The notes under the pieces were generated by a model that ran no database searches, was not told where the DNA came from, and saw only the letters and a list, made by a program, of their open reading frames with translations. The position numbers and the translations under genes were made by a program. Shown here one piece after another: positions 1-37,418 of a stretch of 37,418 nucleotides of DNA; position 1 is the stretch's first letter, and every line of letters starts with the position of its first letter. This stretch comes from a virus. The stretch is from positions 1-37,418 of the IMG/VR virus record IMGVR_UViG_3300027710_000067; one strand, written 5' to 3'.

Positions 1-1
1 A

Positions 2-139
2 CCCCGACTGCATGAGCGCAGAGGCCACCTGAGAAGGCTAAAAACAGGCAAGAACGTCTGGGTCAAGTCCTGCAAGGTTGGTGACGCAAGCAAGGGGGCG
101 ATATTCCACGACTATGCAATCAAGGAGATGAACACATGA
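2..139 (+). CDS. C-terminal fragment of a phage hypothetical protein (gene cut by the window start)
   Basis: An open frame enters from the window edge and stops at a TGA at 137-139. It encodes about 45 residues rich in Arg, Lys and His, with a HERRGHLRRLKTGKNVWVK stretch followed by VGDASKG and FHDY. I recognise this as the usual C-terminal end of a conserved phage protein of unknown function, whose N-terminal type appears at the far end of the window (37238 onward). The stop overlaps the next start (ATGA). It is the 3' part of the early rightward operon. The basic RRGH...VGD pattern suggests nucleic acid contact, but that is a guess. Confidence 0.6.
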   Translation, partial: PRLHERRGHLRRLKTGKNVWVKSCKVGDASKGAIFHDYAIKEMNT

Positions 140-264
140 ACTGTAAACACCGCTGGATACTGACCCCCGCGCCAGACCGCAATCATTACCGCTACCAATG
201 CGCCAAGTGCAACGAAACGGCTTGGGCTACGGTCAAGGAGAAGCAAAGCGATGCGCAAGCGTAG
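136..264 (+). CDS. Small Cys/His protein, putative zinc-binding (42 aa)
   Basis: This short ORF starts at an ATG that overlaps the previous stop (ATGA), with AAGGAGATG just upstream. It begins MNCKHRW and has a CAKC pair at residues 22-25. One Cys/His group near the N terminus and one CxxC pair would make a minimal zinc ribbon. No function is known. The 3' end overlaps the next gene by 14 nt, which suggests translational coupling within the operon. Confidence 0.6.
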   Translation: MNCKHRWILTPAPDRNHYRYQCAKCNETAWATVKEKQSDAQA

Positions 265-715
265 CAAGTACAAACCCAAGGGCGTGCGCCTAGACAACAT
301 GGCGTGGGTGCAGTCGGGCCTTCGCCGGGTCGATGAGGTCAGCGAGAGCGCCACGATCAAGATCAGGAACCACGACGCTATGAACACGCTGCGGCTGGGC
401 ACTGCGACCAAGGTGGAGATCGACGTCTTGATCAACGCCTTGAACGTCTCGGAGGCTCTAGCGCATAACGGCGTTGGCAGCGACTGGATGCCGGAGCTGC
501 GGACAGCGCAAGACGCGCTCTATACGCTTGCCAAACGAGGGCTGACGAGCCGCTTCATCGTGCGCGGTGAAGAACTCAAGGCCCTGAACCTGGCGATGGA
601 GATTCACGACGCCCAACTGGAGGCCGTGACGGTCAAACAGTTGGAAGCGGCGCTGGATTTTGTAAATGAAACCGTGCGCCTTAAGAAAGCGCGTCCTATT
701 GTGGAGACAGTATGA
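251..715 (+). CDS. Conserved phage hypothetical protein (154 aa)
   Basis: It begins MRKRSKYKPKGVRLDN, a basic N terminus, followed by a predicted mostly helical protein with segments such as KVEIDVLINALNVSEAL and LNLAMEIHDAQLEAVTVKQL. I recognise the overall pattern (Lys-rich start, then an 'IKIRNHDAMNTL' stretch and a 'HDAQLEAVTV' helix) as a family common in small podophages of Proteobacteria. I know no function for it. It overlaps both neighbours (14 nt upstream, 4 nt ATGA downstream), so it is part of a tightly coupled early operon. Confidence 0.7.
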   Translation: MRKRSKYKPKGVRLDNMAWVQSGLRRVDEVSESATIKIRNHDAMNTLRLGTATKVEIDVLINALNVSEALAHNGVGSDWMPELRTAQDALYTLAKRGLTSRFIVRGEELKALNLAMEIHDAQLEAVTVKQLEAALDFVNETVRLKKARPIVETV

Positions 716-891
716 GTCCGTTTGATTGGAAAAAAGACCCTCGCCCTAGCATCTTTATGCAAGACGTTCGCTTCAGGGCCAAGAGTACAGCGGAGAGCAC
801 CGACTACAAAGCCTTTGGCATCTACAGCCGGGCCAAGCCCAGCGTCAAGCCGTTCCTGAATAAGCACGAAGTGCCCAAGGGACGGCTCTGA
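712..891 (+). CDS. Small hypothetical protein, last gene of the rightward operon (59 aa)
   Basis: The ATG overlaps the preceding stop (ATGA). The product is basic and aromatic-rich (MSPFDWKKDPRPSIF...). No domain is recognised. The stop at 889-891 lies three bases from the stop of the convergent late operon (895), so the two operons collide tail to tail without any visible terminator between them. Confidence 0.6.
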   Translation: MSPFDWKKDPRPSIFMQDVRFRAKSTAESTDYKAFGIYSRAKPSVKPFLNKHEVPKGRL

Positions 892-894
892 CGC

Positions 895-2847
895 TTACTT
901 GCTTGCTTCAGCTTTGTTCAAGGCTTGATTGACTCTGGCCTTGACTTTGTTGTTTTTAATCTGACTGGTGGCAGCTCGAACCAGACTCAAAACAGGCACA
1001 GGCAAACCAGTCATTGCGCCAGTTGCCCCAGCTTCTCCCAATGCAGTCATCAGCGCCATAGCAGTGCCTGAATTGTTGATCTGAGTTCCTGGTGGAACCG
1101 TGTTGACGTACTTCACAACCTCGTTTAAGTCCCTGACAATTTGAGCTTGTTGTTTGCCAAGGATAATGTCCAAACGACCATCAGCATCAAGAGCGTTGAC
1201 TGCATTGTTCAGCTTTGCAGGGGACACAATTGGTCGGCCTGCCGAGTCTGTTTGCAACCCACTTGTTGCCATGTTTTCAAAATGCTTGATGGTTGCACCC
1301 TGCAACTCTTTCATTGCCTTTTGACCATCCTTGCCACTGGTCAGCAGAACACGTCGAAGGAAAGTTACTTCTTCTGGGGTGGCGTTCAAAATTGACTTTT
1401 GAAATGCTTCGCTTGCGGCAATCTTTGGATCGTCTTTGCCCTTAACTGTGGTCAGCAAGTTTGCAACAACTGCACGGCCCTCATATTTTCTGGCTTGCTT
1501 CTCTCGCAGTGCTCTTGCTTCGGTGTAAAGAGGGCCAGAAACGTCTTTTGTTGTCTCATCAATCAAAGACTTGATGATTGCAGACTCACGCTTATTCACA
1601 ATATCGTAGTCTGTGGATGCACTGATTTCTCGGCGCAACTGCTCCAGTGTTTTGACGTCAGTTGGCCTTGGAACAAGGTTCCCCTGCTCATCAATTTCAG
1701 CAATGCCAAGTTTGACAGCGTATTGTTTTGCTGTGTCTGGGATTGCGGAAGACGGCACACCAGTTGGTTTGCTGTTCAAATAATCAAACAAGGTTGTGAC
1801 CGTCTCCTGCTCGCCATACTTCAGAGTTCTTGGCACGGTTAGATCAACTTGTGCAAGTGCTTCTGGAGACTTGTCAGCACGGGTGTAGGCTGCCGATGTC
1901 TTTGCCTTTGCACCCTGCCAACCTTTAGACAGTGCATCAATGACGGCGTTGCCTGTTGCTGCTGGTCCAATGGCCGCAGTTTGCGCTCCGGTCATATCAA
2001 CCAGTGCGTCAAAGTTTTGCAAAGCCTGGAGGTTGTTTTCTTCAGCGCGTTGAATCAAAGGCGCACCAAACGGACCCCTGATCTGTTCTTTTTCAAACGC
2101 CAGTTGCGCGGCCTCTCGGCCTGCTGCGCCTCTTGTCAATTCAACAGGGACAGGCAGTCCTTGTGCTGTAGCAACCCTTTGGATTTCGGCTGGCGTTGCC
2201 GCTGCACCACCACTGGCGCGACCAGTTTGGCCCGCCACAGGAGCCTCCATTCCCAAAGCCTCACGCACTATGCTTGGTGTGCGTTGAACGGCTTGTGCAG
2301 CCTGTCTGCCGCCTTGCTGGACCGCTTGAGCGCCACGCAAGCCGGTGGCCTCAATAATTGGCAGCGCTTGACGGGTTGCTTGACCAAACATGCCAGCAGG
2401 CAATGCGCCTGGCAGTACTGGTGGCAATGCTTGAGATAACGCCCCAAGAGTTTGAACCTGCTCTTGCCCGGCTTCTGTTCTTGGGGCATAGGTAAAACGC
2501 TGACCACCAGCCGCAGCGCGTTCGCTGATGGCTCTTGCTGCTTGGGGTGTTCCAAACTGCCCAGCCTGCACCTGTTCGCGCAGTCCAGTTATTGCTCCTC
2601 CGACGGTGCCCAAAACACCACCAGTTGCAGCGGTTCCAAGAGTCAAGGCGGTTTCACCAGCGCCAATCAAAGCGTTTACAAGGCCGCCTTGGCGCGATGG
2701 GACTGGTGTTGTTGCCTGTTGAGTTGCCGCAATGTTTTCATTGCGCTTTGCAACTTCATAGGCTTGAGCAACAGTTTCAAAGTCAGGCGTGCCTTTTTTG
2801 TCCTTATTTTGGACAATCCAGTTTGCGTATTCTGCTGCTGCGGCCAT
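895..2847 (-). CDS. Putative internal virion / DNA-ejection protein (650 aa)
   Basis: The protein is long, soluble, Ala/Gln/Thr-rich and mostly helical. It opens with a short helix (AAAAEYANWIVQNKDKKGTPDF) typical of ejection-type proteins. A Gly/Ala-rich stretch at about residues 50-110 (IGAGETALTLGTAATGGVLGTVGGAITG) could be membrane-active. The rest is long helical segments. The start ATG shares bases with the upstream stop (TAATG), and AGGGG lies just upstream. It is the last of three consecutive long genes at the end of the late operon, the position of the internal core proteins (gp14-16) in T7-like phages. The role is inferred from position and composition. No lysozyme motif was found. 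Confidence 0.55.
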   Translation of the reverse strand: MAAAAEYANWIVQNKDKKGTPDFETVAQAYEVAKRNENIAATQQATTPVPSRQGGLVNALIGAGETALTLGTAATGGVLGTVGGAITGLREQVQAGQFGTPQAARAISERAAAGGQRFTYAPRTEAGQEQVQTLGALSQALPPVLPGALPAGMFGQATRQALPIIEATGLRGAQAVQQGGRQAAQAVQRTPSIVREALGMEAPVAGQTGRASGGAAATPAEIQRVATAQGLPVPVELTRGAAGREAAQLAFEKEQIRGPFGAPLIQRAEENNLQALQNFDALVDMTGAQTAAIGPAATGNAVIDALSKGWQGAKAKTSAAYTRADKSPEALAQVDLTVPRTLKYGEQETVTTLFDYLNSKPTGVPSSAIPDTAKQYAVKLGIAEIDEQGNLVPRPTDVKTLEQLRREISASTDYDIVNKRESAIIKSLIDETTKDVSGPLYTEARALREKQARKYEGRAVVANLLTTVKGKDDPKIAASEAFQKSILNATPEEVTFLRRVLLTSGKDGQKAMKELQGATIKHFENMATSGLQTDSAGRPIVSPAKLNNAVNALDADGRLDIILGKQQAQIVRDLNEVVKYVNTVPPGTQINNSGTAMALMTALGEAGATGAMTGLPVPVLSLVRAATSQIKNNKVKARVNQALNKAEASK

Positions 2848-4397
2848 TATCTACCCCTTTGCAAAATTGCATCTGCTTGGTTCATGATGTTGGTCTGAGT
2901 CGCTGCAGGCCTTGGGTTTGCATTGGTCGGAATTTGATTGACGCGAGCTTGCCTTTGTGCGTCAACCCCTGTGCCAGCATATTGTGCATTTACATCTCTG
3001 GCAACACGGGTGGTGAAATCGTTGAAACTTTCACCAGGTCGAACGGTGAAGTCTCCAGCAATGAATGTTTTGCCTGCTCTCATCAGAGTGCCATTGTTTT
3101 GTGCAAGCCAGTCTGTTTTTGCGTTAGATACCGCTGCATCAATTTCTTGCAGTTTCGCCATGCCGCGCAAGAACTGCGCAATCAATTTGGAATCAGCAGT
3201 ATTCTTTGGGAAGCCTGACAAAGCCAACTCAATGTCTTTGTCGGTGGCTGGCCCTGGTGGCAGCGCTTTGATGGCTTGCGAATTGCGAACGCGTGTGTAC
3301 TCTTGGCGCAATGAAGTCTCGTAACCTTCGGCACCAATTGCCGATTTGGCAAATTCACTAAGCCTAGAAGCCGCGCCGTAGCCACCTAATCCTTCAATTC
3401 GATTTGCCAAATCATTCATTTGATTGGCAGACTGCTTTGAGGTTGATGCAAGAAGGGCAGACTCATTGACCAGTTTTCTGGTGTCGGCTGGCAGGCTGTT
3501 AGCTTTGTCAGAAATGCTTGCAAGTTTTTCTGCCACTGTTGCGGCAGTTGTTTGAGCATTAAGACTAAGTTGTGCGGCCCGATTATTAATCTGGCTCTGC
3601 ACGTTTTTGACGTTCCAATTCTTTTCGTTAAGCCCAGCTTGTTGCAGACGATCTGCAAACAAAGCTGCAACTCTTGCTGTCTCTGCATCTGCTGTGGCTT
3701 TCAATGCTGCCGCCTGCTCTGCTGGCCCAGCAAATCTTGCCTTTTGTTGGGCTGTAATTGCGTCAGCAGCGGCCTTTTCAGCCTTTGCCATATCTTCATT
3801 GACTTTAGACGCGTTAAGCAGAGCTTGCTGTCCAGCAGGACCTAACGCCATCAACTGAGGAGCAACTCGATTGATGTCATACGATGGCGCAGTCATTCCG
3901 GCACCAACTTGCTGGCCCATGATGTCCTCACCATAGACTTCTTGACCAGGTCTAAACGCCCCTTGTGCAATGCTTTGAGCCTGAAGTGCTTGTTGCCGTG
4001 CCAATAGTGCATCTTGACGTTTTTGCTCTGCATCTTGACGAACAAGCGCCTGCTGCCGAGCTTTTTCAGCTTCCAGCCGCAGCCCGTAGGCCAATTGTTG
4101 ATCACCAGACTGCAAGGCCATCTGCACACCTTGATCAAATGTCTCTGGCCGATTAGGGTCAATCATGCCAAGTATTTGATTACGAGCGCTGATGAGCTGC
4201 AACTGTGGGTCTTGCGCACCCAACAGGTTACCGATACCGCGTCCGAGTCCGGCTGCGCCTGCTTGGATCATCGCCGCGCCGCGCACACCTGGCGCTAGGT
4301 TGGCCATCTCGATGGCCCGCTTCTGATCTTGTGCAGCGAGATTGCGTTCGTACTGATCGGCTGTGATGCCGAACAAACTTCCTACGATTTCAGCCAT
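2847..4397 (-). CDS. Putative internal virion protein, coiled-coil rich (516 aa)
   Basis: I start it at the ATG giving MAEIVGSLFGI, because GGGGGA lies six bases upstream. A longer reading would need a TTG inside the previous gene. The N terminus has a Gly-rich hydrophobic part (GVRGAAMIQAGAAGLGRGIGNLLG). Long Ala/Gln/Lys helices follow (EAEKARQQALVRQDAEQKRQ and later repeats), which suggest coiled coils. The C-terminal half is charged and helical. It overlaps the next gene as TAATG. A DNA-ejection or inner-core role is inferred from gene order and composition. There is no recognisable enzyme motif. Confidence 0.55.
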   Translation of the reverse strand: MAEIVGSLFGITADQYERNLAAQDQKRAIEMANLAPGVRGAAMIQAGAAGLGRGIGNLLGAQDPQLQLISARNQILGMIDPNRPETFDQGVQMALQSGDQQLAYGLRLEAEKARQQALVRQDAEQKRQDALLARQQALQAQSIAQGAFRPGQEVYGEDIMGQQVGAGMTAPSYDINRVAPQLMALGPAGQQALLNASKVNEDMAKAEKAAADAITAQQKARFAGPAEQAAALKATADAETARVAALFADRLQQAGLNEKNWNVKNVQSQINNRAAQLSLNAQTTAATVAEKLASISDKANSLPADTRKLVNESALLASTSKQSANQMNDLANRIEGLGGYGAASRLSEFAKSAIGAEGYETSLRQEYTRVRNSQAIKALPPGPATDKDIELALSGFPKNTADSKLIAQFLRGMAKLQEIDAAVSNAKTDWLAQNNGTLMRAGKTFIAGDFTVRPGESFNDFTTRVARDVNAQYAGTGVDAQRQARVNQIPTNANPRPAATQTNIMNQADAILQRGR

Positions 4398-4398
4398 G

Positions 4399-6603
4399 TT
4401 AAGTCCCCCAAATGTTTGCGATGCCTTGGCCAAAGCCCGGATTGCTACCTAACCCAGACAGCAGTGCGGCGAACGGGCTGGTTGTCGCTGCGCGGCCCAT
4501 TGAGATGTCCGCAGCAGTTCCTGCACCCGCCAAACCAAGTCGTCCAGCGTTTGCGCCTGCGGTAGCCACTTGATTGGCCAAACCGGTGCTCATTGTGAAC
4601 GGTTGCTGCCCTAACTTCTCAAGATCTGTGACCTGACCCATTGCGCTAGTGTAAGGTGCATACGCCGCTTGCTGGCCTGCGTAGAAGTTGCCCAGCGTCG
4701 TAGCACCAGTGCCAAGCAGACCTGCGCCAAACGTGACGTTTTGCTGACCCGCTTGTTGGGCATTTGCGGCCAGTTGTGCCTCTTGCTGTGCGCGGGCGTT
4801 GAACAGCGCCTGCAACTCAGGTGTTGTTGCGCCCATAGCGCCGCCTTGCGCCACAGACAGACCTGCGCGGCCTTGCTGCTGCAACCTGTTTTGCAAGTTG
4901 GCCAGCTCCAGCTCACGACCAGGCTGCAAGAGCGCCATCTGTTGGTTGATGTAGTTTTGCGCCACGTCTTGCGGCGACTGCGCGAGGTATTGGTTGCCCA
5001 AGCTGAACAGACTCTGCGCACCAGTTTGCAAAGGTGCGAACTGCTGCTGCGCGGCCTCGGCTTGCGTGATGCCTTGGTTTGCCAGAGCCGCAAAGCGGTC
5101 CTGCGCTGCCCGAGCCTCGGGAGTGAGTTGGTAGCCTGCGCTAGTCATCTGACCTGTCACCGGGTCGTACTGGAACTGCGAAGTGCCAAAGCGCGTTGTC
5201 ATGCCGATTGGACGGAACTGAGCGCCTTGCACCGCCTGCTGCGTAGCGGCGTTGATGCTGGCAGCACCTGCTTGCGCAGCAGCGCGGTCTTCCTGCGATT
5301 GCAGCAAACCACCACCGAGTTGGAGGGCGCTGGGGAGAACCTGACTCAGCAGCCCGCCTGTGCCAGCGGGTAGCCTTGTAGCGCCTGCTGCTGGTGCAGT
5401 AAGAGCACCGCCCGCAGCGGTAGCCGCGCCCGCCGCAGATAGTAAATCGCGGCCTGTTACAGCGTTGTTAGTGACCCCGGTCAGCGCGGTTGTGGCAGCG
5501 CCTGTTGGGTCAGTCCACGTCTGGGTGGCAGGGTCGTAGTTGTACCCACTCATGGAGCCTATGTTAGTGCCTGACGTGGCGTTGGTTAACGGCCCCAACA
5601 GCCCGCCGTTAGGGTCGCGGATGAACTGGCCTGTAATTTCGTCGTAGTAGCCTGCGCCGCTACCGCCGAGGCCACCGATATTACCTAAGCCGCCTCCACT
5701 AAGAAACCCACCAGCGCCGCCAAGCAAAGCACCTCGCAGTACGTTATTACCTGTCAGCGCGGCAGTACCACCGCCCACCAAAGCACCGCCAAGCGCGCCT
5801 TGGGCAGCGCCGCCAAGTGTAGGTGCCAAAGTAGAGCCTAACGCCGCTGCGCCGCCGCCTGCGGTAAAACCAGCAGCAGCCAACAGCGCGGCGGGTTTGA
5901 GCGTGTCCTCACGGAACTGCATCCAGCTACTCTGACGGTTGCTTGTGTAAGGCAATGCAGTGCCGTCAGGCGCAAACTGAATTTGGTAGTCAATATCCAG
6001 GCCGCGAGTGCCACGGCCCAAGAGTTCTGGGCGGGGCAGCGGCTGACCAGTCGCTTTGTTGATCGTGATCTCTTGGCTGGGTTGTTCACCGTCGCCCGGT
6101 ATGGTTGCTTGGCCCAACTGACTCAACGAACCAATACCGTTCTCGGCCAAGCGCAACGCGAAATCCGCAGCCGCAGCTTGAGGCGACGCTGTGTTGCCTG
6201 CGTACCAAGCCGGGGCCGTGCCCGCTTGTTGTTGTGCCAAGATTTCGCGGTAGACGTTCTGCGCGTTTTGCCCCATCACACCGCCGAGCTTGCCCAGCTC
6301 TTGCTGATAGTTGGCGTCGCCGGATTTGAGAGCCTGAACGTACTTATCGTAGTCCCAAGAAGGGCCAGATGCTACTGTTTGTACAGGCGCTGCCGCTGCT
6401 GCCGCTGGCGCTGTGGCAGTGTTGGTGTTGTAGTAATTTGTAATCTCATTGGGGGCAACTCCGTACCGGGCGGCAAGAATGTCCGTTAGACCGGCATTGG
6501 CATCCAAACCGCCAATGCTTTGAATTGCAGCAACGACCTGTTGGCCGGTTGCGTTTGGGTTATCAGCAAACCACCGATCCACCTGCTCTTGTAATGCGGA
6601 CAT
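4399..6603 (-). CDS. Putative internal virion / structural protein, Gly-Ala rich (734 aa)
   Basis: The ATG follows AAGGAGAAAGATT. The N-terminal 60 residues form a small charged helical region (MSALQEQVDRWFADNPNATG). A low-complexity linker (TATAPAAAAAAP) follows. The middle is extremely Gly/Ala-rich and hydrophobic (about residues 240-330), compatible with membrane insertion during ejection. The C-terminal third is Gln/Ala helical (LQNRLQQQGRAGLSVAQGG...). It is the first of the three long terminal late genes. I infer an ejection-protein role but cannot exclude a tail-hub protein. Confidence 0.5.
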   Translation of the reverse strand: MSALQEQVDRWFADNPNATGQQVVAAIQSIGGLDANAGLTDILAARYGVAPNEITNYYNTNTATAPAAAAAAPVQTVASGPSWDYDKYVQALKSGDANYQQELGKLGGVMGQNAQNVYREILAQQQAGTAPAWYAGNTASPQAAAADFALRLAENGIGSLSQLGQATIPGDGEQPSQEITINKATGQPLPRPELLGRGTRGLDIDYQIQFAPDGTALPYTSNRQSSWMQFREDTLKPAALLAAAGFTAGGGAAALGSTLAPTLGGAAQGALGGALVGGGTAALTGNNVLRGALLGGAGGFLSGGGLGNIGGLGGSGAGYYDEITGQFIRDPNGGLLGPLTNATSGTNIGSMSGYNYDPATQTWTDPTGAATTALTGVTNNAVTGRDLLSAAGAATAAGGALTAPAAGATRLPAGTGGLLSQVLPSALQLGGGLLQSQEDRAAAQAGAASINAATQQAVQGAQFRPIGMTTRFGTSQFQYDPVTGQMTSAGYQLTPEARAAQDRFAALANQGITQAEAAQQQFAPLQTGAQSLFSLGNQYLAQSPQDVAQNYINQQMALLQPGRELELANLQNRLQQQGRAGLSVAQGGAMGATTPELQALFNARAQQEAQLAANAQQAGQQNVTFGAGLLGTGATTLGNFYAGQQAAYAPYTSAMGQVTDLEKLGQQPFTMSTGLANQVATAGANAGRLGLAGAGTAADISMGRAATTSPFAALLSGLGSNPGFGQGIANIWGT

Positions 6604-6614
6604 AATCTTTCTCC

Positions 6615-7058
6615 TTAAACGGGTGCGTCAGGCCATTGGGTGTCCCAAGGAAAGCCTGGTTGCGCCGTGATATCCCGAAGTGCTTGGCGGTAGGTAGCCC
6701 ATGCAGCTTTGTCCACTGGAGCGTCTGCCGCCTGTGTCCAATCGCTGCCCTTGAGTTTATCAGCACGTTGACTGCGAATGGCCTTGGCTTGCTCAGTATC
6801 TTTGGCTGTTTTGGCGTCTTGATCCATGTCAGCCACGCTGTACTTGGTGTACCACTTGCCATCAATCTGCTCCACGCCATCGGCAAAGCCGACCTGGTAG
6901 CGAGTCGGCTGCGCCTGTGGGCCTTCAAAGACCACATCGCCGCCCAAGTCGTTGATGATGGACTCTGTGAGTTGCGCAGGCATTGAGGTGTTGGAGTGCA
7001 TTGCGCGGAACTCACCCTCGTACATCACTGCGCCTGTTTGTCGGATTCTGATTTGCAT
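6615..7058 (-). CDS. Tail-fibre assembly chaperone-like protein (147 aa)
   Basis: The C-terminal half has the pattern DWTQAAD...VDKAAWATYRQALRDI...PGFPWDTQWPDAP. This is characteristic of phage tail assembly chaperone families found beside tail-fibre genes (Phage_tail_APC type). The N-terminal half is a small beta-rich region. AAGGAACAACT precedes the ATG. It lies directly downstream of the large fibre gene at 7068-8969, the expected position for a fibre-folding partner. Assignment to the family is from recognised sequence pattern. The fibre partner is inferred from adjacency. Confidence 0.75.
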   Translation of the reverse strand: MQIRIRQTGAVMYEGEFRAMHSNTSMPAQLTESIINDLGGDVVFEGPQAQPTRYQVGFADGVEQIDGKWYTKYSVADMDQDAKTAKDTEQAKAIRSQRADKLKGSDWTQAADAPVDKAAWATYRQALRDITAQPGFPWDTQWPDAPV

Positions 7059-7067
7059 AGTTGTTCC

Positions 7068-8969
7068 TTATGCGATTGCCAAGAAGATGTAAGTTGCGCT
7101 GCTCACGTTCACGTTCGTTGCAGAGACTTGGTTGACCACAAAGCCTGTGCTGTCAGTGTCAATGGTGTCATCCGTTGTGACTTCTGCTGCCGTTGTGTTG
7201 AGGCTGAGGTGCGGATCGTTACCGCTGACGATACCTCGTGCTGTGTCCCAGACGTACCAATCACCAGTGTCGTCAGTGCGCTTGATCATCACGAACCTTG
7301 CGCCGCCTGTGAAGCCGCAGTTGATCGTCTGTGTTGTGCCAGTGCCTGTGTAACTGCCGACTTTGCTCACACCGGGGCAGGTGGCAAAACCATACCAAAC
7401 AAAAGTAGCGCCCGATTCATTGACTTGCGTGTGCGAACCAATAGAAAACACAGAGGCTGTTGGTGTGGTGTCGTTCCATCGCGGGGCGGTAGCTGTGGCG
7501 TTAGTTAAATCAAGGAACACAACCTGAGTATTTCCGAGTGCTGAGTGATACACATTCCAGTCCGTTCCGGACGCGCTGCGTTTCTTTACGATCATCATCT
7601 CAGGCACTACGCCCAAATTGTGGCTAAACGTAGTTGCACTTCCCGTTCCTGTATAGCAAACCTCATCAAAGAAGCCGGGGGCGCGTTGAAAAATCCAGTT
7701 GCCGTAATTGCCGCCTGAACTGTTAATTGCACCTGTATCAGAGTCAACGCCCACAGTTACGCCCGTGTTTGTGTAAGCCGTAACAGCATTTGCAGCAGCG
7801 TATTCAGCTCCTGTGCTGGTTCTACGCAAATTAACCGCGCCTCGTAATTTGTCAAACGTGCCATCATCTTGTGAATAATTTCTAACCTGCGACCAGATTA
7901 CATCAGGCGCAAAACCCGCAGTAATTGTTGCAGTACCTGAAGTCCCTGAACGCGCGATTGGCGTAAACACACTCGTCCCGGTCGTAGGCACTTTCATCGG
8001 ACCACGGCGGATGGCGATGTAGATGAAGGGTTCTGAAGCCGTTCCAGCATAGTTAAAACCAGTTGCAGAGGGGGAGTACGTGTTACCCAAACTTTCCGCA
8101 TTGGATAAGTTTGGGTAAAGTGAAGCGGCAGCGCCTCCAACAGGCATTCCGCGCATATTGTCTACTATGAACCACGAACCAGTCACAGCGGTTGTTTTAA
8201 CCATCAGCCATTGTGGCTCATACCCCAAGTTAACCGCGGCATTGCCACTGCCATCAGTCGTAAACGACCCACACGAAATCACATTGTCGTTGCCAGTCAG
8301 GCCAAAGCCTCCAGCGTTGTGGGCAAATAGGTAGGCAACGTATGAAATTCCAGAGCCATTAACACCACTGCTAGTTCCAAGCGTAAAGTTTGTGCTAGTT
8401 GGGTCTGTAAAGTTAAATACCGCTGAATTTATTTTTGCTGATGTACTGTTTAATATAAGTGTGTAATCATTGTTGAGACTTCTGTGATACACAAACCAAT
8501 TTTGTGCGCTATCTGTTGCTTTGATTAAAATGCAACCTGGAACTGAACCAAGGTTGTGCGCCACAGTTCGACCAGCAGTCCCATCACCCGTGTACGTCAC
8601 CACATCAAAAAATTTCGCCTGCTCACGGAATGTCCATGAGGCGTAGGTGCTGTTGTTAGTGTTTACATACGCCGCTGAAGTTATAGCAAACCCTGTGCTG
8701 TTGAGAGCAGACACATATGATGTTCCGGTGTCGGCAGCGGAGGTGCTGTTTGAAGACAATGCACTATTTACCCCTCTGGCAGAATCAACAAATATGTGAT
8801 TATCAAAGCCAGATCGGCTTTTTATCCAAACCAACCCACCCTTACCCGCTAGATCAATTCCGTTGGTGATGGTCTGTGTCGAACCGTTGCCTGTGTACAG
8901 CCACGTTTGGAAAACGTCTTCAATAAAGTTGGCGTCAGACGAAACCTGAGAGGCACTTGAGGAAAACAT
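7068..8969 (-). CDS. Tail fibre / receptor-binding protein with repeated beta domains (633 aa)
   Basis: The start is the ATG preceded by AAGGAGCCTTG; one codon upstream is a TTG. The protein contains about five repeats of a beta-rich unit with a YTGxG...T...G(x)xPxxxxIK...W.V.D.ARG pattern, near residues 25-70, 126-170, 235-280 and twice in the C-terminal half. These units resemble the domain seen repeatedly in aquatic phage tail proteins (DUF7483-like). It is probably an exposed fibre or spike involved in host binding, followed by its chaperone-like gene. I see no endosialidase or pectate-lyase motif. Confidence 0.65.
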   Translation of the reverse strand: MFSSSASQVSSDANFIEDVFQTWLYTGNGSTQTITNGIDLAGKGGLVWIKSRSGFDNHIFVDSARGVNSALSSNSTSAADTGTSYVSALNSTGFAITSAAYVNTNNSTYASWTFREQAKFFDVVTYTGDGTAGRTVAHNLGSVPGCILIKATDSAQNWFVYHRSLNNDYTLILNSTSAKINSAVFNFTDPTSTNFTLGTSSGVNGSGISYVAYLFAHNAGGFGLTGNDNVISCGSFTTDGSGNAAVNLGYEPQWLMVKTTAVTGSWFIVDNMRGMPVGGAAASLYPNLSNAESLGNTYSPSATGFNYAGTASEPFIYIAIRRGPMKVPTTGTSVFTPIARSGTSGTATITAGFAPDVIWSQVRNYSQDDGTFDKLRGAVNLRRTSTGAEYAAANAVTAYTNTGVTVGVDSDTGAINSSGGNYGNWIFQRAPGFFDEVCYTGTGSATTFSHNLGVVPEMMIVKKRSASGTDWNVYHSALGNTQVVFLDLTNATATAPRWNDTTPTASVFSIGSHTQVNESGATFVWYGFATCPGVSKVGSYTGTGTTQTINCGFTGGARFVMIKRTDDTGDWYVWDTARGIVSGNDPHLSLNTTAAEVTTDDTIDTDSTGFVVNQVSATNVNVSSATYIFLAIA

Positions 8970-8978
8970 CAAGGCTCC

Positions 8979-9590
8979 TTAAACGGTGTAATTCTTGCCA
9001 GAGTCTGAGCCGTACCAATTAGTACCGTCAGCCGTGAACACATACTTGTCCAGCCTCGATGCTGTGGCCGTGATTGTTGGCGCAGTGCCAGCAGGCCACT
9101 TCACAGCAGCAGGCCAAGTCACGGTGCGTGAGCCTGTACCGTCTTGTTTGAGCAGCAGCGTCAAGCCGCGACCAGCAGTAGCCGTGGGGAATGTGAATGT
9201 GCAATTGCCTGTCAGCGTCAGAATCTGCAACGACCCACCAGCCAAGTCAATCGTGTATGCCGTTCCAGTGTTGGCGGTGACCACCTCCTCGGTGTAACCG
9301 TTAGTGAACACACCCGCCTCAATCGTCTTGTTTGTCAGGGTCTGCGTGGCAGTCGTACCGACCACGCCTGTCAGGGTATTGTCAGCGTAGGCAATCGTTT
9401 TGTTTGTGAGCGTCTGCGTGCCTGCCAAGGTTACATCGCCGCCTGTACCTGTATCCTGCTTCGTAGCGATGGCCGTGGCAATGTTGTTGAACTCGGTGTC
9501 AATCTCAGTGCCTTTGACAATCTTCGCGGGGTTGCCCGATGAAAGATTGTCCTTGCTCGCAAAGTTGGTGCTTTTTGTATAATTTGACAA
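8979..9590 (-). CDS. Tail-fibre / tail-tip structural protein (203 aa)
   Basis: The start codon is TTG, with GGAGATTGAT immediately upstream. No ATG is available between it and the stop of the HNH gene. The N terminus (SNYTKSTNFASKDNLSSGNPAKIVKGTEIDTEFNNIA) is a common phage tail-attachment pattern. Two 'TQTLTNKTI' repeats follow at about residues 58-90, then a beta-rich C terminus with GRGLTLLLKQDGTGSRTVTWP, as in many podophage tail proteins. It probably links the tail to the larger fibre protein encoded next. The TTG start may be a by-product of the HNH gene inserting just upstream. Confidence 0.65.
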   Translation of the reverse strand: MSNYTKSTNFASKDNLSSGNPAKIVKGTEIDTEFNNIATAIATKQDTGTGGDVTLAGTQTLTNKTIAYADNTLTGVVGTTATQTLTNKTIEAGVFTNGYTEEVVTANTGTAYTIDLAGGSLQILTLTGNCTFTFPTATAGRGLTLLLKQDGTGSRTVTWPAAVKWPAGTAPTITATASRLDKYVFTADGTNWYGSDSGKNYTV

Positions 9591-9591
9591 A

Positions 9592-10125
9592 TCAATCTCC
9601 TTGTTTCAGATACGCAACTAGCATTTCCAAATCTTGCAAAGACGCCGCGCCTTTTATGCGGTTTGCTTTCCAAGAAATTATTTGAATGTTGTCGCGGGTG
9701 TAACCTTTTGTTGAGTCTACCCTGTCAATACTAGGGCTGCTATCTCTAAAGCCCGCGCCATTGAATTCAAGTTTTAACCCAAAAATTGGACAGCAGTTAT
9801 CAGCAGGGTAGATGGCTTTTATGTCGTCTACATTGATGTCGTGTTCGCGGTCATTTAACCTGGCTCTTTGCTTTGACGCGTTTATCAGCATTTGCAAACG
9901 GTAGTCAAAATCTTTTCGGCGGTTACGCTGGTACTCCCTAGAATACTCAGCAAACTGATCTTTGTTTGCCTCACGGCGCTGCGCCTGGTATTCGACATCG
10001 CAAACGCGGCATCTGTATTGCAGACGGTCTTTGGCTTTGTTGTTTACGGAAAATTCAGACAACAGTTTTTCTTTGTTGCACCGATTGCAAGTTTTTGCTG
10101 TTGGAATTAACCGAAGCGCTCTCAT
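9592..10125 (-). CDS. HNH endonuclease, probable free-standing homing endonuclease (177 aa)
   Basis: The N terminus has a zinc-ribbon-like pair of Cys clusters (CNRC at about 15-18 and CRVC at about 39-42), then a Lys/Arg-rich helical linker. The C terminus has an endonuclease VII/HNH-like core (CPIFGLKLEF...SPSIDRVDSTKGYTRDNIQIISW). The start overlaps the upstream tail gene stop (ATGA), and its stop is followed at once by a TTG-started tail gene. HNH genes wedged between structural genes are typical homing elements. A packaging-associated HNH is less likely so far from the terminase. Confidence 0.8.
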   Translation of the reverse strand: MRALRLIPTAKTCNRCNKEKLLSEFSVNNKAKDRLQYRCRVCDVEYQAQRREANKDQFAEYSREYQRNRRKDFDYRLQMLINASKQRARLNDREHDINVDDIKAIYPADNCCPIFGLKLEFNGAGFRDSSPSIDRVDSTKGYTRDNIQIISWKANRIKGAASLQDLEMLVAYLKQGD

Positions 10126-11681
10126 GATAGCTTCCCGTTCTTGGCTAGAATTTCGATCTTTTGAATAGACAGTTGCGAGCCGTTAATGTCTGATTCATAC
10201 CCAGTCTGAACAACTTTACCCGCACCGCTTGCAGATACCGTCAGCGTGTTGAGCGCGATGCCGTCAGAATACTGAGCAACTGGCGTCGCGTTCGCTCCAT
10301 ATTCAGCGATGCCGTACTCGGACACGCCTTGCGCCGGGATGGTGGCCGTGGCGCTCAAGTAGTTGGTCTTGAAGTCAAAACCCCACTTGAAGATAACAGG
10401 CTGGTTTGTCCCGCCAATCACCACCACCGAAATCTTCTTCAAGATTGATGTTCGGTTCACCTCACCCAAGTCGGCGTGGTTGGTGTAGTACTGGAAGCGG
10501 TAGCTCGACGTGTAGTCGGCGTAGCCGTTGTAATCCCCGATGTAACCGTTCTTGCCGATGTAGACGCTGCCATTGCGCAGTGCGTAGAGCGCGGTCGGTT
10601 GAATTGAGTCCCAAGTCGTTACCCTGGACGAGCCGTCTTGCAGCATGACCTTGGTGTCAAAGCAATAGACCGACTGGGTGACGGGCATGGTCAGAAGGTA
10701 GAAGCCCTCTCGCTCGGAATACACCGACTTGATGTTGGCCAGCGTCTGCAAACCAACATCTGTCATCAAGTCGTTACGGACGTTCTTGGACAAGTCACGC
10801 TCTGGGGCAGACTTCTCTTGGATCGTGCGCATCAACGAGCGCACGCCCGAGTTGGACAAGAAGATCACGTCCGAGCTGGTCGTCTGCACGCTGTCGCGGG
10901 CCAAGCAGCCGATACCGCCCACCGTGTCCGACAGAGACATCGTGGAGGGCGTCGTCGCGCCTTGGTAGACCAAAATCTGGCGCTTGCCGAAGATGAACAG
11001 AAAGCCGTTGTGCGCAGCCAAGCCCTGCACCTCATCAGCGCCGTTTGGCCACACTCTGGAAGTGTCCAGCGTGCCTGTGGTGCCTCCCGACCAAACGTGG
11101 CCTGCAATCAGGTCAGAGAAGGTCACAGTGACCTTGTCGGTGCTGGAGCTGGCCACCCACAGGCGACCGTAAGCAGACAGCGCGATGTTGGCGTTTGGCA
11201 CTGTGCCGATGTAGCCTGACTTCTCGCTCACGCGGCGATAGGTCGTCGTGCTGACGGCGGGGTCGAAGATCAGTGGGTCGTGGCCTGTCTGGAAGAAGTA
11301 AGTGATGCCGTTAAGAGATACCACCGACCAGTTGCTGGCGGTGATGGTCGGGGCAGTACCCCCACCCCCGTAGGTCAGCTCTACAACGGCGTTGGATGTG
11401 CCCAGTTTGAACAACTTGTTGTTGCCCGCAAACAACACAGTCAGCGTGCCGTTAGACTGCACCAGCTCATGGATCACACCCACATCGTTAGCGCCAAGAT
11501 CGCCGGATGATGAGTTGACCCGTGTCCAGCCCTTACGAGCGCCGATGCGACCGTACTGGTCGATCACGCAATTAGTCGCCACCAAAGCAAAGCCAGACGC
11601 AAGATCGAGAGGCGAGTCTTGCGTGTTCAGCCCAAAGAAACCTGGGGCTGAGATGCTGGCGGTTTGGATGGTTTGGCTCAT
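10122..11681 (-). CDS. Tail / head-completion structural protein (519 aa)
   Basis: The protein is long, beta-rich and Gly/Thr/Val-rich. It starts MSQTIQTASISAPGFFGLNT, with a DLASGFALVATNCVIDQYGRIG motif and repeated beta strands that suggest a propeller. Its position right after the adaptor-type gene, and its size, fit a tail nozzle or stabilisation protein of short-tailed phages (T7 gp12-like or P22 gp10-like role). That is inference from order and fold type. It starts within the upstream stop (ATGA). Confidence 0.55.
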   Translation of the reverse strand: MSQTIQTASISAPGFFGLNTQDSPLDLASGFALVATNCVIDQYGRIGARKGWTRVNSSSGDLGANDVGVIHELVQSNGTLTVLFAGNNKLFKLGTSNAVVELTYGGGGTAPTITASNWSVVSLNGITYFFQTGHDPLIFDPAVSTTTYRRVSEKSGYIGTVPNANIALSAYGRLWVASSSTDKVTVTFSDLIAGHVWSGGTTGTLDTSRVWPNGADEVQGLAAHNGFLFIFGKRQILVYQGATTPSTMSLSDTVGGIGCLARDSVQTTSSDVIFLSNSGVRSLMRTIQEKSAPERDLSKNVRNDLMTDVGLQTLANIKSVYSEREGFYLLTMPVTQSVYCFDTKVMLQDGSSRVTTWDSIQPTALYALRNGSVYIGKNGYIGDYNGYADYTSSYRFQYYTNHADLGEVNRTSILKKISVVVIGGTNQPVIFKWGFDFKTNYLSATATIPAQGVSEYGIAEYGANATPVAQYSDGIALNTLTVSASGAGKVVQTGYESDINGSQLSIQKIEILAKNGKLS

Positions 11682-12325
11682 ATGGCTACAAACTCCTGCG
11701 CCTCTGGGTAGCGTGTGCCCTCCAGCGCAATGTAGTCGGCCAGCATCGAACGGTACAGTTGGAACGCCTCGGACGAGTTCAAACCGCCGTCCTCGCCGCG
11801 CTCAACCAAGGCGCGAGAGTAAGCGTTTTGCACGACCAACACGTCTGGCACCTTGACCAGCGTGCTGTCGGACGACAGCGTGGCTTGAGGCACAGTCAGT
11901 GAGAAGGGCAGGACGTAGACGTTATCTGGACGTGCGTACAGCAGCACCTTGGTGTCGCCGTTGCCGTCCACGCCATCGAAGGAATAGTATTCTGGGATGC
12001 CGCTGATTGCGGGCACCAAGTTCTGGAAGCGGTTCATCTCCACAAAACTGATGTTGCGCATTCCGACATTTGATGTGACGTTGATCACATCCATGACCTG
12101 AAACTTCTGGCCAGCACCCGTCAAAGAGTATATGTAAGTGCCCGCAGTCGTAGTGATGGTGACTGTCTGGCCCAGCACGTTCCATGCGTAGGCGTCCTCA
12201 ATCTGACGTTTGGCATCGTTGACAAACTTGCCGATCAGACTGGAATACGATGTCTCGTTGACTGTGGAGACTTGTTCCTCGCGCAAGCGCACCAGAACAT
12301 CATTGACAAGTTCGAGGTAGGTCAT
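11678..12325 (-). CDS. Head-tail adaptor (tail tubular protein A-like / SU10 adaptor type) (215 aa)
   Basis: The N-terminal helices (MTYLELVNDVLVRLREEQVSTV...SLIGKFVNDAKRQIEDAYAW) followed by a beta domain and a C-terminal helical bundle (VVQNAYSRALVERGEDGG...LYRSMLADYIALEG) form the characteristic layout of podophage adaptor/gatekeeper proteins that dock under the portal. Length is normal for the family. It is coupled to both neighbours by ATGA overlaps, which matches a need for fixed stoichiometry with the tail protein that follows. Confidence 0.7.
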   Translation of the reverse strand: MTYLELVNDVLVRLREEQVSTVNETSYSSLIGKFVNDAKRQIEDAYAWNVLGQTVTITTTAGTYIYSLTGAGQKFQVMDVINVTSNVGMRNISFVEMNRFQNLVPAISGIPEYYSFDGVDGNGDTKVLLYARPDNVYVLPFSLTVPQATLSSDSTLVKVPDVLVVQNAYSRALVERGEDGGLNSSEAFQLYRSMLADYIALEGTRYPEAQEFVAI

Positions 12326-12654
12326 TGGCGTGTCAATCCGATTTGTTCAAAGGTTGCGATGATTGCAAACGCGCTGGTGGACTCTGGCGTGACGCGCAGT
12401 TGGTCGCCTTCTTCAAAAACGATATAGGCGTTGCTAAACTGCGTGTACGCTTTTGAGGAGTAGGGCACTTCCGTCAAGATGTCAATGGAAGCTGCTGCAC
12501 TGGCGTCATACCATTGCACCGTAAGATTTTTAGTGTTTCCACCAGTGTTGTGGACGTACAACAGATTGAAAAGCGCGTAGTAACCCGTCGGCACGGTGTA
12601 GACCGTGGTGGTCGTCCCAGCAGTGGGGTTGATGCCGACGGATATGGGTCTCAT
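12322..12654 (-). CDS. Small virion-associated hypothetical protein (110 aa)
   Basis: The protein is beta-rich (TTTTVYTVPTGYYALFNLLYVHNTGG...LTVQWYDAS...YIVFEEGDQLRVTPES). The pattern 'VPTGYYAxFNLLYVHNT' followed by 'FEEGDQLRVTPES' recurs in small podophage structural genes of unknown role. Flanking genes are coupled by ATGA overlaps. A decoration or tail accessory role is possible but unproven. Confidence 0.6.
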   Translation of the reverse strand: MRPISVGINPTAGTTTTVYTVPTGYYALFNLLYVHNTGGNTKNLTVQWYDASAAASIDILTEVPYSSKAYTQFSNAYIVFEEGDQLRVTPESTSAFAIIATFEQIGLTRQ

Positions 12655-12944
12655 TTCTTGTTCCTGGCTGAGATCGCTTTGGCTTTCGCCTTAGCGTCCT
12701 CTTTGGACGATGCGCCCCAAGCCTTCAGAGACAAGAGTAGCCGGGTCGGCTTTCCGTCTTTCATTTCAGGCCCGGGCATATTGCCCATGCGTGCTAAGAA
12801 GGAGGCCCTACGAGGGTTGTCGCCCGACTTCACGGGAGCTTTGAGATCGCCCCCGGTTGACGCATTATAAGACGCCCGACCCTTGGCGTTCAAGCCTCCG
12901 GTCTTGGATTGTCCTTCTTTGCGTTGCCAGGCGGGCGTTTTCAT
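12651..12944 (-). CDS. Small basic protein with DUF6321-like motif (97 aa)
   Basis: It contains AWQRKEGQSKTGGLNAKGRASYNASTGG and later GDNPRRASFLARMG, a conserved pattern in small phage proteins (DUF6321-type). The C terminus is Lys/Ala-rich and ends in KK. It is the last of four very small basic genes linked by 4-nt stop/start overlaps. Function is unknown. A DNA- or scaffold-binding role during assembly is speculative. Confidence 0.65.
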   Translation of the reverse strand: MKTPAWQRKEGQSKTGGLNAKGRASYNASTGGDLKAPVKSGDNPRRASFLARMGNMPGPEMKDGKPTRLLLSLKAWGASSKEDAKAKAKAISARNKK

Positions 12945-13087
12945 TTCTTTTTCGCCGTTTTAGCTGCAGCCTTGAAGGCCGCAGCGGTTGGGGCGCCCTT
13001 AGTTCCGGGCTTGCGCATCTTCTCGCCAGAACCCGCTTTGATGCGCTCTTTCTTGGCTGCGATGTTGGCGTAGAGGCCGGGCTTCAT
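12941..13087 (-). CDS. Mini basic protein ending in a Lys run (48 aa)
   Basis: The ATG overlaps the previous stop (ATGA). The sequence starts MKPGLYANIAAKKERIKAG, contains EKMRKPGTKGAPTAAAFK, and ends in KKK. The pattern 'GLYANI..KK.RI..GSGEKMRKPG..GAPT' is a recurrent small phage protein. The last codons double as the ribosome binding region for the next gene (GGCGAAAAAGAAATG). Confidence 0.7.
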   Translation of the reverse strand: MKPGLYANIAAKKERIKAGSGEKMRKPGTKGAPTAAAFKAAAKTAKKK

Positions 13088-13236
13088 TTTTTCTTCGCCT
13101 TACCAGCTTGCGACAGGGCAATCGCCACTGCCTGCTTCTTGGACTTGACGATAGGCCCACCCTTGCCCGAGTTCAACTCACCCGCCTTGAACTCGCGCAT
13201 GACCTTGCTGATTTTCTTTTCAGCCTTGGTTTTCAT
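13084..13236 (-). CDS. Mini basic protein, DUF6496-like (50 aa)
   Basis: The sequence shows KKISKVMREFKAGELNSGKG followed by GPIVKSKKQAVAIALSQAG. This 'VMxEFKxGxLxSGxGGxxVKxxKQAIAIALSxA' signature is the DUF6496-like family found in phages and bacteria. It ends KAKKK. Both gene junctions are ATGA overlaps. Its role is unknown. Confidence 0.75.
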   Translation of the reverse strand: MKTKAEKKISKVMREFKAGELNSGKGGPIVKSKKQAVAIALSQAGKAKKK

Positions 13237-13370
13237 TTCTTTTTCGCCTTGTTGGTCATGGTGCGCTGACCACGCTTAGGCATTGGCTTGGGTTTGCCGA
13301 TAGCGACCATCACAGTCACTGGAGTGGCCTTCTTTTTGGACTCGGACATTTTGGGTGCTTTGCCGTACAT
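13233..13370 (-). CDS. Mini basic protein, first of the Lys-rich tandem (45 aa)
   Basis: The ATG is preceded by AAGGAGCACATC, a strong site. The other three genes of this tandem lack a similar site and rely on coupling. The product is MYGKAPKMSESKKKATPVTV..., with GKPKPMPKRGQ and a KAKKK end. No domain is recognised. The gene is transcribed leftward downstream of the capsid genes. Confidence 0.65.
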   Translation of the reverse strand: MYGKAPKMSESKKKATPVTVMVAIGKPKPMPKRGQRTMTNKAKKK

Positions 13371-13380
13371 GATGTGCTCC

Positions 13381-13584
13381 TTAGATGGTTACTTCAGTTG
13401 GTGCCACCTTACGGGGGCGACCCATGCGCTTTTCAGGCGCTGTCAAAGGCAGTTCTTTGACCGACGCTTGAACTTGATCCTCATCCACCCGAACGTAGCC
13501 GCCGTGACCGCGCATCGAGTCGATGTCGTGCTGCAAAGTGAACGTCACCGTATTACCACTTGCCAAACAACGATATGTAGCCAT
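13381..13584 (-). CDS. Small hypothetical protein (67 aa)
   Basis: I start it at the ATG giving MATYRCLASGNTVTFTLQHD. An upstream in-frame ATG would run through the hairpin at 13603-13621. The centre (DIDSMRGHGGYVRVDE) and the C terminus (RMGRPRKVAPTEV), with an AT-hook-like GRPRK, are visible. Function is unknown. It lies between a hairpin and the Lys-rich tandem. Confidence 0.65.
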   Translation of the reverse strand: MATYRCLASGNTVTFTLQHDIDSMRGHGGYVRVDEDQVQASVKELPLTAPEKRMGRPRKVAPTEVTI

Positions 13585-13602
13585 GATTTTCTTTCTGTAG
13601 AA

Positions 13603-13621
13603 AGGGGGCACATGGCCCCCT
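13603..13621 (-). terminator. Hairpin / weak leftward terminator after the 107-aa capsid-associated gene
   Basis: A 7-bp stem (GGGGGC / GCCCCC plus a flanking A-T pair) with a 5-base loop lies directly after the 13626-13949 stop. On the leftward transcript it is followed by TTTCT. The short U tract suggests partial termination, which would lower expression of genes after the capsid pair. Confidence 0.55.
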
Positions 13622-13625
13622 GTCA

Positions 13626-13949
13626 TTACAAAGCGCGCCCGATAACAAGGTTCAGCGTCGTGGACGCCAAGTTGACGGACCCCGCAGTTGGGTTGTAGGT
13701 TGCGATTGTCACTGTGTTGGCAGCGGAAACATAAGCCCGTTTGATCAGGCCAGCCTCGCTGACACCATGTGCAAAACCGATCACCATGTCGCCCAGCGCA
13801 ACGCCGGGGACAGTCACTGTGTCTGTATCAGTGGCACCAGCGCTGATTGCGCCAGCGTCAAGAGTACATGTCACATCCCAAGTGTCTGTGAACAGACCTC
13901 GGAATGAATCATTCCCGCGACGGGAAGTAATTGCGGATGCAGCAGCCAT
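13626..13949 (-). CDS. Capsid-associated small structural protein, possible decoration protein (107 aa)
   Basis: The ATG follows AAGGAGATTCAA. The product is Thr/Ala/Val-rich and beta-like, with ITSRRGNDSFRGLFTDTWD and a C-terminal TYNPTAGSVNLAS. It lies directly after the major capsid gene, between two hairpins, which suggests its own expression level. A head decoration role is inferred from position. I recognise no specific family. Confidence 0.6.
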   Translation of the reverse strand: MAAASAITSRRGNDSFRGLFTDTWDVTCTLDAGAISAGATDTDTVTVPGVALGDMVIGFAHGVSEAGLIKRAYVSAANTVTIATYNPTAGSVNLASTTLNLVIGRAL

Positions 13950-13969
13950 TTGAATCTCCTTTAAAAGAT

Positions 13970-13992
13970 GCCCCCGGCTTGTGACCGGGGGC
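13970..13992 (-). terminator. Strong leftward hairpin terminator after the major capsid gene
   Basis: A perfect 8-bp stem (GCCCCCGG / CCGGGGGC) with a 7-base loop starts seven bases after the capsid stop. On the leftward strand it is followed by ATCTTTTAA. This fits a Rho-independent terminator or RNA-stabilising 3' hairpin for the abundant capsid message. Read-through must occur for the downstream tail genes. Confidence 0.7.
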
Positions 13993-13998
13993 TATTCA

Positions 13999-14973
13999 TT
14001 AGGCTGGTACAGCCAAAGCGAAGGCAGCAGATGCGTCAGAAGCAGTGCTGGTGGCGTTGGTACGCAGAGCCTTCACACCGTACAGAGTGTCAGCAGTGAA
14101 CAGGGTACCGAGGTATTCCTGCTTGTACTGAGTCTGCGAACGGATGCCGATCTGCTCAACCAACACCATCGCATCGCGGTGGCCCATCAAGCAGATACGG
14201 TCAGCGCCGCTGTTACCAGCGCCGGTGTCGGCGTTGGAAGTAGCGAACACGGCCATACCGTAGAGCTGACCGATTTCACCGTTGCGGATGGCGTCGCCAT
14301 TGCCGACAAATGCCTGCTCAGTGTAACGGGCCAGACCCATCAGGGTGTTGCGGCTCGAAGGAGGGATCAAGAAGAAACGACCGTCCATAGGGATGTCGTT
14401 GTCGTCCAGGCGCTGGATGGTGCGGCGAATAGCAGCATCAGTCAGTGCGGCAGCGTTGGAGGTCGTGCTGTTGTAGGCGGTAGTGCCGTCAGAGCCAACG
14501 AAAGCCTTGGTGCTGGTGTTGCTGGTCGCGTAGTCGTTGGTGCCCACGGTAGCGCCGTTGAAAGCGCGGCCCAAGCGAACCAAGTCAGTGTCGATACGAC
14601 GAGCCAAGGCATAGCCAGCGTCTTCTGTGTAGAAGGAACGCAGCGATGTCAGAGCTTGCACTTCGACGATGTCTTCGATCAAGCGGCTATATTCGTAGTG
14701 TTGGTTGATCAACACTTGAATGTTGGTTTCGCTGTTGGCGATCAAAGTCACAGCATCAGTTGCGGCTTTGAGCGAAGCGTTGCCACGCGCTGGGCTAGGG
14801 ATGTTGACGGTATCACCCTTCTTGCCTTTGAAAGACATCTTCTTGACCAAGTTGGCCAAGACGAGGTTTTTCTTGTAAGAGGCAACAATTTCATCACTCC
14901 AAATTTCTGGAATAAAGGCTGCTGCGGAGGTGGTGGTTACCGAGTTGGTTGGGGAAAATGCGGTGTTTGCCAT
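13999..14973 (-). CDS. Major capsid protein (324 aa)
   Basis: The N terminus (MANTAFSPTNSVTTTSAAAFIPEIWSDEIVASYKK) and the segments KKGDTVNIPSP and INQHYEYSRLIEDIVEVQA are typical of podophage coat proteins of the HK97 fold (P22-like/N4-like sequence style). Length is normal. It follows the scaffold gene directly, has GGAGCTTTTAAC before the ATG, and is followed by a strong hairpin, as expected for the most highly expressed late gene. Confidence 0.85.
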   Translation of the reverse strand: MANTAFSPTNSVTTTSAAAFIPEIWSDEIVASYKKNLVLANLVKKMSFKGKKGDTVNIPSPARGNASLKAATDAVTLIANSETNIQVLINQHYEYSRLIEDIVEVQALTSLRSFYTEDAGYALARRIDTDLVRLGRAFNGATVGTNDYATSNTSTKAFVGSDGTTAYNSTTSNAAALTDAAIRRTIQRLDDNDIPMDGRFFLIPPSSRNTLMGLARYTEQAFVGNGDAIRNGEIGQLYGMAVFATSNADTGAGNSGADRICLMGHRDAMVLVEQIGIRSQTQYKQEYLGTLFTADTLYGVKALRTNATSTASDASAAFALAVPA

Positions 14974-14994
14974 GTTAAAAGCTCCAAAGTTAAA

Positions 14995-15735
14995 TTATCG
15001 AACACGCCCTTCAGAGTACGCCTGCATGATTTCATCACTCAGTGTTTCGTACCTTGCCGGGTCTGTCATCTTGAGACGAATGAGGTCGGCTCGTCGGTAG
15101 ACTCGTTTTGAACTCTCGCCAGAGCCACCTACGTCAACTTGCGCAGCTTTCATGCTTTTGGTCCGCACAGCAGTATTTGCCTGGTCGGATTCCTTGGCCT
15201 TGACGCCGCGAAGCTGCTTGAAGGTGGACAACAGTTCATTGGCCGAATCATAGTCAAATTCACCATCGGCTTTTGCGTAGAGGCCCAAACGCACGGGTGA
15301 AGATTTCACCCAGTTTTGGAACTCAGCATCACCGGCTATTTGTGCGTAGTCGGGATGGTCTTGCGCCAGCTTTTGCTGAATCTGCATCCGTTTGAAGTCT
15401 TGGCCCGCTTGGCGCGCCGCGAGAACGTCGGGGTGCTTATCAATCGTTGCTTGAACTGCTTTTTGAGGGTTCTCAAAAAAGTCAACTTCAGGTTCTTCCT
15501 CCTGAATACGCTGCTGCTTAGAACTGAGGTTTTGCTTGAGCAACTCGTCAGCTAATTTACGGACCTCGCCGACCTCTTGGGCCTGCTTGCCAATCAGCTT
15601 TTCAGCCTCTTGGTGCATCCGCACGACTTCTTCAAGACTTTTGGCCCTGTATTTCTCAGGAAGTTCTTGCGCCGGTGTCTTCGCTTCTTCAATTTCGAGT
15701 TCGCCTAGCGGCTCAGATTCATTGTCAATCAACAT
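14995..15735 (-). CDS. Capsid scaffolding protein (246 aa)
   Basis: The protein is acidic, Glu/Gln-rich and helical, with an N-terminal acidic stretch (ESEPLGELEIEEAKTPAQELPEKYR) and coiled-coil heptads (HQEAEKLIGKQAQEVGEVRKLADELLKQ). The C terminus is basic (SSKRVYRRADLIRLKM...ARYETLSDEIMQAYSEGRVR), the usual capsid-binding end. It is immediately upstream of the major capsid gene. AGGAACATAAAT precedes the ATG. No protease domain is visible. Confidence 0.8.
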   Translation of the reverse strand: MLIDNESEPLGELEIEEAKTPAQELPEKYRAKSLEEVVRMHQEAEKLIGKQAQEVGEVRKLADELLKQNLSSKQQRIQEEEPEVDFFENPQKAVQATIDKHPDVLAARQAGQDFKRMQIQQKLAQDHPDYAQIAGDAEFQNWVKSSPVRLGLYAKADGEFDYDSANELLSTFKQLRGVKAKESDQANTAVRTKSMKAAQVDVGGSGESSKRVYRRADLIRLKMTDPARYETLSDEIMQAYSEGRVR

Positions 15736-15787
15736 ATTTATGTTCCTGCCAAAATGGTTGTAGGATAATCAACTCGGCGCTGGGCGC

Positions 15788-16015
15788 TTATGAGTTGGCT
15801 TTGCGCTCGGCGTTCAGCTTCTCAGTGTGCCTGTGCTCAAACCGTCCGTAAGCGGATGGGAAGTGCCCAGACCAACCTTCAAGGTTGAACTTCGGTGCGC
15901 TTATGATGCGGTGGGCGAACCCCCCACACCCACACAGCACGCTGGTAGTCTCATAACCCACCAGAGTCTCTGTGCGCTGCCCGCAATCGCAGGCAAATTC
16001 ATACATTCTTTTCAT
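15788..16015 (-). CDS. FmdB-like zinc-ribbon protein (75 aa)
   Basis: The N-terminal zinc ribbon has CDCG (residues 9-12) and CGCGG (from about residue 28), as in FmdB-type regulators. The conserved tail (PKFNLEGWSGHFPSAYGRF..RH.EKL) is typical of phage versions. GAGGATTTGA precedes the ATG. The start overlaps the previous gene by 17 nt. Function is unknown. It could be a small regulator or assembly factor. Confidence 0.7.
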   Translation of the reverse strand: MKRMYEFACDCGQRTETLVGYETTSVLCGCGGFAHRIISAPKFNLEGWSGHFPSAYGRFEHRHTEKLNAERKANS

Positions 16016-16238
16016 TCAAATCCTCGTATGCTCGTTCGCTGACCCCTTTCAGGGTTTTCAGCCAAGTCAGGATAGAAATCTCGCCTTTGCGAAATTGTAG
16101 ACTTTTTTCATCGGCAATGGTAGAGACATTGTTCATTGCCTCCAACATTACTTCGACGTCTTCCATCAGGTCAAGCCAGCCTTGCTGGGAAAACAGATCA
16201 AAACGGTCTTCGTAGTACTTTTGAAGTTCGGGTGTCAT
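15999..16238 (-). CDS. Conserved phage hypothetical protein (79 aa)
   Basis: I use the start giving MTPELQKYYEDRF. The region upstream in this frame lies inside the endolysin gene. The product is acidic and helical (QGWLDLMEDVEVMLEAMNNV...LQFRKGEISILTWLKTLKGVSERAYEDL). I recognise it as a common small podophage protein near the scaffold and capsid genes, with no known function. No strong ribosome binding site is visible. Confidence 0.65.
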   Translation of the reverse strand: MTPELQKYYEDRFDLFSQQGWLDLMEDVEVMLEAMNNVSTIADEKSLQFRKGEISILTWLKTLKGVSERAYEDLNEKNV

Positions 16239-16258
16239 GTGTGCGTCCGGTAAAAGTT

Positions 16259-16885
16259 TCAGGCAAGGACGGAACCGTCGATGACCGCCAAAGCATGGGT
16301 AGTATGCAAGATGCGGTCGTCCAGACCAATCGTGCCGCCGTTGATTTTTCGTGTGAGCGCCAAATTGTTGCTGGTTTCTGCCAAGCCATTCAACTTCTGG
16401 GTGTCCCAAAACCAACCAGCAGTCAGGGCAGCATACTGGGGCGTAGACACTAGGTCAGGCTCCATGATGAAATCCACGCCAAGCGCCTTGCCTGCGTGAA
16501 AATAATTTGCTGACCCGGTCAGCTGGATGCAACCACGGCCACGAAAACGATACCCATCACCAGAAGCCTCGTCCCGATTGCCCATGCGGTTGCCATAAAT
16601 GCGGTTTGCAATTTTCTTTGGTTGTCGTTCATATGCAGCAGCCTCTTCAGGCGTGAACCCCCACGAACGCTTGGGCGTGCGGGGAAAGAGTTTGAGCAGC
16701 GTTGCAGCTTTGTAGTTGAGGTTTTCTTCCAGCACGCGGAAGTTGGCGCTCTCATGGCCGCACTGGCCAATGAACGCAGCCTGCTGGCGTGGCGTTAGGA
16801 TGTTGAATCGCTCAAAGGTGGCGTTCAGCGCATCGACCCACTGAGGGCCAATGTGCAGCTTTTGAAGTTGATCAGCGTTGAGCAT
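16259..16885 (-). CDS. Endolysin, glycoside hydrolase family 19 (chitinase-like) (208 aa)
   Basis: The single GH19 domain shows GQCGHESANFRVLEENLNY (residues 40-58), with the probable catalytic Glu at about 45. It also has the RFRGRGCIQLTGSANY motif near residues 114-129 that forms the substrate cleft. It would cleave the glycan of peptidoglycan at the end of infection. It has no signal peptide, so it needs a holin for release. It overlaps the Rz gene by 14 nt within the lysis cassette. Confidence 0.88.
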   Translation of the reverse strand: MLNADQLQKLHIGPQWVDALNATFERFNILTPRQQAAFIGQCGHESANFRVLEENLNYKAATLLKLFPRTPKRSWGFTPEEAAAYERQPKKIANRIYGNRMGNRDEASGDGYRFRGRGCIQLTGSANYFHAGKALGVDFIMEPDLVSTPQYAALTAGWFWDTQKLNGLAETSNNLALTRKINGGTIGLDDRILHTTHALAVIDGSVLA

Positions 16886-17393
16886 TGATGATGTTCCTCA
16901 TATTGTCGTATGCGTCTATGCACGCATTTAATTGATTGATTGCCCTGTCTCCATCGGCTGCAATCTGCGCGATCAGTTGGAGGGTTTGGCGCTCGGCTTC
17001 GCTGGTTCCACTGGCACTAGTATCTGGGTCAGGCGCTCTGTCAGGTTGGCTTGGCGCTTGGTTGCTATTTCCACCGGCAGGGGTGGGACTTGGGCTGGCT
17101 TGTACGCAACTTGCGGTGGGGAGGCGCACCCTGCCAGCAGAAATGAGACGATTAAGATCAGTTTGCTTTTGAGAGACAACATCGTTGGCCTTTCTCAGTT
17201 CGGTTTCTTTGTCAGCGACAGCCTTGGCCATCTCTTGTTCTTTGGCTCTGGATTCTTCGTTCTTCTTGGCGATCTCAGCCTGCATCTCGGTATCACGGTC
17301 GCCCCAGCCACTGTTGTAGCCGTACTTGTAGATTCCAAAGATGGCCAGCAGCGCCAGCAGCACTGCTATGCCTGTGCGCTGTATGGAGGTCAT
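16872..17393 (-). CDS. Rz: Rz-like inner-membrane spanin (i-spanin) (173 aa)
   Basis: A single N-terminal membrane helix (residues 9-24, GIAVLLALLAIFGIYKYGY) is followed by a periplasmic coiled coil (residues 30-85, rich in Lys/Glu). A Pro/Ser linker and a final helix come next. This is the architecture of Rz proteins, which pair with an outer-membrane lipoprotein to fuse the two membranes at lysis. The Rz1-type gene is nested in another frame within it (16973-17182). The start overlaps the preceding membrane gene (ATGA). Confidence 0.85.
   Translation of the reverse strand: MTSIQRTGIAVLLALLAIFGIYKYGYNSGWGDRDTEMQAEIAKKNEESRAKEQEMAKAVADKETELRKANDVVSQKQTDLNRLISAGRVRLPTASCVQASPSPTPAGGNSNQAPSQPDRAPDPDTSASGTSEAERQTLQLIAQIAADGDRAINQLNACIDAYDNMRNIINAQR
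16973..17182 (-). CDS. Rz1: Rz1-like outer-membrane lipoprotein spanin nested in Rz (69 aa)
   Basis: This frame lies wholly inside the Rz gene. It begins MLSLKSKLILIVSFLLAGC, a lipoprotein signal peptide with a lipobox ending at Cys19. The mature part is about 51 residues and proline-rich (PPQVAYKPAQVPPLPVEIA), as in Rz1. AAGGCCAACG precedes the ATG. A nested Rz1 is a well-known arrangement in phage lambda-type lysis cassettes, so the functional call is strong although the gene is small. Confidence 0.88.
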   Translation of the reverse strand: MLSLKSKLILIVSFLLAGCASPPQVAYKPAQVPPLPVEIATKRQANLTERLTQILVPVEPAKPSAKPSN

Positions 17394-17857
17394 GTCACCT
17401 CTTTCCGAGCCGCTGCAATCTCTGCACGGTCCTCTTCAGGCTCTTGGTGATCTGGTGGTGTTGTCGGTGGTGGTCCAGGCGTCCATGTCTCGTCCAACTC
17501 TGGATTCTTGTAGCCCATCCAGTTGAAGTCAGGCATGGCAGAAGGTGGTGCAACGTAAGCCTGTGGAGCAGGGCTTGGTGGTGTTGGTGCTACAGGTGGA
17601 GGGTTCAAGGTCTTGGCCGCACCAGACACAGCACGCTTACCCACAATGCCGCCAATGCCGCCCACGATTAAAAGAACGATGTCGTTCAGCATCTTGGTGT
17701 AAGCCTGGTCAATGGGGGCCATCGACTTGATCGGCTGCGTCACAAAGGTCACTGAGTACAGCAACGCTGCAACGATCCCCGCAAGGATTAGGGTGATCAT
17801 GACGACCACGAAACCCCAAACCCTTACCTCAATATCTTCACTGCTTAGGTGTTTCAT
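17390..17857 (-). CDS. Two-helix membrane protein, possible holin (155 aa)
   Basis: I start it at the ATG giving MKHLSSEDIEVRVWGF; further upstream only a TTG is in frame. Two hydrophobic segments at about residues 13-37 and 59-73 are followed by a long Pro-rich, charged C-terminal tail (PPPVAPTPPSPAPQ...). This is a common small protein of podophage lysis regions. Position next to Rz suggests holin or antiholin, but several other mini-membrane genes nearby are also candidates. It overlaps its neighbours by 20 nt and 4 nt. Confidence 0.65.
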   Translation of the reverse strand: MKHLSSEDIEVRVWGFVVVMITLILAGIVAALLYSVTFVTQPIKSMAPIDQAYTKMLNDIVLLIVGGIGGIVGKRAVSGAAKTLNPPPVAPTPPSPAPQAYVAPPSAMPDFNWMGYKNPELDETWTPGPPPTTPPDHQEPEEDRAEIAAARKEVT

Positions 17858-18050
17858 TAGAAGGTTTTGTTGCGTCAATTTGTTTCTCCAAGATAGGTGC
17901 TACCAAATATTCAGGGCAGTCTTGAGTAAACAAGCACCGGGGCTTGGAACACTCAGGCTTGTGGAAATTGTCAGGGTTTTGGCAGGCGTATCGGTAAGTG
18001 TTGTCACACCCCACCAGCGCCAGCAAAACAAAAATCAGTGCAATTTTCAT
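17838..18050 (-). CDS. Small lipoprotein with Cys-rich mature region (70 aa)
   Basis: It begins MKIALIFVLLALVGC, a signal peptide with a lipobox at Cys15, followed by DNTYRYACQNPDNFHKPEC and further Cys residues (CLFTQDC). It is a conserved lipoprotein in podophage lysis regions, often with this 'GCDNTYRY.CQ.P' start. It could be a second outer-membrane lysis component or act in superinfection exclusion. The sequence does not decide. Confidence 0.7.
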   Translation of the reverse strand: MKIALIFVLLALVGCDNTYRYACQNPDNFHKPECSKPRCLFTQDCPEYLVAPILEKQIDATKPSNETPKQ

Positions 18051-18214
18051 ATACCTAGTTTCTCCAAGAAGGCTTCAATGACTCGACTGGCGATCTCTGG
18101 GGGCAAGAACTGAAGAAACTTAAACCCCACCCAAATGAAGGCCAGGTAGCAGTTGATTTTGAGCCACTTGTCAAAACCGTCTTTGGCTTCTTTCCACTTG
18201 TCCACATCAACCAC
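18047..18214 (-). CDS. Small single-helix membrane protein (55 aa, GTG start)
   Basis: The ATG-free 5' part makes me place the start at a GTG (18214) that overlaps the previous stop by 8 nt. The product is amphipathic and charged (VVDVDKWKEAKDGFDKWLK), then has a hydrophobic helix (INCYLAFIWVGFKFLQFL) and a short tail. It is part of the dense mini-membrane gene cluster. The start choice is uncertain, and no strong ribosome binding site is seen. Confidence 0.5.
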   Translation of the reverse strand: MVDVDKWKEAKDGFDKWLKINCYLAFIWVGFKFLQFLPPEIASRVIEAFLEKLGI

Positions 18215-18695
18215 ACCCGTAGTCAGAGCAGTAAAAGACAAACTCAAGAACGCCCCAGAAGATGATGATCGCAATGACAGAGATGAGCGTGATGGCAATG
18301 GTCAACTCAATCACCTCTTTGCGCCTCTTGGCTGCGTTGACTGCGCGCGCAGCTTCTCTGCGCTGCTCGGCAATATCCTCTTGGTTCATCTCCGCAACAC
18401 GCTGCTGGATTGAATTCCAAACATCCATGTTGTTGGTGGAGAAGAACATACCCTTGAGCTGTTCCTCGAAATCCCTTTGAGCCTTCAGCGCCAACTCGAT
18501 CTCGATGGCCTTGCCCATGTTGGAGCCGCCAGCCTTTTTGGCCTGTTGCGCTGCCTTGGTGGCCGTGTGCTTGGCGTCAAAGTACTTACCGATCAATGGC
18601 CCAAGACTTGAGACATCATCGACCGTTGCCGATGCCTTTTTAATCATGTTGACAGCCGCGCTCACTGCGGCCATCGCGGAAATCGGATCGATCAT
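18207..18695 (-). CDS. Helical protein with C-terminal membrane anchor (162 aa)
   Basis: The ATG after GGGGGCTGTA gives MIDPISAMAAVSAAVNMIKKAS. A long charged helix follows (KAAQQAKKAGG...EIELALKAQRDFEEQLKG, then Arg/Glu-rich to about 130). A single membrane segment (ELTIAITLISVIAIIIFWGV) lies near the end. The MIDPISA...KK start is common among podophage lysis-region genes. Function is unknown. It is coupled upstream by TAATG. Confidence 0.65.
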   Translation of the reverse strand: MIDPISAMAAVSAAVNMIKKASATVDDVSSLGPLIGKYFDAKHTATKAAQQAKKAGGSNMGKAIEIELALKAQRDFEEQLKGMFFSTNNMDVWNSIQQRVAEMNQEDIAEQRREAARAVNAAKRRKEVIELTIAITLISVIAIIIFWGVLEFVFYCSDYGCG

Positions 18696-18775
18696 TACAG
18701 CCCCCTTACGACAACTAAGGCGACCTGCAATAGCCACCACACGACAAGTATGCCTATGGCGATTTTAACCCTCAT
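18695..18775 (-). CDS. Mini membrane protein (26 aa)
   Basis: This tiny ORF is almost all one membrane helix (MRVKIAIGILVVWWLLQVAL). Its stop overlaps the next start (TAATG) and its start overlaps the previous stop (ATGA). The precise coupling on both sides argues that it is translated. It could be a small holin-like or regulatory peptide. Confidence 0.55.
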   Translation of the reverse strand: MRVKIAIGILVVWWLLQVALVVVRGL

Positions 18776-18864
18776 GACAGCACCCAGATAAATATCTTGG
18801 CGCACCAAATGACTACCCCAACCAGAAGGACCGCAGCAATGAAGCTAACGGCCCATTCTTTCAT
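18772..18864 (-). CDS. Mini membrane protein (30 aa)
   Basis: It begins MKEWAVSFIAAVLLVGVVIW and is one hydrophobic helix with a short polar N terminus. It is fused to its neighbours by ATGA overlaps. It has no known family. It is a candidate pinholin or holin-modulating peptide because of its position in the lysis cluster. Confidence 0.55.
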   Translation of the reverse strand: MKEWAVSFIAAVLLVGVVIWCAKIFIWVLS

Positions 18865-19043
18865 TTGAGTATCCACACAGCCGAGAATATCGTCCCGGCC
18901 ATTGACAGGATCATGATCCCGGCAGTCTTGAGCAGGATGCCTTCAAGACGTTTGAGCCTGGCGTTGATTTGCTCATAGCGGATGGCGCAGACTTCCTCGT
19001 GAGTGGACAGCCGCGCTTCTGTGGCGTTGATGGTGGTCATCAT
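18861..19043 (-). CDS. Small coiled-coil plus membrane-anchor protein, holin-accessory-like (60 aa)
   Basis: The start is the first of two consecutive ATG codons, overlapping the previous stop (ATGA). An N-terminal charged helix (NATEARLSTHEEVCAIRYEQINARLKRLEG) is followed by a C-terminal membrane segment (GIMILSMAGTIFSAVWIL). This layout resembles XhlA-type haemolysin/holin partners. Assignment is by architecture only. Confidence 0.6.
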   Translation of the reverse strand: MMTTINATEARLSTHEEVCAIRYEQINARLKRLEGILLKTAGIMILSMAGTIFSAVWILK

Positions 19044-19351
19044 CCACCCCAAGGCAGTGGTGCAGGCTGTGGCTGTGGAATAGCTGCTTGTGCAATCAGG
19101 AAATCCACTTCGGTTTCCATGTTGGTAACACGCTCTGGGCCAAGGGCTGCTTGAGTCCAAGCAACAGCTTGCTCTTGCGTGATCTGGTCAAACGGTGTGA
19201 AGTCTTCAGGGTTTGCTGGCAGCAAGTTCACCGAGTAGTTGACCTGTTGACCGTCTTTGGCAATGGTGAAATTGCTCATCACCACGGTTTGTGGCTCGGG
19301 GTGGTTCTCGACTTGCAGACCGTTAACAGTCCAGTTGTAGCCTTCAGACAT
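19040..19351 (-). CDS. Conserved phage protein, DUF7936-like (103 aa)
   Basis: AAGGAGAGCAAA precedes the ATG. The product has NWTVNGLQVENHPE, a central beta region, then PFDQITQEQAVAWTQAALGPERV and a Pro-rich end (PQPQPAPLPW). The 'W(T)V..V...T..F..IT.EQ...W....LG' plan is common in podophages and cyanophages near lysis or tail genes. Function is unknown. Confidence 0.65.
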   Translation of the reverse strand: MSEGYNWTVNGLQVENHPEPQTVVMSNFTIAKDGQQVNYSVNLLPANPEDFTPFDQITQEQAVAWTQAALGPERVTNMETEVDFLIAQAAIPQPQPAPLPWGG

Positions 19352-19484
19352 TTTGCTCTCCTTCAGTGGCTTGCACTTGCTTGGTGATGTTTTGCAAAAC
19401 CAGCCATGCGCCTGTCTTTGTAGGCTGCTCGCCCAACAAGCTAATCAGGTACTGGATTTCTTCGTTGCTGAGTTCAAGTTTCAT
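19344..19484 (-). CDS. Small hypothetical protein (46 aa)
   Basis: The ORF begins MKLELSNEEIQYLISLLGEQPTK and ends VQATEGEQNV. It is acidic and helical. It overlaps the HNH gene at its start by 11 nt and the DUF7936-like gene at its end by 8 nt. The 'LS.EE..YL...L.E.PTK.GAW' pattern recurs in phages. No function can be given. Confidence 0.6.
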   Translation of the reverse strand: MKLELSNEEIQYLISLLGEQPTKTGAWLVLQNITKQVQATEGEQNV

Positions 19485-20124
19485 AAGAATTGCTCTTTCG
19501 TAAATTTTCTGTTGCTGTCAAAATTTGCAGGTTCCAAGGCACGTGCAAACCAGAGGCAATTTTAGCTTTCAAAGGCACAATGTGGTCAACATGATGCTTG
19601 ATTCCCGTCTGCATGTCTAACGCAGTGGCAACCTCATAGAGCTGGTCTATTTGGGCTTTGTGAATGGCCGTCAACCAAGATGGTGTTGCGTTACGCTCCG
19701 AGGCTCGCCTTCTTGCTCTTTTTGCTTTGGCAACACCAGCATTGTTTTTAAACCACTCCTTGCCTTGCAAGCGCTTTTTTTCAACATACTCAGGATTGGC
19801 ATAAAGTTTTTTATCATATTCTTTGAACTTTTTTAAACAATCCAAACGATATTCTTCATCAGAAATCCATCGTTGTTTTTTCTGTTCAATATATTTGGCG
19901 TAGTTTTCTGGATTTCTAACTTTGTATCCCTTTGAATACTCGTTGCGTTTTGCAACAGCATCAGGGTACTTTTTCCAATATCTGAGCATGTAAAGCCGAT
20001 GGCATTCAACGCAACGACCAGTATTGGTGTTGCGCTCAACAACATGACCATTTCTGCACGCAAGCCCAGTAAAGTACCTGTCTTTACCTTGCTCTAACGC
20101 AGATGCCCTGATAAGGCATTTCAT
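19474..20124 (-). CDS. HNH endonuclease, probable homing endonuclease (216 aa)
   Basis: The N terminus has a zinc-ribbon-like region (GLACRNGHVVERN....CVECHR at about residues 20-43). A long Lys/Arg/Tyr-rich linker binds DNA in related enzymes. The C-terminal HNH core shows HHVDHIVPLKAKIASGLH and WNLQILTATENLRKSN. It sits between two small genes in the late operon, and its ends overlap or abut neighbours within a few bases. A self-spreading free-standing endonuclease is the most likely identity. Confidence 0.85.
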   Translation of the reverse strand: MKCLIRASALEQGKDRYFTGLACRNGHVVERNTNTGRCVECHRLYMLRYWKKYPDAVAKRNEYSKGYKVRNPENYAKYIEQKKQRWISDEEYRLDCLKKFKEYDKKLYANPEYVEKKRLQGKEWFKNNAGVAKAKRARRRASERNATPSWLTAIHKAQIDQLYEVATALDMQTGIKHHVDHIVPLKAKIASGLHVPWNLQILTATENLRKSNSYET

Positions 20125-20125
20125 G

Positions 20126-20395
20126 TTAGCAATCCTCGGCGCCAGCGTACTGCGTGAAAGTTTTCAACACCGCATATATCGCGGGAATGAGATCGCCTTG
20201 CAACGACTCCATGTTCACATAATGAGCTTGCTGCTGGATGGAGGGCCACCCTGCTCTGCGAGCTTCTTCGGTTGCATGGATTTCCACCTGAACTTGCAGT
20301 TGGTCTTTTGTACCAAAGAAGTTGGTGATACGGGCGTAGGCTTGGGTTTCCTGTTGCCCGTTAGTGTTGTTTGTTGCGACTATGCGTAAAGCCAT
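20126..20395 (-). CDS. Conserved phage hypothetical protein (89 aa)
   Basis: The ATG follows AAGGAGAAATC. The product starts MALRIVATNNTNGQQETQAYARITNFFGTKDQL and ends TFTQYAGAEDC. This pattern occurs in many podophages directly after a fibre gene. It may be a small fibre accessory, but no role is established. Confidence 0.65.
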   Translation of the reverse strand: MALRIVATNNTNGQQETQAYARITNFFGTKDQLQVQVEIHATEEARRAGWPSIQQQAHYVNMESLQGDLIPAIYAVLKTFTQYAGAEDC

Positions 20396-20404
20396 GATTT
20401 CTCC

Positions 20405-22975
20405 TTAAAAAGTTACTTCAGTTGTTTCCAGCTTGCACACGCACCGGATGGTCGTAGCCGCTTGGCCTGTGAATGTGATTTGCAAACCACCGTTGGTTGT
20501 GTCAGCAGCGGCTGCAATTGTCCATGTAGCAGCGCCTATGTCAGCAAACGGAGACATGACTGTAACGCCTACAAGCGTTGTAGAGGCAGCATTAGCACCA
20601 CGTTTGATAGCGCCCTCAATTGTCCAACTTTTTGTATTGCCGCCACCTGTTACGTTGGCAATAACAGTTCCTCTGAAATAATAGGCAGAGTTGTTGGGTA
20701 AAAGGACTTGGTTGGTTGTGCCTGCTGCACCGCCATCAGAAGCCAAAACAGTTGGAGTTGCATCTGTTGTTTGTCGGGCAAGAATTAAAAGTGCCGCTTG
20801 AGAGTTGCCAACTAAAAAAGTATTTAATGGCGAAAAAGAAGCTGGTGAGACTGTGTATCCAGTAATTCCCCTAGTTGACCCGTAGCCGCCACCATTAACA
20901 GTTCCAACTGTGCTGTTTGCAAGATTTTGCCGACCACCAGAAATTACAGCGTTATATCCTGATGCGTTATTACCCATTCCTCCGGAAACAACCGCACTCA
21001 AGTTGCTTGCAGTATTTGCAGATTGGGTTAATCCATCAAAACCCCCGCCACCAATAAATGCGCCAATGCCAGATGCCTGATTACCACGCCCACCCCCAAC
21101 CGTACTCCAATCCCCAGAAGCCACGTTCCTGTTAGCAGCAGTACCAGCATCACCACCACCGCCGATGAAGCTGTACGCTCCTGTGGCTTGGTTGTTACCA
21201 CCGCCTACCACTACACCGTGAGGAGTGAAGAAGGACAGGGTTGATGTGGATGAGCCAGTTGCGGCTTGGGATAGCGTCAGGGATGTGCCAGAGATTGCGG
21301 CAACGTAGGTGTGCGGGAAAGCCTGAATGCTTGTGCCAGTAATAAGCTGACCAACCCTGATGCTGGCGTTGGAACCTGACAGAGTCACGGCTGTTGTGCC
21401 GTTCATTGTCCCCGTTTGCGTTGTTACAGCAGCGTTGGCTGTGCCTGAATTACTAAAACCCGTTCCAACAAAGTTATAAAAACCGTTTGCAATATTTGTG
21501 TATCCACCGCCAATTACTGCGCCATATCCTGAGGCGGTATTTGATATTCCAGACAAAATGCCAGCATACGTCCCGCCTACTGCGTTTCCAGTACCGCCAG
21601 CAACAGTTGTCACAGTTCCGCTGGATGTATTGTTTAAACCACCGCTGATGATTGAATACAAACCGCTGGCAACTTGGCTTGCGCTTGACCTTGCCGTCTG
21701 CCAATCAACAGCATTAGCACCCCGAGCATTACCGCCTGTGGCTGTAGAGTCTGTCTGTTGGGCTTGTAAAGCTCCTGTGCCTTTTGGTTGGACTACGACA
21801 GGGATGTTGGTGTCTGCGCCAGCCGCCATAACAACAACAGCATTTCCCGCAGATGAAGCACCGATTTGCACATAGTTAACAGGGCTTGCTTGCGCGGCAT
21901 AGAACTGACCAAATATGTTGCCACCGCCGTACCCACGGAATTGGTGACCGCCAAAACCTTTAGAAAAATACAGAATCCCTGTGTTGGTATCACTGCCTTG
22001 CGCGGAAATTGTTACCGCTCCACCAGTAGCCGCCCCCGTCACCTGTACGAAGTTCACAGCAGAGGCTGTGTGGGAGACTATTGCTTGAATATTCGCGTAT
22101 GTTCCAGTTTCAAATAAATGCGACGCGCCTGTACCAACTCGGTAACGAATGTTTCTGCTTTGCGATCCCGCAGAAATAATTGACGGGTCGTCTCCGCTGA
22201 CTGCACCTTTAATTTGCACCCAGTTAATGCCGGATGTGGTAGTCGTAACACGCAGTCCTTCAGCGCCAGCCACACCACCCAAGCTAGTCTGCCCCGTAGC
22301 AGTCAGCGTAGTAAACGTACCCGCAGCAGGGGTTGTGCCGCCGATAACCGTGTTGTTTATCGTGCCGCCTGTGATGGCTACAGCATTGGCGTCTTGCTGG
22401 GCCATTGTGCCCAGTGTGCCGTCGATGCCGGTCAAGACGTTGATCTGGTCTTGCAGGTCCACCAGTGTGTCCAGCACCTGCTGACTGGTGCTGCCGCCGG
22501 ACGTCACCAGCTTGATCTTCTCGGCCAGGTCAGGTGCTACGACCTCACCGACGTTCATCTCACGGCCAGTGGACAGTGTAATGACCAGTGAGCCGTCGAA
22601 GTCGATGCGAGCATCTACCACCGACACGCCGTCTTGGCCATCTTGACCGTCTTGGCCGTCCTTGCCGTCCTTGCCATCACGGCCTGGCAGACCGTCTCGG
22701 CCCGCTGGACCGTCCTTGCCCGCCGGGCCGTCCTTGCCATCCTCACCGTTCTTCAATGAGGCGACTTTGCTCTGGATGTCGTAGTTCAGGCTATCGAACT
22801 TGCCCTCGAAATCCGATTTGATCTTCTTGAGACCTTGGATCACCAGCTCGGCGCTCTTGCCGATGGAGATTTGCCTTTGCTCTTCCAAATGGGCCATCGC
22901 CGATTTTTGAAGCTCCAGCACAGCCGTCATCTGCTCATCGGCTGTCATCCCTTCGAGGTTTTTCAACAGTTCCAT
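20405..22975 (-). CDS. Collagen-like tail fibre / adhesin (856 aa)
   Basis: The layout is an N-terminal coiled-coil region (about 1-75), about 13 collagen-type Gly-X-Y triplets (residues 77-116), and a beta-rich domain with TFTTLTATGQTSLGG. A central repeat region follows with Gly-Gly-rich units such as ISGGLNNTSSG, IGGGYTNIANG and VSGGMGNNASG, resembling YadA/Hia head repeats. The C terminus is a beta domain (about 740-856). Such trimeric fibres bind hosts. The start overlaps the portal stop (TAATG), so it is coupled to portal translation, an unusual place for a fibre. Confidence 0.75.
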   Translation of the reverse strand: MELLKNLEGMTADEQMTAVLELQKSAMAHLEEQRQISIGKSAELVIQGLKKIKSDFEGKFDSLNYDIQSKVASLKNGEDGKDGPAGKDGPAGRDGLPGRDGKDGKDGQDGQDGQDGVSVVDARIDFDGSLVITLSTGREMNVGEVVAPDLAEKIKLVTSGGSTSQQVLDTLVDLQDQINVLTGIDGTLGTMAQQDANAVAITGGTINNTVIGGTTPAAGTFTTLTATGQTSLGGVAGAEGLRVTTTTSGINWVQIKGAVSGDDPSIISAGSQSRNIRYRVGTGASHLFETGTYANIQAIVSHTASAVNFVQVTGAATGGAVTISAQGSDTNTGILYFSKGFGGHQFRGYGGGNIFGQFYAAQASPVNYVQIGASSAGNAVVVMAAGADTNIPVVVQPKGTGALQAQQTDSTATGGNARGANAVDWQTARSSASQVASGLYSIISGGLNNTSSGTVTTVAGGTGNAVGGTYAGILSGISNTASGYGAVIGGGYTNIANGFYNFVGTGFSNSGTANAAVTTQTGTMNGTTAVTLSGSNASIRVGQLITGTSIQAFPHTYVAAISGTSLTLSQAATGSSTSTLSFFTPHGVVVGGGNNQATGAYSFIGGGGDAGTAANRNVASGDWSTVGGGRGNQASGIGAFIGGGGFDGLTQSANTASNLSAVVSGGMGNNASGYNAVISGGRQNLANSTVGTVNGGGYGSTRGITGYTVSPASFSPLNTFLVGNSQAALLILARQTTDATPTVLASDGGAAGTTNQVLLPNNSAYYFRGTVIANVTGGGNTKSWTIEGAIKRGANAASTTLVGVTVMSPFADIGAATWTIAAAADTTNGGLQITFTGQAATTIRCVCKLETTEVTF
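22628..22747 (-). repeat. Collagen-like Gly-X-Y coding repeat
   Basis: About 120 bp encode consecutive Gly-X-Y triplets rich in Asp and Lys (GKDGPAGKDGPAGRDG and GQDGQDGQDG). The DNA consists of near-identical 9-bp units (for example CTTGGCCGT on the plus strand), which makes the tract prone to slippage and recombination. It forms the triple-helical stalk of the fibre. Confidence 0.85.
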
Positions 22976-24975
22976 TATTTCAACTCCGAGGTGATGCGGT
23001 CAAGAAATGCCTTCTCTATCTTTTCCGACATCTGCAACTCGACCATCTTGCTCTTGTTCTTCATGTCAGCTTCCTTGAGCATCAACTCAGCGATCTTCAC
23101 CCGCTTGTCGAACTCGTTGGACTCGTTGCCCGCTGGCAGGTTCTTGGTCGTCGATGCGATCACCTTGGCCTGCACCTCCTGCGGCATGAGCTGCGCCTCG
23201 GCCATCAGCTTGGTTGCCTCTGCCCGGTTCTGCTCGGCCTGTGTGGTGCTCACCGCGATCTGAGCCTGCGCCGCTTGCATGGCCAACTGCTGCTGGGCCT
23301 GCTGCATGGCTTGTGCCTGTGGGTCTGGCTGGCTCATCTGGTCCAGCGCTGCCATCAGTTCGTAGCGGTTGGAGAGGCTGGAGTTGCCCAAGATGCCCTT
23401 CAATATCAGCGGCAGCACTGGCGTGTTTGGACCCAGTGTCTGCAACAGACCAATGAACTGCTGCTGCTCGTACTCACGGGCAATGATGCCCAGCGTCGCC
23501 GTTGGCACGAACTTCATGTCCACGCTCGGATAGCGCTCGGGGTCGAACTGCATGTACCTGAACGCCGCCTTTTGGATGAACGGGATCAGGAAGTCTTCTT
23601 GGAAGTTGACCAGCGTGCGCTTGTACTTCTTGATGATCGTGGCCACAGCCATGCTCATGCCAGCACCATCGCGGCTGACTTGGCTGACCATGCCTTGGCT
23701 GTCCAGCGTGCCAGTGGCTTGCAAGAGCATACGCTCGAACTCTTTGGCCGTGTTCAGGTTGTTCAGGCTCGTCTCGCCGAACTTGAACGGGTACAGAATC
23801 TCGGCTGGGTTGCCGTTGACCATGAACGCTTTGCCTGGCTTGACCTCGAAGCGGGCGCCGCGTGGCAGACGGGTTGCGTCCATGCCCATCATAGGTGAGG
23901 TCGTCAGGGCCAAGCTGTCCAAATGGCTCCTGACTTGGGCGTCAATCGCCTTTTGCATGTTGTAAGACTTCTCCACCGTGCCGCGTCCGAGCAAGCGGTT
24001 CGGCACAGTGTCGTCTTGGTAGCTCAGGACCGGGCGGTCCTTCATCATGTAGGGGTTCTCTTCCGCTTTGAGTAGCAGACTGCCGTTGGCGATCACAACA
24101 ATCGCCTCGACCATGTCCGAATAATCCTCAGCCGCTGAATCGTCAGGAAACAAGTCCTCGACCTCAGTGTCTTCCTCTGTTAGGTATTCGCGTGGCACCA
24201 GACCGTAGTACTTCAACAGCAGCACTTTTTCGTCGCGGTACTGACTCATCTCCTGAGTCGGCTCCAGATCGGTGTCCTCATACGTTGGGGTGATGTTCAC
24301 CTTACGGTAGATGCCCTTTTCGATGCCTTCGACGATCTTGTGGATGCCCACATACGACTCAATCGCCACACCCATGCAGTCGTCTACAGACGTGCCGTTG
24401 GGGTCAAACAGGAAGTTTTTCGGGTTGACGGGCATGATTTTGACCGCAATCCGGTTTTTTTCCACCACGCCGATGGCCGCTTGGCCAACTTGCCCTGGAA
24501 TCGCCTGAGTTGCAGGCTCGAAGATCTTTTCCGTCTTCACGACGATCTCGCCGATGCCTGTGCCGTAGATTTCGGCCATCAGCTCGATCTGATCAATCGC
24601 TTTTCTGATCTTGTCCTGCTTGAAGTCCTCCATGAGCTGATTTTTCAGCACTTCAACGTCCAACGGGTTGCCGTTGACGTCTTTGAGGTCGTCTTCGATG
24701 TCGAAAAAGTCGCCTTGCCCGAAAATAGCCTCAAGAATTTCAGCGTGTCTGGTCTCTACCGCCTGCTGGGTGGCCGGAGTCACGATGCGTGATCGCTCTG
24801 ACTCGCGTGTTTTGTCTTCGGAAGCCCACTCACCACGGAAAATGCGCTCGTATTCGAGGTATTTGTCCAGAAAGTTGGTGTTGCGGTAGTCGCGCCAGCG
24901 GTCGCAATGGTCAACGACGAAAGCCGTCAGCTCCTTGTCGTTCTCTGTCGGCTCGTCGAACTCATTTTGATCCAT
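22975..24975 (-). CDS. Portal protein (666 aa)
   Basis: It follows the terminase and has the podovirus portal length. The N terminus has DRWRDYRNTNFLDKYLEYERIFRGEW and a VTPATQQAVETRHAEILEAIFG segment. The middle has VLSYQDDTVPNRLLGRGTVEKSYNMQKAIDAQVRSHLDSL. The C-terminal helical part is Gln-rich (QAQAMQQAQQQLAMQAAQAQ) like portal barrels. AGGGGTCAAAA precedes the ATG. It forms the dodecameric ring at the packaging vertex. Confidence 0.85.
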   Translation of the reverse strand: MDQNEFDEPTENDKELTAFVVDHCDRWRDYRNTNFLDKYLEYERIFRGEWASEDKTRESERSRIVTPATQQAVETRHAEILEAIFGQGDFFDIEDDLKDVNGNPLDVEVLKNQLMEDFKQDKIRKAIDQIELMAEIYGTGIGEIVVKTEKIFEPATQAIPGQVGQAAIGVVEKNRIAVKIMPVNPKNFLFDPNGTSVDDCMGVAIESYVGIHKIVEGIEKGIYRKVNITPTYEDTDLEPTQEMSQYRDEKVLLLKYYGLVPREYLTEEDTEVEDLFPDDSAAEDYSDMVEAIVVIANGSLLLKAEENPYMMKDRPVLSYQDDTVPNRLLGRGTVEKSYNMQKAIDAQVRSHLDSLALTTSPMMGMDATRLPRGARFEVKPGKAFMVNGNPAEILYPFKFGETSLNNLNTAKEFERMLLQATGTLDSQGMVSQVSRDGAGMSMAVATIIKKYKRTLVNFQEDFLIPFIQKAAFRYMQFDPERYPSVDMKFVPTATLGIIAREYEQQQFIGLLQTLGPNTPVLPLILKGILGNSSLSNRYELMAALDQMSQPDPQAQAMQQAQQQLAMQAAQAQIAVSTTQAEQNRAEATKLMAEAQLMPQEVQAKVIASTTKNLPAGNESNEFDKRVKIAELMLKEADMKNKSKMVELQMSEKIEKAFLDRITSELK

Positions 24976-24996
24976 TTTTGACCCCTATGTCGGTGG

Positions 24997-26256
24997 CTAT
25001 ACCCCCGATATTACATCCATCGGCTGCCAGTCCTCGTCGTCAGCGTCTTGAAAGTAGCTGGTGACGGCCAACTGGTCGATGTACGACAGCGCGTCCGGCA
25101 AATCGTCATGGACGCCTTGCGACGGAAACATTAAAAGCTGGTCCACGAACGTGTCCCAGTCTTCTTCGCTGTTCAGGACGATTCTACCGTGTTCAAATCG
25201 CCCTTGCAAAGACCAAATCACCCGGTCTGTTTTCTTCCGGTTGCCGTGCGTCAGGTCCACAATATGACTGTAGACGTTGTTTTTTCGCATCAGGTCTGAC
25301 AAATACGGCAGAACCGCGTTTTTGAGCGCCCCTCTTTCGATGCCGATGGACAGCGGGCGATAGTCCCGCATCTTCATCAGTATCTTCGCCGCCGTCTCAC
25401 GGATGTCCCAGCGTCCGTGTTCGATCTCTTTCACGAACCACTTGCCGTCGTCCGTCACTTTGACGACCGCAATCGCCGACTCATCCAGCCGCTTCTTGCT
25501 GTTTGCCGCCTGCTTGGCCACTTCTTCAAACCCAGCCAAGTCGACTGCCACGAAGTAACTGCCGTAGTCCGGCTCCTCGCCGTACTTGATCCACTCCTCT
25601 TTGAAGACATCCGCGCCCGCATTGCTGAAACTGGCCAGATATTCCTGTTTGAACGCAAACGTGGACAGGGTCTTCTTGGCGCTTTCGATCTCGGTGGGGT
25701 CGATCAGCGGGTTGTCCTGCGTGGTGAAGTGCCAGCTCTTCCAGTCTTTGTCCTGGTCGTCTTGCCCCAGCTTCCACAGGTCGTGAAACCAGTTGCGCCC
25801 TTTTGGCGTGCCGATGAACATCCCTCGGCCCTTCCTGTCTGACAGAGACGCCCGAATGACCTGCTCCCACGCCTCGGGCTTGATGTCGGCCACCTCGTCC
25901 AGAACTGCGTAGGTTAAGGAGACGCCTCGCAGCGTGTCCGGTCGGTCTGCGCCCCTGACGTAGATACGCGCTCCGTTGACCATCGTGATGTCCAGATTAT
26001 TGACGTGGCTCGACTGGATCACGTCTCGCCCGAGGTCGAGCAGCAAGTCCCAGATGATCTGCCTCGACTGACCCATCGTTGGGCTGACGTACAGAACAGC
26101 ACTGCCCGGTGGGCACTTGAGCGCTTCGATGATCAGTGTCGTTGCGGCGAGTCTCGACTTCCCACAGCGCCGCCCGGCAGCGATTACTTTGAACCGGTGG
26201 TCGTCGGCGTAGACCTGTTGTTGCCAAGGCAGTAGAGAGAAGTTGAGGTCAGACAT
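24997..26256 (-). CDS. terL: Terminase large subunit (419 aa)
   Basis: The N-terminal ATPase has Walker A AAGRRCGKS (residues 26-34), a YVSPT segment (56-60) and Walker B YAVLDE (116-121). The C-terminal RNase H-like nuclease has VAVDLAG (Asp239), IGIERGA (Glu307) and VHDDLPDAL (Asp384/385/388). The enzyme packages and cuts concatemeric DNA. It overlaps the preceding small terminase gene by 8 nt. Length (419) is at the short end but complete. Confidence 0.92.
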   Translation of the reverse strand: MSDLNFSLLPWQQQVYADDHRFKVIAAGRRCGKSRLAATTLIIEALKCPPGSAVLYVSPTMGQSRQIIWDLLLDLGRDVIQSSHVNNLDITMVNGARIYVRGADRPDTLRGVSLTYAVLDEVADIKPEAWEQVIRASLSDRKGRGMFIGTPKGRNWFHDLWKLGQDDQDKDWKSWHFTTQDNPLIDPTEIESAKKTLSTFAFKQEYLASFSNAGADVFKEEWIKYGEEPDYGSYFVAVDLAGFEEVAKQAANSKKRLDESAIAVVKVTDDGKWFVKEIEHGRWDIRETAAKILMKMRDYRPLSIGIERGALKNAVLPYLSDLMRKNNVYSHIVDLTHGNRKKTDRVIWSLQGRFEHGRIVLNSEEDWDTFVDQLLMFPSQGVHDDLPDALSYIDQLAVTSYFQDADDEDWQPMDVISGV

Positions 26257-26668
26257 CGCTTATGTCCTCAGCATCAATGACTTGGGGCGCTTCACCCAGA
26301 CCCGTGATGTTGATCGTGATGGCGCTGCGCTGGTTCTTGTCCTTTTCGAACATACCTATTGGCAGCGTCCTGTCCATGCACATCTTCAGCGCCGCCATTT
26401 GACCTGGGTGGTCGTCGTTGAGCGCAATCTGGATCACCTTCTCCGCGACATCTTTGCCGCCAGACCGGATCATCAGCTCTTTCAGTTCTTTGATGCGTTG
26501 GTGATCCGTCTTCGGTAGCACCGCCGGCGGATTCTCTGCGTACCTCTGGATCGTCATCTGCACTGCACTTTGCTTTTTTTTCACTTTACCCTTTCGGAGT
26601 TGCGACAATTGTAATGGGTTTTCCCATTTTCGCTTTTTCGGAGGGGAGGGGGGTACATCAAATTTCAC
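26249..26668 (-). CDS. Putative terminase small subunit (139 aa)
   Basis: It lies directly upstream of the large terminase and overlaps it. The N terminus is basic and Pro/Lys-rich (PPSPPKKRKWENPLQLSQLRKGKVKKKQ). A helical part follows (DHQRIKELKELMIRSGGKDVAEKVIQIALND...GQMAALKMCMDRTLP), which resembles small terminase or DUF5681-like proteins. The start is GTG inside a G/C-rich hairpin (see 26643-26690). The N-terminal KKRK patch probably binds DNA. Identity rests on position. Confidence 0.65.
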   Translation of the reverse strand: MKFDVPPSPPKKRKWENPLQLSQLRKGKVKKKQSAVQMTIQRYAENPPAVLPKTDHQRIKELKELMIRSGGKDVAEKVIQIALNDDHPGQMAALKMCMDRTLPIGMFEKDKNQRSAITINITGLGEAPQVIDAEDISDV

Positions 26669-26690
26669 AAGCAGCGCCGACCCCCTCCCC
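26643..26690 (-). promoter_or_regulatory. G/C hairpin enclosing the start of the small terminase gene
   Basis: A GGGGAGGGGG arm (26643-26652, plus strand) pairs exactly with CCCCCTCCCC (26681-26690). The 28-base loop contains the GTG start codon at 26666-26668. In the leftward mRNA the SD-like purine tract is thus paired with the coding bases of the Pro-Pro-Ser-Pro-Pro codons. This could limit small-terminase translation. Runs of 8 G on the message could also form G-quadruplex. Confidence 0.55.
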
Positions 26691-27046
26691 CCCCATCAAA
26701 AAGTCAAGAATCCTAGGGTTTTCCCGTTTCCACTTCCTACAACAGCCATTATGTAAAGTTGAGTCAAAGTTATGCACAGAAAAAAGCATACCAACTGCAA
26801 CAGCTCAAAGTTATGCACTGGCAACTGTGGATAAGTTTTGGATTCGGGCTGTGGACAACTGGGTCGGCTGGGAAAAATCGGGGGGAGAAAGTGTGAGAGG
26901 GGCGGGTGGTCGCTTCCAGGGGTACCTGCACCACGATAGCCAATCCTAATCACCATGCCAAACCGATAGCATTTACCAATAAATACTTTTTTAAGAACCC
27001 ACAACCGAGCCACCAGTCGACGCCTCGCCAAGGGCTTTAAACGGGC
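26669..27046. other. Non-coding region with DnaA-box-like sites
   Basis: No convincing gene lies here; the one long leftward frame is poor. There are DnaA-box matches: TTATGCACA at 26770-26778, a near match at 26811-26819, TGTGGATAA at 26826-26834 (TTATCCACA on the other strand) and TGTGGACAA at 26850-26858 (TTGTCCACA). The late promoter must be here or further upstream, but I cannot fix it. Possibly part of a larger origin. Confidence 0.5.
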
Positions 27047-27295
27047 CTACAAGGCTTCGTTAGTTGATGCCTGTGGGATGACAAGGACAATGCCTTCTCG
27101 TGGCGTATCGGGCCTTAATCCCAAGTTGTAGAAAAGTCTGTAGGTATCGATGATCTCAAGGAAGCCAGCGGACATATCGCCATCACCAGCAGCCAAGAGT
27201 GTTGCCCGTTCTGCTGGCCCGAGCTTTCGCTGGAAGTGTTTGACGTTAGGGTCTGCTGGTCTACCCAATCCATAAACGCCCATTTGAATCACCAT
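27047..27295 (-). CDS. Small protein between DnaA-box clusters (82 aa)
   Basis: The ATG follows GAGAG closely; a second in-frame ATG four codons later is an alternative start. The product has HFQRKLGPAERATLLAAGDGDMSAGFLEIIDTYRLFYNLGLRPD, a pattern seen in small phage proteins next to replication genes. Location between two DnaA-box groups suggests a replication or regulatory role. It has no known domain. Confidence 0.55.
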   Translation of the reverse strand: MVIQMGVYGLGRPADPNVKHFQRKLGPAERATLLAAGDGDMSAGFLEIIDTYRLFYNLGLRPDTPREGIVLVIPQASTNEAL

Positions 27296-27299
27296 CTCT

Positions 27300-27510
27300 C
27301 TAAAAAGTTATCCACAGGCTGAGTCCAAAAAACTCAGCAACCCCAAAAACCCCTGCAACGCCTTGACCCTTGACCCCAACCCTAAAGGGTTGGGGGTCAG
27401 GGAGGGTCAACTTTGGCGCTGTTTTGCCCCTTTTTGACCCTGACCCTGACTTTGACCCTAGGGTCATTTAGGGTCAACCAAATAAAAGTTATCCACAGGT
27501 TATCCACAGT
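27300..27510. repeat. Candidate replication origin: DnaA boxes plus TGACCC iteron-like array
   Basis: Perfect DnaA boxes (TTATCCACA) lie at 27308-27316, 27489-27497 and 27500-27508; the last two are 11 bp apart. Between them are nine copies of TGACCC or its complement in 113 bp. They lie at 27364, 27371, 27393, 27403, 27435, 27441, 27453, 27460 and 27470. They include the palindrome TGACCCTAGGGTCA (27453-27466) and a long stem at 27371-27399. No gene occupies the stretch. The helicase-primase gene ends at its right edge. DnaA recruitment fits a phage that lacks its own polymerase. Confidence 0.6.
27371..27399. repeat. Inverted repeat within the candidate origin
   Basis: TGACCCCAACCCT pairs with AGGGTTGGGGGTCA across a two-base AA loop, with one bulged G. 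No T-run follows on either strand, so it is not a normal intrinsic terminator. It may be extruded during initiation or bind a protein. Confidence 0.6.
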
Positions 27511-29515
27511 CGTTTTTACGCAACATCATAGTGCTTGCCTGTACCTCATCCACCATGATCCACCCATGTTCGGTGTTCTGGATCATGTCAGCCTGGAGCA
27601 GCGCACCGATCAGTTTGTCGTTGTAGGACGGGTTGATCATGTTGCGCACGGTGCGCTCGGCGTTGCCGTCTTGGGTCAACTTGTCCTTTAGAGCTGACCG
27701 GCTGAGGTAGGGCAGCTCATCCCTGACCTCGGCGCCAGATGCCCACCAAGCGTTTTCCCAAGTCTTGCGGTGACCATCGATCTTGGAGTCTTTCTTGGTG
27801 GGTGCGGCTGGGGCTTCGGCTTGAATGGGAATGGCGCTGGTGACGGGTTGGTTGTCTTCGTCGTACCAGCTTGGGATGGTGACTTGCTGGAGGTCGAGGT
27901 AGATTGGCTCGGCCATTTCGGCGTCTTTGGATTTGCGCTGGACCAATTGCATGGGCTGGTTGTCTTTGCCGGGGATGACGCTGATCTCAATGTCGAGTGC
28001 TCCTCGCCAGGCGCTTGAGCCTCGGGCGCGGTGCTGGGCCTCGTCTGAGACGCCTGTGTGGTGAACCAGAATGACGGTGCAGTTGAACTCCATCATCAAG
28101 TTGCCGCAGGCGTCCAACATGGTCTTGGCGTCTTGGGCGCTGTTCTCGTCTCCGGCAAGGAAGCGGTGCAGGGTATCGACCACCACGACCTTGGGGGTCT
28201 CGGGCAGCATCCTGATGTGCTCGACCACCTTGAGATAACCGGCTGGGGTGTTCAGGTCGCAGCCGTGCTTGGAGAGCCACATATTGAGCTTGCCCGATTT
28301 GTGGTGGTGCTTCCAGGCGGCGATTCGGCCTCGCAGGCCGTGGTGGCCCTCGCCGGCCAAGTAGACCACGTGACCGGGGCGCACTTTGTTGCCGCACCAT
28401 TCTGGGGTGCTGCTGGCAATGCGCAGGCACCAGTCGAGCACCACAAATGTCTTGCCGCCACCAGATGGGCCGTGAACCATCACAAGGGCTTGGTCTTGAA
28501 TCCAGCGCTTGACCAGCCATGAGATAGGGCTGGGCTGGGCTGAGAACTCATCGGCGGGGATGAGCCAATCATCATGTGTTGGGGCAAGAAGGCTGGCTAA
28601 GTCGTTGCCAGACTGCACATAATCGTTGGCATCACCTTGAACTGGTGGAACCACTGTGCGTGCGCCGTACTTAGCACTGGCCTGCTCGGCGTAGCGCTGG
28701 CCAACACCAGATGCGTCATTGTCGGCCACGATCACGATCTCTTGGGCTGGGCCGTGCATCTCGCGCAACTTGCCTGTGACCGGGACAAGGTTGCTGGCGC
28801 TGTAGGCCACGATCACGGGGCGGTTGGTGATCTCGTGAATGGTTGCCGCGGTGGCGAAGCCTTCGGCCATATAAAGTGGTCCAGGCTCATCCAGTGAGCC
28901 TAGCTGCCAGAATTTCCCGCCAGTTTGCCCACCGGGGTGATAGAGTTTGCCGCCATCGTGGGCAATGTATTGGAGCGTGCTCAAACTGCCGTCCTGATCG
29001 TACAAGGGCACCATCAGCCGACCATCACCCGTAATGCGTGCGCCATGAACGCCGATTCCCTTTTTGGCCAGGTAAGGGTGCTCGGGGCTGGCCGGGTTGG
29101 CTGTAGCCCAGATTTGCTCGACTGTCTCGCTGGCGACTTGGTGCTGGCGAATAATCTCAGCATCTCGCACGGCCTTGGACTCAGCAAGGCGCTTGACGTG
29201 GATCATTTCCTCGGTGTGCGTGAGCTTTCGGCCAACGTCTGCCCTGAAAGTGGCCTCAATGCCTGCTCTCCAGCAGCCGAATCGTCCCGCCGGGATGCCA
29301 TCGCCAAAGACCAAGTACCAGCCTGGCTTATCAATGCCTGGCTTGCCTTTTGTGCCAGATTTGAAGCGGTGAATCTTGCCATCCATCTCAATGTGATCTG
29401 GTGGCTCAAGGCCAGCAGCCCTGATGGCGTCAATGAGCTGCGCCTCTGGGGATGCAACGATTTTCTCGGGTGGTGGCGACCAAGGTCCACCAAGAACTTT
29501 GGAGAGGTCAGCCAT
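27500..29515 (-). CDS. Toprim primase / RecA-like helicase replication protein (671 aa)
   Basis: An N-terminal region (1-130) resembles phage and plasmid primase N domains. It is followed by a Toprim core with MAEGF (Glu218) and VADNDASGVG (Asp265/Asp267). A RecA-like ATPase comes next, with Walker A GPSGGGKT (349-356), Walker B VVVVDTLHR (Asp447) and a sensor ILVHHTG (482-488). This is the RepA/Twinkle-type primase-helicase plan, initiating and unwinding at the origin that lies at its 3' end. A variable C-terminal region may bind a partner. It overlaps the HTH gene by 8 nt. Confidence 0.85.
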   Translation of the reverse strand: MADLSKVLGGPWSPPPEKIVASPEAQLIDAIRAAGLEPPDHIEMDGKIHRFKSGTKGKPGIDKPGWYLVFGDGIPAGRFGCWRAGIEATFRADVGRKLTHTEEMIHVKRLAESKAVRDAEIIRQHQVASETVEQIWATANPASPEHPYLAKKGIGVHGARITGDGRLMVPLYDQDGSLSTLQYIAHDGGKLYHPGGQTGGKFWQLGSLDEPGPLYMAEGFATAATIHEITNRPVIVAYSASNLVPVTGKLREMHGPAQEIVIVADNDASGVGQRYAEQASAKYGARTVVPPVQGDANDYVQSGNDLASLLAPTHDDWLIPADEFSAQPSPISWLVKRWIQDQALVMVHGPSGGGKTFVVLDWCLRIASSTPEWCGNKVRPGHVVYLAGEGHHGLRGRIAAWKHHHKSGKLNMWLSKHGCDLNTPAGYLKVVEHIRMLPETPKVVVVDTLHRFLAGDENSAQDAKTMLDACGNLMMEFNCTVILVHHTGVSDEAQHRARGSSAWRGALDIEISVIPGKDNQPMQLVQRKSKDAEMAEPIYLDLQQVTIPSWYDEDNQPVTSAIPIQAEAPAAPTKKDSKIDGHRKTWENAWWASGAEVRDELPYLSRSALKDKLTQDGNAERTVRNMINPSYNDKLIGALLQADMIQNTEHGWIMVDEVQASTMMLRKNDCG

Positions 29516-29693
29516 GCGTCACCTTCCGGCTTTCCAAATAGTCCGACAAAGCCTGCAAGACTTTGTGCGTGGGGTTTGCGTTGGGGTTGTCACGCACTTG
29601 GCGAATGGTGTTGTAGTGAACGCCAGTGGCCTCTGCCACCTTGATTGGCATTCGGTCTGAAAGTGCGTGGCGTATTTGTTCTAGGGTCATCAT
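29508..29693 (-). CDS. Small Cro/HTH regulator (61 aa)
   Basis: It starts MMTLEQIRHALSDRMPIKVAEATGVHYNTIRQVRDNPNANPT. This gives a helix-turn-helix at about 17-35 (KVAEATGVHYNTIRQV), followed by a tail that resembles Cro-type DNA-binding proteins. AAGGACAAAAC precedes the ATG. It heads the leftward replication operon and faces a divergent promoter (29694-29800), so it probably controls the early switch or itself. The family is recognised by pattern only. Confidence 0.75.
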   Translation of the reverse strand: MMTLEQIRHALSDRMPIKVAEATGVHYNTIRQVRDNPNANPTHKVLQALSDYLESRKVTHG

Positions 29694-29718
29694 GTTTTGT
29701 CCTTGTTAAAAAAAAATG

Positions 29719-29746
29719 TTGTGATGTGCGAATCATACGCTATAAT
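29719..29746 (+). promoter_or_regulatory. Rightward early promoter
   Basis: TATAAT at 29741-29746 matches the -10 consensus exactly. TTGTGA at 29719-29724 is a 4/6 -35 box with a 16-base spacer. It would drive the rightward early operon starting at 29801. Confidence 0.75.
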
Positions 29747-29761
29747 GTCGCTACACCACAA
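29732..29761 (-). promoter_or_regulatory. Leftward promoter for the regulator/replication operon
   Basis: On the minus strand TTGTGG (29756-29761) and TATGAT (29732-29737) are 18 bases apart, upstream of the HTH gene. It overlaps the rightward promoter, so occupancy by the HTH protein could affect both. A TGAT...ATCA inverted repeat at 29722-29735 is a possible operator. Confidence 0.5.
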
Positions 29762-29800
29762 ACAGATTCCCTGACAGTGGTGCAAAAAAAGGAGAGCCAG

Positions 29801-30478
29801 ATGGCTATCAATTTGAAATCGACTGGCGGTTTAACTGCCAATGGGGTTAAGTTGCTTGTTTACGGGCAAGCTGGTGCAGGTAAGACCACTTTGGTCAAGA
29901 CGCTGCCCAATGTGATCGTATTGTCTGCGGAGGGTGGTTTGCTGTCCATTCAGGACGCTGATCTGCCTTACATCGAGATTGCAAGCATGGATGATCTGCG
30001 TGAGGCATTTACATGGTGCCGTGACAGCCAAGAGGCAACTGGCTTTCAGTCGGTGGCGCTTGACTCAATCAGCGAGGTGGCTGAAGTGGTGCTGGCCCAT
30101 GAAATGAAGAAGTCCAAGGACGGGCGTGCAGCTTATGGTGAGATGAACACCACCATGCAAGAGCTTATCCGTGCGTTCCGTGATTTGCCGGGCAAGCATG
30201 TCTACATGAGCGCCAAGCTGGAGAAGTCCACCGATGAGATGGGCAAGATGCTCTACAACCCAGGGATGCCCGGCAAGAGCTTGACCCAAGGCTTGCCATA
30301 CTTCTTTGATGAAGTGCTGGCGTTGCGTGTGGAGCGTGATGCAGAGGGCAATACCCAGCGGGCGCTGATGTGCGACAGCGATGGTCTGTGGCTGGCCAAA
30401 GATCGCTCGGGCAAGCTGGAGGCTTGGGAAGCGCCAGATTTGGGTGCAATCATTAACAAGATTGGGGACAGAGCATGA
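29801..30478 (+). CDS. Sak4-like RecA-fold recombination ATPase (225 aa)
   Basis: The ATG after GGAGAGCCAG is used; the longer frame upstream includes the promoter. Walker A YGQAGAGKTT (21-30) and a VALDS Walker B near residue 90 define an AAA_24/Sak4-type core. Phage Sak4 proteins anneal or load single strands together with a phage SSB (the DUF669-like gene at 31092) and a nuclease (31731). These three together form a recombination module. Confidence 0.8.
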   Translation: MAINLKSTGGLTANGVKLLVYGQAGAGKTTLVKTLPNVIVLSAEGGLLSIQDADLPYIEIASMDDLREAFTWCRDSQEATGFQSVALDSISEVAEVVLAHEMKKSKDGRAAYGEMNTTMQELIRAFRDLPGKHVYMSAKLEKSTDEMGKMLYNPGMPGKSLTQGLPYFFDEVLALRVERDAEGNTQRALMCDSDGLWLAKDRSGKLEAWEAPDLGAIINKIGDRA

Positions 30479-30696
30479 GAAAAAACGACCAAGCCTTTCC
30501 AGTTGGCTACAACGGGCACGTGGGTATGACGCTGAGAGATTACTTTGCGGCGAAGGCAATGCAATCACTAATTTTGGACAAACATTTTCAAAACTCGACT
30601 GAAACCCAACCAGAAATGTTGTTTGAACTGTATATAAATTTGGCAGATGAATCTTACGATCTGGCAGACGCCATGCTGGAGGCAAGAAAGAAATGA
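30475..30696 (+). CDS. Small phage protein with MTLRDYFAAKAMQ motif (73 aa)
   Basis: Contains GMTLRDYFAAKAMQ, a short motif very common in phage early regions. It is acidic at the end and helical. It couples to the Sak4-like gene (ATGA). Function is unknown. Confidence 0.7.
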   Translation: MRKNDQAFPVGYNGHVGMTLRDYFAAKAMQSLILDKHFQNSTETQPEMLFELYINLADESYDLADAMLEARKK

Positions 30697-31088
30697 TCGA
30701 AACCACCGACATGGCCGAGTTGGCCCAGATGTGGCTCAGAGCAAAACAGGAAGAAAAAGATGCGACAGAAGATCGCCGAGATATTGAAGACCACATCAAG
30801 AAGCTGGCAAGAATCTCAGACCAACTTGACAGCACAGAGACCGTCGGTGCAGCAGGTTTTGAGATCAAGATCGAAGGACGCATCGACCGCAAGGTCGATT
30901 CAGAGAAGCTGCAAATGCTTGCCACTGAAGCCGGACTGAGCGATCACCTTGCAACACTTTTCCGGTGGAAGCCGGAGATCAACATGTCGGTTTGGAAAGC
31001 AGCCGACGAATCCATCACCGGGCCTTTGGCTGGTGCTATTACGGCCAAGCCTGGCCGCCCATCTTTCAAAATCATCCCCAAGGAGTAA
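30693..31088 (+). CDS. Conserved phage hypothetical protein, DUF7173-like (131 aa)
   Basis: An N-terminal coiled coil (MAELAQMWLRAKQEEKDATEDRRDIEDHIKKLA) is followed by a small beta part with GFEIKIEGRIDRKVD and FRWKPEINMSVW. The pattern is widespread in phages between Sak4-type and SSB-type genes. It may be a recombination accessory. Start overlaps previous stop (ATGA). Confidence 0.7.
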   Translation: MIETTDMAELAQMWLRAKQEEKDATEDRRDIEDHIKKLARISDQLDSTETVGAAGFEIKIEGRIDRKVDSEKLQMLATEAGLSDHLATLFRWKPEINMSVWKAADESITGPLAGAITAKPGRPSFKIIPKE

Positions 31089-31091
31089 ATC

Positions 31092-31586
31092 ATGGCTTTT
31101 CTGAACGAAGAATTTAACGTCAACGACATGCCTGTTGGCAACACTGGCAGTTTTGAGCCTTTGCCTGCTGGCTGGTACACCGCCACAATCTCGCAAGCCG
31201 AGCTGAAGGCCACCAAGGCTGGCAATGGTCAGTACATCAAGCTGCGTTACGACATCACTGGCCCAAGCCATCAAGGCCGGGTTGTGTTTGGCAACTTGAA
31301 CATCAAGAACGCCAACCCTAAGGCCGAGGAGATTGGTCGCCAGCAGTTGGGCGACATCATGCGTGCGATTGGCTTGGCGAAGGTGACTGACACAGATCAG
31401 TTGATTGGTGGCCAGATCAGCATCAAGCTGGAGGTCAAGCAAGACGAGCAGTATGGAGCCAGCAACGAGGTTAAGGCTTTTAAGTCTGTCTCGGGTAGTG
31501 CTGCGCCATCGGCTGCGTCTTTTGCAGCACCGGCTGCTGCGCAGATCAGTGTTGGCAAGGCCGCGCCACCTTGGGCTAAGAAGTAA
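31092..31586 (+). CDS. DUF669-family single-stranded DNA-binding protein (164 aa)
   Basis: The core has PLPAGWYTATISQAELKATKAGNGQYIKLRYDI and GRVVFGNLNIKNANPKAEEIGRQQLGDIMRAIG, the DUF669/OB-like phage SSB pattern. The C terminus is Ala/Ser-rich and ends in PPWAKK. It is expected to coat single-stranded DNA for the Sak4-like protein and nuclease. Confidence 0.8.
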   Translation: MAFLNEEFNVNDMPVGNTGSFEPLPAGWYTATISQAELKATKAGNGQYIKLRYDITGPSHQGRVVFGNLNIKNANPKAEEIGRQQLGDIMRAIGLAKVTDTDQLIGGQISIKLEVKQDEQYGASNEVKAFKSVSGSAAPSAASFAAPAAAQISVGKAAPPWAKK

Positions 31587-31590
31587 GTTT

Positions 31591-31673
31591 TGGGCCGAAA
31601 GCGGATGCTGGGCAACGCGCCGTAAGAGAGTAGGCGAAAGCCTTGTAGCACCCAGACGCAGCGAGTAGGCCCA
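31591..31673 (+). ncRNA. Structured intergenic RNA candidate
   Basis: This 145-base gap (31587-31730) has nested pairing: TGGGCC (31591-31596) with GGCCCA (31668-31673), CTGGG (31608-31612) with CCCAG (31651-31655), and AGGC-GAAA-GCCT (31632-31643), a GNRA tetraloop hairpin. An alternative CGCC/GGCG pair is possible. It matches no RNA family I know. A ribozyme, leader or mRNA-stability element is possible. Confidence 0.35.
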
Positions 31674-31683
31674 CCCAAAAAAA

Positions 31684-31709
31684 TGCCCCGACTGGTTAGG
31701 GTCGGGGCA
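31684..31709 (-). terminator. Perfect leftward intrinsic terminator inside the rightward operon
   Basis: TGCCCCGAC (31684-31692) pairs fully with GTCGGGGCA (31701-31709) across an 8-base loop. On the minus strand it is followed by seven T (31677-31683). On the plus strand no U tract follows. It would stop antisense transcription rather than the operon itself. Confidence 0.65.
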
Positions 31710-31730
31710 AACTTCATCGAGGAAACAATC

Positions 31731-32759
31731 ATGAAAATACCCGAGAGTGATCATAACATTCAGGCGCTAATTGACAAGCACCATGAAGCAATCGCAGAAG
31801 TCCCTCGCCCTCACCTTGGAGCCAGTACGCTGGGCCATGTGTGTGATCGGTGGCTTTGGCTGTCGTTTCGGTGGGCTGTGCAGCCTAAGTTCTCTGGCCG
31901 CATCTTGCGCTTGTTCAGGCGCGGACACCAAGAAGAAGCCAACATCATCAGCGACCTGCGTGCCATTGGTGTAGATGTGCGCAAGGTCTCAAGTCAGCAC
32001 CGGGTCGATTTTGGTAGCCATGTTTCGGGGTCGCTTGATGCGATCATTGACTCTGGCGTGCCTCAAGCGCCAAAGACCAAGCATGTGGCCGAGTTCAAGA
32101 CGCACAGCAAGAAGTCGTTTGATGCGCTGGTCAAGGACGGCGTGGAGAAGTCCAAGCCCGAGCACTTTGTGCAGATGCAGGTTTACATGGCTGGCACTGG
32201 TCTAGACCGTGCGCTGTATGTGGCTGTCTGCAAGGACGATGACCGGATCCACACCGAGCGCGTGAAGCTAGACAAGGATATGGCTGATAAGGCCATACGC
32301 CGAGGGCACTACATTGCTTTGAGCGACAACATGCCGCCACCGATCAGCACCGATGCCAGTTGGTATCAGTGCAAGTTCTGTGATGCCCATGAGTTCTGCC
32401 ATGAGTCCAAGACCACCAAGCATGTGAACTGCCGCACCTGTGCGATGGCCACACCGCTGTCGGACTCGACCTGGCACTGCGGCAAATGGGACGATGTTAT
32501 TCCGGTGGACGCACAGCGCAATGGCTGCGACGGCCATGTCCTGCACCCTGATCTGGTGCCTTGGCAGCGCAAAGATGGGCCTAACGAATTCACTGCGGTC
32601 TATGAGATCAATGGCACAACTGTGGCCAATGGCGACCCAGAGCAAGAGGGTGTGTTCAGTAGCAAGGAACTGCTGGCTAACGCTGGTGCGTGCGCTGACA
32701 AGGGCTGGACGCAGCTGCACGATATGCGCAAGCAGTTTGGTGGAAGGGTTGTAGCGTGA
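31731..32759 (+). CDS. PD-(D/E)XK exonuclease with probable Fe-S cluster (342 aa)
   Basis: The start is the ATG after GAGGAAACAATC. Nuclease residues: RRGHQEE (63-69), GSLDAI (Asp103), AEFKTH (Glu121/Lys123) and QMQVYM (Gln149). Cys38 in HVCDRW plus Cys214, Cys217 and Cys223 (CKFCDAHEFC) reproduce the 4Cys layout of Cas4/AddB-type Fe-S nucleases. Further CRTC at 234-237 and Cys250 may form a second zinc site. It probably resects DNA for the Sak4-like protein. Its stop overlaps a GTG start (GTGA). Confidence 0.8.
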   Translation: MKIPESDHNIQALIDKHHEAIAEVPRPHLGASTLGHVCDRWLWLSFRWAVQPKFSGRILRLFRRGHQEEANIISDLRAIGVDVRKVSSQHRVDFGSHVSGSLDAIIDSGVPQAPKTKHVAEFKTHSKKSFDALVKDGVEKSKPEHFVQMQVYMAGTGLDRALYVAVCKDDDRIHTERVKLDKDMADKAIRRGHYIALSDNMPPPISTDASWYQCKFCDAHEFCHESKTTKHVNCRTCAMATPLSDSTWHCGKWDDVIPVDAQRNGCDGHVLHPDLVPWQRKDGPNEFTAVYEINGTTVANGDPEQEGVFSSKELLANAGACADKGWTQLHDMRKQFGGRVVA

Positions 32760-33493
32760 ACAAACAAGGAGAATTAAATGAGTTGGCTCTTTTCGCAGGT
32801 GCTGGTGGAGGAATACTTGGCGGGAAACTTCTCGGATGGCGAACAGTCTGCGCCGTTGAATGGGAACCCTATCCAGCAAGCGTACTGTGCGCCAGACAAA
32901 ATGACGGACTTCTCCCGCCTTTCCCGATTTGGGATGACGTTCAAACCTTTGACGGAAAGCCGTGGAGAGGAATTGTTGACGTCGTTTCGGGCGGGTTTCC
33001 ATGCCAAGACATCTCATCAGCCGGAAAAGGTGCAGGGATTGATGGAGAACGATCAGGAATGTGGAGCCACATGGCGAGGGTGGTTGGCGAAGTACGACCC
33101 AGATACGTCTTTGTGGAGAACAGCCCAATGCTCGTTACTAGAGGACTTGAACGAGTCCTTGGCGACCTTACCGCGCTCGGGTATGACACGAAATGGACTG
33201 TTATGGGCGCTGCCGATGTTGGAGCAAACCACCAAAGAGACAGAATTTGGATTGTTGCCTACTCCCGTCAGATCGGATTGGAAAGGCACTTCTCGAAAAA
33301 GCAAATTCGACAACAGGGCAAGGCAATATCAAGCATGGGACGATGGGACGGAAGCATCAACCCTGTATCCAAACCCATTGGCTTACGAAGCCTTAATGGG
33401 GTGGCCGCTGGGGTGGACAGACTTAAAGCCATTGGTAACGGACAAGTCCCCTTATGTGCTGCAACAGCATGGAGACTGTTAAATGCTGCGTGA
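32756..33493 (+). CDS. DNA cytosine-5 methyltransferase, dual-coded (245 aa)
   Basis: GTG start inside the previous stop. Motif I ALFAGAGGGILGG (11-23), motif IV GGFPCQDIS (catalytic Cys83), motif VI ENSP (121-124), motif VIII QRDRIW (160-165) and motif X GNGQVP (227-232) are all present in order. The target recognition part (about 171-213) is very short. It probably methylates phage DNA against host restriction. Almost its full length is also read in +1 by another complete ORF. The ribosome binding site AAGGAG at 32764 serves that ORF, so this start may depend on coupling. Confidence 0.85.
   Translation: MNKQGELNELALFAGAGGGILGGKLLGWRTVCAVEWEPYPASVLCARQNDGLLPPFPIWDDVQTFDGKPWRGIVDVVSGGFPCQDISSAGKGAGIDGERSGMWSHMARVVGEVRPRYVFVENSPMLVTRGLERVLGDLTALGYDTKWTVMGAADVGANHQRDRIWIVAYSRQIGLERHFSKKQIRQQGKAISSMGRWDGSINPVSKPIGLRSLNGVAAGVDRLKAIGNGQVPLCAATAWRLLNAA
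32778..33482 (+). CDS. Full-length +1 overlapping ORF, methyltransferase-linked family (234 aa)
   Basis: An ATG with AAGGAG and six bases spacing opens an uninterrupted 234-codon frame, nested entirely in the methyltransferase gene. It starts MSWLFSQVLVEEYLAG and has CGATWRGWLAKYDPDTSLWRTAQCSLLEDL, GLLPTP and LMGWPLGWTDLKPL near its end. I recognise this pattern as a common phage protein family. Its stop lies exactly one base before the helicase ATG. Function is unknown. Both frames look like genuine proteins; alternatively this family is an annotated artefact of conserved Dcm codons. Confidence 0.65.
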   Translation: MSWLFSQVLVEEYLAGNFSDGEQSAPLNGNPIQQAYCAPDKMTDFSRLSRFGMTFKPLTESRGEELLTSFRAGFHAKTSHQPEKVQGLMENDQECGATWRGWLAKYDPDTSLWRTAQCSLLEDLNESLATLPRSGMTRNGLLWALPMLEQTTKETEFGLLPTPVRSDWKGTSRKSKFDNRARQYQAWDDGTEASTLYPNPLAYEALMGWPLGWTDLKPLVTDKSPYVLQQHGDC

Positions 33494-35072
33494 ATACCAA
33501 CAGCGCACCATCGACCAGCTTTATGCTTGGTTTGAGGCTGGTGGCCGTGGCAACCCTTGCCTAGTGCTGCCGACCGGCTCCGGCAAGTCGCACATTGTGG
33601 CCGCGCTGTGCAAGGACGCCTTGCAGACTTGGCCAGAGACTCGTGTTCTGATGCTGACCCATGTGAAAGAACTGATTGAGCAGAACGCTGAGAAGATGCG
33701 CCAGCACTGGCCAGGTGCTCCAATGGGCATTTACAGCGCCAGCATTGGCCGGCGTGATCTGGGCGAGCCGATCACGTTTGCTGGCATCCAGTCGGTGCGC
33801 ACCAAGGCGCGTGAGCTGGGCCACATCGATCTGGTGATCATCGACGAGTGCCACCTAGTCAACCACAAGGACGAGGGCGGCTACCGCACGCTGTTGGAGC
33901 AGCTTGCAGCGATTAACCCAGCCATCAGGGTGGTGGGATTGACAGCCACACCTTACCGCTTGGGGCATGGCCTGATCACCGACAAGCCTGCGCTGTTTGA
34001 TGCCCTGATTGAGCCTATCAGCATCGAAGAACTGATCTACAAGGGCTACCTGTCCACGCTGCGCTCTAAGATCACCAAGGCCAAGCTGGATGTGACTGGC
34101 GTTCACAAGCGCGGCGGCGAGTTCATTGAATCTGAGTTGCAGGCTGCGGTGGACACGGACGACAAGAATCAGGCTGTGGTGCATGAGGTCATGGCTTTGG
34201 CTGGCGACCGTAAGGCTTGGCTGTTCTTTTGCGCCGGTGTCCAGCACGCCCAGCACATTGCCGAGGCACTGCGTCAGCAGGGGGTGGCCGCTGCTTGCGT
34301 GACCGGGGACACACCAAAGAAGCAGCGCGATGAAATCATTGCCGACTTCAAGGCTGGCAAGCTGCAAGCGCTTACCAACGCCAACGTGCTGACCACTGGC
34401 TTTGATTACCCCGACATTGATCTGGTGGTGATGCTGCGCCCGACCATGAGCGCCAGCCTCTATGTGCAAATGGCAGGTCGCGGCATGAGGGTCAAGAGCC
34501 ACACCGATCACTGCCTGGTGCTTGACTTTGCCGGGGTGGTGGCCACACATGGCCCAATCACCAACGTGCAGCCACCAAAGAAGGGCGGCGATGGCAATGG
34601 CGAGGCACCAGTGAAAGCCTGCGAGAACTGCGACGAGTTGGTCCATATCTCGGCAACGGTGTGCCCAGCCTGCGGCCATCCTTTCCCTGTGAGGGAGGCC
34701 AAGAAGCTGCAACTGCGCAATGACGACATCATGGGGCTGGAGGGGCAAGAGCTCGAGGTGAGCAGCTGGGCATGGCGCAAACACATCAGCAAGCAATCAG
34801 GCAAAGAAATGCTGGCGGTAACGTACTACGGCAGTCTGAGCGATGCACCAATCACTGAGTACTTGCCGATTGCACATGAGGGCTATGCCGGGCAGTCTGC
34901 CGTGCAAAAGCTAATCACCATTGCAGAGCGTGCCCAAATTGTGCGCGGTGGTTTGAATGTTCCAACAATGATTGAGATGGCGCAAAACTTGAACAACTCA
35001 ACACCGCCAAGCATGATCGAGTATCGCAAGGACGGTAAATTTTTCAAAGTAACGCGAAGGAAATGGGAATGA
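33483..35072 (+). CDS. SF2 DNA helicase with C-terminal zinc finger (529 aa)
   Basis: Motif I LPTGSGKS (29-36), motif II IDECH (120-124), motif III TATP (154-157) and motif VI QMAGRGMR (329-336) are complete. A CENC...CPAC cluster (380-397) forms a zinc finger. It is an SSL2/RecQ-like phage helicase for repair or recombination-dependent replication. It overlaps the methyltransferase by 11 nt. Confidence 0.87.
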   Translation: MLREYQQRTIDQLYAWFEAGGRGNPCLVLPTGSGKSHIVAALCKDALQTWPETRVLMLTHVKELIEQNAEKMRQHWPGAPMGIYSASIGRRDLGEPITFAGIQSVRTKARELGHIDLVIIDECHLVNHKDEGGYRTLLEQLAAINPAIRVVGLTATPYRLGHGLITDKPALFDALIEPISIEELIYKGYLSTLRSKITKAKLDVTGVHKRGGEFIESELQAAVDTDDKNQAVVHEVMALAGDRKAWLFFCAGVQHAQHIAEALRQQGVAAACVTGDTPKKQRDEIIADFKAGKLQALTNANVLTTGFDYPDIDLVVMLRPTMSASLYVQMAGRGMRVKSHTDHCLVLDFAGVVATHGPITNVQPPKKGGDGNGEAPVKACENCDELVHISATVCPACGHPFPVREAKKLQLRNDDIMGLEGQELEVSSWAWRKHISKQSGKEMLAVTYYGSLSDAPITEYLPIAHEGYAGQSAVQKLITIAERAQIVRGGLNVPTMIEMAQNLNNSTPPSMIEYRKDGKFFKVTRRKWE

Positions 35073-35260
35073 GACCTGCTGAACCTGAGTTCTTGATTCA
35101 CTGGCGACAGTGGCACCGTGCTGGCCCACCAAGGTGCTGCCACACCTGCGAGCACTACGGCAACGACGGGCAATGCGTTGAGTTCTTCATGAAGCCGCCA
35201 GCAGAGTTTGCAGAGGCTGTTGGCAAGTGTCCCAAGTGGGAACGAGAGGTAATGTTTTGA
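35069..35260 (+). CDS. Small Cys-rich phage protein (63 aa)
   Basis: The ATG overlaps the helicase stop (ATGA); a second ATG six bases earlier is possible. The product has CCHTCEHYG, GQC and CPKWE, five Cys and one His that may bind zinc. The 'C..C.H...DG.C..F...PP.EFA...G.CP.WE' plan is common in phage operons next to VRR-NUC genes. Function is unknown. Confidence 0.65.
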   Translation: MRPAEPEFLIHWRQWHRAGPPRCCHTCEHYGNDGQCVEFFMKPPAEFAEAVGKCPKWEREVMF

Positions 35261-35613
35261 CTGATCGCATACCAACCGAGCATGAAGAGCAACGCGAGGT
35301 CGTGAAATGGTTTCGCCAGACGCACAGAGGTGTGCGCATCTTTGCAATTCCCAACGGTGGCCAAAGAAGCATTGCCGCCGCCACCAGATTGAAGATTGAG
35401 GGCGTATCGGCTGGCGTGCCAGATCTATTCATTCCTGCCTGGCACTTGTGGGTGGAGATGAAGCGCGTCAAGGGTGGTGTGCTCAGTGCCGAACAGAAGG
35501 ACTGGATAGCCTATCTTGAAGGTGTGAAACATTGTTGTATAGTGGGAAAAGGTGCTGATGATGCAAAAGCAAAGATCACTGCCTTTTTTAACCAACACAA
35601 GGACTCGCTATGA
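35257..35613 (+). CDS. VRR-NUC domain nuclease (118 aa)
   Basis: I choose the TTG (35257) overlapping the previous stop (TTGA). An upstream GTG at 35227 would put 10 extra residues inside the neighbour. The core has EHEEQREVVKWFRQT, FAIPNGGQR, GVSAGVPDLFIP and WVEMKR, the VRR-NUC catalytic pattern (Asp, Glu-x-Lys). Such stand-alone nucleases resolve branched DNA in phages. Confidence 0.82.
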   Translation: MTDRIPTEHEEQREVVKWFRQTHRGVRIFAIPNGGQRSIAAATRLKIEGVSAGVPDLFIPAWHLWVEMKRVKGGVLSAEQKDWIAYLEGVKHCCIVGKGADDAKAKITAFFNQHKDSL

Positions 35614-35762
35614 CTGAGCAAACCAAAGACCGTTACATGACCATTCGCCTGCCTGCTGACGTGGAGCTGGAAGTGCGCAAGCACGCTGATCGCCACACCA
35701 GAACGCTGGCTGCGCAGGTGCTGCACTATATAAAAATGGGGATTGCAAAAGAAAAGAAGTGA
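35610..35762 (+). CDS. Arc-like ribbon-helix-helix repressor (50 aa)
   Basis: The ORF has RYMTIRLPADVELEVRKHADRHTRTLAAQVLHYIKMG, a classic RHH fold (beta strand RYMTIRLP, then two helices). It is coupled to the nuclease by ATGA. Such proteins bind DNA as dimers. Targets could include the nearby promoter at 35790-35818. Confidence 0.75.
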   Translation: MTEQTKDRYMTIRLPADVELEVRKHADRHTRTLAAQVLHYIKMGIAKEKK

Positions 35763-35789
35763 TTAGGGTTTGTACCTATAAAATAATTG

Positions 35790-35818
35790 TGTGAGATTGT
35801 GGGAAGTGGTGTTATGAT
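35790..35818 (+). promoter_or_regulatory. Candidate internal rightward promoter
   Basis: An extended -10 (TGTTATGAT, 35810-35818) precedes the small genes beginning at 35855. The -35 region is weak (TGTGAG near 35790). It could provide a second, RHH-controlled transcript. Confidence 0.4.
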
Positions 35819-35854
35819 TCAGTCATCGCAACAAACCAAACCGGAGTAACCGAC

Positions 35855-36010
35855 ATGGCAACTTACAAAATTGTTAAAGCAGAAGCCTCTACACACACTG
35901 GCCGCTGCGTCATTGTGTGGGACGTAGTGGATGCGGTAGACGGATATGTGTACGACACATTTAGCCGCAAGTGCGATGCAAAGGATTGGATCGCTCGCGC
36001 CACCGCTTAA
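35855..36010 (+). CDS. Small hypothetical protein (51 aa)
   Basis: The ATG follows GGAGTAACCGAC. Product: MATYKIVKAEASTHTGRCVIVWDV, then YVYDTFSRKCDAKDWIA. Beta-rich; no family is known. A hairpin follows its stop. Confidence 0.65.
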   Translation: MATYKIVKAEASTHTGRCVIVWDVVDAVDGYVYDTFSRKCDAKDWIARATA

Positions 36011-36016
36011 TCAACC

Positions 36017-36030
36017 GGGGCTACGGCCCC
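36017..36030 (+). other. UACG tetraloop hairpin after the 51-aa gene
   Basis: GGGGC-TACG-GCCCC folds into a very stable five-pair stem with a C(UACG)G loop. No U tract follows, so it probably stabilises or processes mRNA rather than terminating. It lies before the next start. Confidence 0.55.
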
Positions 36031-36043
36031 AAGAAAGACCACC

Positions 36044-36187
36044 ATGAAGCACCAAAAATATCACCAGCACTACCAAGTCAAAGCCGCCAAGCTGCACGGT
36101 CGTGCAGATGCTGCACTCAGCATTGCATTGGCGTGCGTCATTGGCATTGCCTTGGCCGCTTGCTTGTTCTTTGGGTTGTCAGCATGA
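36044..36187 (+). CDS. Small membrane protein (47 aa)
   Basis: A polar, His/Gln-rich N terminus (MKHQKYHQHYQVKAAKLHGRAD) precedes one membrane helix (ALSIALACVIGIALAACLFFG). No family is known. Coupled downstream (ATGA). Confidence 0.55.
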   Translation: MKHQKYHQHYQVKAAKLHGRADAALSIALACVIGIALAACLFFGLSA

Positions 36188-36486
36188 GCTGCATGAACAC
36201 TCAAATGATGCACAGCCGCCAGGCTGACGAGGACAGAGCCGAGGCTTTGGAGTTTGCAATCGAGGCGCGTGCTGCTGAGTTGATGACGCATGGCGAGGCG
36301 TGTGATCCGCTTGATGGGGTCAACGTGCTTGAAGCAATGGACGAAGCCACTGCAACTGACAAAAAGTTGTTGGGGCAGTGGCTAGCGACTGGTTCTTATG
36401 ACGCTTGCGGCCTTTGGATGATTCAGATTTCAAAAGAGTATTGGGGCAAAAAGGCTGATGAGATGGCCAGGGAAGAACTGACATGA
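36184..36486 (+). CDS. Hypothetical protein (100 aa)
   Basis: The start at the overlapping ATG (ATGA) gives MSCMNTQMMHSRQADEDRAEALEFAIEARAAELMTHGEACDP. Acidic and helical, ending WGKKADEMAREELT. No domain is recognised. Coupled to both neighbours. Confidence 0.6.
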   Translation: MSCMNTQMMHSRQADEDRAEALEFAIEARAAELMTHGEACDPLDGVNVLEAMDEATATDKKLLGQWLATGSYDACGLWMIQISKEYWGKKADEMAREELT

Positions 36487-36689
36487 ACAGGTTTGAGGCG
36501 TGGGAAGCACACAACACCGCCAAGTTTGCCCGTGACTGCGCCAAGGCAGTTTCTGAGCAAGAAGAGCTGATCAAGAGTCTGCGAGAAGACTTGAAGACAG
36601 CCATCCGTGCCTACCGGCACTTAGTAATCGAAGGAGCAAATAATGACCAAAACTACACCGTGGATTCCAGTCGGACACCCAGACTTTAA
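36483..36689 (+). CDS. Small helical hypothetical protein (68 aa)
   Basis: MNRFEAWEAHNTAKFARDCAKAVSEQEELIKSLREDLKTAIRAYRHLV is one long charged helix, possibly a coiled coil. The 3' end overlaps the next gene by 47 nt. Function is unknown. Confidence 0.6.
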   Translation: MNRFEAWEAHNTAKFARDCAKAVSEQEELIKSLREDLKTAIRAYRHLVIEGANNDQNYTVDSSRTPRL

Positions 36690-36789
36690 ATGGAGCAGCG
36701 GGGCTGACGTTCAGTCCCTCTGGCGCAAGTACGGCTGGACACCGCCGTCGGAAAAGATGTCCCCACCACCCGTGGAGAGACTGCAATGA
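36643..36789 (+). CDS. Small hypothetical protein (48 aa)
   Basis: The ATG follows GAAGGAGCAAATA, a strong site. Product MTKTTPWIPVGHPDFKW... has Trp-rich and Pro-rich parts (SLWRKYGWTPPSE). No family recognised. The stop overlaps the next ATG (ATGA). Confidence 0.6.
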   Translation: MTKTTPWIPVGHPDFKWSSGADVQSLWRKYGWTPPSEKMSPPPVERLQ

Positions 36790-37241
36790 CTAAAGACGAA
36801 GCACTCGACTTGGCGCTGGAGGCGTTGGAAACGCTCATGCTAGAGCGCGGATCAATCTATGACAAAGCCATCACCGCCATCAAGCAAGCCCGTGCCCTCG
36901 ACAAGAAGGCAGAGAACGCCAGAGAGTTGGGGCTGGACTATGAGCCAGCACAGCCTGTGGTGTGGCATGACGCGCCGCAGACCATTTACCTACAAGTCTG
37001 CCCAGAAGCAGATCACTGCGAAGTGCGGTTTGCCGATCATGACGAGGTGACTTGGTGTCAAGACAAGATTCACGACAGTGACATTGCGTATGTCCGAGCC
37101 TCTACCACCCAACAACCACCAGCACAGCGCACATGGGTTGGGCTGACGGATGAGGAGCGCGATGATATTTTGGACATATACATTACAGCCGAAGGACGTG
37201 CCCGAGCCATTGAACACAAACTCAAGGAGAAGAACACATGA
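36786..37241 (+). CDS. Phage hypothetical protein (151 aa)
   Basis: Begins MTKDEALDLALEALETLMLERGSIYDKAITAIKQARALD, a repeated short helical motif common in phage early proteins, then a beta-rich centre and a C-terminal acidic helix (LTDEERDDILDIYITAEGRARAIEHKLKEK). Overlaps its neighbour at both ends. Function unknown. Confidence 0.65.
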   Translation: MTKDEALDLALEALETLMLERGSIYDKAITAIKQARALDKKAENARELGLDYEPAQPVVWHDAPQTIYLQVCPEADHCEVRFADHDEVTWCQDKIHDSDIAYVRASTTQQPPAQRTWVGLTDEERDDILDIYITAEGRARAIEHKLKEKNT

Positions 37242-37418
37242 CCACACAACTGGTTCGTGATTCTATGAAGTTGATGGCCGATGCTGGTGTAGACATTTTG
37301 GACATCAAATGGTTTGATCTGACCGGGGCGTTCTCGGAGCATCAACACGCCAACCTTGAGCCTGTGATGACGCATCGCCCACCATTTGACAAATGCTTTG
37401 TTACTTGGAAAGGAAAGA
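37238..37418 (+). CDS. N-terminal fragment of a phage hypothetical protein (gene cut by the window end)
   Basis: The ATG overlaps the previous stop (ATGA). The open frame runs to the edge: MTTQLVRDSMKLMADAGVDILDIKWFDLTG...PVMTHRPPFDKCFVTWKGK. I remember this N terminus on the same phage protein whose C-terminal type is at 2-139. The two fragments are not in frame if the ends are joined directly, so middle codons must be missing. Confidence 0.6.
   Translation, partial: MTTQLVRDSMKLMADAGVDILDIKWFDLTGAFSEHQHANLEPVMTHRPPFDKCFVTWKGK

Follow-up and report, generated by a model that had tools for sequence, protein, structure and literature searches.

A phage locus proposed to encode the two chains of a 5-methylcytosine DNA methyltransferase in overlapping reading frames

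Large same-strand gene overlaps in prokaryotes are usually doubted. M.EcoHK31I, the YGGCCR methyltransferase of an Escherichia coli type II R-M system, has the gene for its small subunit nested inside the gene for its large one, in another frame. The conserved motifs of this enzyme are divided between the two chains, with motifs I–VIII and X in the large polypeptide and motif IX in the small one, and both polypeptides are required (Lee, Kam & Shaw 1995, as cited in PMC3404938). Its predicted TRD has been placed in the large subunit (PMC3404938). A second arrangement is that of M.AquI (CYCGRG), in which motifs I–VIII are in the alpha subunit and motifs IX–X in the smaller one (PMC3404938). Split methyltransferases of such a type have already been used for targeted methylation (PMC3439449).

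Here we describe a virus record (the window, 37,418 nucleotides) in which a single stretch of DNA, judging from sequence, very probably specifies in two frames the chains of a heterodimeric m5C (5-methylcytosine) DNA methyltransferase of the type represented by M.EcoHK31I.

Organization of the locus and its two ORFs

Two overlapping ORFs are present on the same (+) strand of the window. The first, alpha (32756..33493, frame 0, 245 aa, GTG start), has the m5C DNA methyltransferase motifs I–VIII and X and is the predicted catalytic subunit. The second, beta (32778..33482, +1 ORF, 234 aa, ATG start), is nested within alpha in the other frame with an overlap of 705 bp, and is proposed to be a small-domain subunit that contains motif IX together with the variable region of target recognition. 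The order of genes is Sak4-like annealing, SSB-like, Cas4-domain exonuclease, alpha/beta and helicase. The GTG start of alpha overlaps the stop of the exonuclease gene (31683..32759, + strand; phrog_1990, E=5.4e-96), and the TAA of beta (33480-33482) abuts the ATG at 33483 of the DNA helicase gene (33483..35072, + strand; phrog_16, E=6.4e-105). No endonuclease of a type II R-M system was noticed adjoining alpha/beta, and these two flanking genes point to an orphan phage enzyme, although this is a matter of context and not a defining trait. Elsewhere in the window, three large ORFs of the structural half (895-2847, 4399-6603 and 20405-22975; - strand) had no PHROG match at 1e-5.

The start of beta has its own signals. 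A Shine-Dalgarno sequence, AAGGAG (32766..32771, + strand), is separated by a 6 nt spacer from the beta ATG (32778..32780, + strand), which is embedded in the alpha Asn-Glu codons AAT GAG. Among 169 distinct contexts from homologues, 111 have an SD-like core ahead of beta, and the start codon is ATG in 223/223 homologues. Across alpha genes AAC is the commoner Asn codon (665, versus 600 for AAT), and therefore the invariant AAT that forms the beta ATG is not due to codon bias. In 136 of the 169 contexts alpha starts exactly 4 nt upstream of the beta ATG (ATGAATGAGTTGG), so that a single ribosome-binding site can serve both chains. The window has TTA at the -4 position and alpha starts instead at the GTG at 32756, giving a distance between the two starts of 22 nt, versus 4 nt in most relatives.

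Alpha matches PF00145 (E=1.3e-32, positions 5-176 of the 324 of the profile only) and phrog_363 in the PHROG comparison, and its fold matches are M.HhaI (E=7.8e-13) and M.HaeIII. Sequence and alignment place in it the core by which C5-cytosine DNA methyltransferases are recognized (motif I, PCQ of motif IV, ENV/ENS of motif VI and motif VIII), namely motif I (FAGAGGG, 32792..32812), motif IV with the catalytic Cys (GGFPCQDIS, 32990..33016), motif VI (FVENS, 33110..33124) and motif VIII (HQRDRIWIVA, 33230..33259), all on the + strand. Motif X (AIGNGQVPLCAATAW, 33428..33472, + strand) is also in frame 0 and immediately follows the +1 motif IX. Taken together, the Pfam match, the structure model and the motif IX profile gave neither motif IX nor a small domain in the same chain as this core. 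The catalytic core and motif X helix of the alpha model are confident, while residues 182-227, where a small domain is expected, are disordered, indicating that alpha is without a folded small domain.

Beta matches phrog_1008, named DNA methyltransferase (E=1.7e-19), and had no match in Pfam, NCBIfam or PADLOC, nor to the PDB by sequence at E<=10. An AlphaFold model of beta alone was poor (pLDDT 56.5). Its N-terminal half is long and conserved (MSWLFSQALVEEYL...), and its core YDPDTSLWRTAQ (33093..33128, + strand, +1 frame) lies over alpha motif VI. This core also occurs de-overlapped, 3' of motif VIII, in a single-chain relative described below. The variable region (33260..33368, + strand), disordered in the alpha model, precedes motif IX (PNPLAYEALMGWPLGWTDL, beta residues 198-216; 33369..33425, + strand, +1 frame); the C-terminal segment PNPLAYEALMGWPLGWT is motif IX-like, and the C-terminal consensus of beta is [LN]NPxWxEWLMGWPxGWTDL.

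A first-pass annotation of this DNA had reported two same-strand frames sharing about 705 bp, an AAGGAG six bases before the +1 ATG and a full 234-codon +1 ORF whose stop abuts the helicase start, and each of these features is present at the coordinates given above. Its statement that frame one holds every C5-methyltransferase motif did not stand, as motif IX is absent from frame 0 and is found in the +1 frame.

Distribution of motifs IX and X between the frames

The identification of motif IX was aided by relatives with a longer alpha, which have LxPRFVEWMMGLPDG directly 5' of motif X in frame 0. This segment of single-chain relatives is homologous to PNPLAYEALMGWPLGWTDL of beta, and the longer-alpha profile aligns it collinearly with RKLHPRECARVMGYPDS of M.HhaI (PDB), albeit with a low score of 3.2 bits. 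Scoring of 285 distinct loci with a 17-column profile placed motif IX in the +1 frame only in 245 loci, in frame 0 only in 25 and in both frames in one, and it was undetected in 14. In the frame-0 class, the +1 frame is mostly open over motifs VI–VIII and the variable regions and has several stops over motifs IX and X; selection results for this class were weak and in the same direction as those given below. On a tree of the alpha core the frame of motif IX changed at least six times, five of these changes being forced by well-supported branches, a count that is indicative as this was a quick tree with long branches. Two loci have unusual arrangements. In locus L267 (1754-2745) each of the two frames has a motif IX-like sequence around a repeat of the dinucleotide CA (THTHTHT), and motif X is in a third ORF, which may reflect a recent frameshift, a sequencing error or a phase-variable repeat. 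In L291 (1664-2908), alpha has an unusually long stretch from the variable region to motif X.

Motif X also varies in its location. In the window it stays in alpha, with motif IX in the +1 frame, whereas in relatives L001, L281-L285 and L287 the +1 ORF carries both motifs, as is the case within beta of the Euratis- and Lemur-type relatives. The layouts of M.EcoHK31I and M.AquI both occur among alpha/beta loci. In the actinobacteriophage “DNA methylase” pairs of L001 (1308-1808 and 1777-2367) and L002 (1302-1835 and 1813-2397), the genes correspond to the two subunits, and the second one, which carries motifs IX and X, has probably been annotated too short because overlap was avoided.

The relatives with motifs IX and X together in the +1 frame are relevant to programmed frameshifting, in which the ribosome would slip from alpha into the +1 frame to produce one fused chain and no separate beta. 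A single shift could join motifs I–VIII of alpha to the variable region, IX and X in loci such as Streptomyces phage Euratis (L001) and L281-L285. However, in the window type the frame would have to change twice, to +1 for IX and then to frame 0 again for X, so that a fused chain would take two shifts in opposite directions. In addition, beta has its own Shine-Dalgarno sequence, an ATG in all 223 homologues and a conserved N-terminus beside the alpha start, and M.EcoHK31I, whose motifs are distributed in the same way, functions as a pair of polypeptides (PMC3404938). We therefore regard frameshifting as improbable.

We think it likely that the overprinted catalytic and DNA-reading subunits represent a widespread, old class of phage methyltransferase and that their overlap serves as a switch in evolution. 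Motifs IX and X would be shuttled between the chains by frameshift mutations while one copy of each is kept per enzyme, with occasional escape by tandem duplication.

Co-occurrence, a single-chain relative and selection on both frames

Alpha and beta were found together throughout the loci that we retrieved. Beta was encoded at +1 in 80/80 viral loci fetched by alpha alone (full length in ~77), and an overlapping alpha was present in 65/65 bacterial genome loci fetched with beta. The first-pass annotation had raised the prospect of each frame occurring without the other; among loci fetched by similarity to either frame, a search from which very distant single-frame relatives may escape, there was no beta-free alpha or alpha-free beta. 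The pair occurs in isolated phages of Pseudomonas, Salmonella, Klebsiella, Vibrio, Acinetobacter and Stenotrophomonas, as well as of Microcystis, Synechococcus, Bacteroides, Porphyromonas, Mycobacterium and Streptomyces, and the host phyla of phages with the pair are Pseudomonadota, Actinomycetota, Bacteroidota and Cyanobacteria. Only four E. coli genomes matched the Citrobacter alpha/beta, two of the matches adjoining ead/Ea22-like prophage genes, and the EcoHK31I locus was not identified among the E. coli genomes searched with that pair. Most records examined have only alpha annotated; in those of Euratis and Lemur the second ORF is annotated too, both ORFs being called “DNA methylase” by the submitters.

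A single-chain relative, L286 (IMGVR_UViG_3300025320_000152, 1119-2885), places beta within the methyltransferase. Its single ORF matches, in order, the alpha profile at 5-175, the beta profile at 103-229 and the alpha profile at 224-247 (motif X). The beta part has 53% identity over 253 aa to beta of phage Euratis and independently matches phrog_1008 (E=2.7e-29). The +1 frame over its alpha core contains stops, and a decayed alpha is present in the frame before the beta copy (LRPGHAHLENA...DRGQQVLQASVHQVGFDARR and a stop). To judge from these remnants, it looks as if the overlap was resolved by a tandem duplication after which alpha survived in one copy and beta in the other. In this single chain beta fills precisely the place of the variable region and motif IX, with motif VIII before it and motif X after it, and the arrangement shows that beta forms a distinct protein domain.

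These observations bear on whether beta is instead an independent protein, such as an anti-restriction protein or regulator, that merely overlaps a methyltransferase. The long conserved N-terminal half of beta and its lack of a match to any known family in Pfam, NCBIfam or PADLOC would be compatible with this, but no anti-restriction, defence or regulator family was matched in these collections, which speaks against it. Also against it are the lack of any beta without alpha among the 65 genome loci fetched with beta, the naming of phrog_1008 as a DNA methyltransferase, and the confinement of motif IX to one frame or the other and the L286 chain, both of which put beta inside the methyltransferase. 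We consider an independent role very unlikely. The dual coding proposed by the first-pass annotation is thus borne out by co-occurrence, selection and start context, while the anti-restriction or regulatory role that it suggested for the partner is not; beta behaves like a small-domain subunit and is most likely that of the same methyltransferase.

The +1 frame is open to an extent not expected by chance. Synonymous shuffling of the alpha codons in the window gave a mean of 6.7 stops in the +1 frame, which was fully open in 0/2000 shuffles. Among 116 distinct homologues the +1 frame was open across the tested overlap in 114, for which the chance is ~0.003 per gene. A mean of 15 stops was counted in the +2 frame of homologues. 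Relative to synonymous shuffling, which ignores shared ancestry, +1 identity was 0.60 (0.35 expected) and identity at four-fold sites was 0.70 (0.33 expected).

Selection was tested in 44 independent pairs using four substitution classes. The dN/dS of the +1 frame was 0.30 (0.26-0.35) for alpha-synonymous changes (SN/SS) and 0.58 (0.51-0.66) for alpha-nonsynonymous changes (NN/NS). The corresponding values were 0.93 and 1.56 in the +2 frame control, and 0.87 (0.72-0.98) and 1.10 (1.01-1.27) in the +1 frame of 13 neighbouring genes with a single coding frame, taken from these pairs. The constraint at synonymous sites that the first-pass annotation had put forward as a check was found. In the variable region dN/dS was 0.68-1.14 for alpha (frame 0) and 0.29-0.49 for beta (+1); with beta constrained and alpha near neutral, the sequence there is kept for beta. 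Broken +1 frames beside an intact methyltransferase, also sought, were largely absent. Isolated nonsense codons with the other frame intact were seen in beta of L008 (codon 144, TAG) and in the alpha frame of L130, L175, L180, L183 and L185, and these alleles may represent decay, error or recoding.

Although overlapping frames share bases, so that some +1 conservation is automatic, it is scarcely credible that the +1 ORF is an untranslated shadow conserved only through alpha, given its openness, the excess identity, the departure of its dN/dS from both controls, which contradicts a shadow, and the occurrence of the beta core outside alpha in L286. Purifying selection acts on the beta protein, which is not a shadow of the alpha frame. 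Shadow ORF, programmed frameshift and independent anti-restriction protein were all considered and rejected, and dual coding by alpha and beta is strongly supported by sequence comparison because of the conserved co-occurrence, selection on both frames and the conserved start context.

Proposed enzyme and comparison with known systems

Three observations support a heterodimeric enzyme: both frames are under purifying selection, motif IX occurs once per locus in either frame, and L286 is a single-chain equivalent. In the arrangement that we propose, alpha would form the large catalytic domain, which would bind SAM and contain the motif IV catalytic Cys, motifs VI and VIII and the helix of motif X. 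Beta, from its own ribosome-binding site and ATG, would supply motif IX and the variable region, in which we infer target recognition to reside, and is proposed to provide the small-domain fold. Both chains would be translated from one message, from starts 22 nt apart here, and would assemble into one enzyme for which both are needed. The complex is predicted to methylate a specific cytosine in phage DNA, its activity and target site being likewise predictions, and the simplest role of such methylation would be evasion of host restriction.

The overlap is backed by broad conservation in phages, selection on both frames, the confinement of an essential motif to a single frame and a relative in which duplication appears to have undone it. 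Since most of the annotations examined omit beta, many phage “DNA methyltransferases” represent, as annotated, only half of the enzyme, and alpha tested alone could be misread as inactive. Such an overlap also offers an explanation for shifts of subunit boundaries, and alpha/beta represents a compact natural split enzyme.

The phage breadth, selection evidence, frame switching of motifs IX and X and duplication were not found in the literature searched, which included few subscription papers. The breadth, selection evidence and frame switching are new, and the kind of enzyme is already known from one that has been studied biochemically, M.EcoHK31I. Alpha resembles the single-chain m5C methyltransferases (PF00145, M.HhaI and M.HaeIII) in its core fold and in having motifs I–VIII and X, but unlike them is without motif IX and a folded small domain. 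A coding region out of frame inside a methylase gene is also seen in the phage DNA methylase gene with a homing endonuclease insertion; however, that is a mobile insertion, whereas beta overlaps the methylase core and is not an insert. Relatives L001, L281-L285 and L287 resemble M.AquI in having motifs IX and X in the +1 ORF, whereas in the window motif X is in alpha and not in the small chain. The closest likeness in described layout is to M.EcoHK31I, since alpha in the window has motifs I–VIII and X with motif IX in the other chain, and this match points to an m5C methyltransferase of that kind, present in the phage as an orphan enzyme. As in M.EcoHK31I, the second chain is encoded within the first gene in another frame. 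Unlike M.EcoHK31I, the alpha/beta of the window is an orphan phage gene among replication and recombination genes, and its variable region is constrained mainly in beta, in contrast to the large-subunit TRD predicted for M.EcoHK31I (PMC3404938).
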